Under the pieces are notes generated by a model, which searched no databases, was not told the DNA's origin, and saw only the letters and a program-made list of their open reading frames with translations. A stretch of 64,000 nucleotides of DNA, from NCBI RefSeq assembly GCF_003337735.1, contig NZ_QPJY01000001.1, positions 302,650 to 366,649 of the forward strand. The letters are read 5' to 3'. Shown piece after piece: positions 1 through 64,000 of this stretch. Origin of the DNA: Thioalbus denitrificans. Its GTDB lineage: Bacteria; Pseudomonadota; Gammaproteobacteria; DSM-26407. Position 1 is the stretch's first letter. The number at the start of each line of letters is the position of its first letter. Both the position numbers and the translations under genes were made by a program.

Positions 1-441
1 CGCACCGACCACATTCTCTTCATCGCCTCCGGCGCCTTCCACCTGGCGCGCCCCTCGGACCTGGTGCCGGAGCTGCAGGGGCGGCTGCCCATCCGGGTGG
101 AGCTCGACGCCCTCGGGGTGGAGGAGTTCGTGCGCATCCTCACCGAGCCGGACTATTCGCTGGTGCAGCAGTACACCGCGCTGCACGCCACCGAGGGGGT
201 CGCCCTGCGCTTCACCGACGACGGCCTGCGGCGCATCGCCGAGGTGGCCTGGCAGGTGAACGAGCGGACCGAGAACATCGGCGCCCGGCGCCTGCACACG
301 GTGATGGAGCGGCTGCTGGAGGAGAGCTCCTACGAGGCGCCGGACCTCGCCGGCGGCGAGGTGGTGGTGGATGCCGCCTACGTGGACCGACAGCTCGGCG
401 CGCTGGCGGAGGACGAGGATCTCAGCCGCTATATCCTCTGA
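1..441 (+). CDS. hslU: HslU, ATPase subunit of HslUV protease (3' end only)
   Basis: This is the C-terminal part of the AAA+ unfoldase that feeds substrates to the HslV peptidase in the cytoplasm. The frame is open from base 1, so the start lies outside the window. Visible family signatures are the sensor-1 stretch [13 protein letters not shown], the run [15 protein letters not shown], and the sensor-2 stretch [19 protein letters not shown] near the C-terminus; the protein ends in the usual RYIL. In gammaproteobacteria hslV normally lies directly upstream, and the DUF971 gene that follows here is a common neighbour. Confidence 0.97.
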
Positions 442-520
442 GCACGGTCCACGAACCCGGGCCAATGCGCACTGTCATTGCCCGGCACGGCGGAAGCACA
501 CAGAATAGGCCCATAACGAT

Positions 521-541
521 GGCGGCCGCGACCGACGGCCG
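521..541. repeat. GC-rich hairpin between hslU and the DUF971 gene
   Basis: GCGGCC and GGCCGC flank a 9-base loop in the gap after hslU. No T-run follows, so it is not a convincing intrinsic terminator. It may slow transcription or stabilise the hslU 3' end. Confidence 0.35.
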
Positions 542-580
542 CCCGTGAGACGACCCTGCAACCGCGGAGAAAGACAGACC

Positions 581-949
581 ATGAGCGAGAAGAAGCACAC
601 GCCGACCGAGATCAACCTGCACCAGAAGTCCCGCGTCCTCGAGATCGCCTTCGACGACGGCGCCCGCTTCCAGCTGCCCTGCGAGTACCTGCGGGTCTAC
701 TCGCCCTCGGCCGAGGTGCGCGGCCACGCCCCCGGACAGGAGAAGCTGGAGACGGGCAAGGAGACGGTGAACATCACCGCCATCGAGCCGGTCGGCCAGT
801 ATGCCGTCTCCATCTTCTTCGACGACGGCCACGACACCGGCATCTACGCCTGGGATACCCTCTACGACCTGGGGGTCAACCAGGAGCGCTACTGGCGGGA
901 GTACCTCGATCGCCTCGAGGCCGCCGGCTACAAGCGCCAGGCCCACTGA
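581..949 (+). CDS. DUF971 / gamma-butyrobetaine hydroxylase-like N-terminal domain protein
   Basis: A 122-residue single-domain protein. The sequence [18 protein letters not shown] followed by [18 protein letters not shown] is typical of the DUF971 family, a zinc-binding or Fe-S-linked fold otherwise found at the N-terminus of gamma-butyrobetaine hydroxylases. Free-standing copies are common next to hslUV and ubiE in gammaproteobacteria; their function is not settled. The start at 581 is preferred over an upstream ATG at 545 because a GGAGA ribosome site lies just before it and conserved residues begin soon after. Confidence 0.85.
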
Positions 950-1002
950 AACGCATCGCGGGCGCGGGCCCTGGCCCCGTCCCGCCGCTGACCGAGGGAA
1001 TC

Positions 1003-1752
1003 ATGAGCGAGAACAAAACCACCCATTTCGGCTACCAGCAGGTACCGGAGGAGGAGAAAGCCGGCCGCGTGGCCCAGGTCTTCCACTCGGTGGCGGACAA
1101 GTACGATCTCATGAACGACCTCATGTCGCTCGGTATCCACCGCCTGTGGAAGCGCTTCACCATCGAGCTCTCGGGCGTGCGCGGCGGGCAGCGGGTCCTG
1201 GATCTCGCCGGCGGCACCGGCGACCTGGCCGCGCGCTTCTCGCGCATGGTGGGGCCGGCGGGCGAGGTGGTGCTGTGCGACATCAACGACTCCATGCTGC
1301 GGGTCGGGCGCGAGCGGCTGGCCGACCGGGGGGCGGTGGGCAATATCCGCTACGTCCAGGCCGACGCCGAGGCGCTGCCCTACCCGGACAACCATTTCGA
1401 CTGCATCACCATCGCCTTCGGCCTGCGCAACGTCACCCACAAGGAGGCGGCGCTGGCCTCCATGAACCGGGTGCTGAAGCCCGGCGGCCGGCTGCTGGTG
1501 CTGGAATTCTCCCAGCCCGTGGCGCCGGGGCTGAAGCCGGTCTACGACCTCTACTCCTTCAGCGTCCTGCCCGTCCTGGGCCGGCTGGTGACCGGCGACA
1601 GCGGCAGCTACCGCTACCTGGCCGAGTCCATCCGCATGCACCCGGACCAGAAGACCCTCAAGGGGATGATGGAGGCGGCCGGATTCGGCCGCTGCGAGTA
1701 CTTCAACCTCACCGGCGGCATCGTCGCCCTGCACCGGGGCTTCAAGGTCTGA
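1003..1752 (+). CDS. ubiE: UbiE, ubiquinone/menaquinone C-methyltransferase
   Basis: A class I SAM-dependent methyltransferase that C-methylates the ring of demethylated quinol intermediates. The 249-residue length matches the family. The SAM-binding motif LDLAGGTGD lies at about residues 66-74, followed by an acidic residue at the end of beta-2 (LCDIND), and by the family signatures [12 protein letters not shown] and [15 protein letters not shown]. The gene opens a compact ubiquinone cluster: ubiJ starts 3 bases after its stop and ubiB overlaps ubiJ. Confidence 0.97.
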
Positions 1753-1755
1753 GCC

Positions 1756-2388
1756 ATGACCAGCCTGCCCGGACTGATTCCCCTGGCGGCGCTGGAGGCG
1801 GCCATCAACACCGCCCTGCGCCTGGACCCGGAAACCTTCCAGCGGCTGCGCGGATTCGAGGGCCGGGTGGTGGCCCTGGAGTTCCGGGGCGCGCCGCTCA
1901 CCCTCTATCTCCTGCCCGGCGCCGACGGCATCCAGCTCCTCTCCGCCTTCGAGGCCGAGCCCGACACCACCCTGGGCGGAACGCCCCTGGCCCTGCTGCG
2001 CTTCGGCGCCGGCGGCGGGGGCCTGTTCGGCGGCGAAGTGACCATCCGCGGCGATGTGGAGCTCGGGCAGCGGTTCAAGGCCCTGCTGGAGGGGCTCCGG
2101 ATCGACTGGGAAGAGCACCTCTCCCGCCTGCTGGGCGACGTGGCCGCGCACCAGCTCGGCAACCTGGTGCGGGGCGTGGCCGACTGGGGCCGGAACAGCC
2201 TCGAGGCGCTGGCCCGTGACACCGGCGAGTACCTGCAGGAGGAGCGCCGCTGGCTGCCCCATCCCCGCCCGGTGCAGGGCTGGATGGCCGAGGTGGACCG
2301 GCTGCGCGGCGATCTCGACCGGCTCGAGGCCCGGGTGGAGCGGCTGCGCCGCCGCCTGGACGGCGCAGCGGCCGGGGGCGCGGCATGA
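1756..2388 (+). CDS. ubiJ: UbiJ, SCP2-domain ubiquinone biosynthesis accessory protein
   Basis: A 210-residue protein with an N-terminal SCP2 lipid-binding domain (residues about 15-110) and a C-terminal helical, coiled-coil-like end rich in Arg, Leu and Glu ([20 protein letters not shown], about 178-200). UbiJ helps organise the soluble Ubi complex and binds the hydrophobic quinone intermediates. Position between ubiE and ubiB is diagnostic. It overlaps the ubiB start by 4 bases (ATGA), so translation is likely coupled. Confidence 0.93.
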
Positions 2389-4058
2389 TCCGTCCCGGCC
2401 TGTTCCTGCGCCTTATCCACATCAACCTGGTACTGATTCGCCACGGCCTGGACGAGGTGGTGCTGGCCACCCACCTGTTCCGCCCGCTGCGCTTCCTCTA
2501 CTACCTCTCGCCCTGGAACTGGCTGCGCCGCGAGCGGGCGCCGCGGGCGGTGCGCATCCGCCGCACCCTGGAGGACCTCGGCCCCATCTTCGTCAAGTTC
2601 GGCCAGATCCTCTCCACCCGCCGCGATCTCCTGCCCGACGACATCGCCATCGAGCTCAACCGGCTGCAGGACCGGGTGCCGCCGTTCCCGGGCAGCGAGG
2701 CCCGCGCCATCGTCGAGCGCGCCTACGGCCGCTCCCTCGCGGAGGTGTTCGACCACTTCGACGAGCAGCCGCTGGCCTCCGCCTCGGTGGCGCAGGTGCA
2801 CGCGGTGCGCCTCAAGGACGGCCGCGAGGCGGTGCTCAAGGTGGTGCGGCCCGGCATCCAGCGGACCATCCGCCGCGACGTGGACCTGCTCTACACCGTG
2901 GCCGAGCTGGCGGAACGCTACTGGCCCGACGGCCGCCGGCTGCGGCCGCTGGAGGTGGTGGCGGAGTTCGAGAAGACCATCTTCGACGAGCTCGACCTGC
3001 AGCGCGAGGCGGCCAACGCCTCCCTGCTGCGGCGCAACTTCATCAACTCCGGCATGGTCTACATCCCCGAGGTCTACTGGCCCTACGTGCACGCCAACGT
3101 GATGGTGATGGAGCGCATCAGCGGGGTGCCGGTGAACGACATCGAGACCCTGAAGCGCCACGGCACCAACATGAAGCGCCTGGGCGAGCTGGGGGTGGAG
3201 ATCTTCTTCACCCAGGTGTTCCGCGACAGCTTCTTCCACGCGGACATGCACCCGGGCAACATCTTCGTGGACATCAGCGATCCGGAGAACCCCCACTACA
3301 TCTCCGTGGACTTCGGCATCATGGGCAGCCTCAGCGCCGAGGACCAGCGCTACCTGGCGCTCAACCTGCTCGCCTTCTTCAACCGCGACTACCGGCGGGT
3401 GGCGGAGCTGCACGTGGAGTCGGGCTGGGTTCCCTACGGCACCCGGGTGGAGGAGTTCGAGGCGGCCATCCGCACCGTCTGCGAACCCATCTTCGAGCGC
3501 CCCCTCAAGGACATCTCCTTCGGCCACTTCCTGCTGCGGCTGTTCCAGACCGCGCGGCGCTTCAACATGGAGGTGCAGCCGCAGCTGGTGCTGCTGCAGA
3601 AGACGCTGCTCAACATCGAGGGCCTGGGGCGGATGCTCTACCCGGAGCTGGATCTCTGGACCACCGCCAAGCCCTACATGGAGCGCTGGCTGAGCGAGCA
3701 GGTGGGCCCGCGGGCGCTGGTCCGGAACCTCCGCGCCAGCCTGCCGCTGCTGGCCGAGCGGCTGCCGGAGATGCCGGCCATGATCTACGACATCGCCCGA
3801 TCGGTGCGGGAGCGCGAGCGCCAGGGCGGCAGCGACCAGCAGTGGCGGCTGCTGCGGCGGGAGATCCGGCGCGCCAACCGGCGCAGCTTCCTGGCGCTCA
3901 CCGGCGCGGCGCTGGTGGTCAGCGCCGCGGTGCTGCTGGGGCTGGACGGCTACGGCCAGATGATGCTCGGCCGGGCGCCGGTCACCACCTGGATCCTCGC
4001 GGCGCTGGGCGGCGCCATGCTGATGGCCGCCTGGCCCCGGAACAGCGACGGCGACTGA
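2385..4058 (+). CDS. ubiB: UbiB, ABC1/ADCK-type atypical kinase of ubiquinone synthesis
   Basis: A 557-residue member of the ABC1/UbiB kinase-like family required for ubiquinone synthesis, thought to use ATPase activity to help extract quinone intermediates from the membrane. The family KxGQ motif appears as KFGQ at residues 71-74, the ASVAQVH loop follows, and the catalytic-loop motif [10 protein letters not shown] and metal-binding SVDFGIMG are intact. Two hydrophobic C-terminal segments (about 500-520 and 530-545) anchor it to the inner membrane. It is the last gene of the ubiE-ubiJ-ubiB set. Confidence 0.97.
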
Positions 4059-4094
4059 GTCCCTGTGCCATTGTTGCGCCGGCTGTGGAAGTGC

Positions 4095-4370
4095 TCACCA
4101 CGAAGGCACGAAGGACACGAAGAAAGGCAAAGGAAGAACATAGACAGGATTTACAGGATTGACCGGATTTCCTTGTGCATCTCACAAGGTCTTGCCCCTG
4201 GCGGGAAGATTTCCCATCGTTGCGCTGATCAAGAGACGCGCCAGCAGTGACCTGCCGGCTTCACAGTGCCATTCGAGATCGTATGCCAGCGAGCGTCTAA
4301 TCCTGCGAATCCTGTAAATCCTGTCCATTCAGTCCTTTCAAGCTTCGTGTCCTTCGTGCCTTCGTGGTGA
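4095..4370. repeat. Modular inverted-repeat intergenic element M1
   Basis: The 416-base gap between ubiB and hisI holds no gene. It is framed by a perfect 28-base inverted repeat (4095-4122 and 4343-4370) built of ACGAAGG-like units. A second, inner inverted repeat of 18 bases (4143-4160 and 4308-4325) is built of ACAGGATT-like units. The sequence between the arms (about 4170-4300) is unique. The same outer 28-mer recurs at 25394-25421 with a different inner word. Confidence 0.85.
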
Positions 4371-4474
4371 AGAATCCGTCGAAAGAGTAAACTGGCACTC
4401 TCTTTCAGTGCCGCGGCGGCGTTGGCAGGGGTTGCCGCGGTGGATGATTCCCCGGAAACGAGACGAGACCCGGA

Positions 4475-4870
4475 ATGAGCGAAACCTGGCTCGATGAAAT
4501 CAAGTGGAACGCCGACGGGCTGGTGCCGGCCATCGCCCAGGACGCGGCCAGCGGCCGGGTGCTGATGCTGGCCTGGATGAACCGCGAATCCCTGGCGCTG
4601 ACGGTGCAGGAGGGGCGGGCCATCTACTGGTCGCGCTCCCGCGGCAAGCTCTGGCGCAAGGGCGAGGAGTCGGGGAACGTGCAGCGCCTGCGCGACCTCC
4701 GCCTGGACTGCGACAACGACGTGGTCCTGCTCAGCGTGGAGCAGGTGGGCGGCATCGCCTGCCACACGGGGCGCGAGAGCTGCTTCTACAAGCAGTATCG
4801 CGACGGCGGGTGGACGGCGGTGGAGGCCGTGCTGAAGGACCCGGCGGCCCTCTACGGGAAGCAGCCATGA
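4475..4870 (+). CDS. hisI: HisI, phosphoribosyl-AMP cyclohydrolase
   Basis: Opens the adenine ring of phosphoribosyl-AMP in step three of histidine synthesis. The 131-residue length fits a monofunctional HisI. Family signatures visible are [29 protein letters not shown], the metal-binding [12 protein letters not shown] and the cysteine cluster [14 protein letters not shown]. It overlaps hisE by 4 bases. In enteric bacteria these two activities are fused, so the split form here follows the Pseudomonas/Chromatiales arrangement beside ubiB and tat. Confidence 0.97.
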
Positions 4871-5190
4871 GCGACATACTCGCCCAGCTGGCCGAGGTGC
4901 TGGAGGCGCGCAAGGCGGAGGACCCCGCAAAATCCTACGTGGCGGGGCTGTACGCCAAGGGGCTGGACAGGATCCTGAAGAAGGTGGGCGAGGAAGCCAC
5001 CGAGACCGTGCTGGCGGCCAAGGACGGGGATGCCGCACATGTTGTTTATGAAACCGCGGATCTGTGGTTTCATACGCTGGTGATGCTGGCTTACCTGGAC
5101 CTGCGTCCGGAACAGGTGCTCGAGGAACTGGCACGGCGGTTCGGCGTCTCGGGACTGGACGAGAAGGCGGCCCGGGGCCAGGCGGAGTAA
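4867..5190 (+). CDS. hisE: HisE, phosphoribosyl-ATP pyrophosphohydrolase
   Basis: A 107-residue MazG-like all-alpha pyrophosphatase that converts phosphoribosyl-ATP to phosphoribosyl-AMP, step two of histidine synthesis. The conserved [18 protein letters not shown] segment carries the Glu residues that bind magnesium, and [15 protein letters not shown] is the usual second helix pair. The ATG at 4867 overlaps the hisI stop codon (ATGA), which sets the start and implies coupled translation. Confidence 0.96.
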
Positions 5191-5263
5191 GCCGGGGAAC
5201 GGTACGGGCCCGACCCCCCGGACGGCTCTATCGCCCGATTGAGGCAATACTCGGAGAATAACT

Positions 5264-5509
5264 ATGGGTTTGGGTGGAATCAGTATCTGGCAGCTTCTGA
5301 TTATCCTGGCCATCGTGCTGCTGCTGTTCGGCGCCAAGCGCCTGCGCAACGTCGGCAGCGATCTCGGCGAGGCGATCAAGGGCTTCAAGAAGTCCGTGCG
5401 CGAGGGCGAGGAGGAGAAGCCGGCCGAGGCGGACAAGCCGCAGCTGAAGGAGTCGGCCGACGACGCCATCGAAGGCGAGGTCACCTCCAAGGACAAGAAG
5501 GAGGTCTGA
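5264..5509 (+). CDS. tatA: TatA, twin-arginine translocase pore subunit
   Basis: An 81-residue protein with one N-terminal membrane helix (about residues 7-21, [13 protein letters not shown]), the FG hinge, and the amphipathic helix [20 protein letters not shown], followed by a charged tail. This is the TatA/E pattern: oligomers form the passage for folded proteins. It is the first of three consecutive tat genes. Confidence 0.96.
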
Positions 5510-5583
5510 CCCGGGCCTCCTTCCGGTGTCCGCGATGGGCGGCCACCGGTGTTCCGGGTCTCTGATCGGACTCCCCTCACTCC

Positions 5584-5937
5584 ATGTTCGATGTCGGTTT
5601 CTGGGAGCTAGCGCTCATCGCAGTGGTGGCACTGCTGGTGCTCGGGCCGGAACGGCTGCCGAAGGCGGCCCGTACCGCCGGGTTGTGGATCGGTCGTGCC
5701 CGGCGCGTGGTGATGAACGTCAAGACCGAGATCGATCGCGAGATCAAGGCCGAGGAGCTCAAGCAGATCATGGCCAAGCAGGCCCAGTCGAGCGGCGTGC
5801 ACGAGATCGTGGAACAGACGCGCGAAGCGGTGGAGGGCGCCGCCCGGCCCGCGCCGGGAAGCAAGCCGCAGGCCGAATCCGGGTCCGCGCCGGCGGGCGC
5901 CGCAGAGCCGAAGCAGAGCGATGAGCCAAAGCCCTGA
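5584..5937 (+). CDS. tatB: TatB, twin-arginine translocase receptor subunit
   Basis: A 117-residue protein starting [20 protein letters not shown], with the conserved membrane glutamate and the [18 protein letters not shown] hinge and amphipathic helix that mark TatB rather than TatA. The Ala/Pro-rich C-terminus is unstructured. With TatC it binds twin-arginine signal peptides. The last 17 bases overlap the start of tatC in another frame. Confidence 0.96.
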
Positions 5938-6979
5938 TCCCGACATGGCTCCCGGCGACAACGAACAGCCGTTCATGTCGCACCTGGTGGAGCTGCGCGA
6001 TCGCCTGCTGCGCTGCGTGATGGTGGTGCTGGTGGTGATGGTGGCCCTGCTGCCCTTCGCCAACGATCTCTACACCTTCATCGCCGAGCCGTTGCTGAAG
6101 CACCTGCCGGCGGGCACGAGCATGATCGCCACCGAGGTGGCCTCGCCCTTCCTCACCCCGTTCAAGCTGGCGCTGGTGCTGGCCATCTTCGCCTCGCTGC
6201 CCTTCATCTTCTACCAGATCTGGGCCTTCGTGGCCCCGGGGCTGTACCAGCACGAACGCCGGATGGTGCTGCCGCTGGTGGTCTCCAGCACCTTCCTGTT
6301 CTACCTGGGCATGGTGTTCGCCTACTTCGTGGTCTTCCCGCTGGTGTTCGGCTTCTTCACCAGCACCGCGCCCGAGGGCGTGGCGGTCATGACCGACATC
6401 GCCCGCTATCTCGATTTCGTCCTCAAGCTGTTCTTCGCCTTCGGCGTGGCCTTCGAGGTGCCCATCGCCACCATCGTGCTGGTGAGCATGGGGGTCACCA
6501 CGCCCGAGGCGCTGGTGGCCAAGCGGCCCTACGTCATCATCGTCGCCTTCGTGGTGGGCATGCTGCTCACCCCGCCGGATGTCATCTCCCAGACGCTGCT
6601 GGCGCTGCCCATGTGGGTGCTGTTCGAGATCGGCATCTTCTTCTCCCGGGCCATCGTGCGCCGGCGCGATGCCGGGGGGGAGGCGCCCGCGGAGGCCGCC
6701 GGAACCGGTAGCGGATCCGGCGCCGCGGCGGCCGCCTCCGCTCCGGCCCGCCCGGAGCCGGGTGTCGGCGGAATGGAGACAGAGGCCGACTTGGAGGCCG
6801 AGTTCGATCGCGCCCAGGCGGAACAGGCGGCGCTGGAGGGGGACGCGGCGGCGCCGGAGTCCGACGACGACCAGCGCTATACCCGTGATGGCCTGCAGGA
6901 GGAGCTGGACACCCAGGGCGACGACGGCTCCGGGGCGACACCCGGGGCGCCGGACGGGGATCGGCCGCCGAAAGCCTAG
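5921..6979 (+). CDS. tatC: TatC, twin-arginine translocase core subunit with long acidic tail
   Basis: A six-helix inner-membrane protein that recognises twin-arginine signals. The conserved cytoplasmic N-terminus [14 protein letters not shown] begins near residue 12 and the family features [26 protein letters not shown] (split over helices 1-2) and [14 protein letters not shown] are clear. Normal TatC is about 250 residues; this one has 352. The extra ~100 residues after helix 6 are Ala/Gly-rich and strongly acidic (for example [19 protein letters not shown], and a run of Asp near the end). The extension is probably disordered and cytoplasmic. Confidence 0.95.
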
Positions 6980-7075
6980 CCCTCCGGCCGGAGCGCACAA
7001 ACCAAAACCGCGCAGCGCGGTCTGAAGAGTGTGTGCCCGGACGATCCGCGCCGGCCACGCACCGGAGATCGCCCC

Positions 7076-8926
7076 ATGCCACTGCGCCCCGCCGTCGCCG
7101 CTCTCCTCGCCCTGCTCCTGGCGCCGCCCACGCCCGCCGCCGCCGCCAGCCCGCTCGCCGATCATCCTTCCCCCTACCTGGCGCTGCATGCCGGGGATCC
7201 CGTGGAGTGGCGGCTGTGGGGGCCAGAGGCCCTGGCGGAGGCGCGCCGGGAGGGGCGCCTGCTGTTCGTCTCCAGCGGCTACTTCGCCTGTCACTGGTGC
7301 CACGTGATGCGGCGCGAGAGCTTCAGCGACCCCGCCATCGCCGCCCTGCTCAACGAACACTTCGTGCCGGTGAAGGTGGACCGTGAGCTGCTGCCGGCTC
7401 TCGATGCGCGGCTCATCGACTTCACCGAGCGGACCCAGGGCCGGGCGGGCTGGCCGCTGGGGGTGTTCATCACACCCGCGGGCCATCCCCTGCTCGGTTT
7501 CACCTACCTGCCGCCGGAGCGGTTCCGGGCCCTGCTCGAAGCCATGGCCGGGCGCTGGGAATCGGAGGGGGAGTCGCTGTCGGCGCTGGCGGCCCGGGTG
7601 GTGGAGACCCTGGAGGCGCAGACGGGCGGGACGGTTCAGCCCCTGGACCCGGGCCGGGCGCCGGCGCTGGAGGCGGCATTCCGTGACCAGGCCCTGGACC
7701 TTGCCGACGGGCTCGCCGGGGGCTTCGGCCACGAGAACAAGTTCCCCATGGCGCCCCAGCTGGCGGCCCTGCTGCAGCTGCAGGGGCGGCATCCCGATGC
7801 CGGGCTGGGGGCGTTTCTCGCCCTGACGCTGGAGCAGATGGCCAGCCAGGGCCTCTACGACCTGCTGGGGGGCGGGTTCTTCCGCTACACCGTCGACCCC
7901 GCCTGGCACCTCCCCCATTTCGAGAAGATGCTCTACGACAATGCCCAGCTCGCCACCCTCTACCTGGAGGCGGGCCGGAGTCTCGGCCGGCCCGAGCTCA
8001 CGGCCGTGGGTCGGGAGACCCTCGCCTTCATGCTGCGCGAGCTGGCCGCGCCCGACGGCGGCTTCATCGCCTCCCTCTCGGCGGTGGACGACCAGGACGT
8101 GGAGGGCGGCTACTACCTCTGGCGCGAGGAGACGCTGACCGGCCTGCTCGACCCGGAGGAGCGTGCGGCGGTGCGGGTGGCCTGGGGGCTGGATGGCATT
8201 CCGGAGCTGGAGGCGGGGCAGCTGCCGCGGCGTGTGGCCGGGCTGGAGGCGACCGCCGCGGAGCTGGGGCGGCCGGCCGGGACGGTGGCGACCCAGCTGG
8301 AGCATGCGGCGGCGAAGCTGCGCAAGGCCCGCGCACTGCGCGGCCTGCCCCGGGACGGCAAGGTGGTGGCCGCCTGGAACGGGCTGGCGCTGGAGGCCCT
8401 GGCCGCCGGGACGCGGCTGCCGGACGGGGCGGCGTTCCGGGCGGCGGGCGAACGCCTGTACGCCTACCTGGCCGGGGTGCTGTGGGACGGCGGGCGCCTG
8501 GCCCGCGCCGGGCACGGCCGCCAGGCGGTGGGGGAGGGCACCCTGGAGGATTACGCCCTGGTGGCCCGCGGGCTGCTGGCCTGGGCCGGGGCCACCGGCG
8601 ATGCCGGGGCCCGGCGCTTCGCCGCACGCCTGGTCGCCACGGCCTGGGAACGCTTTCACGGCCCGGCCGGCTGGCGCCTGGCGAGTGACTCCCTGTTGGG
8701 CTACGGCGGGGCGGAACCGGCCCTCATGGACGGTGTGCTGCCCTCGCCGGGCGCGGTGCTGGCGGGGGTGACGCTGGCGCTGGCCCGCACCGGCGAGCTG
8801 CCCGACTCGCTGGCCCGCCAGGCGGCCGCCGCCCTGGCGGCGGGCGGCGGTGCCGCGCGGGATGGGCCGTTCTGGTATGCCAGCTACGTGCGCCTGCTCT
8901 CAGCGCCGGTCGGCGGCGAGGGGTGA
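7076..8926 (+). CDS. Secreted DUF255 thioredoxin-like / YyaL-family protein
   Basis: A 616-residue protein of the DUF255 (YyaL, spermatogenesis-associated protein 20-like) family. After a signal peptide (MPLRPAVAALLALLLAPPTP, alanine-rich) comes the thioredoxin-like domain with NPYL-type entry SPYLALHAGDPVEW, the redox motif CHWC near residue 75 and FVPVKVDRE. A six-hairpin glycosidase-like helical domain follows (HFEKMLYDNAQL, GGFIASLSAVD, VAAWNGLALEALA). Most relatives lack a clear signal peptide, so export is of note. The ATG at 7076 is chosen over 7031 because it has GGAGA upstream and begins the signal peptide. It runs convergent into the doxX-like gene with a 27-base overlap. Confidence 0.85.
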   Translation: MPLRPAVAALLALLLAPPTPAAAASPLADHPSPYLALHAGDPVEWRLWGPEALAEARREGRLLFVSSGYFACHWCHVMRRESFSDPAIAALLNEHFVPVKVDRELLPALDARLIDFTERTQGRAGWPLGVFITPAGHPLLGFTYLPPERFRALLEAMAGRWESEGESLSALAARVVETLEAQTGGTVQPLDPGRAPALEAAFRDQALDLADGLAGGFGHENKFPMAPQLAALLQLQGRHPDAGLGAFLALTLEQMASQGLYDLLGGGFFRYTVDPAWHLPHFEKMLYDNAQLATLYLEAGRSLGRPELTAVGRETLAFMLRELAAPDGGFIASLSAVDDQDVEGGYYLWREETLTGLLDPEERAAVRVAWGLDGIPELEAGQLPRRVAGLEATAAELGRPAGTVATQLEHAAAKLRKARALRGLPRDGKVVAAWNGLALEALAAGTRLPDGAAFRAAGERLYAYLAGVLWDGGRLARAGHGRQAVGEGTLEDYALVARGLLAWAGATGDAGARRFAARLVATAWERFHGPAGWRLASDSLLGYGGAEPALMDGVLPSPGAVLAGVTLALARTGELPDSLARQAAAALAAGGGAARDGPFWYASYVRLLSAPVGGEG

Positions 8927-9409
8927 GGCGGGGGGCCGGCCCTGCACTTCGCCGGGACGGGGCGCCCACCAGCGCCTGCGGATGAAGTGGTCCACGGACA
9001 GTCGGCCGGGGCCGTGGAACAGGGGCACCAGCAGCAGAGCGCCCCAGAGCACGTGGTCCTTCATGCCCACCGCGTTGAGCCCGGGGTAGGAGACCACGGC
9101 CATGATGTTGAAGGCGAACAGGGCCAGGGCGGCCATGCGGCCGCCGAGGCCGAGGGCGAGGAACACCGGCAGGGTCAGCTCGGCGGCGGTGCCCAGCACG
9201 GCGGCGGTGGCCGGCGGGAGCAGCGGCACCTGGTACTCGTATTCGAACAGCCACAGGGTGCTGTCCCAGGTCTGGATCTTGGTCAGGCCCGCCTTCCAGA
9301 ACACGTTGGCCACGTAGAGGCGGATGCCCAGATCCAGCAGCGGGGCGAGACGGTCGAGCCCGGTGACGGGCGGCCGCAGCAGGCGGCGCAGGGTCGGGAT
9401 CGGGTTCAT
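8900..9409 (-). CDS. DoxX-family membrane protein of the bufferin cluster (BufD-like)
   Basis: A 169-residue four-helix DoxX-type membrane protein. The characteristic FWKAGLTKIQTWDSTLWLFEYEY segment is followed by three hydrophobic stretches (about residues 67-85, 92-110, 118-135). DoxX proteins often accompany MNIO-type RiPP operons, where this gene is the last member. The start at 9409 lies 14 bases after the stop of the DUF2063 gene, so it is in one operon with it. Confidence 0.85.
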   Translation of the reverse strand: MNPIPTLRRLLRPPVTGLDRLAPLLDLGIRLYVANVFWKAGLTKIQTWDSTLWLFEYEYQVPLLPPATAAVLGTAAELTLPVFLALGLGGRMAALALFAFNIMAVVSYPGLNAVGMKDHVLWGALLLVPLFHGPGRLSVDHFIRRRWWAPRPGEVQGRPPASPLAADRR

Positions 9410-9423
9410 GGCGGAATCTCCGG

Positions 9424-10224
9424 TCAGTGGGGGTCGGTGCCGCCGCCGGGCCCGGGCAGCGTGGCGTCCACCAGCGTGGTGCGCTGCAGGTGGCGCTGCA
9501 GGCAGGCGTTGAGGTCGAATCCGGGCTCGACGGCCAGCGCCGAACCGGTGGCCGCCGCGAGTGTCCCGCCGGCGGCCAGCGCCGAAAGCCAGGCCGCCTC
9601 GCCCGCCTCCAGCCCCATCACCTCCACCGCCAGTCCGCGGCGCTGGACCAGCACCGACTCCCCGCCCGCCTCCAGGCGCAGGGACTCGATGGCCGGCCCC
9701 TCCGGCTGGTGGGCGGCCCAGATGCGGCCCACCGGCCAGTCCGAGGCGATGATCGCCACGCTGGGGTGGAATTCGAAGCGCAGCTCGCCGTAGCGGTCCG
9801 GGGCCAGGCCCGCCAGCCGGGCGGGCTCGAAGGCGGGCGCCTCCGCGGCGTGGAAGGCGCGGTGCCAGGCCCATTCGACCCGCGCGGTGTCCGGGAGATA
9901 GGGCAGGCCGGCCGCGGGCTCCCAGCCGGCCAGGAAGGCGGGGAAGGCCGCGCCGAAGGCGTGCAGGTTGCCGGAGCGGGAGGGGTGGAGCGGCAGGAAG
10001 GCGCGGGCGGCGGCGGCGAAGAAGGCCTCGCCCACCAGCTGCTCCACCACCGGGTAGACGGCCGCCAGCGCCTCGCGCAGGCTGATGTAGAGGTTGTTGC
10101 GATAGATGGCCAGGCGCGCCTCCGGCGCGAACTCCCCGCCGATGACGAGATCGCGGGCATCGCTGCGCCCGGCGTCGAACACCTCGCGGGAGAAGGCCGT
10201 CTGCAGCTCACGCAACGAGGGCAT
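9424..10224 (-). CDS. bufC: DUF2063 partner protein of the MNIO enzyme (BufC/HvfC-like)
   Basis: A 266-residue protein with the DUF2063 domain at the N-terminus (LQTAFSREVFD, then IYRNNLYISLREALAAVYPV), once annotated as DNA-binding but now known as the RiPP-recognition partner that presents the precursor peptide to the MNIO (DUF692) enzyme. The C-terminal half is the variable second domain of this family. It overlaps the bufB-like gene by 17 bases. Symbol follows the bufABCD naming. Confidence 0.88.
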   Translation of the reverse strand: MPSLRELQTAFSREVFDAGRSDARDLVIGGEFAPEARLAIYRNNLYISLREALAAVYPVVEQLVGEAFFAAAARAFLPLHPSRSGNLHAFGAAFPAFLAGWEPAAGLPYLPDTARVEWAWHRAFHAAEAPAFEPARLAGLAPDRYGELRFEFHPSVAIIASDWPVGRIWAAHQPEGPAIESLRLEAGGESVLVQRRGLAVEVMGLEAGEAAWLSALAAGGTLAAATGSALAVEPGFDLNACLQRHLQRTTLVDATLPGPGGGTDPH

Positions 10225-11077
10225 GGTGTCTCTCCGCCATCGCCTGCGCCCGCCCCGCCTCGTCGAGCAGGGTTTCCAGGGGCGGGATGCGCGTGTCCCA
10301 CTCGATGAGGGTGGGGCAGCGGCCGAAGCGCTCCAGGGCCGCGGCGTAGAGGGACCAGACCGGGTCGCTGACCCGCCCGCCGTGATCGTCGATCAGGATC
10401 TCGCCCTCGGGATGGCGCTTCACCGTGTGGCCGGCGAGATGGATCTCGCCCACCCGCTCCACGGGCAGGGCCCGCAGGTAGGTCCCGGCGTCGAAGCCGT
10501 GGTTGCGGGCGCTCACGTAGACGTTGTTCACGTCCAGCAGCAGGCCGCAGCCGGTGCGCCGGGCCACCTCGGCCAGGAACTCCCACTCGGGGATGGTGGA
10601 GTGACGGAAGCGCAGGTAGCTGGAGGGATTCTCCACCAGCAGGGTGCGCCCCAGGGCCACCTGGGCCTGCTCCACCCGCCGGCAGAAGTGGTCCAGTGCC
10701 TCCTCGGTGTAGGGCAGCGGCAGCAGGTCGTTGTGGTGGACGCCGCCGACCGAGCCCCACGACAGGTGCTCGGAGACCAGCCCGGGCTGAAAGCGGCCGA
10801 TGAGCGAGCGCAGCCGTTCCAGGTGGGCGGTGTCCAGGGGATCGGTGGAACCGAGGGACATGCCGACGCCGTGGAAGCTGAGCGGGTAGTGGCCGCGCAG
10901 GGCCTCCAGGTAGTGGAGCGGCGGGCCCCCGTCGCCGAAGTAGTTCTCCGGGTGGACCTCGAGCCAGCCCACGGCGGGACGCCGTTCCAGCAGGTCGCGG
11001 TAGTGGGGGGCGCGCAGCCCGATCCCGGCGCGCGCCGGGATCGGGTCTGGCGCAGGCTGTGATGCAGCCGTGGTCAT
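10208..11077 (-). CDS. bufB: MNIO (DUF692) multinuclear iron oxidase, bufferin-modifying enzyme
   Basis: A 289-residue TIM-barrel protein of the DUF692/MNIO family. These enzymes use two or three iron ions to oxidise cysteines of a precursor peptide, for example to thiooxazoles. Metal ligands and family motifs are visible: GIGLRAPHY at the start, EVHPENYFGDGGPP, SFHGVGMSLGS, SEHLSWGSVGGVHHNDLLPLP (His and Glu ligands), LLLDVNNVYVSARNHG and GEIHLAGHT. It sits 4 bases after the precursor gene and overlaps bufC. Confidence 0.94.
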   Translation of the reverse strand: MTTAASQPAPDPIPARAGIGLRAPHYRDLLERRPAVGWLEVHPENYFGDGGPPLHYLEALRGHYPLSFHGVGMSLGSTDPLDTAHLERLRSLIGRFQPGLVSEHLSWGSVGGVHHNDLLPLPYTEEALDHFCRRVEQAQVALGRTLLVENPSSYLRFRHSTIPEWEFLAEVARRTGCGLLLDVNNVYVSARNHGFDAGTYLRALPVERVGEIHLAGHTVKRHPEGEILIDDHGGRVSDPVWSLYAAALERFGRCPTLIEWDTRIPPLETLLDEAGRAQAMAERHHALVA

Positions 11078-11080
11078 GGC

Positions 11081-11341
11081 TCAGCTGCTGGCGGTGCTGC
11101 CGCCCACGATCTTGTCGCAGGTACCGGCGGGCACGACGATGAAGGCGTCCTTCGCCCCGTCCATCTTGGAGGTGCCGGCACAGGAGCCGGTGGCGGTCTG
11201 GCAGTCGTTCTTGCCGGCCTTGGAGACGCCGTAGCACTTCTCCATCTCGGCCTTACCCTCCGCCATGGCGGGGGCGGCGCTCAGGCCGAGGACGAGCAGG
11301 CCGGTGACGGCGGATGCGATCATGCGGTTGGTGTGGTTCAT
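11081..11341 (-). CDS. bufA: Bufferin-type RiPP precursor, DUF2282
   Basis: An 86-residue precursor with a cleavable signal peptide (MNHTNRMIASAVTGLLVLGL then AAPAMAEG) and a mature part carrying four cysteines in the DUF2282 pattern: EKCYGV, KNDCQ, GSCAG and GTCDKIVGG. Related bufferins have these cysteines oxidised by the MNIO enzyme and bind copper in the periplasm. The ATG at 11341 is preferred to one six bases upstream because AGGAGA ends directly against the earlier ATG and is properly spaced from the later one. Adjacent genes bufB, bufC and a doxX-like gene complete the cluster. Confidence 0.9.
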   Translation of the reverse strand: MNHTNRMIASAVTGLLVLGLSAAPAMAEGKAEMEKCYGVSKAGKNDCQTATGSCAGTSKMDGAKDAFIVVPAGTCDKIVGGSTASS

Positions 11342-11457
11342 GGTCATTCTCCTCAGGGTTGTCGGTGTCTGAAGACCGCGAACGGCGGCATTCGGACGAG
11401 TAGACCCGGACGGATGGGAAAACCTTGCAGGAAAAGGGTTGGCGGATTGAATTGGTA

Positions 11458-11472
11458 CGTTATAACATTACA
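11458..11472. promoter_or_regulatory. Candidate Zur operator in the bufA/znuA divergent region
   Basis: The 15-base sequence CGTTATAACATTACA matches 12 of 15 positions of the gammaproteobacterial Zur palindrome TGTTATAATATAACA. It lies 31 bases before the znuA-like start and about 117 bases before the bufA start, in a 162-base divergent intergenic region. Zur repression of a zinc-uptake gene would fit. Whether the bufferin operon is also controlled from here is not shown. Confidence 0.55.
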
Positions 11473-11503
11473 TGCCAAGTCCGGTCCGGAGCCCGCCAAG
11501 CCG

Positions 11504-12487
11504 ATGCGTCCCGCCCCCTCGCTGCGTTACCTGCTGTTGCTCGCCGCCCTGCTCGCGCTCCCGGCCCGGGCCGGGCCGCCCTCCGTGGTGGTCAGCATCA
11601 AGCCCATCCACTCCCTGGTGGCCGGCGTCATGGAGGGCGTGGGCGAACCGGTGCTGCTGGTCCGGGGCGCCGCCTCGCCCCACGGATACGCCCTGCGGCC
11701 CTCGCAGGCGCGGGCGCTGTCACGGGCGCAGCTGGTGGTGTGGGTGGGGCCGGGACTGGAGGCCTTCCTCGTCCATGCCCTGGAGACCCTGGGCCGGGAG
11801 GCCCGGGTGCTGACCCTGGCCGAGACGCCCGGCGTGCGGCTGCTGGAGGCCCGTGCGGGCGGAACCTGGGAACGCCACCGCCATGAGGAGGAAGGGGAGG
11901 CGCACGAACCGGAGCCCCAGGGCCACGACGGGGTGGGGGGGGAGCATGCCGCCCGTGACCACGGCGACGCGGATCCGCACCTGTGGCTGGACCCGGAGAA
12001 CGGGCGGGCCATCGTGCGGGCGGTGAGTGCCGCCCTGCAGGCGATGGATCCGGGCAACGGGGCGGCCTATGCGGCCAACGCGGCGCGGCTGGACGCGCGC
12101 CTCGTGGCGCTGGGGGGGCGGCTGGAGGCGGAACTGGCGCCGGTGCGCGCAGAGCCCTACGTGGTCTTCCACGACGCCTACCACTACTTCGAGGCCCGCT
12201 TCGGCCTGAACGCCGTGGGGTCGGTGACCGTGAACCCGGAGACGCCGCCCGGCGCGCGCCGGCTGGCGGCGATCCGCGAGCGCATCGAGACCCTCGGCGC
12301 CCGCTGCGTCTTCGCCGAGCCCCAGTTCGAGCCGGCGCTGGTCCGCACCGTGGTGGAGGGCACGGCCGCCCGGGTGGCCACGCTGGATCCCGTGGGGGCG
12401 GCGCTCGAACCGGGCGCGGGCCTCTACTTCGAGCTGCTGGAGGGGCTGGGGGGCGCCTTCGCCGGCTGCCTGGCGGAGGCCGACTGA
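11504..12487 (+). CDS. ZnuA-like periplasmic metal-binding protein (orphan)
   Basis: A 327-residue cluster A-I solute-binding protein. A signal peptide (RYLLLLAALLALPARA) precedes SVVVSIKPIHSLVAGVMEGV; the first metal-ligand histidine is in ASPHGYALRPSQAR. A His/Glu-rich loop (ERHRHEEEGEAHEPE and following HD, EH, DHGDADPH) is typical of zinc rather than manganese binding. HDAYHYFEARFGL and a late FAEPQF complete the family pattern. No znuB or znuC lies beside it, so the permease must be elsewhere. The start at 11504 has GGAG upstream and begins the signal peptide. Its 3' end overlaps the convergent GGDEF-EAL gene by 64 bases. Confidence 0.88.
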   Translation: MRPAPSLRYLLLLAALLALPARAGPPSVVVSIKPIHSLVAGVMEGVGEPVLLVRGAASPHGYALRPSQARALSRAQLVVWVGPGLEAFLVHALETLGREARVLTLAETPGVRLLEARAGGTWERHRHEEEGEAHEPEPQGHDGVGGEHAARDHGDADPHLWLDPENGRAIVRAVSAALQAMDPGNGAAYAANAARLDARLVALGGRLEAELAPVRAEPYVVFHDAYHYFEARFGLNAVGSVTVNPETPPGARRLAAIRERIETLGARCVFAEPQFEPALVRTVVEGTAARVATLDPVGAALEPGAGLYFELLEGLGGAFAGCLAEAD

Positions 12488-14790
12488 CCCTGCACCCGCC
12501 GTTCCAGCTCGGCGGCGGTGCCGGGCTGGCCCAGGTAGTAGCCCTGGAAGGCGCCGCAGCCGTGGGCGCGCAGGAACTCGAACTCGGCCGTGGTCTCCAC
12601 CCCCTCGGCCACCACCTCCAGGTCCAGGTGGGCGGCCATGCCGAGGATGGTCTCGACGATGGCGGCGTTGTTGCGATCCCCCGGTATGCCGCGGACGAAG
12701 GACTGGTCGATCTTCAGCCGGCGCAGGGGCAGCCGCTTCAGGTAGGCGAGCGACGAGTAGCCGGTGCCGAAGTCGTCGATGCTGATGCGCACCCCGAGCG
12801 CCTGCAGGGCGCGCATCCGCTCCGCCACCCCCTCGGTGTCCGCCAGCATGACCCCCTCGGTGAGCTCCACCTCGAGCCGCGCGGGGTCCACGTCCCGCTC
12901 CGCCAGCACTTCGCGGACCCGGTCCACGAACCCCGGCTGCAGGAACTGCACCGGGCTGATGTTCACCGACAGCCCGGCCAGCCGGCCGGACAGGCCCCGA
13001 TCATCCCATTCGCGCAGCTGCCGGCAGCTCTCCTCGAGCACCCAGTCGCCGATGTACTGGATGAGCCCGATATCCTCCGCCACCGGTATGAACAGGGCCG
13101 GCGGCATGTAGACCCCGTCCTCCCGCTGCCAGCGCAGCAGCGCCTCGGCGCCGATGACGCGGCGGTCGGCGTCGAACTGGGGCTGGTAGTGCAGGGTGAA
13201 CCGGCGGGCCTCCATGGCCTGGCGCAGGTCGGTTTCCAGGCGCAGCCGCTCGTCGGCGGCCCGCTGCATGCTGGGGCGGAAGAAGCGGATGGCGTCCCGG
13301 CCGTCGGTCTTGGCCCGGTACATGGCCGTGTCGGCGGCCCGGAGCACGTCATCGGCGCTGTCCTCCCCGGCGGGGAACAGCGCGATGCCGATGCTCGGGG
13401 TGACATGCAGGCGCTGGCCGAAGGGGCTGTAGGGTTGGGAGAGGGCGGCGCGCACCCGCTCCGCGACCTGCTGCGCCTCCCGTGCCGCGATCTCCTGGTC
13501 CGCGCCCAGATCGTCCAGCAGCACCACGAACTCGTCCCCGCCCAGGCGTGCGGCGATGTCCTGGTGGCGGATGCAGGTCGGCAGGCGGCGAGCGGTCTCC
13601 TGCAGCAGGGCATCGCCCACCGGGTGGCCGAGGGAGTCGTTGATGCGCTTGAACCGGTCGAGATCGATGAACAGCAGCGCACCCAGCTGGCCCGAGCGCC
13701 GGCTGCGCTCCAGTGTCAGCTGCAGCCGCTCCAGCAGCAGCCGCCGGTTGGGCAGCTCGGTGAGGGTGTCGTAGTGGGCCTGGCGGCGGATCAGGGCCTC
13801 GGCGGCCTTGCGCTCGGTGAAGTCCTCGACGATGCCCACCCCGGCGATGATCTCCCCGCCGATGTTGCGTACGCCGCTGAAGAAGCCGCGTATGGGCGTG
13901 CTCTTCACGGCGGTGAGGGATTTGTATATCCCCTCGTAGTAGCCCTGGCCGCTGGCGAGGGAGTCGCGCAGCGCCGCCTTGAGCCGCTCATCGCGCAGCG
14001 TGCCGGGCATGTCCAGCCCGATGATCTGCCGGCGGCTGGAGCCGACGATGCCCACGAAGGCTTCGTTGCAGTCGAGCATCACGCCGTTGCGGTCGTAGTG
14101 CAGCATGCCCAGCGGCGAATGGCTGAAGATGAGCCGGTAGCGCTCCTCGCTCTCGCGCAGGGCCTCCTCCCGCACCGCCGCCTCGATGCGCAGCGCCGTG
14201 TTGAGCAGCAGGTTGTTGTGCATGCGCCGGGCGTTGAGCAGCATGATGCTGTAGTAGAGCGCCACCATGGCGGCAACCGCCAGGGAGAGCTCGCCGCCGT
14301 GGGCGAGATGGCGGATGCCCAGCGGCAGCAGGCACAGGCTGATGAAGCTGGCGCTCGAGCCCCAGGAGGGGGCGAGGGTGGCGAGCGAGCCGCCCGCCAT
14401 CCCGGCCAGGACCAGGGTCAGGAAGGCCTGGCGGCTGAAGTCCCCGGGGGTGAACAGCAGCAGGCCGGCGCTACCCCAGACCACGCCGGAGGCCACGGCG
14501 CCGACCAGGAAGCGCCGCTCCCAGCGGTGGGCGTCATCGGCGGGCGGCCGGCGGTGATAGGCGGCGTTGAGAAGGGTGCGGGCGATGCTGACGAGGATCA
14601 GGATCGCCAGCCAGGTGGTCAGGATTCCGCTGTGGATGTACCCGCTGTGGGCCCAGGCGAGCACCAGGGCCACGGCCACCGAACCCGGCAGGACGAGAGG
14701 GAGCCCGCCGAAGAGCAGCTTCACCTGCTCGCGGTGGATGAGCTCCTCGGCGCGCGTGCCGCCGGAAGCCACGCCGTGTGGGGTGGTCAT
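12424..14790 (-). CDS. Membrane PAS-GGDEF-EAL c-di-GMP turnover protein
   Basis: A 788-residue protein. The first ~200 residues hold about six hydrophobic segments forming a membrane sensor. A PAS domain follows (ERYRLIFSHSPLGMLHYDRN, ending with a PAC-like VGIVEDFTERKAAEALI). The diguanylate cyclase domain has an intact RLGGDEF motif and the phosphodiesterase domain an intact EALLRW motif with [17 protein letters not shown]. Both catalytic motifs being intact, either activity could dominate. It stands alone between znuA and the tRNA. Confidence 0.9.
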   Translation of the reverse strand: MTTPHGVASGGTRAEELIHREQVKLLFGGLPLVLPGSVAVALVLAWAHSGYIHSGILTTWLAILILVSIARTLLNAAYHRRPPADDAHRWERRFLVGAVASGVVWGSAGLLLFTPGDFSRQAFLTLVLAGMAGGSLATLAPSWGSSASFISLCLLPLGIRHLAHGGELSLAVAAMVALYYSIMLLNARRMHNNLLLNTALRIEAAVREEALRESEERYRLIFSHSPLGMLHYDRNGVMLDCNEAFVGIVGSSRRQIIGLDMPGTLRDERLKAALRDSLASGQGYYEGIYKSLTAVKSTPIRGFFSGVRNIGGEIIAGVGIVEDFTERKAAEALIRRQAHYDTLTELPNRRLLLERLQLTLERSRRSGQLGALLFIDLDRFKRINDSLGHPVGDALLQETARRLPTCIRHQDIAARLGGDEFVVLLDDLGADQEIAAREAQQVAERVRAALSQPYSPFGQRLHVTPSIGIALFPAGEDSADDVLRAADTAMYRAKTDGRDAIRFFRPSMQRAADERLRLETDLRQAMEARRFTLHYQPQFDADRRVIGAEALLRWQREDGVYMPPALFIPVAEDIGLIQYIGDWVLEESCRQLREWDDRGLSGRLAGLSVNISPVQFLQPGFVDRVREVLAERDVDPARLEVELTEGVMLADTEGVAERMRALQALGVRISIDDFGTGYSSLAYLKRLPLRRLKIDQSFVRGIPGDRNNAAIVETILGMAAHLDLEVVAEGVETTAEFEFLRAHGCGAFQGYYLGQPGTAAELERRVQGQSASARQPAKAPPSPSSSSK

Positions 14791-14888
14791 CGTTCTCTCA
14801 CCCTGGCTCCGTGGTTGGGTGATCCGGGCGTCGCTGGTCGATGGGCCAGTCTAGCCAACCGGGGGGATGCAGAACTTGACGGAACCGA

Positions 14889-14921
14889 CAAAAGCGCAGG
14901 CCGGTCGACGACCGGCCTGCG
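14889..14921 (-). terminator. Intrinsic terminator after the tRNA
   Basis: A perfect 12-base-pair stem with a 3-base loop (14895-14906 against 14910-14921) lies 8 bases after the tRNA 3' end. On the minus strand it is followed by CTTTTG, a short T-run. Confidence 0.75.
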
Positions 14922-14928
14922 GAGGGTA

Positions 14929-15004
14929 TGGTGGGCCCACCAGGACTCGAACCTGGAACCAAGGGATTATGAGTCCCCTGCTCTGACCATTGAGCTATAG
15001 GCCC
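14929..15004 (-). tRNA. tRNA with CAU anticodon, probably tRNA-Ile2
   Basis: Read on the minus strand this 76-base gene begins GGGCCTA and ends TGGGCCCACCA, giving a 7-pair acceptor stem with an encoded CCA. The D-arm AGCTCAATGGTCAGAGC, the anticodon loop ACTCATAAT and the T-arm GGTTCGAGTCC are all present. The CAU anticodon fits elongator Met or the lysidine-modified Ile2; the CCCTTGGTT context resembles E. coli ileX/ileY more than metT. A search with a tRNA classifier or for the TilS determinants would settle this. Confidence 0.93.
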
Positions 15005-15015
15005 GGGTGGCGGGC

Positions 15016-15021
15016 ATTATA
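15016..15021 (-). promoter_or_regulatory. -10 box of the tRNA promoter
   Basis: A perfect TATAAT on the minus strand ends about 12 bases before the tRNA 5' end. No good -35 box is seen 16-18 bases further upstream. Confidence 0.45.
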
Positions 15022-15049
15022 GCCCGTCCGGGTTCGGCGGGGAGGGTTT

Positions 15050-15072
15050 GCGCCCCCGGGCTCCGGGGGCGC
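15050..15072 (-). terminator. Strong GC hairpin after rpoD
   Basis: A perfect 10-base-pair stem with a 3-base loop (15050-15059 against 15063-15072) lies 12 bases after the rpoD stop codon. A T-run is missing, so termination may need another factor. Confidence 0.5.
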
Positions 15073-15083
15073 GGAGACGGAGC

Positions 15084-16940
<1,857 letters not shown>

Positions 16941-16988
16941 AGGGTCAGTGGTTCCTCGTACCCGGCGGCGGAATTCGCGAAACCGCCG

Positions 16989-17018
16989 ATTCTAATACAC
17001 TGTCATTAGGATAGACAA
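16989..17018 (-). promoter_or_regulatory. Candidate internal promoter for rpoD
   Basis: On the minus strand TTGTCT (17013-17018) and TAGAAT (16989-16994) are separated by 18 bases, with TG two bases upstream of an extended -10 (TGTATTAGAAT). It lies between dnaG and rpoD, where many gammaproteobacteria have an rpoD-specific promoter. Confidence 0.45.
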
Positions 17019-17044
17019 CGTTGACCGGTATGCCAGTTCCCTGG

Positions 17045-18805
17045 TCATTCCGACCGCTTGCCTGCTTTGACCGCCGCCAGGCGCTGGTATTCCATGATTT
17101 CATCACGGTTGAGATCGCCCCGCTTGAGCCTGGCGTGGAGCTGTTCGAGCCGCGCCTCGACGCCGCGGGCGGCAATGGAACGGGTCGCGTCGAGAAACTC
17201 CTGTTCGACCTCCGCGTCGGACAGGAGCTGCTCCAGGGTGAGCAGGCGGGTGAGCTGGGAGAGGGTGGGGGTGTCACGCCAGCGCTCCAGTGCCGCTCCA
17301 GTGGTCATATTGGGGTTGTTCCTGAACAATTCAAGGAGTTGGACCAGCAGATCCGCCCCGGCGACGCCGCTCGCGCGCAGGCCCTGGAGGTCGCAGTCCA
17401 GGGCGGCGAGGCGCGGGTTCTGCAACAGCAGCGAGACGGCCAGCCGCACCAGGGAGCGGAAGTGGCGCTGGCGCTCGGGCCGCCGGACGGGCGCCCGCGG
17501 GCGGGGTGCGGCGGGCGCCTGGCCGGGCAGGATCTGGTGCGGATCCATGTCGGCCCGGCGCGCCAGCTCCCCGGCCAGCAGGGTGCGGAAGACGCCGGCC
17601 GGGACCCGCTCCAGGTAGGGGCGGGCCAGCTCCACCAGGCGGGCGCGGCCGTCCAGGCTGTCCATGTCCACCTGCTCGGCCAGACTCTCCAGCAGGAAGG
17701 CCGACAGGGGCTGGGCGGACTCGATGCGCGCGGCGAAGGCCGCCTGCCCCTCGCGCCGCACCAGGCTGTCGGGATCCTCGCCCTCGGGGAGGAACAGGAA
17801 CCGGGCCTGGTGGCCTTCGCGCATGAACGGGAGGGCCTCCTCCAGCGCCTTCCAGGCCGCCTTGCGTCCGGCGGCATCGCCGTCGAAGCAGAACACCACC
17901 TCGGGCACCGCCCGGTAGAGCCGTTCCAGGTGGCCGGCGGTGGTGGCGGTGCCGAGGGTGGCCACGGTGCCCGGCAGGCCGTGCTGGGCCAGGGCCACCA
18001 CGTCCATGTAGCCCTCCACCACCAGCAGCCGCTCGGGATGGCGCAGGGCCTGGCGCGCCTCGAACAGCCCGTACAGCTCCCGGCCCTTGTGGAACACCGG
18101 GGTCTCGGGGGAGTTCAGGTACTTCGGGGTGTCGTCGCCCAGCACCCGCCCGCCGAAGCCCACCACCCGGCCGCGCTGGTCGCGGATGGGGAAGACGATC
18201 CGGTCGCGGAAGCGGTCATAGCGGCGGCCGTCCTCCTCGCGCTGGATGACCAGGCCGGCCTCCACCAGGGGCCCGGGATTGCGCTGGCCGTCGAGCGCCC
18301 GCAGGAGGTTCTCGAAGCCCGGTGGCGCGTAGCCGAGCCCGAAGCGCTTGGCGATCTCGCCGCTCAGCCCGCGGCCCTTGAGGTAGTCGACGGCGCGGCC
18401 GGCCTTGGGATGTTCGCGCAGCTGGCGCTGGAACCAGGCCGCGGCCCGCTCCAGCACGTCGAACAGGGGCCGGTGGTCGACCCGCGGCGGCTCGCTGCCG
18501 CCGCCCTCGTGGGGCACCTCGAGCCCGGCGCGGCCGGCGAGCTCCTCCACCGCCTCCACGAAACCCATGTGCTCGTATTCCATCAGGAAGCCGATGGCGT
18601 TGCCGGTGGCGCCGCAGCCGAAGCAGTAATAGAACTGCTTGTCGGGGCTGACGCTGAAGGAGGGGGTCTTCTCGTCGTGGAAGGGGCAGCGGGCGCTGTA
18701 GTTGCTGCCGGTCTTGCGCAGCTGCACCCGGGTGTCGATCACGTCGACGATGTCGGTCCGCGCCAGCAGCTCGTCGATGAAGGACCTGGGGATGCGGCCT
18801 GCCAT
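17045..18805 (-). CDS. dnaG: DnaG, DNA primase
   Basis: A 586-residue primase that makes RNA primers for replication. The N-terminal CHC2 zinc finger has C40, H43, C61 and C64 (RCPFHDEKTPSF, FYYCFGCG). The catalytic core (FGLGYAPPG, RIVFPIRDQRGRVVGFGGR) and the TOPRIM motif LLVVEGYMDVVALAQHG with downstream FCFDGDAAGRKAA are intact. The C-terminal helicase-binding domain is weakly conserved as usual. The start at 18805 gives the standard MAGRIPRSFIDELL beginning. Confidence 0.97.
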   Translation of the reverse strand: MAGRIPRSFIDELLARTDIVDVIDTRVQLRKTGSNYSARCPFHDEKTPSFSVSPDKQFYYCFGCGATGNAIGFLMEYEHMGFVEAVEELAGRAGLEVPHEGGGSEPPRVDHRPLFDVLERAAAWFQRQLREHPKAGRAVDYLKGRGLSGEIAKRFGLGYAPPGFENLLRALDGQRNPGPLVEAGLVIQREEDGRRYDRFRDRIVFPIRDQRGRVVGFGGRVLGDDTPKYLNSPETPVFHKGRELYGLFEARQALRHPERLLVVEGYMDVVALAQHGLPGTVATLGTATTAGHLERLYRAVPEVVFCFDGDAAGRKAAWKALEEALPFMREGHQARFLFLPEGEDPDSLVRREGQAAFAARIESAQPLSAFLLESLAEQVDMDSLDGRARLVELARPYLERVPAGVFRTLLAGELARRADMDPHQILPGQAPAAPRPRAPVRRPERQRHFRSLVRLAVSLLLQNPRLAALDCDLQGLRASGVAGADLLVQLLELFRNNPNMTTGAALERWRDTPTLSQLTRLLTLEQLLSDAEVEQEFLDATRSIAARGVEARLEQLHARLKRGDLNRDEIMEYQRLAAVKAGKRSE

Positions 18806-18952
18806 GGTGTGCGGGTTCGGGGTTTCCGGGGGCGGTTGTCTGGGCCAAGGGAGTATAGCGGACGGCCTGCCGGGCCGCCGGCCGGGCACGCGAAAACCGC
18901 GCACCCGGCGGAGCGGGGCGCGGTCAGCGGAGAGGCGTCCTGCAGGTCCGGT

Positions 18953-19402
18953 TCAGCCCAGGCGGGCCTTGACGGCGGCGCTCACCGCGCCCATGTCGGC
19001 GCGGCCCTGGACCTGGGGCCTGAGCACGCCCATCACCTTGCCCATGTCCTGCATGCCGCCGGCCCCGGTGGAGGCGACCGCGGCATCGATGAGCGCGGCA
19101 ATCTCGGCTGCGGACAGGGGCTGGGGCATGTAGTCCTGGATGATCTCCAGCTCGCGCTGCTCCTTGTCCGCCAGGTCCTGGCGGCCGGCGCCCTCGTACT
19201 GGGCGATGGAGTCGCGGCGCTGCTTGGCCATCTTGTCCAGGACCGCCAGCACCTGGGTGTCGTCCAGGGTGGTGCGCTCATCCACCTCGCGCTGCTTGAT
19301 GGCGGCGAGGATGAGGCGCACGGTGCCCAGGCGCTCGCGATCCTTGGCGCGCATCGCCGCCTTCATGTCGGCATCGATGCGCTGCTTCAGGGAGTCGCTC
19401 AT
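18953..19402 (-). CDS. yqeY: YqeY / GatB-YqeY domain protein
   Basis: A 149-residue protein of the GatB/YqeY family (DSLKQRIDADMKAAMRAKD, LDKMAKQRRDSIAQYEGAGR, GGMQDMGKVMGVLRPQVQGR). The C-terminal fold is that of the tail of amidotransferase GatB, but free-standing YqeY has no established reaction. Its place between rpsU and dnaG is the usual one. Confidence 0.93.
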   Translation of the reverse strand: MSDSLKQRIDADMKAAMRAKDRERLGTVRLILAAIKQREVDERTTLDDTQVLAVLDKMAKQRRDSIAQYEGAGRQDLADKEQRELEIIQDYMPQPLSAAEIAALIDAAVASTGAGGMQDMGKVMGVLRPQVQGRADMGAVSAAVKARLG

Positions 19403-19431
19403 GGGTGCTGGAGGGGTGGTCCGGGTCTGGA

Positions 19432-19647
19432 TCAGTACGGACGGGCGCGGCGGGTGACGTCGCGCATCACCTTCTTGATGTGGCGCTTCACGGCCGCGGC
19501 CTTCTTGCGCTTGCGCTCGGAGGTGGGCTTTTCGTAGAACTCACGGCGGCGCACCTCGGCCAGCACACCGGCCTTTTCGCAGGAGCGCTTGAAGCGGCGG
19601 AGGGCAACCTCGAAAGGCTCGTTCTCCTTCACACGGACGCTAGGCAT
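19432..19647 (-). CDS. rpsU: Ribosomal protein S21
   Basis: A 71-residue, very basic small-subunit protein ([38 protein letters not shown]). It starts the macromolecular synthesis operon and aids mRNA-16S pairing. Length and sequence match gammaproteobacterial S21 throughout. Confidence 0.98.
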
Positions 19648-19710
19648 TCAGTAATCACCTCTGACAGGAATTCGGTTCATGGTTCGATCGCCCGAAAGCG
19701 AGAACGGGAA

Positions 19711-19739
19711 ATTCTAAACGCTCTCCCACGCCAATGCAA
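19711..19739 (-). promoter_or_regulatory. Sigma-70 promoter of the rpsU-yqeY-dnaG-rpoD operon
   Basis: On the minus strand TTGCAT (19734-19739) is separated by exactly 17 bases from TAGAAT (19711-19716), about 64 bases before the rpsU start. The rest of the 365-base rpsU-tsaD divergent gap (about 19740-20012) is GC-rich and shows no gene. Confidence 0.65.
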
Positions 19740-20012
19740 AGCCTCGCGGGGCGGCGGGCGGGGGTGCGGCGGTCCCGGAACGGGCCGGCCGTCTCTCCGG
19801 GGCGGGTTCCGCGCCGCCGCCGGGGCGCGGGCAAAGCCCGGAAAGGTGCGCAACGCATTGTATCAAATGGGGAATGTCGGCGCCCGGGCGGTCCGGGGGC
19901 GAGGCGACGGGAAGCGGCCGGAGCCGGGGAGTTTTCCGGCGTCCGGTGCGGCGCGGCGGGCGGCGACAGGGTAACATAGCGCCTTGAACCCACCACGGAG
20001 AGCGCTGCCCCC

Positions 20013-21026
20013 ATGCTGGTTCTCGGTATCGAGACCTCCTGCGACGAAACCGGGCTTGCCCTGTACGACTCGGAAACGGGGCTGCGCGCCCATGTCCTGC
20101 ACAGCCAGGTGGCGGTCCACGCCGAGTACGGCGGCGTGGTCCCCGAGCTGGCATCCCGCGACCACGTGCGCAAGACGCTGCCCCTGCTGCGCCAGGTGCT
20201 GGACGAGGCCGGCGCGCGGCCGGGGGCGGTGGACGGGGTGGCCTACACCGCCGGCCCGGGCCTCATCGGCGCGCTGCTGGTGGGCGCCTCCATCGGCCGC
20301 AGCCTGGCCTGGGCCTGGGGGGTGCCGGCGGTGGCGGTCCATCACATGGAGGGACACCTGCTGGCGCCCATGCTCGAGCCCGACCCGCCGGCCTTTCCGT
20401 TTGTCGCCCTGCTGGTCTCCGGCGGCCACACCCAGCTGGTGCGGGTGGACGGGGTGGGGCACTACCGGATCCTGGGCGAGTCCCTCGACGACGCCGCCGG
20501 CGAGGCCTTCGACAAGACCGCCAAGCTGCTCGGCCTGGGCTACCCCGGCGGCCCCGCGGTGGCGCGGGAGGCGGAGCGCGGGGACCCGGAGCGGTTCCGC
20601 TTTCCCCGGCCCATGACCGATCGCCCGGGGCTCGACTTCAGCTTCTCCGGCCTCAAGACCTTCGCCCTCAACACCCTGCAGGAGGTGGGCGCCGACGCCC
20701 GGTCCCGGGCCGACATCTCCCGCGCCTTCCAGGACGCGGTGGTGGACACCCTGGCCATCAAGTGCCGCCGCGCGCTGCAGGAGACCGGCCTCCAGCGGCT
20801 GGTCATCGCCGGCGGGGTCGGCGCCAACACCGCGCTCCGCGAGCGGCTCGCGGTTATCGCCGCCGAGGCCGGGGGGCGGGTCTACTACCCGCGCCCGCTG
20901 TTCTGCACCGACAACGGCGCCATGATCGCCTACGCCGGCAGCGTGCGCCTCGCCGCCGGCCAGCACGAGCCGCTCGCCATCGAGGCCCGCGCCCGCTGGC
21001 CGATGGAAAGCCTCGCTGCGCTCTGA
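20013..21026 (+). CDS. tsaD: TsaD, tRNA N6-threonylcarbamoyladenosine synthase subunit
   Basis: A 337-residue ASKHA-fold protein that transfers threonylcarbamoyl to A37 of ANN-decoding tRNAs. Motifs: [19 protein letters not shown] at the start, the metal-binding HxxxH as [16 protein letters not shown], and [13 protein letters not shown]. It is divergent from rpsU, a common arrangement. It is followed by a convergent plsY. Confidence 0.98.
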
Positions 21027-21158
21027 GGCGCCCGTGTTACGTATCATGTATTACGTATTACGTTCAGGAACCTGGGCTGGCGTGGCGGTCATGGCGCATG
21101 TCCAGCCTCCGATCGGGCACAGCCACTGACCACGGAACACGGAACACGGAACACCCCT
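21027..21158. repeat. Short-unit repeats between tsaD and plsY
   Basis: This gap contains two unrelated short repeats: ATTACGT-type units at about 21039-21062 and four copies of an 8-base CGGAACAC-type unit at about 21132-21155. No gene or clear terminator is seen. Confidence 0.6.
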
Positions 21159-21740
21159 TCACCGCCCGATCCGCTTCTCCTCGCCCGCGACGAGCTTGCG
21201 GATGTTGCTGCGGTGGCGCCAGATGAGCAGGACGCACATGACGAGGATCATGGGCAGGAGCGGGGGCGCCAGGAAGGCGGCGTACAGCGGCGCCAGCGCC
21301 GCGGCGGTGAGTGCGGAGAGCGAGGAGATGCGGAACAGGAAGGCCATGGCGAGCCAGGTGGCGAGCACCGCCAGGGCCACCGGCCAGGCCGCCCCCATCA
21401 GCACGCCGAAGGCGGTGGCCACCCCCTTGCCGCCCTGGAAGCGGAAGAAGATCGGGTAGAGGTGGCCGAGGAAGGCCGCCAGCCCCACCAGGCCGACGAC
21501 CGTCGGCGCCGCGCCCAGGGCCTGGGCCGCCACGACCGGCAGCAGCCCCTTCAGGGTGTCCCCGAGCAGGGTCAGCGCCGCGACCTTCCTGCCGCCGAGA
21601 CGCAGCACGTTTGTGGCGCCCGGGTTGCCCGAGCCCTCCGTGCGCGGGTCCGGCAGCCCCATCAGGCGGCACAGGATGATGGCGCTCGACAGCGAGCCGA
21701 GCAGGTAGGCGGCAAGAACGAACAGGACGTTGAACACCAT
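21159..21740 (-). CDS. plsY: PlsY, acyl-phosphate glycerol-3-phosphate acyltransferase
   Basis: A 193-residue inner-membrane acyltransferase with about five membrane segments that makes lysophosphatidic acid from acyl-phosphate. The three conserved loops are visible: GSLSSAIILCRLMGLPDPRT with EGSGNPGATNVLRLGG, then FRFQGGKGVATAFG, and HRSNIRKLVAGEEKRIG at the C-terminus. The start at 21740 gives the normal N-terminus. The plsY-folB divergent pair is typical. Confidence 0.96.
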   Translation of the reverse strand: MVFNVLFVLAAYLLGSLSSAIILCRLMGLPDPRTEGSGNPGATNVLRLGGRKVAALTLLGDTLKGLLPVVAAQALGAAPTVVGLVGLAAFLGHLYPIFFRFQGGKGVATAFGVLMGAAWPVALAVLATWLAMAFLFRISSLSALTAAALAPLYAAFLAPPLLPMILVMCVLLIWRHRSNIRKLVAGEEKRIGR

Positions 21741-21854
21741 CAGCGGCAACCACTCCGGGCGGGCGACAATGGCGGCTATTGTAACCGCAGCGGCGCGGCA
21801 GGTCCGGTGAAAGGTGAATGGTGAAAGGTGATGGGGCAATGCATCATCGCGGTT

Positions 21855-21962
21855 CACGCACTCACGCACTCACGCACTCACGCACTCACGCATTCACGCA
21901 CTCACGCACTCACGCACACACGCACACACGCACTCACGCATTCACGCACTCACGCACTCGCG
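21855..21962. repeat. 8-base tandem repeat (ACTCACGC type) upstream of folB
   Basis: About 13 units of ACTCACGC, with variants ATTCACGC and ACACACGC, fill the plsY-folB gap and end some 40 bases before folB. Just upstream (21806-21835) a second repeat of GGTGAAA/GGTGATG units occurs. The tract is open in the folB frame (ALTHSRTH pattern), but the folB start is downstream. Copy number may vary by slippage. Confidence 0.9.
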
Positions 21963-22001
21963 CCATGTAGAATAGCCCCCGGGCCTGAAACGAGAGCGAG
22001 C

Positions 22002-22358
22002 ATGGACATCATCTACCTGCGGGATCTCCGCATCGAGACCGTCATCGGCATCTTCGACTGGGAGCGCGCCACCCGCCAGACGGTGAGCATCGACCTGGAG
22101 ATGGGCGCAGACATCCGCAAGGCCGCCGACACCGACAGCATCGACGACACCCTCGACTACAAGGCGGTGGCGAAGCGCATCATCGACTTCGTCAGCGCCA
22201 GCGAGTTCCAGCTGGTGGAGACCCTCTCCGAGCGGATCGCCGAGATCGTGATCGGGGAGTTCGACGTGCCCTGGGTGCGGCTGCGCCTGAGCAAGCCCGG
22301 CGCCATCCGCGGCGCCCAGGACGTGGGCATCGTCATCGAGCGCGGGTCGAGGGACTGA
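22002..22358 (+). CDS. folB: FolB, dihydroneopterin aldolase
   Basis: A 118-residue enzyme of folate synthesis that cleaves dihydroneopterin. It starts MDIIYLRDLRIETVIGIFDWE, with the catalytic and pterin-binding region TLDYKAVAKRI and QLVETLSERIAEIV and the end VRLRLSKPGAIRGAQDVGI. The ATG at 22002 gives full family length; the open frame upstream is translated 8-base repeat. One base separates it from folK. Confidence 0.96.
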   Translation: MDIIYLRDLRIETVIGIFDWERATRQTVSIDLEMGADIRKAADTDSIDDTLDYKAVAKRIIDFVSASEFQLVETLSERIAEIVIGEFDVPWVRLRLSKPGAIRGAQDVGIVIERGSRD

Positions 22359-22359
22359 G

Positions 22360-22848
22360 ATGACCCGCGTCTATGTCAGCATGGGCAGCAACGTCGACCG
22401 CGAGCGCCATATCCGCGCCGGCCTGGACGCCCTGCGGGCGGCCTTCGGGCCGCTGACGGTCTCCACCGTCTACGAGAGCGAGGCGGTGGGCTTCGAGGGC
22501 GAGAACTTCTACAACCTGGTGGTGGGCTTCGACACCGGCAGGGCGCCCCGGGAGCTGGACCGGCTCATGCACGCCATCGAGGCGGACAACGGCCGCGACC
22601 GCAGCGGCCCGAAGTTCGGTCCGCGGACCCTGGATCTCGACCTCCTCACCTACGACGACCTGGTCACCCGGGAGGAGGGGCTCGAGCTGCCGCGGGGAGA
22701 GATCACCCGCTACGCCTTCGTCCTGCTGCCGCTGGCCGAGATCGCCGGCGACGAGCGCCACCCGGTGAGCGGGGAGACCTACCGCGCGCTGTGGGACGCC
22801 TTCGACCAGGACGCCCAGCGCCTCTGGCCGGTGCCCTTCGAGCGCTAG
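22360..22848 (+). CDS. folK: FolK, hydroxymethyl-dihydropterin pyrophosphokinase
   Basis: A 162-residue kinase that activates the pterin before dihydropteroate synthase. Family signatures: YVSMGSNVDRERHIRAGLDAL, NFYNLVVGFDT, and the active-site DRSGPKFGPRTLDLDLLTYD. It is directly behind folB and its end overlaps the convergent asparaginase-like gene by 4 bases. Confidence 0.96.
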   Translation: MTRVYVSMGSNVDRERHIRAGLDALRAAFGPLTVSTVYESEAVGFEGENFYNLVVGFDTGRAPRELDRLMHAIEADNGRDRSGPKFGPRTLDLDLLTYDDLVTREEGLELPRGEITRYAFVLLPLAEIAGDERHPVSGETYRALWDAFDQDAQRLWPVPFER

Positions 22849-23345
22849 CCCGGCTGCTGGTCCAGCGCCTCGAACACCCCCTGCTCGCGGTTCTTGCGCA
22901 CGTTGTCCCACGGGAAGGTGCGGGCGTTCATGGCCACGTGGACCCCGGGCGGCAGGCTCTGGGCCATGGCCAGGGCGTAGCCGAGATTGAACAGGGCGTC
23001 GGAGCCGGCCACCGAGTAGGGCACCATGGCCCCGGTGAGGACGACCGTCTTCCCCAGCCCGGCCTCGCCCAGGGCGCGCGCGGTCTCCACCAGGGTGTCG
23101 GTGCCGTGGATGACGAGGAGGCGCGACTCGGGCGCCTGGGCGCAGGCGGCCAGCACCCGCTGCCGGTCCGCCGCCTGCATGTGCAGGCTGTCGATGAGCT
23201 GGTTCACCTCCAGCACCACTGGCGCGGTGCAGCGCACCAGCTCCAGGATCCGCGGCAGGTGGGAGTCCTTGAAGGTGAGCTCGCCCTTGAGGGCGTCGTA
23301 TTGCTTCTCGAAGGTGCCGCCGGTGACAATGACGCGCACGCTCAT
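22845..23345 (-). CDS. Short asparaginase-domain protein
   Basis: A 166-residue protein equal to the N-terminal domain of L-asparaginase. The first catalytic threonine motif is VIVTGGTFEKQYD and the second is LLVIHGTDTLVETARAL, with VVLTGAMVPYSVAGSDALFN following. Classical enzymes have a further C-terminal domain and about 330 residues; short forms of this length occur in many proteobacteria next to folK or pteridine reductase genes. Activity is not established. Confidence 0.85.
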   Translation of the reverse strand: MSVRVIVTGGTFEKQYDALKGELTFKDSHLPRILELVRCTAPVVLEVNQLIDSLHMQAADRQRVLAACAQAPESRLLVIHGTDTLVETARALGEAGLGKTVVLTGAMVPYSVAGSDALFNLGYALAMAQSLPPGVHVAMNARTFPWDNVRKNREQGVFEALDQQPG

Positions 23346-23375
23346 GGGCAGGTCCTCGGTGGGGATGCGCCGGTG

Positions 23376-24134
23376 TCAGTGCTGCAGGCTGCGGCCGCCG
23401 TCCACGGTGAGCACGTGGCCGCTGGTATAGACCGCGTCGCGGACGAGGAAGCGCACCGCCCGGGCGATGTCGATGGGATCGCCCTGGCGCTTCAGGGCGG
23501 TGCGGCCGATGATCTCCCGCTGGGCCGCGCTGTCGAGCTCGGCCTCGTTCTCCGGCCACAGGATGGCGCCGGGGGCCACCGCGTTGACGCGGATCTCCGG
23601 GCCCAGCTCCCGGGCCAGGGTCTTGGTGAGCATCACCAGCCCGGCCTTGGCCATGCTGTAGACCGGGTAGCCCTTCAGCGGCCGGTCGGCGTGGATGTCG
23701 ACGATGTTGACGATGCAGCCGCCGCCGGCGCGCAGGCGCGGGGCGGCGGCCTGGGAGAGGAAGAAGGGCGCCTTGAGATTGCTGCCCATCAGGTCGTCCC
23801 ACTGCGCCTCGGTGACCTCGCCCATGGGGGTGGGGTAGAAGCTGGAGGCGTTGTTCACCAGCACGTCGAGCCGGCCCCAGGCCGCGGCGGCCCGCTCCAC
23901 GAGGGCGTCCAGCCCGGCGGTGTCGTGCAGGTCGGCGCTCAAGGTGACCACCGAGTCCGGGCGCGCGGCGTTGAGCTCCGCGGCCAGGGCCTCGGCCGCC
24001 GCGGTGGAGCCGCGGTAGTGCACCACGATATTCATGCCTTCGCCGTGGAGGAGGCGGGCGGTGGTGGCCCCGATGCGGTGGGCCGCGCCGGTGATGAGCG
24101 CCACGCGGCCGGTCAGGGAGGTTTCATGAGTCAT
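23376..24134 (-). CDS. Pteridine reductase-type short-chain dehydrogenase
   Basis: A 252-residue SDR. NAD(P) binding is by ALITGAAHRIGATTARLLH; the TGAxRRIG-like arginine pattern and the catalytic Asn/Tyr/Lys (NNASSFYPTP, then YPVYSMAKAGLVMLTK) match pteridine/dihydromonapterin reductases (FolM, PTR1). The SSFYPTP stretch is typical of that subgroup. Position near folB-folK supports a pterin role. The start at 24134 makes it divergent with the next gene. Confidence 0.87.
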   Translation of the reverse strand: MTHETSLTGRVALITGAAHRIGATTARLLHGEGMNIVVHYRGSTAAAEALAAELNAARPDSVVTLSADLHDTAGLDALVERAAAAWGRLDVLVNNASSFYPTPMGEVTEAQWDDLMGSNLKAPFFLSQAAAPRLRAGGGCIVNIVDIHADRPLKGYPVYSMAKAGLVMLTKTLARELGPEIRVNAVAPGAILWPENEAELDSAAQREIIGRTALKRQGDPIDIARAVRFLVRDAVYTSGHVLTVDGGRSLQH

Positions 24135-24181
24135 TGTCACGGGTTCTCCGCAGGCTGGTCCCCGGTGGGGGAGGCGGGCCG

Positions 24182-25369
24182 GTGAGCCGGGAGTCCGGCG
24201 CCGGGCTGCCCGCCCCGTCGGCGGCGGCGGCGGACCACAGCGCGCGGCTGGTGGAACACATCCGCCGGCGCCTGGAGGCGGCCGGCGGGCGCCTGCCCTT
24301 CGCCGATTACATGCAGGAGGCATTGTACGCACCGGGTCTCGGCTATTACAGCGCCGGGAGCCGCAAGCTGGGGCCGGCGGGGGACTTCACCACCGCCCCC
24401 GAGCTCTCGCCCCTGTTCGGCCGCTGCCTGGCCCGGCAGTGCGCCGACGTGCTGGCGGAGCTGGGCGGGGGCGACATCCTCGAGTTCGGCGCCGGCAGCG
24501 GGCGGCTCGCCGCCGACCTGCTGGCGGAGCTGGAGCGGCTCGGCCGGCCGCCGGCGCGCTACCTCATCCTCGAGGTGAGCGCCGATCTGCGCGAGCGCCA
24601 GCGCGAGACCCTGGCGCGGCTGGCGCCCGGGCTGGCGGCGCGGGTGGCGTGGGTGGAGACCCCGCCGGCGGGGCTGCGCGGGGTGATCCTCGCCAACGAG
24701 GTGCTCGACGCCCTGCCGGTGCACCGCTTCCGGCTCGGCCCGGCGGGGGTGGAGGAGGGGTGCGTGGCCTGGAGCGGGACGGGCTTCGCCTGGGAGTGGA
24801 CGGCGCCGCGCACGCCGGGGCTGGCGGAGCGGGCCGCGGCGGTGCTGGCCGGGGCCGGCGGTGGCCAGGCCCCGGGCTACGCCTCCGAGCTGGGGCTGGC
24901 GGCCGGCCCCTGGATCGCGGCGCTGGGCGGGAGCCTGGCGGCGGGGCTGGCGCTGCTGGTGGACTACGGCTTCCCGCGCCGGGAGTTCTACCATCCCGAG
25001 CGCGCCGGGGGCACGCTGATGTGCCACTACCGCCACCGCGCCCACGACGACCCCTTCTTCCTGCCCGGGCTGCAGGACATCACCGCCCACGTGGACTTCA
25101 CCGCCGTGGCGGAGGCGGCCGACGCCGCGGGGCTGCGGGTGGCCGGCTACACCAGCCAGGCCGCCTTCCTGCTCGCCACCGGCATCACCGAGCTGGCCGC
25201 CGGCGCGGAGGTGGCGGGCGACGCCGCCCTGGCGGCCGCCGGCCACGCCCTGAACCGCCTGCTCTCCCCGGCGGAGATGGGCGAGCTGTTCAAGGTCATC
25301 GCCCTGACCCGCGGCCTCGACGCCCCCCTGCGCGGCTTCGCCCTGCAGGACCGCCGCGGGCGGCTGTAG
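24182..25369 (+). CDS. SAM-dependent methyltransferase, MidA/NDUFAF7 family
   Basis: A 395-residue protein of COG1565. Signatures: FADYMQEALYAPGLGYYSAG, GDFTTAPELSPLFGRCLARQ, the SAM site ILEFGAGSGRLAADLL, and VILANEVLDALPVHRF. The mitochondrial member methylates an arginine of a complex I subunit; the bacterial role is unproven. The GTG at 24182 is preferred: it has GGGGGAGG 8 bases upstream, whereas the ATG at 24134 would overlap the divergent SDR start. Confidence 0.88.
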   Translation: MSRESGAGLPAPSAAAADHSARLVEHIRRRLEAAGGRLPFADYMQEALYAPGLGYYSAGSRKLGPAGDFTTAPELSPLFGRCLARQCADVLAELGGGDILEFGAGSGRLAADLLAELERLGRPPARYLILEVSADLRERQRETLARLAPGLAARVAWVETPPAGLRGVILANEVLDALPVHRFRLGPAGVEEGCVAWSGTGFAWEWTAPRTPGLAERAAAVLAGAGGGQAPGYASELGLAAGPWIAALGGSLAAGLALLVDYGFPRREFYHPERAGGTLMCHYRHRAHDDPFFLPGLQDITAHVDFTAVAEAADAAGLRVAGYTSQAAFLLATGITELAAGAEVAGDAALAAAGHALNRLLSPAEMGELFKVIALTRGLDAPLRGFALQDRRGRL

Positions 25370-25393
25370 CTTTCTGTTTTAAAAGATATTTTT

Positions 25394-25687
25394 TCACCAC
25401 GAAGGCACGAAGGACACGAAGAACGGCAAAAGACGAATAAACCCCAGATTACGTTGATTTACGGTGATTATCCTCAGTTAACCGCCTTCGCGGGTCGTTG
25501 GCCGGATAACGATGGCGGCAAACGCCATGCCCTGGCTAACAGGTTGTTGCAGGTCGTTGCCTGAAGTGAGGGACCAGGCTCGTCGACGGGCCTTCCCCAC
25601 ACGACGGCAAATTTACGCAAATCAACGTAATCTGCGGTTAAACCAGCTGTTCTTCGTGTTCTTCGTGTTCTTCGTGTCTTCGTGGTT
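25394..25687. repeat. Modular inverted-repeat intergenic element M2
   Basis: The 361-base gap between two methyltransferase genes has no gene. Its left edge is the same 28-mer as in M1 (25394-25421). Its right edge is a related but longer array of TTCGTGT units (about 25652-25687). Inside lies a different inverted repeat of 16 bases (25445-25460 and 25619-25634) built of ATTACGTTGATT. The layout equals that of M1 with a new inner word. Confidence 0.85.
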
Positions 25688-25730
25688 AGATCCTTACTTT
25701 TTGCAACCAGACGCAGGAGCAAGACGACCC

Positions 25731-26429
25731 ATGCCCGAGACGCCCGACAAGACCCTGGAGATGCTGGAGCGCCACCACCGTGACGGGGCGCGCTTCGCGG
25801 CGATGATGAAGGAGGGCTTCGAGCGCCGCTACGACGTCGCCTTCTGGGCGGAATGGGAGCACTGGATGGGTCCGGTGCTGCCGGAGCGGCCGGTCATCAT
25901 CGATCTCGGCGCGGGGCCGGGGATGCTGGTGCAGGCCCTGGGCCGGCGCTACCCCGGCGCGCGGGTGACGGGGGTGGAGGTGGCGCCCTACATGCTGGAG
26001 GCGGCGGTGGAGCTGCCGGAGGGCTGCGCCCTGGTGGCCGAGGATCTCCACGATCCGCACCTGCCGCTGGCGGCGGGAAGCGTCGACGCCGCCCACGCCG
26101 CGGTGGTGTTCCACGAGATGAACCAGCCGGTGCGCGCCCTGCAGGAGGTGGCCCGGGTGCTGCGCCCCGGCGGGCGCTTCTACATCACCGACTGGGTGCG
26201 GGCGCCGCTGCCGGTCTACGTCGCCGCCCAGACCGAGGAGGCGCGGGTGTTCGACGCCGCCACCCCGGTGGCGGAGCTGGACGATCTCTTCGTCCACTTC
26301 ATGGAGCACAACCGCTACTCGGCCGAGGACCTGGTCTGGCTGCTGGAGCGGACCGGCTTCAACGTGCTGGCCACCGAGGTGACCCGCGAGGGCCGCTACG
26401 CCCGGCTGGTGGCCGAGCGCCGCGGCTGA
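25731..26429 (+). CDS. Class I SAM-dependent methyltransferase
   Basis: A 232-residue methyltransferase of the Methyltransf_11 type. The SAM motif is IIDLGAGPGMLVQAL near residue 55, with GVEVAPYMLEAA, an HEMNQPVRALQEVARVLRPG motif IV/V region and GRFYITDWVRAP. The substrate cannot be told from the sequence. AGGAGC lies 13 bases upstream of the ATG. It precedes uppP by 48 bases; that gap contains a CACCCATC short repeat. Confidence 0.8.
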   Translation: MPETPDKTLEMLERHHRDGARFAAMMKEGFERRYDVAFWAEWEHWMGPVLPERPVIIDLGAGPGMLVQALGRRYPGARVTGVEVAPYMLEAAVELPEGCALVAEDLHDPHLPLAAGSVDAAHAAVVFHEMNQPVRALQEVARVLRPGGRFYITDWVRAPLPVYVAAQTEEARVFDAATPVAELDDLFVHFMEHNRYSAEDLVWLLERTGFNVLATEVTREGRYARLVAERRG

Positions 26430-26477
26430 GGGCGGGCGCCCTTCACCCATCACCCATCGCTCATCACGGAGTAAACC

Positions 26478-27275
<798 letters not shown>

Positions 27276-27319
27276 GGCGCGGGGATTCTCCCTGGCGCCG
27301 CCGGTGCGCGCGGCGCACC

Positions 27320-28606
27320 CTACCTCGCGTCCGCGTCGCCCTTCGCCGGCCCGGCGGCCGGCCTCTCCACGGCCCGGATCGCCTCCAGGCGCGCCGCGCG
27401 CAGGGCCTCGCCCAGCCGCGGACCCTTGAGCCCCCGCTGCGCCAGCGGCGCCACCGGCACCGCGGCGGCGGCCGCGCGACAGGCGCGCAGGTAGTCCGCC
27501 TGGGGATAGCCGTCGTCCGCGCGCCCGGCGCGGCCGCGGGCGTCGGCCGCGCAGGCGAGCAGGAAGCCCTCGAAGCGCTCCGGCCGGCGGAAGGCGTCCA
27601 GCGCCTCCAGGGTCTCCAGCACGGTGGCGGGGCGCAGCTCCAGGGCCCGGTGGCAGCGGCCGTGCCAGCGGGCGGCCATGACCGCCAGGTTGCGGTGGGC
27701 GTTGGGGACGCGGAAGCGGTCGCAGAGGGCGTTCACCAGCGCCACGCCGCGCTCCTCGTGGCCGTGGTGGGCGGGCCACTCCGCCGCCGGGGTGGCGCCC
27801 TTGCCGAGATCGTGCACCAGCGCGGCGAAGCGCACCGCGGTGTCGGGGCTGAGCCGGGCGGCGGCCTCCAGCACCAGCAGGGCGTGGGCGCCGGTGTCCA
27901 CCTCGCCGTGGTGGCGCTCGGGCTGGGGCACGCCGAACAGGGCGTCGATCTCCGGGAACAGCACCGCCAGCGCCCCGCAGCCGCGCAGCACCTCGAAGAA
28001 GCGCGCCGGGCGATCCTCGCCCAGCGCCCGCTCCAGCTCCTTCCAGACCCGCTCGGGCACCAGCGCGTCCACCTCGCCGGCGGCCACCATGCGCCGCATC
28101 AGCGCGTTGGTGCCGTGGGCCACGCGGAAGCCCCAGCGGGCGAAGCGGGCGGCGAAGCGCGCCACCCGCAGGATCCGCACCGGGTCCTCGGCGAAGGCGG
28201 GCGAGACGTGGCGCAGCAGGCCCTGGTCCAGGTCCCCGCGGCCGTCGAAAGGGTCGATGAGATTCCCCGCGGCGTCCTCGGCCATGGCGTTGATGGTGAG
28301 ATCGCGGCGGCGGAGATCCTCCTCCAGGGTCACGTCGGGGGCGGCGTGGAAGCTGAAGCCGGTGTAGCCGGGGCCGGTCTTGCGCTCGGTGCGGGCCAGC
28401 GCGTACTCCTCGCCCGTGTCCGGGTGGAGGAAGACGGGAAAGTCGCGCCCCACCGGGCGGAAGCCGCGCCGCTTCAGCTCCTCGGGCGTGGCGCCCACCA
28501 CCACCCAGTCGCGCTCCCGGGCCTCCTGCCCCAGCAGGCGGTCCCGCACCGCCCCGCCCACCAGGTAGATCTCCAGCCCCTCGGTGCGCGGATCGCCAGG
28601 GGCCAT
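27320..28606 (-). CDS. cca: Multifunctional CCA tRNA nucleotidyltransferase
   Basis: A 428-residue class II CCA-adding enzyme with an HD domain, as in E. coli. The head has [13 protein letters not shown] and [30 protein letters not shown] and [16 protein letters not shown] follow; the HD phosphohydrolase signature is LVHDLGKG after about residue 255. The HD domain gives 2'-phosphatase and phosphodiesterase activities. It lies 2 bases after the stop side of the NDUFA9-like gene, likely one operon. Confidence 0.96.
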
Positions 28607-28608
28607 TC

Positions 28609-29580
28609 TCAGGCGCGCCCGGCCGTGCGCCGGTAGCGCTCGTAGTGGCCGCGCCGGCTGGCCAGGGTGAGGTAGCGGGGCACCTCCGCCTCCACCGAGC
28701 GCGGATGGAGGCCGAACACCGCCGGGAAGGGGGCCAGGCAGATGCCGTCCACCTGGCAGGAGAGGTAGTTGTCGCGGGAGAAGGGCTTGCCCGGGACGTA
28801 CTCCATGAGGTTCGCCTGCAGGCGCGCGAGCCCGTCGGGCAGGGCCCAGATGCGGCGCCGCAGGCCGAGCACCTGGGCGGTGTACTCCACCAGCTCGTCG
28901 AGGGTGTAGGCGGCGGGCCCGCAGAGATCGTAGCCCTCCCCGAAGGTGGCCTTCTCCTCCAGGGCGATGTGCATGGCCGCCACCAGGTCGCCCACGTAGA
29001 GGGGGGCGAAGCGGGACCAGGCGCAGGCGAGCGGGAATACCGCCGGGGTCAGCCGCAGCAGCCCGGCGAAGCGGGTGAAGAAGCTGTCCCCGGGGCCGAA
29101 CACCACCGAGGGGCGGAAGCTGGTCACCGCCAGCCCCGGGCCGGCCTCGGCGTGCACCGCCGCCTCGCCCTCGCCCTTGGTGCGCAGGTAGTGGCTGGGG
29201 CCCTTTTCCGCGTCGGCGTTCAGCGCGCTCATGTGCAGCAGCCGCGGCACCCCCGCCTCGTTGCAGGCGGCCACCACGCCGCGGGCGAGATCCACGTGGG
29301 CGGCGCGGAAGCCGCTGCCGTCGTGGCCGCGCTCGTTGAGGATGCCCACCAGGTTGACGACCGCGTCGCTGCCGTCCACCACCGCGCGCAGGGTCCCGGC
29401 GTCGTTCACGTCGCCCCGCACCACCTCCACGCCGCCGGCGATGCCCAGATCCCGGTGGCGCTGGGGGTGGCGGGTGGGGATGCGCACCCGCCAGCCGGCA
29501 TCGGTCAGGCGGTTGGTCAGGTGGCGGCCGATGAAGCCGGTGCCGCCGATGATGGTCACGATCCTCGACTCTGCTGCCAT
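28609..29580 (-). CDS. NAD(P)-binding NDUFA9-like protein
   Basis: A 323-residue atypical SDR of the complex I NDUFA9 family. The Rossmann motif is [17 protein letters not shown] at the N-terminus, then [24 protein letters not shown], and [19 protein letters not shown]. Bacterial members are not known to be stable complex I subunits; a quinone-related or nucleotide-sugar-like role is possible. AGGAG precedes the ATG at 29580. It is immediately followed by cca. Confidence 0.87.
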
Positions 29581-29772
29581 GACGGATCTCCTCGGGGTTG
29601 TTCCGGAATCTTCCACCGCTCCCCGAGGGGGGTCAAGGGCGGGGGCGCGCCGGCGCAGCGTGGCCGGAGTCCGGGTGGCCGCGCCGGTCCGCCCCCGGCA
29701 TAATGTCCGTCCATTGACGGCCGGGCATCCGCGCACCGGCCTCCGGCCCGCGGCAGCGGTAAGCGAGCAGAC

Positions 29773-30561
29773 GTGGAAACCCTTCTCATCTACCTGGTGG
29801 TGGGCGCCTTCGCCGGGGTGCTGGCGGGGCTGTTCGGGGTGGGCGGCGGACTCATCATCGTCCCCGCCCTGGCCTTCACCTTCCAGGCCCAGGCCGTGGA
29901 CCCCGCGGTGCTGATGCACGTGGCCATCGGCACTTCGCTGGCCACCATCGTGGTTACCTCCCTCTCCTCGGTGCGCGCCCATCACCGCCGCGGCGCCGTG
30001 CTGTGGGAAATCTTCCGGCGCCTCACCCCGGGCATCGTGGTGGGGGCGCTGCTGGGCGCGGCGGTGGCCGACCTGCTCCCGGGCGACTGGCTGCGGCGCA
30101 TCTTCGCCCTGTTCGTGCTGACCATCGCCGCGCAGATGGGCTTCGGGCTCAGGCCCGCGCCCCACCGCGGCCTGCCCGGTACCCCGGGGATGTTCGGCGC
30201 CGGCGGGGTGATCGGCTCCATCTCGGCCATCGTCGGCATCGGCGGCGGCAGCCTCACGGTGCCGTTCCTCACCTGGTGCAACGTGGAGATGCGCAACGCC
30301 GTGGCCACCTCCGCCGCCTGCGGGCTGCCCATCGCGGTGGCCGGCGCCGCCGGCTTCATCTTCCAGGGCTGGGGCGAGGCCGCCCTGCCGGCCTGGAGCA
30401 GCGGCTACGTCTACTGGCCCGCCTTCGCCGGCATCGCGGTGGCGAGCACTGCCTTCGCCCCCCTGGGCGCGAAGCTGGCCCACAGCCTGCCGGGCGCGAA
30501 GCTGAAGCGCATCTTCGCCCTGTTCCTGGCGGTCATCGGCCTGCGCCTGCTGCTCGGGTAA
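29773..30561 (+). CDS. TSUP (TauE/SafE) family membrane permease
   Basis: A 262-residue polytopic protein of the TSUP family, whose members move sulfite, sulfonates or other organic anions. The two family repeats are visible: GVLAGLFGVGGGLIIVPAL near residue 15 and ISAIVGIGGGSLTVPFL near residue 155. Eight or so hydrophobic stretches are present. The start is GTG. No adjacent sulfur gene points to a substrate. Confidence 0.88.
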   Translation: METLLIYLVVGAFAGVLAGLFGVGGGLIIVPALAFTFQAQAVDPAVLMHVAIGTSLATIVVTSLSSVRAHHRRGAVLWEIFRRLTPGIVVGALLGAAVADLLPGDWLRRIFALFVLTIAAQMGFGLRPAPHRGLPGTPGMFGAGGVIGSISAIVGIGGGSLTVPFLTWCNVEMRNAVATSAACGLPIAVAGAAGFIFQGWGEAALPAWSSGYVYWPAFAGIAVASTAFAPLGAKLAHSLPGAKLKRIFALFLAVIGLRLLLG

Positions 30562-30742
30562 AGGGCAGGCCTGGGCGCGCCGGCCGTGCCCCGTCGCGGC
30601 CGTATTATCCGGAGCTTGTAACATCCGGAACCAGGTGTGGTTGGACATGACGCGGCGAATGGCCTGAGAATCGGCAATAATTGTCGGTATCGGCGCGCAC
30701 CAGGGAGAGGACGGGTGCGCGGCGGAAAATGGATCAACACCC

Positions 30743-31996
30743 GTGCAGGGACTCCAAGTGAACGCACCGGAGCAGGGACACGCGCCCCGCGTGGGCATCG
30801 GCGAGAGCCGCCGGACGGAGAGCGGAGCCGCGGGCCGCGAGGCCGCCGCGCGGGCCCGGGACGGACTCGGCGGCCAGCCGCCGGGCTGGGTTCTCGCCTT
30901 CTGCGGCGGACGCCATGATCCGGAGGCCTTCCTGGCGGGGCTGCGCGCCGAGCTGGGGGAGATCCCGGTGGTGGGCGGAGCCGCCGTGGGCACCATCACC
31001 GCCGGGCTGATGGGGGTCAGCGGCTACGAGTGCGCCCTGGCCCTGTTCCCCGCCACCCTCGAGCCCCGCTTCCTGCTGAGCGAGCCCCTCTGCGACGATC
31101 TCCACGGCGCCGGCCTCGAGCTGGGCCGCCGGCTGGCCGCCACGGCGGGGCCGGACAACGCCGTGCTGCTGTTCTACGACTCGGTGCACGACGGCGGCCC
31201 GCCGCCGAAGCTGCACACGGCCAGCCGGCTCATGGACGGGCTCAACGCGGCCTTCGGCGACGAGCCGCCGATGGTGGTGGGCGCCGGCACCCTGCAGTAC
31301 TTCGCCCTCACCGAGAGCTACATCTTCGACGGCCGGGGCGCGGCCAAGCACCGCGCCCTGGCGGTGGTGCTGCCCCCGGGGCTCTTGGGCACCCACACCA
31401 TCATGCACGGCTGCGTACCGGCCAGCGCCTTCCTGGAGATCACCCGCATCGAGGGGGCGCAGGTCTACGAGCTCGATCACCGCCCGGCGGTGGACGTGCT
31501 GGCCGAGCGGGTGGGGCGCGATCCCGGGGCCCTGCTGGGCCGGGAGCTCTCCATGCTCCTGACCCTGGGCGAGAAGCACGGCGATCCCTTCACGCCCTTC
31601 GACGAGACCCGCTACGTCAACCGGCTGGTGATCGCCTCCGACACGGAGACCGGCGCGGTCACCCTGTTCGAGGCCGACTACCGGCCCGGCACCCGGGTGC
31701 AGGTGATGGTCACCGACGCCGAGCGGCTCAACGACTCGGTGGCCGCGCGGACCCGCGAGCTGGTGCAGTCCCTGGCCGGGCTGCGGGTGCTGTTCGGCCT
31801 CTACTTCGACTGCGCCGCCCGCGCCTCGGCCTTCAGCGGAGTGGACCGCGAGGACGCCGAGGTGCTGCTGGAGAACCTCGGCCCCGGCGTGCCGCTGCTC
31901 GGCTTCTACTCCGGGGTGGAGATCGCGCCCCTGCTCGGGCAGCCCCGCCCGCTCGACTGGACCGGCGTCCTGACCCTGTTCACCCTGCGGGAGTAG
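30743..31996 (+). CDS. FIST-domain sensory protein
   Basis: A 417-residue protein with FIST_N (about residues 40-230) and FIST_C (about 240-390). Typical runs are VLAFCGGRHDPEAFLAGLR, VVGGAAVGTITAGL, TITHGCVP-like TIMHGCVPASAFLEI and the late FYSGVEIAPL. Some FIST proteins (NosP) bind haem and sense nitric oxide, controlling kinases or c-di-GMP enzymes; others are thought to bind amino acids. The start is GTG. The next gene begins 3 bases after its stop, so they form a pair. Confidence 0.87.
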   Translation: MQGLQVNAPEQGHAPRVGIGESRRTESGAAGREAAARARDGLGGQPPGWVLAFCGGRHDPEAFLAGLRAELGEIPVVGGAAVGTITAGLMGVSGYECALALFPATLEPRFLLSEPLCDDLHGAGLELGRRLAATAGPDNAVLLFYDSVHDGGPPPKLHTASRLMDGLNAAFGDEPPMVVGAGTLQYFALTESYIFDGRGAAKHRALAVVLPPGLLGTHTIMHGCVPASAFLEITRIEGAQVYELDHRPAVDVLAERVGRDPGALLGRELSMLLTLGEKHGDPFTPFDETRYVNRLVIASDTETGAVTLFEADYRPGTRVQVMVTDAERLNDSVAARTRELVQSLAGLRVLFGLYFDCAARASAFSGVDREDAEVLLENLGPGVPLLGFYSGVEIAPLLGQPRPLDWTGVLTLFTLRE

Positions 31997-31999
31997 CGC

Positions 32000-34294
32000 G
32001 TGTCGGAGCTGGAGCGGGAAAGGGATTTCTATCGCCACCAGGCGGACGAGCTCGGCGGCCAGCTGCTGCGGCTGAAGGAGACGCTCACCCAGGTGAGCCG
32101 GGAGGCCCGCCGCCACAGCGCCACCGCCACCCTGGTGCGCGCCCTCTACCGGCAGGTGGGGGCGGCCCCGGCGCAGGGCGAGCTGGCGGACCGCTTTCTC
32201 GCCCTGCTGCTGGAGCGCCTACCGCTGGACCGCGCGGCGCTGCTGCGGCTCGGGCCGGACGGCCGCCTGGAGGTGCTGCACGCGCTCGGCTGCGCGGAGG
32301 GTTTCGGCGCCGCGCTGGGCCGGCTGCCGCCGCTCGAGCCGCCCTGTCCCGAGGCCGCGCTGCCCGAGGCCTACGCCGCGCGGCTGCGCGAGCTGTCCGG
32401 GCTGGCGGCCATGCTCTGGGCCTGCCATCCCCGCAGCGGCACCGTGCTGCTGCTGGGCAACTCCACCGGGCGGCTGCCCGTGGTCAGCCTCGACAGCACC
32501 GACCGGAAGATCGCCGAGGCGGCGCTGGACGCCTACGTGGGCATCTGCGATCTGCTGGCCACCCAGGCCGCCCTGCGCACCTCCGAGGCCAACTACCGCG
32601 CCATCTTCGACAACGTCAACGACGCCATCGCGGTGCTGGACCCCGGGTCCGGCCGGCTGCTGGACGCCAACACGCGGATGGAGGAGATGTTCGGCTACAG
32701 CGGCGCGGAGCTGCGGCACCTCTCCGTGCACGACCTGGGGGCCATCGAGGCCGGCCTGACCCGCGAGCAGGCCGGCCGCCACGCGGAGCTGGCCCTGCGC
32801 GGCTGGCCCCAGCTGGTGGAGTTCCGGGCCCGGCACCGGGACGGCAGCCCCCTGTGGGTGGAGCTCAACCTGCGCACCGCCGAGATCGGCGGCGGCCCGC
32901 GCCTGCTGGCGGTGCTGCGCGACATTTCCCGGCGCAAGCAGGTGGAGGAGCAGATCCGCCACGACGCCTTCCACGACACCCTCACCGGCCTGCCCAACCG
33001 GGCGCTGATCCTCGATCGCGTGGGTCTGGCCCTGAGCCGGGCCGAGCGCGATTCCGGCTACCGCTTCGCCCTGCTGTACCTGGACCTGGACCGGTTCAAG
33101 GTCATCAACGACAGCCTCGGCCACGGCGTGGGCGACCAGCTGCTGGTGGCCCTGGCCGATCGGCTGCGGGAGGAGATGCGCCCGGGCGACACCATCGCCC
33201 GGCTCGGCGGCGACGAGTTCCTGGTGCTGCTGGACAACCTCCAGCGCACCGAGGACATCCTCTGGATCGCCGAGCGCATCCAGGCGGCCATCTGCCGCCC
33301 CTTCCAGGTGCAGGAGCGCGAGGTGCACACCAGCGCCGGCATCGGCATCGCCGTGAGCGAGGGCGGCTACCGGCGCCCCGAGGAGATGCTGCGCGACGCC
33401 GACATCGCCATGTACCAGGCCAAGTCCCAGGGCACCGGCCAGGCCCAGCTGTTCCGCGCCACCATGCACCGGCAGGCGATGGAGCGGCTGCAGCTGGAGG
33501 AGGAGCTGCGCCGGGCGGTGGAGGGCGACGAGCTGCGGCTCTGGTACCAGCCGGTGGTGGAGCTGGAGAGCGGCCGCCTGACCGGCTTCGAGGCGCTGGT
33601 GCGCTGGCTGCACCCGGAGCGGGGGCTGGTGATGCCTGGCGGCTTCATCCCCCTGGCCGAGGAGACTGGCCTCATCATTCCCCTGGGGGCGTGGGTGCTG
33701 CGCCGCGCCTGCCGCGACCTGGCCGCCTGGCAGCGGGACGGGTACGGTGGGTTCAGCCTCAGCGTCAACCTCTCCCGGGCCCAGGTCGCGCAACCCGGGC
33801 TGGTGCAGACGGTGCGGACCATCCTCGACGAGAGCGGTTGCGATCCCGGCCGGCTGGTGCTGGAGATCACCGAGAGCGCCATCATGGCCAACGCCCTGCA
33901 GGCCCGGGAGACCCTGGAGCAGCTGCGGGCGCTGGGGCCGCGGCTGAGCATGGACGACTTCGGCACTGGCTACTCCTCCCTGAGCTACCTGCACCAGTTC
34001 CCCATCGACGTACTCAAGATCGACCGCTCCTTCGTCCAGCGCCTGGAGCAGGGCGAGGAGGGCGAGCAGATGGTGGCCACCATCATCACCCTGGGCCACA
34101 GCCTGGGCATGAAGGTGGTGGCCGAGGGGGTGGAGACCCCCGGCCAGCTGGCCGTCCTGGCCCGGCTCGGCTGCGAGTATGTCCAGGGCTTCCTCTACTC
34201 CCAGGCGGTGCCGCGCGACCAGGCCGGGGAGCTGCTGCGGGCCGGGGTGATGAGCCCCGCGCCGGCCGGGGCGCCCGAATCGTCCGCCGGGTGA
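32000..34294 (+). CDS. GAF-like/PAS-GGDEF-EAL c-di-GMP turnover protein
   Basis: A 764-residue cytoplasmic protein (no membrane helices). A coiled-coil N-terminus (about 1-40) is followed by a GAF-like region (about 55-180), a PAS domain ([34 protein letters not shown]), GGDEF with intact RLGGDEF, and EAL with intact EALVRW and [17 protein letters not shown]. The start is GTG at 32000, 3 bases after the FIST stop. The soluble layout suggests that the FIST protein is its sensor partner. Confidence 0.9.
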
Positions 34295-34373
34295 ACCGCG
34301 TCAACCTTTCTCCGCCCGATCTTCATGGAGCGCCCCTGCCTGCCTCGCGGCGGGGGTGATAAACTGCGCCCTC

Positions 34374-35195
34374 ATGCTGACCTATCCCGACATCGATCCC
34401 GTCGCCATCAGCCTCGGCCCGCTCCAGGTGCACTGGTACGGCCTCATGTACGTGGTGGGCTTCGTGGCCGCCTGGTGGCTGGGGGCGCGCCGGGCGCGGC
34501 GCCCCGGCAGCGGCTGGACCCCCGACGACGTGGGCGATCTCATCTTCTACGGCGCGCTGGGGGTGATCCTCGGCGGGCGCATCGGCTACACCCTGTTCTA
34601 CGGGCTGGACGCCTTCCTCGCCGATCCCCTGCGCATCCTCCGGCTGTGGGAGGGGGGCATGTCCTTCCACGGCGGCCTGCTGGGCGTGCTCGCGGCCATG
34701 GCCTGGTTCGCCCGCCGCACCGGGCGGCGCTTCTTCACCGTCACCGACTTCATCGCCCCGCTGGTGCCCATCGGGCTCGGCGCCGGGCGGCTCGGCAACT
34801 TCATCAACGGCGAGCTCTGGGGCCGGGTCACCGACTCCCCCGTCGGCATGGTCTTCCCCACCGGCGGCCCCCTGCCGCGCCACCCCTCGCAGCTCTACGA
34901 GGCCTTCCTCGAGGGGCTGGTGCTGTTCGCGGTGCTGTGGTGGTTCTCGGCCCGGCCGCGCCCGCGCATGGCCGTCTCCGCCCTGTTCCTGCTCGGCTAC
35001 GGCACCTTCCGCTTCAGCGTGGAGTTCCTGCGCGAGCCCGACGCCCACCTCGGCTTCGTGGCCCTGGGGTGGATGAGCATGGGCCAGCTGCTCTCCGTGC
35101 CCCTGGTCCTGTTCGGAATCCTGTTGATGATTCTCGCCTACCGCGGCGGCAGGCGCGGCGCCGCCCAGACCCCGGAGGAGAAGCGGGCCCCATGA
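34374..35195 (+). CDS. lgt: Lgt, prolipoprotein diacylglyceryl transferase
   Basis: A 273-residue inner-membrane enzyme that adds diacylglycerol to the lipobox cysteine of lipoproteins. Conserved stretches: [26 protein letters not shown], the signature [15 protein letters not shown], and [17 protein letters not shown]. The ATG at 34374 is preferred over one at 34356. Its stop overlaps thyA by 4 bases (ATGA). Confidence 0.97.
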
Positions 35196-35986
35196 GACAG
35201 TACCTCGACCTGATGCGCCGGGTGCGCGAGCACGGCGCGCGCAAGGAGGACCGGACCGGCACCGGCACCCTGAGCGTCTTCGGCCACCAGATGCGCTTCG
35301 ACCTCGCCGAGGGCTTCCCGGTGGTCACCACCAAGAAGCTCCACCTGCGGAGCATCATCCACGAGCTGCTCTGGTTCCTGCGCGGCGACACCAACATCCG
35401 CTACCTCCACGACAACGGCGTCAGCATCTGGGACGAGTGGGCCGACGAAAATGGCGACCTCGGCCCCGTCTACGGCTACCAGTGGCGCTCCTGGCCCACC
35501 CCCGACGGCGGCCACATCGACCAGGTGAGCCAGGTGGTGGAGCAGATCCGGACCAGCCCCGACTCCCGCCGCATCATCGTCAGCGCCTGGAACGTGGGCG
35601 AGATCGGGCGCATGGCCCTGCCGCCCTGCCACCTCCTGTTCCAGTTCTACGTCGCCGATGGGCGGCTCTCCTGCCAGCTCTACCAGCGCAGCGCCGACAT
35701 CTTCCTCGGCGTGCCCTTCAACATCGCCTCCTACAGCCTGCTCACCCTCATGATGGCCCAGGTTACCGGGCTCCAGCCCGGCGAGTTCATCTGGACCGGC
35801 GGCGACTGCCACCTCTACCTCAACCACCTGGAGCAGACCGACCTCCAGCTCTCCCGCACGCCCCACCCCCTGCCCGCCATGCGCCTCAACCCGGCGGTCG
35901 ACGACCTGTTCGCGTTCAAGTTCGAGGACTTCGAGCTGACCGGCTACGAGCACCATCCCCACATCAAGGCGCCGGTGGCGGTCTGA
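35192..35986 (+). CDS. thyA: ThyA, thymidylate synthase
   Basis: A 264-residue enzyme making dTMP from dUMP with methylene-tetrahydrofolate. The catalytic cysteine is C146 in [12 protein letters not shown]; the start [20 protein letters not shown] and the [17 protein letters not shown] and [11 protein letters not shown] end are standard. Length equals E. coli ThyA. It is translationally coupled to lgt. A decayed copy of its central part lies at 42565-42670, on the far side of the accessory island. Confidence 0.98.
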
Positions 35987-36059
35987 TTCAGTCGCCGGTA
36001 GCCGGTTTCCGGTAGCCAGTCGCTGCGGCGCGCCCGGGAGGGCGGGGGCCGCTTTCGCC

Positions 36060-36087
36060 TTGCGGATGGGCGGTTCCTGTCTATAGT
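36060..36087 (+). promoter_or_regulatory. Candidate promoter at the left edge of the accessory island
   Basis: TTGCGG (36060-36065) and TATAGT (36082-36087) are separated by 16 bases. The block from CGCCTTGCGG to TCTATAGTTCAA is repeated with changes at 42771-42806. It would read into the cassette-like genes that follow, although the first one starts 330 bases away. Confidence 0.5.
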
Positions 36088-36092
36088 TCAAG

Positions 36093-36394
36093 GAGTTGCA
36101 GGAATGCCGGGCGGGCAGGGGGTTTGGCAGGGAGGCTGCAGGGATGGTGCGGGTGCTGACGTTCACTTCCGGGTTTGACGCGGTGCGGTTGGCGCCGCTG
36201 TTGGTGGTTCTTTCTCCCTCCCTGGTTCGTTTCAGCCTTGGTGCTGGCGTTGTGCTGTGCGCTGTATCTCGTTCCAGTACGGTGTGGTGTTTGTGGGTGG
36301 TGGTCTCTTTGGGTTTGGGGGTTGCGGTGTGGGGGCGGGTTTTATGTGGCGAAAGTGACGTATTTAAATGCGTCATTTGCGCAGTCTAAATGTA
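36093..36394. other. G/T-rich spacer without a recognisable gene
   Basis: About 300 bases with a marked G+T bias on the + strand. Short open frames exist, but their products are low-complexity Trp/Cys/Gly-rich strings without a ribosome site. An imperfect inverted repeat lies at about 36350-36382 (GTGACG against CGTCA). The segment is where an integron attI or leader would be expected, but I cannot assign one. Confidence 0.4.
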
Positions 36395-36401
36395 GTTAGC
36401 C
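36395..36401 (+). other. Possible attC/attI core site (GTTAGCC)
   Basis: GTTAGCC preceded by TGTA just before the first small gene resembles the R' box GTTRRRY and the end of the site at 38453 (TGTAGTTAGG). No matching R'' box is seen within the expected distance. Confidence 0.3.
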
Positions 36402-36418
36402 TTTCAGAGGAGTATTAC

Positions 36419-36769
36419 ATGTACACAGGAAGTCTTTGGCTTGATTTTGAAAGCGAGGACGAGGAGGCGCACTACGTAGCGAATGTGTCGCGATGCATCA
36501 TCCGTGACAATGAACTAATTCTTGAGTTCTCAGGAAGCGACGAAGGTCATCATTTTATTGGTAATTGCACGCTCTCAAAAAGTGGTGCTGGCTACTCTGG
36601 CAAAGGCAGCTTTGAATACGCCGGAAACAGCGAAGTCTCTTCAAGTGTTGCAGTGTCGATTGAAGAAAGTGGATCTGAAATATTGCTTCATGGTACGTGG
36701 AGAGATGAAGGAGAGACGGTGCCATACGAACTTGAGGCAGAACTTAGCAAGAGTAAAAGGGGTCGGTGA
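36419..36769 (+). CDS. Unknown 116-residue cassette-type protein
   Basis: I do not recognise this protein. It is acidic and probably beta-rich (MYTGSLWLDFESEDEEAHY, HHFIGNCTLSKSGAGYSGKG, then EILLHGTWRDEGETVPYELE), with no signal peptide or membrane helix. CAGAGGAG lies well placed before the ATG at 36419. Its last four codons (KRGR) and its stop codon are supplied by the palindromic element that begins at 36756, so the original C-terminus may have been replaced. Base composition is clearly AT-richer than in thyA. Confidence 0.7.
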   Translation: MYTGSLWLDFESEDEEAHYVANVSRCIIRDNELILEFSGSDEGHHFIGNCTLSKSGAGYSGKGSFEYAGNSEVSSSVAVSIEESGSEILLHGTWRDEGETVPYELEAELSKSKRGR

Positions 36770-36812
36770 CAACTGGTAATTATAAAGATTCTCATTTGTC
36801 ACCGACCCCTTT
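36756..36812. repeat. Palindromic element E1
   Basis: A ~50-base element with 14-base terminal inverted repeats (GGGGTCGGTGACAA at 36759 and TTGTCACCGACCCC at 36796) and an AT-rich centre. It is present in inverted orientation at 39946-40000 (E2) and in decayed form at about 40994-41035 (E3) and 43720-43775 (E4). Size and symmetry suit a small non-autonomous mobile element or REP-type palindrome. Confidence 0.8.
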
Positions 36813-37066
36813 CGACCTATTGTGAGCGGAAGCGGCTTTCTGCTCAAAAGGCGGGCTACGTTCATGAGTCCGAACACTGGTTGCTGGTGTATGACAATTG
36901 GTCGGTTCCTGCGTTGAACGCCGAACGCGGCGCTGTGTTGACTCATGACGCACTGCTCGGGAACGGATCGCTGGCTTCCTTTGATCGCGTTTATGTCATC
37001 AACGAGTGCACGCTTTGGAAATTTAACGTGGCCGGGTGGGGGGTTTGTCCAGCGAGTGAGTTGTAG
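36813..37066 (+). pseudogene. 5'-truncated unknown gene
   Basis: A reading frame without its own start runs from the right end of element E1 to a stop at 37064. The product (STYCERKRLSAQKAGYVHES, later VPALNAERGAVLTHDALLG and TLWKFNVAGWGV) looks like the C-terminal part of a larger protein that I do not recognise. A TTG at 36881 could initiate a 61-residue piece. The stop lies 10 bases before the R'' box of the attC-like site at 37076, as in a gene cassette. Insertion of E1 or a deletion probably removed the 5' part. Confidence 0.5.
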
Positions 37067-37075
37067 GGCGGCGAA

Positions 37076-37165
37076 GCTAACAAAAAGCTTCACCCGACGC
37101 CGGGTAAGCAGCCGTGCCCTGCTCATGCGTCCGGAAGCCGGCGCGGGTGAGCTTTAACGTTAGAT
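37076..37165 (+). other. attC-like recombination site 1
   Basis: A ~90-base imperfect palindrome between two unrelated genes. The left end GCTAACAAAAAGCTTCACCC is complementary in blocks to the right end GGGTGAGCTTTAACGTTAGA: CTAAC/GTTAG are the R boxes and AAGCTTCACCCG/CGGGTGAGCTT the L region. This is the architecture of integron attC sites. Confidence 0.75.
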
Positions 37166-37178
37166 TTCGGAGAAAGAA

Positions 37179-37508
37179 ATGGCATTACCGAATTACAAGG
37201 ACATAGTCGAACTCCTGAAGAAAGGAGCAACGATTGAGGCTCAAGAAAAGATCATGGAGCTTAGAGAGGCCGCCCTTGAGCTTCAAGAAGAGAACATTAA
37301 CTTGAAGAATCAAGTGATCGAGCTTCAGGGGAAAGTTCGAAAGCTTGAATCTTTCGAAGGCGAACCATGCCCAAAATGCAGGAAGCCGGCTTGGGTGGTC
37401 GAGTCGAGCAAGCCCGATCCGCAGTTTGGAGACCTGGGTGGCATTCGTCGAGAATATCGCTGCACTGAATGTGGCTTCACGGAATCTCAGTTAGTAACGC
37501 CAAAATGA
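37179..37508 (+). CDS. Coiled-coil zinc-ribbon protein in a gene cassette
   Basis: A 109-residue protein with an N-terminal coiled coil (about residues 18-60; EELL- and LEL-type heptads such as LREAALELQEENINLKNQV) and a C-terminal zinc ribbon with two CxxC pairs (EPCPKCRK near 66 and YRCTECGF near 97). Function unknown; it could bind nucleic acid or another protein. The start at 37179 follows GGAGAAAG. The gene is exactly enclosed by attC-like sites 14 bases upstream and 2 bases downstream, making it the clearest cassette of the array. Confidence 0.78.
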   Translation: MALPNYKDIVELLKKGATIEAQEKIMELREAALELQEENINLKNQVIELQGKVRKLESFEGEPCPKCRKPAWVVESSKPDPQFGDLGGIRREYRCTECGFTESQLVTPK

Positions 37509-37510
37509 AA

Positions 37511-37578
37511 TCTAACACGTCGATCCAGCCGATGTCAGGCCGCAATGCGGCCTTCCTCGGCTGAGCTAGGCGTTAGGG
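37511..37578 (+). other. attC-like recombination site 2
   Basis: A 68-base palindrome. R'' is TCTAACA and R' is GCGTTAGG. The inner arms CAGCCGA (37528) and TCGGCTG (37557) pair, as does the apical AGGCCGCAATGCGGCCT hairpin. This is the most typical attC of the window. Confidence 0.8.
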
Positions 37579-37592
37579 CGCAGATACAAACT

Positions 37593-38396
37593 ATGTCCAC
37601 CGAAGATTATCTGGCAGAAACGCTTCAGCGGCTTGAGCACTTCTATGCTCAGATGGATAAGTCCACGGGAAATCTGTTTTTTCGGAATGTTGGCCCCTAT
37701 ATGCAGTTTCGGCATGAAACCCTGACAGAATCCCTAGCCTGCTACTTGAAGGGCATTAAGACCATCTCGACGCTCAATGCCTGCATAGTCTTACTTCGTC
37801 ATGGTTATGCGCAAGAAGTCGGTGCGCTCTGCCGCATGGCCGATGACTTTTGTAACGAGATTTTCTTCTTGCTACAGCCACAAGGAGAGAACGGCAACTT
37901 TAGCAATGACCAAGTCCGCTTCCTCGAGAATTTTTACCAAGAAGAATTCGATAAACCCGCAGACCCGCTCAGGTCTACCCAAAAGCGAGAAACTGTAGCT
38001 GTAAAAAGGATTCATGCAACGTTTGGTAAATTGGCGGCAGGAGAACTAAACCCTTCAGATGCGCAGGAACTATTGCGTACCACTCATCAGGCATTTTCCG
38101 GCTATGTACACGGCGCATATCCCCACATAATGGAAATGTGTGGAGGCAATCCGCCGCGTTACCATGTGTCGGGGATGCTCCACACGCCGCGAATTGAGGA
38201 ATGGAGAGGCCAGCTCATTGGCTATGTTCAGCGCCTTATCATTGCATCGGTTTTTGTTGCACGTAAGCTCGGAGTAACCGACCTCGAAGCGCCTTTACGA
38301 TCGTTGCTCGAAGAATTCGAGAAGGCCACAGGAACAGAACCGGTGCTTAAGGCAAGTGACCTGCTCGCGAAATACAAGAAGAAACATGCGCCCTAA
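37593..38396 (+). CDS. Unknown 267-residue helical protein in a gene cassette
   Basis: Mostly helical, soluble, no signal peptide. The segment LNACIVLLRHGYAQEVGALC with RMADDFCNEIFFLLQ recalls DUF5677/HEPN-like proteins, but I cannot assign it firmly. The C-terminus is charged (LLAKYKKKHAP). The ATG at 37593 lies just after attC-like site 2; an in-frame upstream ATG falls inside that site and is rejected. Its stop codon TAA is part of the CCTAAC R'' box of the next site, typical of cassettes. Confidence 0.7.
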   Translation: MSTEDYLAETLQRLEHFYAQMDKSTGNLFFRNVGPYMQFRHETLTESLACYLKGIKTISTLNACIVLLRHGYAQEVGALCRMADDFCNEIFFLLQPQGENGNFSNDQVRFLENFYQEEFDKPADPLRSTQKRETVAVKRIHATFGKLAAGELNPSDAQELLRTTHQAFSGYVHGAYPHIMEMCGGNPPRYHVSGMLHTPRIEEWRGQLIGYVQRLIIASVFVARKLGVTDLEAPLRSLLEEFEKATGTEPVLKASDLLAKYKKKHAP

Positions 38397-38459
38397 CAAA
38401 CGCGAGCTGGAACAACGGGGTCGGACCAGCGTAACCGTGTAGCAGATATGTAGTTAGGA
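38392..38459 (+). other. attC-like recombination site 3
   Basis: CCTAAC (38392) and GTTAGG (38453) bound this 68-base site, and GAGCTGG/CCAGCGT pair inside. The segment from GGAACAACGGGG to AGCGTAACC also occurs twice in tandem at 39997-40074, so part of the site is shared with another repeat. Confidence 0.6.
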
Positions 38460-38466
38460 CAACAAG

Positions 38467-39339
38467 ATGACCAGAAAAAACGAAACAAAGGAGCAAAAAT
38501 ACGTGTCTACTGACGAAAAGATTGCGCTAAGGAATAGCTGGCTAAAGGTTGGGGTTATTGGTTCGGCTACAGCTGTACTTGTAGTAAAAATTTGGCAAGC
38601 AGATTTTACTCAAGCTTTCTCAGGCTTCGACTTTTCCGATTTATTGTCATTGTTTCTTGCTATTTTCTCTATTAGTTTGGCTGTTCTTTTCTACTTAAAG
38701 GCAACGGATACATCCAATGTCTTCTACGATAATACCTATCGATTTACGAAGGATGTTTCTGAAATACTAGGAAGAGTTGAAGCGGGTTTTGGGGAACGTT
38801 TGCGGCATCTTGATGAGGGATACACTGGGTTAAAGAGTGCTGTTGAAAAGCTTCCTTTTGATAGAGCAAAAGCTGAGGAGGAGATAAAGGAAGAAGAGGA
38901 ACAGCTACAAAAAGTGGAGCAAGAGAGGGTTGAGCTTATCGAAAGCCTTGCGAAACGTGCTCAACTGCAGGAAGAGGAAAAGCGTTCATTATTCACCCGC
39001 CTTGAAGAACAAGATAAAGAATTAAGTAGCGCTAGAAGAGAGTTGCACTTTCTGCGGCGACGCCTCCATGCAGCAGAAGTTGTTGATGAAGATCTGGTAA
39101 GGCGAATCCCCTCTCATGTTAGGCACATGCTAAACAAAGCAGTCGGGTTAAAGGTGCTGGACGAAATATCTCACGGCGCACCAATGAGAATTATAAATAG
39201 GCGATTCAATGCATTGCGCGATGAACTGCCAACCCGGTTCATTGAAGAGCTAAGGGAGTTTGGGATTGTTGATTCGGATGGAGAACTCACTCGAATTGGA
39301 TTCGAATTACTTAAAAGCATTAACAGTGAAAGGTCCTAG
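38467..39339 (+). CDS. Membrane coiled-coil protein with possible winged-helix end, in a gene cassette
   Basis: A 290-residue protein. Two membrane helices lie at about residues 26-45 (VGVIGSATAVLVVKIW) and 58-78 (LLSLFLAIFSISLAVLFYL). A long coiled coil follows (about 100-210; EEEIKEEEEQLQKVEQERVE, REELHFLRRR-type repeats). The last ~75 residues (LKVLDEISHGAPMRIINRRF, LREFGIVDSDGELTRIGFEL) resemble a small winged-helix domain. Function unknown. The gene starts 8 bases after attC-like site 3. Codon use is AT-rich. Confidence 0.72.
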   Translation: MTRKNETKEQKYVSTDEKIALRNSWLKVGVIGSATAVLVVKIWQADFTQAFSGFDFSDLLSLFLAIFSISLAVLFYLKATDTSNVFYDNTYRFTKDVSEILGRVEAGFGERLRHLDEGYTGLKSAVEKLPFDRAKAEEEIKEEEEQLQKVEQERVELIESLAKRAQLQEEEKRSLFTRLEEQDKELSSARRELHFLRRRLHAAEVVDEDLVRRIPSHVRHMLNKAVGLKVLDEISHGAPMRIINRRFNALRDELPTRFIEELREFGIVDSDGELTRIGFELLKSINSERS

Positions 39340-39353
39340 CAATCACAGGTGCT

Positions 39354-39402
39354 CTGGCAGTAAAAAGCGCCGCTTCTCCATCGCTCTGCTTTGTACTGCC
39401 AG
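39354..39402. other. Palindrome after the coiled-coil gene, possible decayed attC
   Basis: CTGGCAGTA-AAAAGC is mirrored by GCTTTG-TACTGCCAG. It has the size and place of an attC site, but clear R boxes are missing. Confidence 0.4.
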
Positions 39403-39452
39403 CGAAGTGTAGCGGTAGAGTTCATCGGATTAACGCTCTAAAAGGGATGCGT

Positions 39453-39851
39453 ATGACGATATTTACGTTTTCGGCCGATGGTGGATGGCAGACAATAGAA
39501 GACTTTCTTGCGGTTCCTGATGTGTCAGATTGTGCTGAAGAAAGAGCCCTGGCCGGTTTTTCAAAGTATCCAGCGCTCTCTGTTGGCGATACGGAGGGTG
39601 GTGCTTTCTGTGTTGAGATTTATGGCCGGGAATTCGGTGCGGCATCTAGAAAGCAGTCGCAATATGAATATTTGGTAGCTGTAGATGTCGGTGACTCCGG
39701 AGAATTTATCGCAATTCCTTCGCTTCCCGACCTCCTGGAGTTCATGCGCTTGACGATTCCTTTATGCGTTACCATTGATGACTGGCGAATCCGACACGAG
39801 AAATATATGGCGGAAATCGAGGAAAAATTGAACTCAGGGCGTCAGAAGTGA
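39453..39851 (+). CDS. Unknown 132-residue cassette-type protein
   Basis: A small acidic soluble protein I do not recognise (MTIFTFSADGGWQTIEDFLA, GGAFCVEIYGREFGAASRKQ, FIAIPSLPDLLEFMRLTIP). The pattern of a compact alpha/beta protein resembles many immunity or cassette proteins, without a firm family match. Two ATGs are possible: 39447 and 39453; AAGGGA is well spaced only for the second. About 10 bases after the stop, CCCTAACC resembles an R'' box, but no complete site follows before element E2. Confidence 0.65.
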   Translation: MTIFTFSADGGWQTIEDFLAVPDVSDCAEERALAGFSKYPALSVGDTEGGAFCVEIYGREFGAASRKQSQYEYLVAVDVGDSGEFIAIPSLPDLLEFMRLTIPLCVTIDDWRIRHEKYMAEIEEKLNSGRQK

Positions 39852-39945
39852 AAATATAATCGAGCCCTAACCCCTCGTTCTGACCATTACACACAGGTCA
39901 TGGCGTAAAATCACGGCTCCCAGGGCGAATAGATCAACGCAAGCA

Positions 39946-40000
39946 AAAAGGGGTCGGTGACAAATGAGAATCTTTATAATTACCAGTTGTCACCGACACC
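39946..40000. repeat. Palindromic element E2 (inverted copy of E1)
   Basis: This is nearly the exact reverse complement of E1, with the same AT-rich centre. The right terminal repeat reads TTGTCACCGACACC, one base off. It merges into the following 39-base tandem repeat. Confidence 0.8.
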
Positions 40001-40074
40001 TGAACAACGGGGTCGGACCAGCGTAACCGACTAAGCACCTGAACAACGGGGTCGGACCAGCGTAACCGACTAAG
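39997..40074. repeat. Two perfect 39-base tandem repeats
   Basis: Unit 39997-40035 is repeated at 40036-40074. The core (GAACAACGGGGTCGGACCAG plus CGTAACC) is also found inside the attC-like site at 38411 and in changed form at 42381. The second unit joins directly to repeat R1. Confidence 0.9.
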
Positions 40075-40081
40075 TATTCAA

Positions 40082-40208
40082 GAAAAATCGGAAATATGTG
40101 GCCATATTCTGCGCTTGCAAGCCACATTTACGCGTCATAAACGATGAATGTTGCGTGGAGTGCCGACACCGCCGCTTCCTGCGCGGAGGCGCCAGCATCC
40201 GGCAACTC
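40082..40208 (-). pseudogene. Repeat R1, left copy: gene remnant on the minus strand
   Basis: About 125 bases closely related to 42428-42550, in direct orientation. In both copies the minus strand reads LPDAGASAQEA, SALHATFIV and MWLASAEYG with mostly conservative changes, which suggests a formerly coding sequence. This copy has an in-frame stop after FIVYDA. I do not recognise the protein. Confidence 0.5.
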
Positions 40209-40232
40209 CACAGCGCAGCGGGCGGGGTCAGG

Positions 40233-40254
40233 TCTAACATTCCAACAGTTAGGA
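40233..40254. other. Collapsed attC-like site
   Basis: TCTAACA and GTTAGGA lie only 10 bases apart. They look like R'' and R' boxes of an attC site whose centre has been lost. A gene follows 45 bases later. Confidence 0.3.
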
Positions 40255-40298
40255 CGGGATGACAAGTTAATAAACTGTAGCCGGCTTTAAAAAATTGC

Positions 40299-40604
40299 AT
40301 GCACAACTTACAAAGGAATGTGTTTTTCGTGATGGTATTAGCTGGCGGCAGTGCTTCGACCTACGATCTGGAACACAATTTAAATTCCCTGGTGGGCAGC
40401 AAGCTGAAACCCGCAGAAGCACAAGAAATGAAAGTGGTTCAGCGAGTGGACGGGAAACCATCGCTCTATGAGTTTAATTCCAGAAATGGCCAGTGCACTG
40501 TTCTGGTCGCCATCAACCCGCGCACACAGGTTATAGAGGGTTGGCGCTATCAAAGCGGGTCGAAGCGTTGCCGGAAAACCCGCGAGTATGGCCATGCCTG
40601 GTAG
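40299..40604 (+). CDS. Unknown 101-residue protein, possibly exported
   Basis: The start MHNLQRNVFFVMVLAGGSAS is hydrophobic and could be a weak signal peptide. The rest (NSLVGSKLKPAEAQEMKVVQ, NGQCTVLVAINPRTQVIEGW) has two cysteines and looks like a small periplasmic domain. Not recognised. The ATG at 40299 lacks a good ribosome site; AAAGGA lies further inside at 40311, so the true start is uncertain. Confidence 0.55.
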   Translation: MHNLQRNVFFVMVLAGGSASTYDLEHNLNSLVGSKLKPAEAQEMKVVQRVDGKPSLYEFNSRNGQCTVLVAINPRTQVIEGWRYQSGSKRCRKTREYGHAW

Positions 40605-40704
40605 CAAAACGGCGCGGGTTGCGGGCGCGGTGCGCAAGTAACACAGGGGCCGGCCACGGTTTTCCTATGCGGCATCTGGCCCACGAACACAATCACGGGG
40701 CGTC

Positions 40705-41004
40705 ATGCAAATGAATAGTACCAGACCAGCTCCCAATGAGGTACGGCCGATAGTCCGGGTGCTCGCAGTCATCCTTGCGATTTGCTGCTGGGGTGTCGCA
40801 TTGATGATTGCGTACTCATTTGCACTTTCTGGTAGTGTCGCTGAAGGTTCAATCAAGGTTTTGGCCAGCGCCGTGCTTTTCGGTTCAGTATCAAGCTTTG
40901 TTGTCGTAAAAGGTTTTGTCCCGCCCTGGCTCATGCGCCTTATCCCGTTCGTCGGCTCGGCCACGGCCGGTCAGGAGTTGAGGAAAAATAAATGGAATCG
41001 GTGA
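40705..41004 (+). CDS. Small two-helix membrane protein
   Basis: A 99-residue protein with two or three hydrophobic stretches (VLAVILAICCWGVALMIAYS near 19-38; IKVLASAVLFGSVSSFVVVK near 50-69). Not recognised. Its C-terminal residues KWNR and stop codon come from the left end of the decayed element E3, just as E1 supplies the end of the gene at 36419. Confidence 0.55.
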   Translation: MQMNSTRPAPNEVRPIVRVLAVILAICCWGVALMIAYSFALSGSVAEGSIKVLASAVLFGSVSSFVVVKGFVPPWLMRLIPFVGSATAGQELRKNKWNR

Positions 41005-41035
41005 CAGCTGGTTATTGTAAAGATTGTCATCTGTT
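40994..41035. repeat. Decayed palindromic element E3
   Basis: The left part and centre of E1 are recognisable (AATCGGTGACAGCTGGTTAT, then TGTAAAGATTGTCAT), while the right terminal repeat is lost. Confidence 0.65.
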
Positions 41036-41080
41036 TTCAATCTCTTCTGGCTCAGTACGACTGAAATCGACTTAAGCTTT

Positions 41081-41545
41081 ATGAAAAATATCGTCATCAC
41101 GATATGCTATTTGCTGTTGTTCGGTTGTGGCCCAACTAGATACAGCTATGATTGCACTGTGCCATCTTTTGTGATTCAGTCGCCGCACATAATAAATGAG
41201 TCATTCCCAACGGATGACTACTTGAAGAGCAGTTGCAAGATCAAGACCGCTAAAAATTATACAATCTTAACGAAAACAAATGGTGTTGTTGTTGATGTCC
41301 GTCAGGAGGCGTTTAGGCCAACGCTTTACATGAGTCCGCGATCAGATACGGGAAAAAGGATTGTCATAACGGGCCAGGATATTTACGAAACGGCGCCGAT
41401 GCATTCATATGCGATTGATATTGAGTTGTCTTCAAAGCGAAGCATCTCTTTTGATGTTCGTGATTCAGAGAACAACCATATCGATACAATTGCGCTTGCA
41501 TATACGCCAGTTGTCTGCGAATGCGTGGGATATGATGCACCATAA
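41081..41545 (+). CDS. Small lipoprotein of unknown function
   Basis: A 154-residue protein with a lipoprotein signal (MKNIVITICYLLLFGCGPTR; lipobox LFGC, Cys16), followed by a beta-rich domain with several cysteines (YDCTVP, SSCKIK, CECVGYDAP). Not recognised. The ATG at 41081 begins the signal; an in-frame upstream ATG at 41024 would overlap element E3 and is rejected. Strongly AT-rich compared with the core genome. Confidence 0.7.
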   Translation: MKNIVITICYLLLFGCGPTRYSYDCTVPSFVIQSPHIINESFPTDDYLKSSCKIKTAKNYTILTKTNGVVVDVRQEAFRPTLYMSPRSDTGKRIVITGQDIYETAPMHSYAIDIELSSKRSISFDVRDSENNHIDTIALAYTPVVCECVGYDAP

Positions 41546-41551
41546 AGGGCT

Positions 41552-41608
41552 GACGCTGCCTTTCAGCGGACGCAGGAGCCGTTGCGGCTCCGGTGCTGAA
41601 AGCGTTCG
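41552..41608. repeat. Large imperfect palindrome after the lipoprotein gene
   Basis: CTTTCAGC (41560) pairs with GCTGAAAG (41595), and GGAGCCG (41575) with CGGCTCC (41585). It could be a divergent attC site or a transcription terminator without T-run. Confidence 0.55.
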
Positions 41609-41647
41609 CTGGCCGCCCGATAAAGTGCTGTGATTTGAGGGGATGGC

Positions 41648-42367
41648 ATGTCACCGAGTACGGATGAACCAAAGGTGGATCAGGCAGCATCCCCTCGCCA
41701 GTGGATCAGACTGGTTGCTGTTTATCTGTTCATACCCCTGGTTCTCCTGGTGTGCGGAGGGGATTTCGGTTGGTGCCAGGCGTGGGTCTATTCCCTGCTG
41801 ATTGTCGCCGCCGGCCCGGGGGGGCGCCTTTGGGCGGAACGGCGGCATCCGGGGTTGATGGCCGAGCGGCAGAACATGGAGAAGGTCCAAAGAGCGAAGG
41901 CATGGGACAGGGTGCTAGCGCCGTTGATGGCGCTGAGTGTGAGTTTCCCCCCGGTCATCGTGGCCGGGCTGGATCATCGCTTTGACTGGTCACCCGAATT
42001 TCCGTTGTGGCTCATGGTGCTCGGCTTCCTCTTGATCGCGCTAGGATACGCTTTCGCTGCGTGGGCATTGATAGAGAACCGCTTTTTCTCCAGCGTGGTG
42101 CGTATTCAGGTGGAACGGGGGCATGTGGTTTGCGACAGCGGCCCCTATCGGATAGTTCGACACCCGGGCTACGCCGGAAACATGTTGGCGCTCCCGGGTA
42201 TGGCGCTGGCCTTGAACTCGTTGTGGACACTTGTTCCGGCGGCGGTGGCGCTGGTCATCGCGGTGATCAGAACGGCGCTGGAGGACCGGACTCTACAGGA
42301 CGAGTTACCGGGCTATCGCGACTATGCGCGACGCGTGCGCTATCGGTTGATTCCCGGGATTTACTGA
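41648..42367 (+). CDS. Isoprenylcysteine carboxyl methyltransferase-like membrane protein
   Basis: A 239-residue polytopic protein of the ICMT/PEMT superfamily. Hydrophobic helices occur at about 22-40, 45-60, 92-110, 120-140 and 195-212. The SAM-binding signature GPYRIVRHPGYAGNML and the ELPGYRDYARRVRYRLIPGIY end are typical of bacterial ICMT-like methyltransferases, whose substrates are mostly unknown. Base composition is closer to the core genome than the genes before it. It is the last gene before the right flank of the island. Confidence 0.82.
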   Translation: MSPSTDEPKVDQAASPRQWIRLVAVYLFIPLVLLVCGGDFGWCQAWVYSLLIVAAGPGGRLWAERRHPGLMAERQNMEKVQRAKAWDRVLAPLMALSVSFPPVIVAGLDHRFDWSPEFPLWLMVLGFLLIALGYAFAAWALIENRFFSSVVRIQVERGHVVCDSGPYRIVRHPGYAGNMLALPGMALALNSLWTLVPAAVALVIAVIRTALEDRTLQDELPGYRDYARRVRYRLIPGIY

Positions 42368-42380
42368 AGGGACTCATCTG

Positions 42381-42550
42381 CTGCGAACAGCGGGGCCGGA
42401 TCGGCGTTATCGACCATGTAGGCTAGAAAAACCGGAAATAGCTGGCCATATTCTGCGCTTGCAAGCCACATTTGCACGTCATGAACGATGAATGTTGCGT
42501 GGAGTGCCGACCGCACCGCTTCCTGCGCGGAGGCGCCAGCATCCGGCAAC
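42381..42550 (-). pseudogene. Repeat R1, right copy, with upstream extension
   Basis: This is the direct-repeat partner of 40037-40208. On the minus strand it reads VLPDAGASAQEAVRSALHAT then FIVHDVQMWLASAEYGQLF without a stop, and the open frame continues through the antisense of the thyA fragment to 42669. That longer frame is a chimera of two remnants, so I treat the segment as a decayed gene. Confidence 0.45.
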
Positions 42551-42564
42551 ACCATGACAACGCT

Positions 42565-42670
42565 GTCAGCGCCTGGAACCAGAGCGAAATAGAGCCCATG
42601 GCTCTGCCGTCCGGACACCTCCTGTTCCGGTCCCGCATCGCCGGGGGGCGGCTCTCCCGCCACTTCCACC
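42565..42670 (+). pseudogene. Decayed thyA fragment
   Basis: About 106 bases align without gaps to thyA positions 35579-35684, roughly three quarters identical by eye. The translation SAWNQSEIEPMALPSGHLLF matches Thy[21 protein letters not shown], but the catalytic cysteine is replaced by glycine. Nothing before or after continues the match. With intact thyA on the left, it brackets the island. Confidence 0.75.
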
Positions 42671-42773
42671 TCTCCCCTCCGAAGCGGGACGACCTCCGGC
42701 TCTGCCGCTAAACCTGCCCCCTTCCCGCAGTGCGCCGCAACGCCCGGTTGCGGGCGCGATGGCCGCGCCCGCC

Positions 42774-42801
42774 TTGCGGTTGGGTTGCTTGTGTCTATAG
42801 T
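42774..42801 (+). promoter_or_regulatory. Candidate promoter at the right edge of the island
   Basis: TTGCGG (42774-42779), 16 bases, TATAGT (42796-42801). It is the second copy of the promoter at 36060-36087 and lies about 155 bases before the isomerase-like gene. The stretch 42802-42955 shows no gene. Confidence 0.55.
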
Positions 42802-42955
42802 TCAACAGGTTGGGTCAAGCCGTACTGCCGCGTCCGCGGCGGGGTGGCTGCAAGGGTCGGCAGGGTTCGGTGACAGGTGCGACTCGGCACCCAGACCTGC
42901 GGCCCGCTTTCCCGACCCCGCAGCCGGGGCAGTTGTGCCGATGGAGGACAATAAC

Positions 42956-43267
42956 ATGCTGTATCACCTGGATTTCCATGTGGAATACCCGGCATCCATG
43001 CCGCAGAAGGATCTCTTCTCAATCTGGGCCCGGGAAGCCGATGCGGCCCTGGGCGCGAAGCAGGCGGGCGTGGTCGTCGATCTCTGGAAATGCGTGGGCG
43101 CCCGGCGCGTGATCGCCGTCGTCAACGTGGACAGCCTCGACACCCTCGACCAGATCCTGCTCGATTTGCCGATCATGAAGGAGCATGGCCAGCACGTGCA
43201 GATCGACGTGACCCCCCTGCGCCGGTACGAGGACTTCGCGGCGGATGTGAAGAAGCGGCTGGGCTGA
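42956..43267 (+). CDS. Muconolactone isomerase-like small protein
   Basis: A 103-residue ferredoxin-fold protein similar to muconolactone delta-isomerase (CatC-like; MLYHLDFHVEYPASMPQKDL, later VVDLWKCVGARRVIAVVNVD and DLPIMKEHGQHVQIDVTPLR). No other catechol-degradation gene is nearby, so the substrate is uncertain. GGAGG precedes the ATG by 8 bases. The next gene encodes another ferredoxin-like small protein. Confidence 0.75.
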   Translation: MLYHLDFHVEYPASMPQKDLFSIWAREADAALGAKQAGVVVDLWKCVGARRVIAVVNVDSLDTLDQILLDLPIMKEHGQHVQIDVTPLRRYEDFAADVKKRLG

Positions 43268-43328
43268 TATAGCCGCTGCGGGATATCGATGCCGGGGGTG
43301 ACCGCAGGGAGTGCGCCAGGGGCCACGC

Positions 43329-43371
43329 GGGTGGGTGACGAATGGAAGCGCCTTCCATTCCTCGCCCACCC
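43329..43371. repeat. Strong hairpin between two small genes
   Basis: GGGTGGG pairs with CCCACCC, and GAATGGAAG with CTTCCATTC across a 3-base loop. It lacks a T-run and lies about 50 bases before the next start, so it may be an attenuator or mRNA stabiliser. Confidence 0.6.
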
Positions 43372-43423
43372 CATATCGACAAGACCCCGTTGCTCCCGGC
43401 CATTGCGACAGGAGACATGTCAA

Positions 43424-43705
43424 ATGACAACGCTCATCATCTTTCACGAAGTTGAAGATGGGCGGCGGTGGGCGAGCGCCTGGAAACAGGGGCCTGGCAG
43501 CCGTCAGGAAATGTTTGCCCGAATTGGCGTCACGGCCCGTTGCTTCCGGGACCCTGAACATCCGGACTCGACGGGCCTGATACTGGAAGTGCCGGATATG
43601 GAGCGCTTCCAGACCTTCATGGCATCCGAAGAGGCGAAGAAGGCCATGGAAGAGGATCGTCTCAAGGTCGGGACGATGCGGGTGCTCGCAGAGTTCGTCC
43701 CCTAG
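43424..43705 (+). CDS. Dimeric alpha/beta-barrel-like small protein
   Basis: A 93-residue protein (TTLIIFHEVEDGRRWASAWK, RCFRDPEHPDSTGLILEVPD, FMASEEAKKAMEEDRLK). The alternation fits an antibiotic-biosynthesis-monooxygenase-type or related dimeric barrel fold. No catalytic role can be assigned. AGGAGA lies 11 bases before the ATG at 43424. Confidence 0.65.
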   Translation: MTTLIIFHEVEDGRRWASAWKQGPGSRQEMFARIGVTARCFRDPEHPDSTGLILEVPDMERFQTFMASEEAKKAMEEDRLKVGTMRVLAEFVP

Positions 43706-43719
43706 CGGAGAGGCAATGG

Positions 43720-43775
43720 GAGGGGTCGGTGACAACGGGTGATTCTCTGGATTCACATTCGTCATCGATCCTTTT
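43720..43775. repeat. Palindromic element E4
   Basis: The left end GGGGTCGGTGACAA is identical to E1, the centre differs, and the right end is changed to GTCATCGATCC. It lies 15 bases after the preceding stop codon. Confidence 0.65.
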
Positions 43776-43830
43776 CATGGGTTGGGAAATCCTCCCCGGT
43801 CAGGTATGGCTTCGGATTTGACGGGCGACA

Positions 43831-44679
43831 ATGGCTGGCAACTGGTCAGTGGCAGAGGTTGAAGCGGCTGTTGAGGATTACTTCGACATGCTTCGGCGCG
43901 AGCTGACGGGTCGCCGGTTCAACAAGGCGGCGCATCGGCGTGCACTCCGGGAGCGTCTGAACAACCGGTCCGATGGATCAGTGGAGTTGAAGCACCAGAA
44001 TATCAGCGCCGTGCTGATCGAGATGGGTATTCCCTATATCGATGGCTACAAGCCCCGATTCAATTACCAGCGTTCGCTGTTGCCGGCGGTGGTTGCGGAA
44101 TACCTGAAGCACAATCCGGAGATTCAGGCGCTGTTCCTGGCCGACTCGGAGATGACGCCCGCAATCCCGTCTGTGGAGGACTTTCTGGCGGCGCGGGAGG
44201 CGCCGCCGGCCCGGGATGTTCGAAGCCCCACTATGGTTGCGGAGGGCTCAGTCATCTACAACCCCATCGGCATGAACTACCTGGAGATCGAGGCGCGGAA
44301 TCAGTTGCTCGGCGGCGCCGGCGAGCAGTTCGTGATCAATTTCGAGCGCGCCCGTCTCATTCATGCGGGACAGGAGGCGCTTGCCGATCGAATCGAGCAG
44401 GTATCCGTGACAGTGGGGCCGTCGGCCGGGTTCGATATCCACTCATTCGAAGTGAATGGATCCGATCGGTTCATCGAGGCCAAGACCACGAAGTACGGTA
44501 AGAGCACGCCGTTCTTCATCACGCCCAGTGAACTCCGATTTTCCCGCGATAACGCATCCCGGTATTTTCTGTACCGGATCTTCAGGTTCCGCACCGATCC
44601 GCGCCTGTTCGCATTGCATGGCCACCTGGAGGGACAGTGCAAGCTGGAGCCGTCACAGTACATGGCGTGGCCTGCATGA
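43831..44679 (+). CDS. DUF3883 restriction-nuclease-like protein
   Basis: A 282-residue protein. The N-terminal half (VAEVEAAVEDYFDMLRRELT, VELKHQNISAVLIEMG) is helical. The C-terminal half is a DUF3883 domain: GGAGEQFVINFERARLIHAG, then SAGFDIHSFEVNGSDRFIEA with KTTKYGKSTPFFITPSEL. The D...ExK arrangement (D in GFDI, E and K in IEAKTT) is that of PD-(D/E)xK nucleases. DUF3883 occurs in many restriction or defence proteins. It is solitary here, without a methylase. Confidence 0.75.
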   Translation: MAGNWSVAEVEAAVEDYFDMLRRELTGRRFNKAAHRRALRERLNNRSDGSVELKHQNISAVLIEMGIPYIDGYKPRFNYQRSLLPAVVAEYLKHNPEIQALFLADSEMTPAIPSVEDFLAAREAPPARDVRSPTMVAEGSVIYNPIGMNYLEIEARNQLLGGAGEQFVINFERARLIHAGQEALADRIEQVSVTVGPSAGFDIHSFEVNGSDRFIEAKTTKYGKSTPFFITPSELRFSRDNASRYFLYRIFRFRTDPRLFALHGHLEGQCKLEPSQYMAWPA

Positions 44680-44713
44680 AGGCCGGACCTGGCGGATGAT
44701 GGGAGGGGCAGGT

Positions 44714-45070
44714 GTGTCGAAGCCGACGTGGAATCCCGGTCTCAGGGCGGTCCTGAATGAATTGCCGCTCGATTTGCCTGGCGTGGTGGAAGGGAAGATG
44801 TTCGGTTTTCCCGCCTACTACGTGCACGGCAAGCTGTTCGCCTGCCTCTATGGCGAGGGGGTCGGGCTCAAGGTGCCCGGAGAAATCGCGAACAGCCTGC
44901 TGACGGAGAGGCATGTCGTTCCTTTTCAACCGCTTGGGAGGCCGCCCATGAGGGAATGGGTCCAGATCAACCGCCCGCAGGCGGAGGATTACCGCCAGGA
45001 TGCGGCACTCTTCCGGGCTTCGGCGGAGTTCGTTGGCACGGTGGTGGGAACTGCAGGGAAGAAGAGATGA
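44714..45070 (+). CDS. TfoX N-terminal-like / YjbR-fold protein
   Basis: A 118-residue protein with the TfoX_N-like pattern VVEGKMFGFPAYYVHGKLFA, YGEGVGLKVPGEIANSLL and PMREWVQINRP. Such single-domain proteins are widespread and uncharacterised, and are not the competence regulator itself. The GTG at 44714 has GGGAGGGGCAG directly upstream; an in-phase longer frame overlaps the DUF3883 gene. Confidence 0.7.
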   Translation: MSKPTWNPGLRAVLNELPLDLPGVVEGKMFGFPAYYVHGKLFACLYGEGVGLKVPGEIANSLLTERHVVPFQPLGRPPMREWVQINRPQAEDYRQDAALFRASAEFVGTVVGTAGKKR

Positions 45071-45182
45071 CGCCATGTGAGCGGGCCGGCGCCCGGGTCA
45101 TGTTGCTGTTTCCCGCAAGCCGGGGCGCGGAGTCCGTCGCAGGGTCCCACGTCCCGGGCGGTGAAGTCGGGCGGCAGCGTTC

Positions 45183-45485
45183 ATGACACTCGTCCGGCTC
45201 ATCGTCGCCGCGCTGCCCCAACTCCTGCTGCTGCTCGCCGTGGGCGGGGCGCTGGATCTGCTCGGCGGCTGGAACCACACGGACGGGGCCATGGGCGCGT
45301 TGCTCGGGCTCATCATTCTGAGCCCGGTGGCCACCGCCCTCCTGCTGGGGCTGGAGGCGGTGGGCGCCTTCCGCCAGCGCCGGCGGGGGGTTCGGCCGGT
45401 CACCTTCAGGCCGGGGCTCGCGGCGTTGCTCTTCGCCGAGGCCCTGGTCATCGACGGCGTCCTGTTGACCCAGATGCGCATGTAG
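45183..45485 (+). CDS. Small membrane protein of unknown function
   Basis: A 100-residue protein with three hydrophobic helices (VRLIVAALPQLLLLLAVGGA; GALLGLIILSPVATALLLGL; GLAALLFAEALVIDGVLL). Not recognised. Base composition is again that of the core genome. Confidence 0.55.
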   Translation: MTLVRLIVAALPQLLLLLAVGGALDLLGGWNHTDGAMGALLGLIILSPVATALLLGLEAVGAFRQRRRGVRPVTFRPGLAALLFAEALVIDGVLLTQMRM

Positions 45486-45601
45486 GCGGCCCGGTCATGC
45501 CTTCGGGCCGTGACGGTGGCGCGGGGCGAGCTCTGCCGTCAGGAACAGGCGCACCGGCGCGGGCAAGGGTCCGGCCGCCGCGATGCCACGGAGACACGGA
45601 C

Positions 45602-46051
45602 ATGGAGGCTTTCGGGAACGAACTGGCGGGCGGCTGCCACTGCGGCAACATCCGCTACCGGCTGCAGACGGGGAAAAGCCCCGCGGAACTGCCCCTGCGG
45701 AGTTGCCGGTGCTCTTTCTGCCGGCGGATCGGGGCCCGCTACACCGCCGACCCGGAAGGCGCGCTGCGCATCGGGATCGCCGATCCCGCGGCGGTCAGCC
45801 GCTACCGCTTCGCCTCCGGGGTGGTGGACTTCCTGGTCTGCCGCCGCTGCGGTGGCATGCCCGCCGCGCTGACCGGGATCGACGGCCGGACCTTCGGCAT
45901 CGTCAACGCCAACACCCTGCAGACGCCCCTCGAGGGAGACGCCCCCGTGGTCGATTTCTCCGCCGAGACGCCGGAAGCGGGCCGGGAGCGGCGCCGGCGG
46001 ACGTGGATCGGCCGGGTGACGCTCCCGGAGGGCATGGAGGCGCCGGGATGA
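45602..46051 (+). CDS. GFA-like zinc-binding protein
   Basis: A 149-residue protein of the glutathione-dependent formaldehyde-activating (GFA/CENP-V) family. Zinc cysteines are visible in GGCHCGNIRY, SCRCSFCRR and FLVCRRCGGMPA. Most family members have no proven enzymatic role. The ATG at 45602 follows GGAGACACGG. Confidence 0.82.
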   Translation: MEAFGNELAGGCHCGNIRYRLQTGKSPAELPLRSCRCSFCRRIGARYTADPEGALRIGIADPAAVSRYRFASGVVDFLVCRRCGGMPAALTGIDGRTFGIVNANTLQTPLEGDAPVVDFSAETPEAGRERRRRTWIGRVTLPEGMEAPG

Positions 46052-46252
46052 GGCCCGCGCCGCCGGGCCGACGCGCCGAATCCCCCGATGGGCTATCATT
46101 TTCTTCTCGCCGTCCAGTCGGGCCGGGGAAGCGATTCGCTGCCGCCCCGCCCCGATGCTGAAGGACCGGGGCGCGTGTGAACAACAACCGGAAACGGGGC
46201 GGTCGCCACGGGTTGGCCGCCACCGCCGGGACAGCCAGACAGGGAGATGCCG

Positions 46253-46798
46253 ATGAACCTCAGCTATGCCGTCCTCATGCTCGCCGCCTTCGCCGCCGCA
46301 CCCGCCGCCGCCTTCGAGGTGACCAGCAACGACATGCAAGCGGGCCGGCCCATGTCCGGGGCGCAGGTGTTCAAGGGGTTCGGCTGCGAGGGCGGCAACG
46401 TCTCGCCCCAGCTCGCCTGGCGCGACATCCCCGCGGGGACGAAGAGTTTCGCCGTCACGGCCTACGACCCGGACGCGCCCACCGGCAGCGGCTGGTGGCA
46501 CTGGGTGATCTTCAACATCCCCGCGGACGTGCGCGAGCTGCCCACGGGAGCCGGCGACCCGGCCTCGGGACTCGCGCCCGGGGGCAGCGTGCAGAGCCGC
46601 ACCGACTACGGCGCGCCCGGCTATGGCGGGCCCTGCCCGCCGGAGGGCCACGGCCCGCACCGCTACCAGTTCCGCGTCTTCGCCCTCGACGTGGAGCGGC
46701 TCGACCTCGCCCCCGACAGCTCCGCCGCCCTGGTGGGCTTCATGCTCAACGCCCACAAGCTCGGCGTGGCGCAGCTCGAGGCGCTGTACGAGCGCTGA
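46253..46798 (+). CDS. Exported YbhB/YbcL-type PEBP protein
   Basis: A 181-residue phosphatidylethanolamine-binding-protein homologue. A signal peptide (MNLSYAVLMLAAFAAAPAAA) is followed by NVSPQLAWRDIPAGTKSFAV, YDPDAPTGSGWWHWVIFNIP and GAPGYGGPCPPEGHGPHRYQ, the ligand-pocket signatures of bacterial YbhB/YbcL proteins. Function in bacteria is unclear. ATG 46253 is chosen over 46247 because AGGGAG sits directly against the first. Confidence 0.88.
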   Translation: MNLSYAVLMLAAFAAAPAAAFEVTSNDMQAGRPMSGAQVFKGFGCEGGNVSPQLAWRDIPAGTKSFAVTAYDPDAPTGSGWWHWVIFNIPADVRELPTGAGDPASGLAPGGSVQSRTDYGAPGYGGPCPPEGHGPHRYQFRVFALDVERLDLAPDSSAALVGFMLNAHKLGVAQLEALYER

Positions 46799-46882
46799 AA
46801 CCCGTAACGACGGGACTGGGGATGTCCCCCATCCCGGATGGTTGAGACGGGACGGCCTCCCCGTCCCGTCAGGGAGGTTGCC

Positions 46883-47452
46883 ATGAGAAGCCATCATTCC
46901 CCGCGAAGCGATAGCGGCCGTGTCCGGGCCACGGCATCTGGATGGCTGGCGGTGCTGCCGCTGGCGTTGTTCCTGGGGGCCTGTTCCAGCTCCACCTCCT
47001 CCGACGGGGGCGCGGTCTACACGGCGGAGCAGGTGAGCTGCGCCCTCTTCAGCCGGGATGACGCCGCCGCCGTTCTCGGCGTGCCGGCCGCGGATATCCA
47101 GGTGACCGCCGAGGAGCTCTACGAGGGGAACTGGGATTGCGGCTTCAACGGGGGCGGCCTGGACAAGCTGGTGAGCTTCAATATCACCCTGTCGCCGGGC
47201 GTGGAGGAGGCGGCGGTGGATATGGCCCAGTACCGCGGCCACCTGGAGACCGCCAGCGGCACCAGTCCCTTCAGGGAGGACCTGGCGGATGGCGCCTACA
47301 GCGAGGTGGACGGGCTGGGCGACGAGGCGCTGTGGACCGCGGTGAACGGCACCCTGACCGTGCGCCAGGGGAACTTCTCCCTGCAGATCAGCCTGCCGAA
47401 GGACCGGGAGGTCCAGGTGGGGATAGCGAAGAAGATCCTCGCGCCGCTCTGA
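46883..47452 (+). CDS. Lipoprotein of unknown function
   Basis: A 189-residue protein with a lipoprotein signal ([20 protein letters not shown]; lipobox LGAC). The mature part ([50 protein letters not shown]) resembles DUF3558-like secreted domains with a Cys pair, though this match is tentative. AGGGAGG precedes the ATG at 46883. Confidence 0.65.
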
Positions 47453-47636
47453 TTCCCGCGCCTGGGCCGGGGGCCGGATCCCGGTCCCCGGCCCCGGTCG
47501 TCGGGGAGGGGGCGGGGCTCCCGCCTTCCTTTCTGTCCCCGCCCCTTTTTGTTATAAAGCCACGCTCCTTGTGTCGCCTCGCCTTGTCGAACCGGTGGCG
47601 CCTGGCGCCGACCCCGCTGAACAGGATGTGAAAACC

Positions 47637-47978
47637 ATGACCGATCTGCCCAACTGCCCCGAATGCGGCTCCACCTACACCTACGAGGACAGCGCCATGT
47701 TCGTCTGCCCCGAATGCGGGCACGAGTGGGCGAAGGCCGCGCCCGCCGCCGCTGAGGACGAGGGGCCGGTGGTGAAGGACGCCAACGGCAACCTGCTCCG
47801 GGACGGCGACACGGTCACGGTGATCAAGGACCTCAAGGTCAGGGGTTCGTCCGCGGTGGTCAAGGTGGGCACCAAGGTGCGGAACATCCGCCTGGTGGAG
47901 GGCGACCACAACATCGACTGCAAAATCGACGGCATTGGCGCCATGCAGCTGAAGTCGGAGTTCGTCAAGAAGGCCTGA
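47637..47978 (+). CDS. yjdM: YjdM (PhnA-like) zinc-ribbon protein
   Basis: A 113-residue protein with two CxxC pairs ([26 protein letters not shown]) followed by the conserved PhnA C-terminal domain ([40 protein letters not shown]). Historically called PhnA, but it is not phosphonoacetate hydrolase. An ATG at 47637 starts the usual sequence. Confidence 0.92.
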
Positions 47979-48016
47979 CCCGGTGTGGGTGGGATGCGCC
48001 CGGTGTGGGCCATGGG

Positions 48017-48045
48017 TTCACATGGCCCGCCGGTTTGTTTATAGT
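48017..48045 (+). promoter_or_regulatory. Candidate promoter for the 35-residue peptide gene
   Basis: TTCACA (48017-48022) and TATAGT (48040-48045) are 17 bases apart and lie about 84 bases before the start codon. Confidence 0.5.
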
Positions 48046-48128
48046 CACTGCGCCGCTCCATGGAGGAGCGGAGTCGCGGGCTTGCTCGGCCCGGGATCTT
48101 CCACAAACACGGATAGGGAGTAATCAAC

Positions 48129-48236
48129 ATGTTCGGACTCGAAAACCTTCTCGGCGGTATCCTGGGCCTGGTCACCGGTCTGCTGGACACCGTCCTCGGT
48201 CTGGTGACGGGCCTGCTGGGCGGACTCCTGGGCTAA
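48129..48236 (+). CDS. 35-residue hydrophobic Gly/Leu repeat peptide
   Basis: The product begins MFGLENLLGGILGLVTGLLD and ends TVLGLVTGLLGGLLG. LGLVTGLL occurs twice in tandem with a single charged Asp between. It is long enough to span a membrane and can be drawn as an amphipathic helix with Gly/Thr on one face. AGGGAG is placed 8 bases before the ATG, a promoter lies upstream and a hairpin downstream, so it is probably a real gene. I do not recognise the family. Confidence 0.65.
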   Translation: MFGLENLLGGILGLVTGLLDTVLGLVTGLLGGLLG

Positions 48237-48251
48237 ATCCAGGGACTGCCG

Positions 48252-48281
48252 CCGGGGAGGGGAGTGCACCCCCCTTCCCGG
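48252..48281 (+). terminator. Hairpin after the small peptide gene
   Basis: A 12-13-pair GC-rich stem (CCGGGGAGGGGAG against CCCCCCTTCCCGG) is followed by TTTGTG. The remaining stretch to 48698 (about 400 bases) is GC-rich and shows no gene I can support. Confidence 0.5.
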
Positions 48282-48698
48282 TTTGTGAAAAAACGCCTGT
48301 CGCAACCCGCATTTCCCCCGCCACCGCTTCAAGACCCTTCCGCCGGACACGGCGGCCGCTCCCCTCCGGCACCGCCACGCGCGCCGCCCTCCCAGTGACC
48401 TGCCGCCGCTCCCGGCCCCGGTGCCGCTGTCCGCGTTCAGTGAGGGTGTGTTCGGGCATCCGCACCACTCCCCGCGACCGGGGCAGGCCGGGCCGGGGCG
48501 ATGCCGCTCCGGAGCGGGGCACCTGTCCGCTGCGGCGAACAGCCGGACGCGGGCGGATTGGCGCCAGGCAATCCGCCGGGTGTATCTTCAGTATCCATAA
48601 CAACGACGATATTCGGGGTGGATAGGGAATGTTCCATTCCGCGCGGGGCATGCCGATGCCCGCCCCGTGCGCTCATGCCCCTGGCAAGGAGGTGAAGC

Positions 48699-49292
48699 AT
48701 GAGCCTGGATCTCGATATTCAGCGGCTGCTGCGCTCCAACGAGGTGAAGCAGATCAATTTCACCATGGCCGGCATCCGGGTCTCCGGGCACGGCTTCTGG
48801 GAGTTGTCGAACTGTTTCTCCGACCAGACCATGGGCCACCGGATCCGGGTCACGGTGCGCCCGGCGCTGGTGGGGCCGCACGCCGAGGCGGCCTATGACC
48901 CGGGCGGCGACAAGATCAACCTGCGCTCCGCCACGGTCCTGGGAACGCCCTTCGGCCGCGCCTCGGTGGTCCATGAGTGCACCCATGCCCAGATGGACCT
49001 GCGGGGCGTCCACACGCCCATCCGCTCCGAGGAGGGCGCCGCCTTCATCGCCGAGGCCTGGTACCTGCTTGCCTGCAACCTCCACGTCCCCACGGCATCG
49101 CCCGGCTTCCCGGCGGAGATCGCGGCCATCGCGGCCGACCTCAGGGGGCAGGCCGCGCGGGCCATCGGTCGCCCGGTGGCGATGACGCCCGACCAGATCA
49201 ACCAGGCCCGCCGGGTGATGGTCAGCTTCAGGTATCCCACCGGCCACTACCACTCCGACGGCATCCGCGGCCATCGCTACCGCGGTCCCTGA
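48699..49292 (+). CDS. Putative zincin-like protein with HECTH motif
   Basis: A 197-residue protein of no family I can name. The central VVHECTHAQMDLRG carries the HExxH zinc-binding pattern of metallopeptidases (H-E-C-T-H, about residues 92-96), and EEGAAFIAEAWYLLACN a little later could supply the third ligand. No signal peptide. A perfect AAGGAGGTGA ribosome site precedes the ATG. Confidence 0.65.
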   Translation: MSLDLDIQRLLRSNEVKQINFTMAGIRVSGHGFWELSNCFSDQTMGHRIRVTVRPALVGPHAEAAYDPGGDKINLRSATVLGTPFGRASVVHECTHAQMDLRGVHTPIRSEEGAAFIAEAWYLLACNLHVPTASPGFPAEIAAIAADLRGQAARAIGRPVAMTPDQINQARRVMVSFRYPTGHYHSDGIRGHRYRGP

Positions 49293-49385
49293 GGCGCCCC
49301 GGGCGGGTACGCCGGCAGCGCCCGCGCCCCGCCCGGAAGGGGGGCCGTCCGCGGAGGGCCCCCCTTCCGGGCCCGCCCTGCACGG

Positions 49386-50768
49386 CTACTCCGCGTCGCC
49401 GGCGAACACCCGCTTGGGCAGGGTGGCGTGGATGCCCCAGTTGCCGTCCACCACCTGGGTGACGCCGAAGTCCACCGCCACGGACATGAGGGAGATGGCC
49501 TCGTCCTCGGACAGCCCCCGGGTGGTCATGAGGAAGTGCCGCATCTTCCTGAAGGCGTCCACCATGGCCTTGTCCAGGGAGGAGTTGGCGTAGATCTCCT
49601 GCTGCGCCCCGGGGCCGAGCTCGGCCAGGTAGTTGGCGTAGCTGAAGCCGTGCACCACCCACTCGTCCCCGGTCTCCAGCAGGGGGTAGTCGAGCCCCTC
49701 CACCACGGTGCCGGCCAGCTCGTCCTTCTTGTGCAGCACGATCTGCAGCACGCCGGTCAGCGAGGTCTCGATGGCGGTGCCGTCCAGCTCCGAGTCGCCC
49801 TGGGCGGCGTGGGGATCGCCCACGGAGAGCAGGGCGCCCTCCACGGCGACGGGGTAGTACATGGTGCCGCCCTTGCCGATGCGCCAGTCGTCGATGTTGC
49901 CGCCGGTGTAGCTCGGGGGGATGGAGTCCACCATGTCCGCCTCCGCCGGGGCCACGCCCATGGTGCCGAAGTGCAGCCGCACCGGGATGCGCGCCTCACC
50001 CAGGATGTCGTGGTTCTCCTTCACCAGGCTGTGGTCCACGCGCACGCCCGGGTAGTCGATGGTCTCGTGCACCACGCCGAAGGGGTCGGTCTGGGGCACC
50101 CAGCGGAAGTTGTAGACCGCCCTGGCCCAGTCCTGCTGCCCGGTGGCGTCCACCTGGTAGATGGTGATCACCTCGCGCGGCTTCGGCTCCTCGATGAGGT
50201 GCTTGTAGTGGAAGCCCCACCAGGCCGCGGCGTTGGAGCCGAAGGTCTTGCCCGCGTAGTCCGGGTTGGCGCTGGGGCGCGGATGCATGTCGAGGATGCG
50301 CACCTCCAGCACGTCGCCGGGCTCGGCGCCGCAGACCTTGATGGGGCCGGTGAGGATGTGCACGCCGAAGCCCTCGCCGGCGCCGCGGCCGTGGATGGAG
50401 GCGTCCATGGGGCCGGCGCCGCGGCGGTCCACGTTCTTGTGCTTGGCGTCCCAGGTGTAGACGCTCTCGGCGCCCGGATCGCCCTTGATCATGCGCTCGT
50501 AGTCGTCGTCGGCGTGGTGGGTGAGGGTCTCGATGGTGACCATGTCGCCCGACTTGACGGTCAGCGCCGGGGGAATGCTCTTGCTGAAGTAGCCCCAGTT
50601 CACGGTCTTGTCGTTGGCGGGCAGCGTGTAGTGCCGCGGTTCGCCCGCGGCGCAGGGATCGGTCCCGCCCTCGGCCCCGGTGCCGCCAAGGGCGAGGGCG
50701 AGGCCGACGACGACGGGTGCGAGGGGTGCGATCGGCCGGTGCCTGGTGTCTCTTTCGCGTGGAATCAT
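49386..50768 (-). CDS. Exported acetamidase/formamidase family protein
   Basis: A 460-residue FmdA/AmdA-family protein that would hydrolyse small amides. A signal peptide is likely (IAPLAPVVVGLALALGGTGA). Family features: SGDMVTIETLTHHADDDYER, GVHILTGPIKVCGAEPGDVL, DMHPRP, PIRVHFG-like IPVRLHFGTMGVAP, GDPHAAQGDSELDGTAIETS and the DEAISLMSVAVDFGVTQVVD end. Classical members are cytoplasmic, so export is unusual. AGGAGA precedes ATG 50768. Confidence 0.87.
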   Translation of the reverse strand: MIPRERDTRHRPIAPLAPVVVGLALALGGTGAEGGTDPCAAGEPRHYTLPANDKTVNWGYFSKSIPPALTVKSGDMVTIETLTHHADDDYERMIKGDPGAESVYTWDAKHKNVDRRGAGPMDASIHGRGAGEGFGVHILTGPIKVCGAEPGDVLEVRILDMHPRPSANPDYAGKTFGSNAAAWWGFHYKHLIEEPKPREVITIYQVDATGQQDWARAVYNFRWVPQTDPFGVVHETIDYPGVRVDHSLVKENHDILGEARIPVRLHFGTMGVAPAEADMVDSIPPSYTGGNIDDWRIGKGGTMYYPVAVEGALLSVGDPHAAQGDSELDGTAIETSLTGVLQIVLHKKDELAGTVVEGLDYPLLETGDEWVVHGFSYANYLAELGPGAQQEIYANSSLDKAMVDAFRKMRHFLMTTRGLSEDEAISLMSVAVDFGVTQVVDGNWGIHATLPKRVFAGDAE

Positions 50769-51235
50769 ACCGGTTCTCTCCTGGCAGCTGCCGCCCCGCT
50801 TCCGGATGGAGGGGCGGTCGTTGTGGGTGGGCCGGATCCGGCGCGGGGCGTTGTCCCGCGTCGTCATGCCGGCCATGCGCAGGAACCGGAGTGCAGGGGC
50901 TGTGCCAACGGGGGTGGCGGCGCACAACGGGTTGTCAAGAAAGGATAAATGGCGGATCCGGGAGGCGCGCGGGCGACCGGTCCGCCGCACCATGGTGGAC
51001 CGCGCCCGCCGACCTCCCGCGGACGGTTGTAAAGCGGGTTGGGACCGGGGCGCCGGTTGTGAAGCCGGGGTGGGCGGGACAGCAACGATCGGGCCGGTAG
51101 CGGGGGCCCGGCGCGCCGGCTGTCAGGTGGGAGGCGGACCGCGGGCGCGGAGTTCGTTCCTGGTGCGGATTACCCCAGTCCGGGCAGGGACGGGGAGGTG
51201 GCGCGGGCACGTCGGCGCGCGGGGCCCTCAGTGCG
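50769..51235. other. GC-rich stretch without a supported gene
   Basis: This 467-base region upstream of the acetamidase gene has no frame with both a ribosome site and a protein-like composition. It should hold the acetamidase promoter, but I see no clear -10/-35 pair. Confidence 0.4.
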
Positions 51236-51388
51236 TCAGGCAGCGGATCCCTGCGCTGAACCCGGCGCACGTCGCCACCGGGCCTTGTCGCTCTCCCAGG
51301 CGCTGCCGGTGGCGGTGACGGAGTCCGGCGCCATGGCGCCGCCGCAGAGGGCAAGGGCGAGGCACAGCGTGGTGACGGGACGCTTCAT
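51236..51388 (-). CDS. Small secreted peptide or gene remnant
   Basis: A 50-residue frame beginning MKRPVTTLCLALALCGGAMA, a good signal-peptide start, then DSVTATGSAWESDKARWRRA and a Gly/Ser end. GGGAGGAAAC before the ATG is an excellent ribosome site. It could be a small secreted protein or the 5' end of a decayed gene. Confidence 0.4.
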   Translation of the reverse strand: MKRPVTTLCLALALCGGAMAPDSVTATGSAWESDKARWRRAPGSAQGSAA

Positions 51389-51424
51389 GTTTCCTCCCGG
51401 TGGTGGGGCCTCCATCGGCCGCAG

Positions 51425-51459
51425 TGGCGAAAAAGGAAGCCCGCGATGGGGGGCGGGCC
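51425..51459 (-). terminator. Probable terminator of the isochorismatase-like gene
   Basis: On the minus strand GCCCGC and GCGGGC pair around a C-rich loop and are followed by TTCCTTTTTC. It lies about 170 bases after the stop codon at 51625; the stretch between shows nothing else. Confidence 0.5.
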
Positions 51460-51624
51460 TCAAAGTGGGGACTGCCGGATGGAGATGACTCCTGGGAGTC
51501 GACCGTAATGCTACAACCTGGGCGGTGCCGGCGCGTTGATAATGCGCAATGGTAAAACGCTGATTTAAATCACCTTATGGATGGGTGTGAGTGGGCGGAT
51601 CGATGCGGAGACGGGCGCCGATCC

Positions 51625-52296
51625 TCAGCGCCCCAGGATCGCCCGCAGCTCGGCGCTGGAGAGGACGTGGCAGTAGATCATGTTGATGATCTCCAGCTCC
51701 CGCCGGTGCAGCTCGTCGGTGCCGGCGGCGCAGCAGTCCTCCACCACGATGACGTTGAAGCTCTCGTCGGCCAGGCTGCGCACCGTGGAGGAGACGCACT
51801 GGTCGGTGAAGATGCCCGTCAGCACCACGTTGCGGATGCCCATGTTGGCGAGGATGAGCCGCAGGTTGGTGCCGGTCAGGGCGCTGTCGGTGGTCTTGGT
51901 GATCACGATCTCCCCGGGCCGCGGCGCCAGCTCGGGGACGATCCGGCTCGCCTCGCTCTCCTTCGGCAGGAGCAGGTAGTTCCAGCCCGGCTTCTTCTGG
52001 CTCAGCGAGCGGTCGCGGCCGTCCTCCAGCAGGCAGGCGATGCGGGCGTGGATCACGTCCATGCCCGCGGCGCGGAAGGCGTCCTGCAGGGCCCGGGTGG
52101 CGGGGATGACCGTCCCGCGCATGCGCCGCCGGAAGGGCTCCCAGCGCTCCGCCTCCACCGGGTCGTCGGAGACCTGGAGGTAGATGTTCTGGACGTCGAT
52201 GCTGAGCATCGCGGTCGCGGCGGGATCGAGGGAGAGATCCGCGGGCTCGGGGGCCCGCTCGTAGTAGAAGGAGCGGTAGGCGCTCTTCCAGTTCAT
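51625..52296 (-). CDS. Isochorismatase-family cysteine hydrolase
   Basis: A 223-residue hydrolase. The catalytic triad is visible as AMLSIDVQNIY (Asp), a Lys in VITKTTDSAL and GIFTDQCVSSTVRSLAD (Cys). Relatives cleave ureidoacrylate, biuret, N-carbamoylsarcosine or isochorismate. With the nearby acetamidase it may act on small amide or urea-type compounds. The ATG at 52296 follows GGGAG. Confidence 0.87.
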   Translation of the reverse strand: MNWKSAYRSFYYERAPEPADLSLDPAATAMLSIDVQNIYLQVSDDPVEAERWEPFRRRMRGTVIPATRALQDAFRAAGMDVIHARIACLLEDGRDRSLSQKKPGWNYLLLPKESEASRIVPELAPRPGEIVITKTTDSALTGTNLRLILANMGIRNVVLTGIFTDQCVSSTVRSLADESFNVIVVEDCCAAGTDELHRRELEIINMIYCHVLSSAELRAILGR

Positions 52297-52336
52297 GGGG
52301 TGTTCTCCCGGCGGGCCGGGGGGCTCTCCGGCCGGG

Positions 52337-53008
52337 TCATTCAAACACGCTCATCGGGCAACGCAGGAGCTCCTGGACCTGTTCCGGCGTCCGCTCATCG
52401 GGCGGCAAGGCCCGCAGATCCAGGCACCGCTGAACGATCCGCCGCTCGTAGTCGTCGAGGCGGGTCGTCCAGAGCTGGAGGCGGACCAGGCCGGGGTCTT
52501 CCCCGCCCTGGGCGCTGCCGCCCACCACGGCGGTCAGGCGGATATCGTCCCTCTGCCAGGCCAGCACCAGGTGATGTCCCGCCGCGCCGCTCTCCTCCGC
52601 GGGTGCGCCCAACCGCGCCACCAGCAGACTGCGGGCCTGGTCCAGGTCGACCGGGCCCGGGAGCTCATCCTGGACCTCGACAAAGCCCAGCTCCGACCCC
52701 ATGTACTGGAGCCTGACGCGGCTGCGGTCGCCGGGACGGGCGGTCCGGTAGGCCTGGATATGGTTGCTGTAGCTGTAGCCGGTGTCGCTGAGCATCCCGT
52801 CCGCCTCCGCCACGGCCATCCCGGGGCGTAGCCCCATGAGGCTCGTGGAAGCGAGGCCGTCACCCTGGAGCCACCGGTCCAGCACCTGTTCGAAGTCCAG
52901 GGCAGCCGTGCTGTCGGCGGGCTTGCCGGCGGCCGGTTCGGCCGCGGTGATGGCGGGGGCGAGCAGAGCGAGCAGCGTGATGAAGGCGAGGCAGGTTCGT
53001 ATCCGCAT
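52337..53008 (-). CDS. Exported protein of unknown function
   Basis: A 223-residue protein with a clear signal peptide (MRIRTCLAFITLLALLAPAI then TAAEP). The mature part (GLRPGMAVAEADGMLSDTGY, RLQYMGSELGFVEVQDELPG, RDDIRLTAVVGGSAQGGED) looks like one small periplasmic alpha/beta domain. Not recognised. It precedes the isochorismatase gene by 41 bases, so the two may be co-transcribed. Confidence 0.65.
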   Translation of the reverse strand: MRIRTCLAFITLLALLAPAITAAEPAAGKPADSTAALDFEQVLDRWLQGDGLASTSLMGLRPGMAVAEADGMLSDTGYSYSNHIQAYRTARPGDRSRVRLQYMGSELGFVEVQDELPGPVDLDQARSLLVARLGAPAEESGAAGHHLVLAWQRDDIRLTAVVGGSAQGGEDPGLVRLQLWTTRLDDYERRIVQRCLDLRALPPDERTPEQVQELLRCPMSVFE

Positions 53009-53149
53009 CCGGGGATCCTTGGTTGGTCGGGAATGGAGTCTGGGCCGTCGGCCCCCGCAGCTCCCCACGACTGGGGACTGGCGGTTATTGTGCGACCCCG
53101 GCAGGTCCCGATAAAGGGGCATTCGTCAATTCCCCCGCCCGGCGGCGGG

Positions 53150-53464
53150 TCAGTTCTTGTCCCACATGACGTTGCACTCCGCCTTCGCCGAGGCCTCCAG
53201 CAGCTCGATGAGCGGCAGGGCGCGGTGGGCGAGGCTGACCACCTCGTCGTCCGGGGCCTGGTCCCGGTCGCGGCCGGGCATGGCGGGCGCGGCGCCGCCC
53301 GCGGCGATGGCGGTGCGCAGGCGCAGCAGCGCCTCGGGGACATCCTCGGCCAGGATGGCGCCGGGGACGCTGCCGCTGTGGCCCATGAGGCGGATGAGCT
53401 GGAGGGCGACGTTGCCGAACATGGTGATGTTGGGGTAGGCCCGGCTCTGGAAGGTAATCAGCAT
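53150..53464 (-). CDS. DUF1840 family protein
   Basis: A 104-residue protein matching DUF1840 over its length: MLITFQSRAYPNITMFGNVA, LMGHSGSVPGAILAEDVPEA and the end ALPLIELLEASAKAECNVMW. Common and uncharacterised in beta- and gammaproteobacteria. Confidence 0.85.
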   Translation of the reverse strand: MLITFQSRAYPNITMFGNVALQLIRLMGHSGSVPGAILAEDVPEALLRLRTAIAAGGAAPAMPGRDRDQAPDDEVVSLAHRALPLIELLEASAKAECNVMWDKN

Positions 53465-53675
53465 GGAGGTGCCTCCCTGGTGGTCTCACTCCACAGTCTA
53501 GCGCCAGGAGCGCCGCCGGCGCAGTCCCGCCGGGCGCCGCCGGGTCGACATGTCCGCCGTCCACCCCGGCGCGGTCGCGTGCCGCGGGATCCGGGGCCGG
53601 TGGTGATACCCTTGATCCCGAAGGTGGCGCCGGGGCGCCGCCGGCCACCGCCGTTCGGATTTCGAGGACTCATCC

Positions 53676-54104
53676 GTGGACGCCAACCGCCTCCGACAGG
53701 TCCTGGGCAAGACCCTGCGCACCTTCGTCAACATCCTGCCCATCGTGGCGGGCATGCTGCTGCTCACCAGCCTGCTGCTCACTCTCTTTCCGGACCTGCT
53801 CTCGGCCCGGTTGTTCGGCGGTCCGCCCTGGGCCGACGCCCTGCTCGGGACCGCCATCGGCAGCGTGGCGGCGGGCCCGCCCCTGGTGAGCTACGTGCTC
53901 GGCGGCGAGCTGCTGTCCAAGGGGGTGAGCCAGTTCGCCGTGACCGCACTGCTGGTGAGCTGGGTGACGGTGGGCATCGTGCAGCTCCCGGCGGAGGCGC
54001 TGCTGCTGGGCCGGCGCTTCGCTCTCCTCCGCAACGGGCTGTGCTTCCTGTCGGCCATGGCCATCGCCTGGCTCACCGCGCTGACGCTGCCGCTGCTGGG
54101 GTAG
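53676..54104 (+). CDS. Half-size permease, first of a pair
   Basis: A 142-residue protein with four hydrophobic helices (FVNILPIVAGMLLLTSLLLT; GTAIGSVAAGPPLVSYVLGG; FAVTALLVSWVTVGIVQLPA; the end FLSAMAIAWLTALTLPLL). The GSVAAGPPLVSYVLGGELL loop resembles the conserved loop of YraQ/DUF318 permeases, which are normally about 300 residues in one chain. The start is GTG. The second half follows 1-20 bases later. Confidence 0.65.
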   Translation: MDANRLRQVLGKTLRTFVNILPIVAGMLLLTSLLLTLFPDLLSARLFGGPPWADALLGTAIGSVAAGPPLVSYVLGGELLSKGVSQFAVTALLVSWVTVGIVQLPAEALLLGRRFALLRNGLCFLSAMAIAWLTALTLPLLG

Positions 54105-54123
54105 GGTGATGGGAGCCGGGACG

Positions 54124-54663
54124 ATGAGCGGGGAGCGGCCGCCGGAGGCGCCCGAGGGCGCGGCGGGGAGAAAGGCGGGCGGCCGCGGCGGCTGGATCTT
54201 CCTGGCCATCGTGGCCGGGCTCTACGGGCTGGCGGCGCTGTTCGACCGGGAAGCGGCGGGCCGTTCGCTGCAGGTCTTCGCCGGGCTGCTGGGCAACGTG
54301 GTGCCCGCGCTCGGCCTGGTGCTGGTGCTGCTGTTCCTCGTCAACCTGCTGCTCAGCCCGAAACGGGTGGAGAAGTACCTGGGCCGGGGTTCCGGCCTGC
54401 GGGGGTGGGTGACGGCCCTGGCTGCCGGGGTGATCTCCACCGGCCCGGTCTATGCCGCCTACGCGGTGCTGCGGGAGCTGCGCCTGAAGGGCATGCGCCC
54501 CTCGCTCATGGCGGCGCTGCTCTACGCCCGGGCGGTGAAGCTGCCGCTGCTGCCGTTGCTGGTCCACTACTTCGGCATCGCCTACACCGGGCTGCTGGTG
54601 TTCTGGATCCTCGCCTTCGCCGTGCTGGGCGGGCTGGTGATGGGGTGGGTCGAGGAGGAATGA
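54124..54663 (+). CDS. Half-size permease, second of a pair
   Basis: A 179-residue protein with four or five helices (IFLAIVAGLYGLAALF; VPALGLVLVLLFLVNLLL; WVTALAAGVISTGPVYAAYA; LLVFWILAFAVLGGLVMGWV). AAGVISTGPVYAAYAVLREL is the same kind of polar loop as in the preceding gene. ATG 54124 is well spaced from GGGAG; GTG/ATG at 54106-54109 are alternatives that would touch the preceding stop. The two halves probably work together. Substrate unknown. Confidence 0.65.
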   Translation: MSGERPPEAPEGAAGRKAGGRGGWIFLAIVAGLYGLAALFDREAAGRSLQVFAGLLGNVVPALGLVLVLLFLVNLLLSPKRVEKYLGRGSGLRGWVTALAAGVISTGPVYAAYAVLRELRLKGMRPSLMAALLYARAVKLPLLPLLVHYFGIAYTGLLVFWILAFAVLGGLVMGWVEEE

Positions 54664-54727
54664 AGGCGGCTCCCGGGCGTCCGCGGCGGGTCTCCGCCGG
54701 CCGCCGGGTGAACCGGTCCGGGGCGGC

Positions 54728-57208
54728 TCAGAGTTCTCTGGGCACCCACATGAAGTCGCGGTTGCGCGTGACCAGGTCCGGTATCCGCTCCGGTGGAATC
54801 GGCCTGCTCACCAGGTATCCCTGGATTTCGTCGCATCCCGAAGCCTGCAGGAAGTGCAGCTGCCGGAGGGTCTCGACGCCCTCCGCCGACACCCGGATCT
54901 TCATGCTGTGGCCGAGGGCAATGATGGATTTGGCGATGGCGATGCTGTCGGCGTCGTCGGGGATGTCGTGCATGAAGGCCTGAGCAATCTTGAGCCGGTT
55001 CAGCGGGAACTGTTTCAACGCCGCCAGGCTCGAGTAGCCGGTACCGAAATCGTCGATGGACAGACCCACACCCAGCTCGCGAATCGCGGTCATGGTATGG
55101 ATCGATTCGTCGAGATTGCGCATGAAGAGTCCTTCGGTCAGCTCGAGCTCGAGCAGGCCCGGGTCGAGGCCGCTCCCGTGCAGGATGGTCTCTATCGTTC
55201 CGGGCAGTCCGGCCTGCCGGAACTGGCGTGGCGAGAGGTTGACCGCCACCCTCAGGTGCGGCAGGCCCTGGTCCGCCCACTCCCGGGCCTGGGCGCAGGC
55301 GGCATGCAGGACATACTCTCCGAGCGGCAGGATCAGGCCGGTCTCCTCCGCCACCGGGATGAACTGCTCGGGTGTGATCAGGCCCTGTTCCGGGTGGTTC
55401 CAGCGGACCAGGGCCTCCATGGCGACGAACCTGCCGCTGAGCAGTTCGACCTGGGGCAGGTAGTGAATGACGAACTCCTGCCGATCGACGGCCTGGCGCA
55501 GCGCGTTGTGCAGCGACAACCGCTGGGTGATGCGCTTGTGCAGGTCCTTGGAATAGGGCTGGTAGTTGTCGCGCCCCAGTTCCTTGGCCTTGTACATGGC
55601 TTCATCGGCGTTGCGGAGCAGGGTCTCCGCATCCGTGCCGTCCTCGGGATAGACCGCGAAGCCGATGCTGGAGGTCACGCTGTATTCGCGTCCACCCAGC
55701 GCCAGGGGCTGGCGGATGCTGCCCCGGATCCGTTCGAGCACCGGTATGACGTCCGTGTTGAGCTCGGGTTGATCGAACAGGATGACGACGAACTCGTCAC
55801 CGCCGAGGCGGGCGACGGTGTCGACTTCGCGTACGCACTCGGCCAGTCTGCCGGCGACGGCCTTGAGCAGCATGTCGCCATGGGCGTGTCCGAGGCTGTC
55901 GTTGATGAACTTGAAGTTGTCCAGGTCGAGAAAAACGACCGTTGTGCAGCGGGAGTAGCGTTGGGCGAAGGCCAGTGCGCTGTTGAGCCGGTCGAGCATC
56001 AGGGAGCGGTTCGGCAGGCCCGTCAGGATGTCGTGGCTGGCGATGTGCTCCAGCGCCTCGGTCTTCTGTCTCGCAACGGTCACGTCATGGACTACCACCT
56101 GGGCGGCGGGTTTGTCATCGTAGACGAAGGCGATGCCCGTGATCTCCACGTCGAGAACGGTGCCGTCCAGGCGAATGAGCTGGATGTCCGTTGCCTGGAA
56201 CGTCTGCGCGCCCTGGTACAGCGATTCGATGTGCTGCTGTATTTTCTGGCGCGAATCCGGATGCACGAACTCGATCAGCGGCTTCCCCAGCAACTGTCCC
56301 GTCAGTTCCGCCCCCAGAAGCCTGTGTCCGGCGGGATTGACGAACACGAGATGGTTGTCGCAGTCGACGAGGATGGCGCTGGGAGAAGTCTCCACCACGC
56401 GCCGGTAGCGCTCCTCGGTTTCCTGCAGCGCATGCAGCGCGTTTTCGAGCTCGGCCTTGGAGACGGTCGTGCTCTGCAGGTCCTCCATCAGTCCGTTGAA
56501 AGTCCTGGCCAGGCGCTGGATCTCCCCGTTGGTGGTCACCGACACCCGTCGTGTCAGGTCGGTGGCGCTGTGCCGGATTTCATCGAGGCTGGTGATGAGG
56601 CGGGTCAGCGGCCGGGTGACCAGCGCCGAGAGGGCCACGACCAGCGCCATGGCGCCGAGCGCCATGAAAATGATTCCGATCCCGACGCCGATGCCAAGCA
56701 TTCCACGCGCCTTGCTGGCCACCAGCGAGCTCGGAAAACCGACGATGATGGCGGCCTTCAGGAGCCCTTCCGGGCCGGCGACGGGCACCACGGCGGCATA
56801 GTTTTCGATGCCGTTCCGGGTATACAGCGCCACGCCCTGCTCCCCCGATTCGACCAGTTCCAGAAGTGCGGGGGCGGCCAGCCGGTGTCCCCGGTTCCGT
56901 GCCTCGTTGTGGAACAGGACTGTCCCGTTGTTGTCGACCACCATGGCGAAATCGATGCCCGGATAGGCTTCGACGGCTTCCTGGCACTGCGCGTCGAACC
57001 CGATCAGGTTCTCGATCGGTATGCCGTACTGGAGCAGACGCTCCATTTGCACCCTGAGGGAGGTGGCAATGGCGACCGAGCGCGAGGTCAGGGCGACCGT
57101 GTGCTCCCGGACGAAGACGTAGCCGCTGGCCACCAGGATCGAGCTCACCGCGACCAGCATGGCCACGGTGGCGATGACCACCACCCGGGTCTGAAGACTG
57201 AGTTTCAC
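54728..57208 (-). CDS. Membrane HAMP-PAS-GGDEF-EAL c-di-GMP turnover protein
   Basis: An 826-residue protein. A first membrane helix (about 8-28), a periplasmic domain (about 30-165), a second helix (about 175-200), HAMP (LVTRPLTRLITSLDEIRHSA), PAS (ERYRRVVETSPSAILVDCDN), GGDEF with intact RLGGDEF, and EAL with intact EALVRW and [17 protein letters not shown]. The GTG start at 57208 overlaps the stop of the binding-protein gene (GTGA), so the two are translationally coupled. Confidence 0.9.
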   Translation of the reverse strand: MKLSLQTRVVVIATVAMLVAVSSILVASGYVFVREHTVALTSRSVAIATSLRVQMERLLQYGIPIENLIGFDAQCQEAVEAYPGIDFAMVVDNNGTVLFHNEARNRGHRLAAPALLELVESGEQGVALYTRNGIENYAAVVPVAGPEGLLKAAIIVGFPSSLVASKARGMLGIGVGIGIIFMALGAMALVVALSALVTRPLTRLITSLDEIRHSATDLTRRVSVTTNGEIQRLARTFNGLMEDLQSTTVSKAELENALHALQETEERYRRVVETSPSAILVDCDNHLVFVNPAGHRLLGAELTGQLLGKPLIEFVHPDSRQKIQQHIESLYQGAQTFQATDIQLIRLDGTVLDVEITGIAFVYDDKPAAQVVVHDVTVARQKTEALEHIASHDILTGLPNRSLMLDRLNSALAFAQRYSRCTTVVFLDLDNFKFINDSLGHAHGDMLLKAVAGRLAECVREVDTVARLGGDEFVVILFDQPELNTDVIPVLERIRGSIRQPLALGGREYSVTSSIGFAVYPEDGTDAETLLRNADEAMYKAKELGRDNYQPYSKDLHKRITQRLSLHNALRQAVDRQEFVIHYLPQVELLSGRFVAMEALVRWNHPEQGLITPEQFIPVAEETGLILPLGEYVLHAACAQAREWADQGLPHLRVAVNLSPRQFRQAGLPGTIETILHGSGLDPGLLELELTEGLFMRNLDESIHTMTAIRELGVGLSIDDFGTGYSSLAALKQFPLNRLKIAQAFMHDIPDDADSIAIAKSIIALGHSMKIRVSAEGVETLRQLHFLQASGCDEIQGYLVSRPIPPERIPDLVTRNRDFMWVPREL

Positions 57209-58248
57209 CGCGAATCCCAGTCGTAGCTCTGGATCACTTCCGATGACAGCAGGATGCTGGTGGTGGGAATGAAGCCCAGGTCCCTGGCCCGCGCCAGGCT
57301 CAGCACCGGGAGTCCCTTTACGGTCGGTTGCATCGGGAACTCGGCGGGTGACCGTCCTTCGGCCAGGATGGCGCGGGCGATGCGTCCCGCCGCGAGGCCC
57401 TGCTCCTGTTCCGAGACGGTCACCGCGCAGAGCGTGCCGTAATGCACCCGGTCGACCCAGAAGCCGAAGTCCGGTAGACGGCTGTTCTCCGCCGTCCATT
57501 TCAGCACTTCCTGGTAGGGCACGTTGTTTCCCCCTTCATCCTTGAAGTTGAAGATGCCGATGAGCCCGATCGCATCGACCGTGTCCTGGTACTCGCTTAT
57601 CTTCCGCTTGTATTCCGCGAAGGTCCGGATGGTGTCCCAGGGTCCGAACGCGATGCCGGGCAGCCTCCCGGCGCCCTTCAGCATGCGCTCCCTCACGGGA
57701 TCCCACATGGCGGCATCATCGAATACCACCGCGATTTTCTTCACGCCGGGCACGATTTTTCCGAGAAACTGGACCGATTCAACGAAATGCTCGTGCTCGA
57801 CCACCCCGGTGATATTGCGGCTGCCGACGAATCCGTAGGTGGCGGGATCCTTGTTGACGCCGCTGAACACGAACGGTATGTCAGCATCGATGTAGTGCCG
57901 TGCCACGTACTCCTGGGCATCGTCGTCGGTGGTATAGACCAGGTCGGGCTGCCATGCATCGATGAGCGCTCTCGCCTCCCGGCCCACCCGCTCCTTGGCC
58001 TCGGGGCTGCTGTTGCGCTTGGTGTCCATCTGGAAGACCCGGTATTCCACCTGCAGGTCCTCCAGGGCCTCCTTGAAACCCTGGAGCTGACCGTCGGTCC
58101 ATCGCCAGGGCGAGTGGTAGCTCATGACATGGAGGATTCGGTAGCCGGCATCGTCTGCGGCGGTCTCCGCATCCGCCGCCCGTGGGGAGAGGCAGAGCTG
58201 GAGTGCCATCAGGGCACCGAGGCTCAACGCGGTGAGGGTGCGGTTCAT
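57205..58248 (-). CDS. Periplasmic ABC-type substrate-binding protein (ABC_sub_bind family)
   Basis: A 347-residue exported protein (signal LTALSLGALMALQLCLSPRA) of the TrpX-like ABC_sub_bind family: YRILHVMSYHSPWRWTDGQL, LVYTTDDDAQEYVARHYIDA, IPFVFSGVNKDPATYGF, ITGVVEHEHF. No permease or ATPase genes are adjacent. Instead it is fused by a 4-base overlap to a membrane GGDEF-EAL gene with a periplasmic domain, suggesting that it reports ligand to that protein. GGAGG precedes the ATG. Confidence 0.88.
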   Translation of the reverse strand: MNRTLTALSLGALMALQLCLSPRAADAETAADDAGYRILHVMSYHSPWRWTDGQLQGFKEALEDLQVEYRVFQMDTKRNSSPEAKERVGREARALIDAWQPDLVYTTDDDAQEYVARHYIDADIPFVFSGVNKDPATYGFVGSRNITGVVEHEHFVESVQFLGKIVPGVKKIAVVFDDAAMWDPVRERMLKGAGRLPGIAFGPWDTIRTFAEYKRKISEYQDTVDAIGLIGIFNFKDEGGNNVPYQEVLKWTAENSRLPDFGFWVDRVHYGTLCAVTVSEQEQGLAAGRIARAILAEGRSPAEFPMQPTVKGLPVLSLARARDLGFIPTTSILLSSEVIQSYDWDSR

Positions 58249-58529
58249 GCGGACCTCCGCTGATTCCGTGGCACATTGCGTCCAGGCGCAGGCCGGCTGC
58301 ATTTCGCTGGCGCGAAGAAGGCGCCGTGCCTGGTGGGCGGCCGGGTGACGAGAGCGACAATCGTCAGTGGATGAAATAGAGAGTAGTCAAAAATCCGCGC
58401 AAGTGACGCGGTGAGATTCCGCCCTGTCCGGCTGCCGGCCCCCGCTCCGGTGCCGGCGGGCCCGGGGTGTTCTGTTCACGCCGGCCCCGCTTTTCATCCG
58501 GTACGCACATTCCTTCCCGGGGGGGCGTC

Positions 58530-58535
58530 TATAAT
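58530..58535 (+). promoter_or_regulatory. -10 box of the mgtE promoter
   Basis: A perfect TATAAT 46 bases before the mgtE start; no good -35 box is visible. The divergent 333-base gap 58249-58581 otherwise shows no gene or repeat. Confidence 0.4.
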
Positions 58536-58581
58536 CGGCTCTCCAACCCAGCCCGTCCACGCCGCCGGATCCCTGCCTCCA

Positions 58582-60015
58582 ATGAGCAAAGCGCGCCGTC
58601 ACGATCTCCAGGCCACCCTGGATCACATCACCGCCCTGCTGGAGAAGCAGGACCTGGTGGCGGGGCTGGTGCACAAGCAGCACCAGCCCCGCCAGGAGCT
58701 GGTGGAGTCGCTGGTGGCGCGCCAGCAGAGCACGGAGCTGCGCCGGGAGGTGAACGCCCTGCACCCCGCCGACATCGCCTTCGTGCTGGAGCGCCTGCCG
58801 CCCGGCCGGCGGCTGCAGGTTTGGGACCTGGTGGACAGCGCCCACGACGGCGCGGTGCTGCTCGAGGCCTCCGACGCGGTGCGCGAGAGCCTCATCGCCG
58901 ACATGGACCAGGGCGAGATCGTGCAGGCGGCCGAGGGACTCGACTCCGACGAGATCGCCGACCTGGTGCCGGACCTGCCCCGCGAGGTGGTGCCGGAGCT
59001 GCTGCGGCGGCTGGATCGGCGCGGGCGCGAGGAGGTGCGCTCGGCGCTCGCGTTCCCGGAGGGGAGCGTGGGCGCCCTGATGGACTTCGACATCACCGCG
59101 GTGCGCGAGGACGTGGCCCTGGACGTGGTGCTGCGCTACCTGCGCCGGCGCGGCCGGCTGTCGGACAACTCCGGGCTGCTGATGGTGGTGGACCGCGACG
59201 GGGTGCTGAAGGGGACGCTGGCGCTGGAGGCGCTGGTGACCCACGAGGCGGAGACCCCGGTGGCGGCGCTGATGGAGCGCGAGCCGGTCACCTTCCACAC
59301 CACCGACGAGGCGGTGGAGGCGGCCCGGGCGTTCGACCGCTACGACCTCATCACCGCCCCGGTGGTGAACGTCCATCACCGGCTGGTGGGCTGCCTCAAG
59401 GTGGAGGACATGGTGGACCTGCTGCGGGAGCACTCCCAGAAGGAGTTCCTGGCCCAGGCGGGCCTGCGCGAGGACGAGGATTTCTACGCCCCGGTGTGGC
59501 GTACCGCCCGCAACCGCTGGGGCTGGCTGGCGCTGAACCTGCTCACCGCCTTCATCGCCTCGCGGGTGATCGGCCAGTTCGAGGGCACCATCGAGAAGGT
59601 GGTGGCGCTGGCGGCGCTGATGCCCATCGTGGCCAGCGTCGGCGGCAACACCGGCCACCAGACCCTGGCGCTGATGATCCAGGGGCTGGCCCTGAAGCAG
59701 ATCACCCCCCACAGCTTCCGCCACCTGCTGGCGCGCGAGACGGGGGTGAGCCTGGTGAACGGACTCATCTGGGGCGCGGTGATGGGCGGGTTCACCTGGC
59801 TGCTCTACGGCCGCGCGGAGCTGGCGGCCATCATGCTGGCCGCCATGGTGCTCAACCTGGTGCTGGCGGCGCTGGCCGGCGCCTACATCCCGCTGACGCT
59901 GAAGCGCTTCGGCCGCGACCCGGTGCTCGGCAGCAGCGTCTTCCTCACCGGGCTCACCGACAGCATGGGCTTTCTCATCTTCCTCGGGCTGGCGGCGCTG
60001 TTCCTGCCGGTGTGA
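58582..60015 (+). CDS. mgtE: MgtE-type magnesium transporter
   Basis: A 477-residue protein with the MgtE N domain (LHPADIAFVLERLPPGRRLQ, LDSDEIADLVPDLPREVVPE), two CBS domains (about 160-280) and a C-terminal five-helix channel domain (ASRVIGQFEGTIEKVVALAA, IVASVGGNTGHQTLALMIQG, LTGLTDSMGFLIFLGL). GNTGHQ and the conserved Asp of the last helix belong to the Mg2+ path. The ATG at 58582 gives full length. Confidence 0.95.
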   Translation: MSKARRHDLQATLDHITALLEKQDLVAGLVHKQHQPRQELVESLVARQQSTELRREVNALHPADIAFVLERLPPGRRLQVWDLVDSAHDGAVLLEASDAVRESLIADMDQGEIVQAAEGLDSDEIADLVPDLPREVVPELLRRLDRRGREEVRSALAFPEGSVGALMDFDITAVREDVALDVVLRYLRRRGRLSDNSGLLMVVDRDGVLKGTLALEALVTHEAETPVAALMEREPVTFHTTDEAVEAARAFDRYDLITAPVVNVHHRLVGCLKVEDMVDLLREHSQKEFLAQAGLREDEDFYAPVWRTARNRWGWLALNLLTAFIASRVIGQFEGTIEKVVALAALMPIVASVGGNTGHQTLALMIQGLALKQITPHSFRHLLARETGVSLVNGLIWGAVMGGFTWLLYGRAELAAIMLAAMVLNLVLAALAGAYIPLTLKRFGRDPVLGSSVFLTGLTDSMGFLIFLGLAALFLPV

Positions 60016-60019
60016 TTTC

Positions 60020-61267
60020 TCATGCCCCGGGTGCGCCGCCGCCGGTGCCGGTCTTCGCCACCCACTCGATGGTGAGGCCCTGGACCACGATGGAGAAGAC
60101 CACCACCACGTAGGTGATGGTGAGCAGCGCGTCGCGCACCGCGCCCGGGGGCAGGGCCAGGGCCATGGCCACGGAGATGCCGCCGCGCAGCCCGCCCCAG
60201 GTCATCACCCGCACCACGTTGGGGCTGAAGGTCCGCGCCCCGCGCATCAGCCCGATGGGCAGTCCCACGCTCACCAGGCGCGCCAGCAGCACCGCCGGGA
60301 TGGCCGCCAGCCCCGCCACCAGGTACTCGCCGCGCAGGTTGAGCACGATGAGCTCCAGGCCGATGAGCACGAACAGGGTGGCGTTGAGCACCTCGTCGAT
60401 GAGCTCCCAGAAGGTGTCCAGGTGCTCGCGGGTATGGTCCGACATGCCGAACAGCCGGCCGTGGTTGCCGATGAGCAGTCCCGCCACCACCATGGCCAGC
60501 GGACCGGAGACGTGGATTTCGCTGGCCAGCGCGTAGCCGCCCATCACCAGCGCGAGGGTGATGAGGACCTCCACCCGGTAGTCATCCACCCGCCTGAGCA
60601 GGGAGTAGGCGGCGTAGCCGATGGCCAGCCCGAACAGGATGCCGCCCAGGGCCTCCTCGGCCAGCAGCAGCGCCACTCCGCCGGCGCTGACCTCGTGGCC
60701 GCCGGCGGCGATGCCCAGCAGCACCAGGAACACCACCACGGCGATGCCGTCGTTGAACAGGGACTCGCCGGTGATCTTGGTCTCCAGCGTCCTGGGGACG
60801 CCGGCGGTCTTGAGCAGCCCCAGCACCGCGATGGGGTCGGTGGGGGAGATGAGGGCGCCGAACAGCAGGCACCAGATGAGCGGCAGGTCCAGCCCCAGCA
60901 CTCCGAACAGCCACCAGGCCAGCCCGCCCACCAGGAAGGTGGAGGTGACCACGCCCGCGGTGGCGAGCACGATGATGACCCACTTCTGCCGGGCCAGGTC
61001 GTCCAGGTTCACGTGCAGGGCGCCGGCGAAGAGCAGGAAGCTCAGCATGCCCTGCAGCAGCACCTCCTCGAAGTCGATCCGGCCCAGCACCTCGCGGGCC
61101 AGCCGCTCGGGGTAGACCCAGCCCAGGTGGTGGGCCCCGAGCATCGCCAGCGACAGCGCCAGCGCGATGACCATCACGCCGATGGTGGTGGGCAGTCCCA
61201 CGTAGCGGTAGTTCAGGTAGCTGAACAGGGCGGTGAGAGTGATGACGAGGGCGACGATATCGAGCAT
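60020..61267 (-). CDS. CPA1-type Na+/H+ antiporter
   Basis: A 415-residue membrane protein with about 12 helices. The CPA1 signatures are LLFGALISPTDPIAVLGLLK and ITGESLFNDGIAVVVFLVLL (the ND pair of the ion site) and TWGGLRGGISVAMALALPPG. It is convergent with mgtE, 4 bases apart. Confidence 0.93.
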   Translation of the reverse strand: MLDIVALVITLTALFSYLNYRYVGLPTTIGVMVIALALSLAMLGAHHLGWVYPERLAREVLGRIDFEEVLLQGMLSFLLFAGALHVNLDDLARQKWVIIVLATAGVVTSTFLVGGLAWWLFGVLGLDLPLIWCLLFGALISPTDPIAVLGLLKTAGVPRTLETKITGESLFNDGIAVVVFLVLLGIAAGGHEVSAGGVALLLAEEALGGILFGLAIGYAAYSLLRRVDDYRVEVLITLALVMGGYALASEIHVSGPLAMVVAGLLIGNHGRLFGMSDHTREHLDTFWELIDEVLNATLFVLIGLELIVLNLRGEYLVAGLAAIPAVLLARLVSVGLPIGLMRGARTFSPNVVRVMTWGGLRGGISVAMALALPPGAVRDALLTITYVVVVFSIVVQGLTIEWVAKTGTGGGAPGA

Positions 61268-61379
61268 GGAGCGGCTTCCTTGGCGAATCGGGTCTTCCGG
61301 CCCTTCCCCGCGCGGCCTGTCGGCCACATCGTCCGCCGTGATTCATCGCGGAGACAGTATGAGTCGACCGGAAGTCTCC

Positions 61380-61385
61380 TATAAT
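61380..61385 (+). promoter_or_regulatory. -10 box of the GDT1-type transporter gene
   Basis: TATAAT lies 33 bases before the start codon in the 151-base divergent gap; no convincing -35 box is visible. Confidence 0.4.
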
Positions 61386-61418
61386 AGCTCGGCTCCAGTT
61401 CACCGTCCGGGACCACCC

Positions 61419-62027
61419 ATGCCTGAAGCCTTGACCGCCGGCTGGCTCTCCAGCGCCGGCGCCGCCTTCCTGCTCATCGCGCTGGCCGAGTTCGGCGACA
61501 AGAGCCAGCTGGTCTGCATGACCCTGGCCTGCCGCTACCGCGGCGGGCCGGTGCTGCTCGGTGCGGTGAGCGCCTTCGCGCTCCTCAACGCCCTGGCCGT
61601 GGGCTTCGGCGCGGCGGTGGCCCGCTGGCTGCCGGAACCGATCCTGGCCGGGGGGGTGGCGCTGCTGTTCGCCGGTTTCGGCATCCACGCCCTGCGGGCG
61701 GCGAACGGCGCCGACGGCGAGGAGACGGTGCCCGAGCGCAGCGGTCACGGCATCTTCCTCACCACCTTCCTGCTCATCGTGATGGCGGAGTTCGGCGACA
61801 AGACCCAGATCGCCGTGGCCGGGCTCGGCAGCGCGACCCGGCCCGTGGCGGTATGGACGGGCGCCACGCTGGCGCTGCTGTTCACCTCCGGGGTGGGCGT
61901 GGTGGCGGGCCGCCGGGTGCTCCAGCGCCTGCCGCTCGGCTGGCTCCACCGGGTCAGCGGCGGCCTGTTCCTGCTGCTCGCCGTGTTCGCCGCCTGGCGG
62001 GCGTGGCAGGCGCTGGCGGCGGGCTGA
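61419..62027 (+). CDS. TMEM165/GDT1 family cation transporter
   Basis: A 202-residue protein with six helices and two copies of the family motif ExGD(K/R)(S/T): AEFGDKSQLV near residue 25 and AEFGDKTQIAV near residue 125. Bacterial relatives (MneA-type) export manganese; calcium/proton exchange is known in eukaryotes. The ATG at 61419 gives the usual length. Confidence 0.92.
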   Translation: MPEALTAGWLSSAGAAFLLIALAEFGDKSQLVCMTLACRYRGGPVLLGAVSAFALLNALAVGFGAAVARWLPEPILAGGVALLFAGFGIHALRAANGADGEETVPERSGHGIFLTTFLLIVMAEFGDKTQIAVAGLGSATRPVAVWTGATLALLFTSGVGVVAGRRVLQRLPLGWLHRVSGGLFLLLAVFAAWRAWQALAAG

Positions 62028-62210
62028 AGGGCGGCGCCCCGGAACCGCCAGAGCGGCGAGGGTTCATTATCCGGGTTGACCGCCTGATGGCGGGGGCTGG
62101 CCCGTTTCCTCTTCCACGTCTTGGCGTCTTGGCGTTGAACCGGGCGGCGGGGTGCGCGCGCGGGCGGTTTCTGGCAGGATGCCCGGGACCGCATTCGAGG
62201 AGCCCGCCCC

Positions 62211-62717
62211 ATGCTGATCTCCCTCATCGTCGCCATGGCCGAGGACCGCGCCATCGGCATCGAGAACCGCCTGCCCTGGCACCTGCCCGCGGATCTGCGC
62301 CACTTCCGCGACACCACCATGGGCAGCCCCCTGATCATGGGGCGCCTCACCCACGAGTCCATCGGCCGGCCGCTGCCCGGGCGGCGCAACATCATCGTCA
62401 GCCGCGACCCGGACTACCGCGCCGAGGGCTGCGAGGTGGTGGGGTCTGTGGAGGCCGCGCTGGCCGCGGCGGCGGGGGCCGGGGAGGTGTTCGTGATGGG
62501 GGGTGCGAGCCTCTACGCCCAGCTCCTGCCCCGCTGCGACCGGCTCTACCTGACCCTGGTGGAGGGCAGCTTCACGGCCGACGCCTACTTCCCCGGGATC
62601 GATCCGGGCGCGTGGCGCGAGATCGCCCGCGAGGATCACGCCCCCGACGCCGACAATCCCCATCCCTACAGCTTCCGGGTGCTGGAGCGGGTCGGGGCTT
62701 CGGACAGGAAGGAATAG
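62211..62717 (+). CDS. folA: FolA, dihydrofolate reductase
   Basis: A 168-residue NADPH-dependent reductase of dihydrofolate. MLISLIVAMAEDRAIGIENR, LPWHLPADLRHFRDTTMGSP, IMGRLTHESIGRPLPGRRNI and VFVMGGASLYAQLLP are all standard. The stop codon lies at the edge of a repeat of the ACAGGATT type. Confidence 0.96.
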   Translation: MLISLIVAMAEDRAIGIENRLPWHLPADLRHFRDTTMGSPLIMGRLTHESIGRPLPGRRNIIVSRDPDYRAEGCEVVGSVEAALAAAAGAGEVFVMGGASLYAQLLPRCDRLYLTLVEGSFTADAYFPGIDPGAWREIAREDHAPDADNPHPYSFRVLERVGASDRKE

Positions 62718-62743
62718 ACAGGATTGACAGGATTTACGGGATT
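62717..62743. repeat. ACAGGATT-type repeat (single arm, M3)
   Basis: GACAGGATTGACAGGATT plus TACGGGATT directly at the folA stop codon. It is related to the inner arm of element M1 (4143-4170), but no inverted partner or ACGAAGG arm is present. Confidence 0.7.
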
Positions 62744-62833
62744 AAAAACAAAATTGGGGGCTGTCGCTCTGTCGGATGTGGTTCCCTCCGGGTGATTGAA
62801 GCCACAGCCGGTCTCTTGCTCCCAACGACCGTA

Positions 62834-62862
62834 GGAGCGGCTTCCAGCCGCGAACCGCTCCG
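62834..62862. repeat. REP-like palindrome between folA and apaH
   Basis: GGAGCGG and CCGCTCC flank CTTCCAGCCGCGAA; the left part GTAGGAGCGGCTTC resembles the REP sequence widespread in Pseudomonas and relatives. Confidence 0.6.
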
Positions 62863-62931
62863 GAGTCATCCCCGTCGACCGGCTGCTTGCGCTCTCGCCA
62901 CTCGAAACTCGGAACTCGCCACTGTCTGTTG

Positions 62932-63771
62932 TTACAGCCCCCTCCGCGGGTGCAGGGTCTCCGGGCACTGCAGGGTGGTCCGCCGCCCCGTCTCCAGCTC
63001 CAGCGCGGTGAGCTGTCCCCCCCAGATGCAGCCGCTGTCCAGCGGGTAGACGCCGGTATCCTCCACGTGCGCCAGGGCGAGGGTGGACCAGTGGCCGAAG
63101 AGGATGCGCAGGCCGGCGCTGGCGCGGCCGGGGACGTGGAACCAGGGCATGAGCCCCTTGGCCTGGGAGCCCGGCGGACCCTTCTCGGTGAGCTCCAGCC
63201 GGCCCTTGCGGTCGCAGTAGCGCAGGCGGGTGAAGCAGTTGGTGATGTAGCGCAGCCGCTCCCAGCCCTTCAGGCCGGTGTTCCAGCGATCGGGGCGGTT
63301 GCCGTACATGTGGGCGTAGAAGGCCCCGGCGTCGGGGCCGCGCAGCACCGCCTCCAGCTCCGCGGCGCAGCCCTGGGCGGTGGCGAGATCCCACTCGGGC
63401 GGCAGGCCGGCGTGCACCAGGGTGAAGCCGAGCCCGGGGTCGTGGTGGAGGAGGGGCCGGGCGGCCAGCCAGCCCAGCAGCTCGTCGCGATCCGGCGCCG
63501 CCAGGATGGCCGCCAGGGTGTCCTTCTTCTTCAGCCGGCCGTGATCGGCGGCGATGGCCAGCAGGTGCAGGTCGTGGTTGCCCAGCACGGTGACGGCGGC
63601 CGCGCCCAGGTCGCGGACGAAGCGCAGGGTCTCCAGGGAGCGGGGGCCGCGGTTCACCAGGTCGCCGGTGAACCAGACCCGGTCACGGGCCGGGTCGAAG
63701 CGGAGCTGGTCCAGCAGCCGCAGCAGGGGCTCGAGGCAACCCTGCAGGTCGCCGATGGCGTAGGTGGACAT
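62932..63771 (-). CDS. apaH: ApaH, symmetrical diadenosine tetraphosphatase
   Basis: A 279-residue metallophosphatase that cleaves Ap4A to two ADP. The metallophosphoesterase motifs are YAIGDLQGCLEPLLRLL (usually GDIHG/GDLQG), VWFTGDLVNRGPRSLE, VLGNHDLHLLA and FGHWSTLAL. Adjacent folA is the usual neighbour. Confidence 0.96.
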   Translation of the reverse strand: MSTYAIGDLQGCLEPLLRLLDQLRFDPARDRVWFTGDLVNRGPRSLETLRFVRDLGAAAVTVLGNHDLHLLAIAADHGRLKKKDTLAAILAAPDRDELLGWLAARPLLHHDPGLGFTLVHAGLPPEWDLATAQGCAAELEAVLRGPDAGAFYAHMYGNRPDRWNTGLKGWERLRYITNCFTRLRYCDRKGRLELTEKGPPGSQAKGLMPWFHVPGRASAGLRILFGHWSTLALAHVEDTGVYPLDSGCIWGGQLTALELETGRRTTLQCPETLHPRRGL

Positions 63772-63815
63772 GGGGCAACGCTACCGCACGGGCTGGCGGA
63801 TGGGAACCGCCGCCC

Positions 63816-64000
63816 TCAGGTTGCCGCCCCGCCGCCCGCCGGCAGCCGGGCGATCTCCCGGTCGTGCAGGCGGGCCAGGGCGATCTGGGCGGCGATGGCG
63901 CCGATCAGGGCCAGGAACATGTCCCACTGGGTGTCCCAGATATCGCCCTGGGTGGCCAGGAAGACCTCCGCCTCCTCGCCGGTCAGCAGCGCCACCCACC
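63816..64000 (-). CDS. DUF2238 membrane protein (3' end only)
   Basis: The frame read from base 64000 downward gives WVALLTGEEAEVFLATQGDI, then WDTQWDMFLALIGAIAAQIA and LARLHDREIARLP. The GD(I/V)WD(T/A)QWDM motif followed by a last membrane helix and LHDRE is characteristic of the C-terminus of DUF2238 (YjdF-type) membrane proteins. The start lies beyond the window. Confidence 0.8.
   Translation of the reverse strand, partial: WVALLTGEEAEVFLATQGDIWDTQWDMFLALIGAIAAQIALARLHDREIARLPAGGGAAT

Follow-up and report, generated by a model that had tools for sequence, protein, structure and literature searches.

A probable CALIN, an integron cassette array without an integrase, between thyA and a decayed partial thyA duplicate in Thioalbus denitrificans

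Integron integrases recombine the folded bottom strand of attC sites, and Loot et al. reportedly described in 2024 the insertion of cassettes at attG sites (as cited in PMC12901181). Cassette arrays that have no integrase beside them are known as CALINs, which IntegronFinder 2.0 defines by at least two attC sites; on average they hold almost six, and the authors proposed them to be degraded integrons (PMC9024848). In Xanthomonas, CALINs have been described together with inactivated integron integrase genes (intI) (PMC12444791).

The window considered here is a 64,000-nucleotide stretch of the 4.14-Mb genome of Thioalbus denitrificans (G000, 21 contigs; contig C1, positions 302650-366649), and coordinates given without a contig name refer to it. 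The block at 36395-42370, flanked on the left by thyA and on the right by a decayed copy of part of that gene, is very probably a CALIN: a short set of integron cassettes in the chromosome with no integrase beside it. It falls under the published definition, since our own covariance model finds two significant attC sites in it (37075-37165 and 37510-37578), separated by about 345 bp, and no intI lies nearby. Contig C1 holds no match to the integron integrase profile TIGR02249. The cassette genes appear exchangeable, with one bounded by attC sites in another genome (G141) and a different cassette present in the sister species. An intact intI beside the array, as in a complete integron, was not found, the sole intI-like gene being a defective one on contig C4. 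The best reading of the array is that of an immobile, degrading CALIN. Counting against a CALIN are the presence of only two strong sites and the half of the block without a recognisable attC.

An initial annotation, made from the sequence alone, had proposed an integrase-less array next to thyA with a composition richer in AT than its surroundings. The proposal is upheld by two attC sites above threshold and no nearby intI, and needs correction in three respects: one of the three named sites is not intact, the array is decaying, and duplicated pieces of thyA lie within it and next to it. The GC content is 50.1% in the block and 70.1% in the remainder of the window, and no integrase profile matched the block's proteins, as had also been claimed. 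The annotation had overlooked the palindromic repeats, the pieces derived from thyA and two decayed attC sites (39334-39420 and 41548-41614). The array is a well-supported case of a kind already known; what is unusual are the broken copies of part of thyA around it.

attC sites

Since a search of Rfam gave no attC match, a covariance model was built from 36 sites of other integrons, namely 35 from class relatives and one from a plasmid class 1 integron; the model is home-made rather than IntegronFinder's, and the window's own sites were left out of it. The covariance search, one of the checks that the initial annotation had proposed, returned two matches above threshold, and the third-best window match reached 13 bits. 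Across the 64 kb, a simple pattern search for R'' and R' boxes whose inner arms are complementary likewise gave two convincing sites. When the model was run without filters, scores of about 8 to 10 bits were obtained for 40232-40254, 41548-41614, 39334-39420 and 38391-38459. Applied to 1.43 Mb surrounding thyA in 80 other genomes, the model gave no match at E up to 1; because these 80 loci yielded none, the gene was discarded as a general hotspot for attC. The sites are listed below.

37075-37165, + strand: attC 1, intact; 49.0 bits, E 6e-10 over 93 kb; fold z -3.6; R'' AGCTAAC, R' GTTAGAT
37510-37578, + strand: attC 2, intact; 33.6 bits, E 4e-6; fold z -4.4; R'' ATCTAAC, R' GTTAGGG
38391-38459, + strand: attC 3, damaged; R boxes intact (R'' CCCTAAC, R' GTTAGGA), L boxes lost; 8.0 bits, E about 1
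39334-39420, + strand: attC 4, most likely a decayed site; R'' TCCTAGC, R' GGTAGAG; 10.0 bits
41548-41614, + strand: attC 5, decayed; L boxes still able to pair, mutations in the R boxes; 10.2 bits

When folded as single strands, the bottom strands of attC 1 and attC 2 form attC-like hairpins that beat nearly all shuffles; attC 5 (z -2.2) and attC 4 are intermediate, and attC 3 (z 0.01) does not rise above shuffles. The initial annotation had described paired R and L boxes at three sites. Scan and model both bear this out at 37075 and 37510 and not at 38392, where L'' and L' show no complementarity and both the bit score and the fold z are low. A 28-nt repeat occupies the expected L-box position of attC 3. 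An alignment of DNA with G141, running from the start codon of the gene at 38467 to R'', supports the R' of attC 3 (38453-38459) as a real cassette start within an otherwise scrambled site; on the same alignment, 39334-39420 is most likely a real attC with mutated core bases, the R'' region reading CCCTAACAA (intact) in G141 and TCCTAGCAA here. For attC 5, 33 of 33 columns align to the sister species at 94% identity, and R'' (GCTAAC) is intact there.

Copies of a repeat of 28-39 nt (GAACAACGGGGTCGGACCAGCGTAACCG) lie at 38410-38437, inside attC 3, and in tandem at 40002-40029 and 40041-40068, ahead of the first copy of a sequence X described below. A diverged copy at 42380-42418 precedes the second.

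Cassette genes and the sister-species locus

The genes of the block, all on one strand, are as follows.

36419-36769, + strand: orphan gene, 116 aa, open reading frame without a family; 3' end enters a palindromic repeat (36758)
36813-37066, + strand: 3' remnant of a cassette gene, open frame to TAG 37064-37066; start truncated by the repeat
37179-37508, + strand: cassette gene, 109 aa, open reading frame; coiled coil and CxxC zinc-ribbon-like motifs
37593-38396, + strand: cassette gene, 267 aa; rare conserved family with weak DUF5677 similarity
38467-39339, + strand: cassette gene, 290 aa; two membrane helices predicted at the N terminus, and a coiled coil
39447-39851, + strand: orphan gene, 134 aa, probably a cassette gene; no homologue in 274 genomes or plasmids
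40299-40604, + strand: 101-aa gene, lipoprotein-like in the sister species and partly common to it
40705-41004, + strand: orphan gene, 99 aa, membrane-protein-like open reading frame without a family
41081-41545, + strand: putative lipoprotein gene, 154 aa, probably a cassette gene; stop 2 bases before the attC-like 41548
41648-42367, + strand: isoprenylcysteine methyltransferase-like gene (PEMT/ICMT); PF04191 E 4e-12, PF04140 E 1e-9

The arrangement initially described, small genes that share a strand and whose stops fall 0-10 bases from the next R'' box, agrees with stops that end at 37066, 37508, 38396 and 39339. The remnant at 36813-37066 ends 8 bases ahead of the R'' of attC 1, and the TAA stop of the gene at 37593-38396 overlaps the R'' of attC 3. 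No evidence points to cassette status for the block's outer genes (36419-36769, 40705-41004 and 41648-42367).

In family profile searches most of the block's genes are orphans, and defence-system profiles gave only weak matches of a coiled-coil type. The product of 37179-37508 has sub-threshold zinc-ribbon matches and weak homologues in 2 of 274 genomes; for the 267-aa protein, no attC was found adjoining its closer homologues. The gene at 38467-39339 is a proven cassette elsewhere: its homologue in G141 (76%) is flanked by attC sites of 30.7 and 48.2 bits. A remoter homologue in G268 (36%) has a weak attC-like match of 14 bits downstream, and beside the Photobacterium homologue no attC is visible to the covariance model. 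By recurring between attC sites in a distant genome, this gene is marked as a mobile one, and the array adds several unstudied cassette proteins. Structure models of two of the cassette proteins (mean pLDDT 60 and 65) were too poor for inference, and the single fold search returned no significant match.

Among the relatives available, one belongs to the same genus (the sister species, G001), and all others share the class only. The orthologous locus lies on G001 contig C186. Its homology with the window extends over 40041-40483 (95%), the first (5') half of attC 5 and, from 42602 onwards, the right flank (85%). The thyA remnant of G001 holds another cassette, which consists of an HNH endonuclease gene and an attC scoring 41 bits. 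A search of G001 for the genes at 37179, 37593, 38467 and 39447 found none of them; the absence of these middle cassettes is not proven, because the contig ends at X and the genome is 87% complete. The comparison for cassette gain and loss that the initial annotation had suggested thus yields differing content at the locus, from one relative within these bounds. Together, the array and its orthologous locus show how a cassette cluster persists and decays once the integrase is gone. On the minus strand of the sister contig, at about 8120-7020 of our locus L120, the thyA remnant is broken up by the HNH cassette together with an IS-like remnant and a palindromic repeat, and about 17 bp of thyA sequence is repeated on either side of the interruption.

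Integrase remnant, palindromic repeats and thyA pieces

A look-up of intI elsewhere in the genome, also proposed initially, found the sole intI-like gene on another contig, in a defective state. TIGR02249 matches occur on contigs C2, C4, C6 and C10, none above cut-off, and the best of them, the C4 gene, has model positions 1-115 fused in frame to 236-313. Alignment to five intact IntI proteins shows that about 120 internal residues are missing, the first catalytic Arg among them, and that His replaces the catalytic Tyr (TTRIHTHVL versus TTMIYTHVL or similar in the others); both catalytic residues have established roles in tyrosine recombinases. Four attC sites lie between the defective intI and the end of contig C4, and further sites occur at C3:814, C3:265113 and on C8 and C16, several of them at contig ends. 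The genome formerly had a working integron, as the defective intI and the scattered attC loci indicate, and now has scattered cassettes. Since the only intI-like gene found is defective, the array could not be reshuffled from within, and we infer that it is immobile at present; this census is bounded by the 21-contig assembly, in which several attC loci lie at contig ends and an intact intI could sit in a gap.

LexA is the SOS repressor and controls intI in other bacteria; a gene for a LexA-like product lies about 0.5 kb from the defective intI (1987-2640 and 3136-3858 of locus L017 on C4). At the end of contig C8, a Tn5/IS4-type transposase gene stands among the attC sites (6519-7889 of L209).

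The thyA gene, the repeats and the thyA-derived pieces around the array are the following.

35192-35986, + strand: thyA, intact thymidylate synthase gene, left neighbour; PF00303 E 1e-127
36756-36812, no strand: palindromic repeat, REPIN/MITE-like, with GGGGTCGGTGACAA ends; truncates the start of a cassette gene
39947-40001, no strand: second palindromic repeat, in the opposite orientation to the first; 98% complementary to 36758-36812
40041-40210, no strand: repeat X and thyA fragment (thyA 35375-35410), copy 1; region 95% identical in the sister species
42385-42554, no strand: repeat X and thyA fragment, copy 2; 88% identical to copy 1
42513-42812, + strand: decayed copy of the thyA 3' part and of its spacer, following X copy 2

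One cassette is cut into by the GGGGTCGGTGACAA palindromic repeats, and others are adjoined by them. Exact copies of this family number 19 in G000 and 6 in G001, and attC loci account for many of them, though not for all. Its places include 36756, 39947 and 43721 in the window and loci L207, L208, L230-L235, L120 and L211, and a Y1-type transposase gene (L231:5682-6371) is likewise flanked by the motif. A preference of the repeats for attC sites was considered and dropped, copies being present also at loci without attC; these copies and the flanking of the Y1-type transposase gene make them look like ordinary repeats, probably of a REPIN-type family.

Sequence X, about 130 bp long, is joined to a thyA fragment in both of its copies (40041 and 42385). 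Sought across the class, it was found only in G000 and G001, at thyA, and its interpretation as a widespread element was rejected. The stretch at 42513-42812 matches thyA 35368-35437, 35579-35684, 35808-35890 and 36031-36098 at 72-79%. Cassette insertion alone does not account for these duplicate pieces. A folA-like frame follows thyA directly or within about 1 kb at 37 of the 80 other thyA loci; here folA lies at 62211-62714, 26 kb from thyA. The 19 kb between the array and folA is mostly of normal GC, so the array alone did not cause the separation of the two genes. At 43831-44679, close to the array on its right, a stretch of about 60% GC holds a gene whose product has a NOV_C domain (PF13020).

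Origin of the array and comparison with known systems

Under the CALIN reading, an integron integrase would have inserted the cassettes by acting on folded attC hairpins. Entry could have been through a secondary (attG-like) chromosomal site, or the array could descend from an ancestral integron that later lost intI and attI. It would then have grown from the thyA side and decayed, with erosion now proceeding through mutation of attC core bases and insertion of palindromic repeats. Intact attC sites near thyA, decayed ones farther out and a distal part shared with the sister species fit such growth followed by decay; the mode of the first cassette's entry and the thyA side as its direction are what this layout suggests. 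It is conceivable, if improbable, that the 3' end of thyA in this genus is a repeated cassette entry point outside any integron, with the partial thyA copies as a by-product; each successive insertion or duplication might then, by the same long shot, have left one X|thyA fragment. Given sequences from more strains, the duplicated thyA pieces would make the entry of stray cassettes into the chromosome testable at one place.

The flanks of the array could have another source. A larger mobile element may have entered thyA through recombination, either site-specific or homologous. It would have supplied a replacement 3' end along with the cassettes, which only travelled on it, and would have displaced the old 3' part of thyA rightward. 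Such an event is rather unlikely. It draws on the decayed 3' part and spacer that lie right of the array and join the right flank directly, and on the X|thyA junction, which is present twice as two nested insertions would leave it. Yet searches of open reading frames and profiles found no recombinase, relaxase or transposase gene between the thyA copies, and X was not found outside the two sister genomes. The element would explain the flanks and not the attC sites, and it is compatible with a CALIN.

The attC sites themselves bear on two further possibilities. That they belong to a complete, active integron, split by the assembly or situated elsewhere so that the array is still mobile in trans, is improbable: several attC loci do reach contig ends and two sites here look intact, but the array sits inside a 958-kb contig with chromosomal genes flanking both sides, and the sole match to intI is plainly a broken gene. 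That no integron is involved, and that the hairpins arose by chance in an AT-rich island of the genome, is barely credible. The third site named initially scores near chance and most of the genes are orphans, but the two strong attC matches stand on a clean background (1.43 Mb from 80 genomes) and the cassette ends match those of an attC-bounded cassette in another genome, which contradicts an origin by chance.

In returning to the CALIN, insertion at attG sites as in Loot et al. 2024 would explain how cassettes come to lie next to an ordinary gene where there is no attI; the likeness lies in the position of the cassettes, with no attG site identified here. The array shares with the Xanthomonas case an inactivated intI in the genome and CALINs at chromosomal places away from it, and differs in the neighbouring gene (thyA here; lamG, secD/secF and others there), in the bacterial order and in being compared with one relative (PMC12444791). 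It resembles the CALINs of IntegronFinder 2.0 in having two or more attC sites, in the small cassette genes that share a strand and in lacking an intI next to it, whereas it is below their average size and has decayed attC sites, palindromic repeats and thyA pieces interspersed (PMC9024848).
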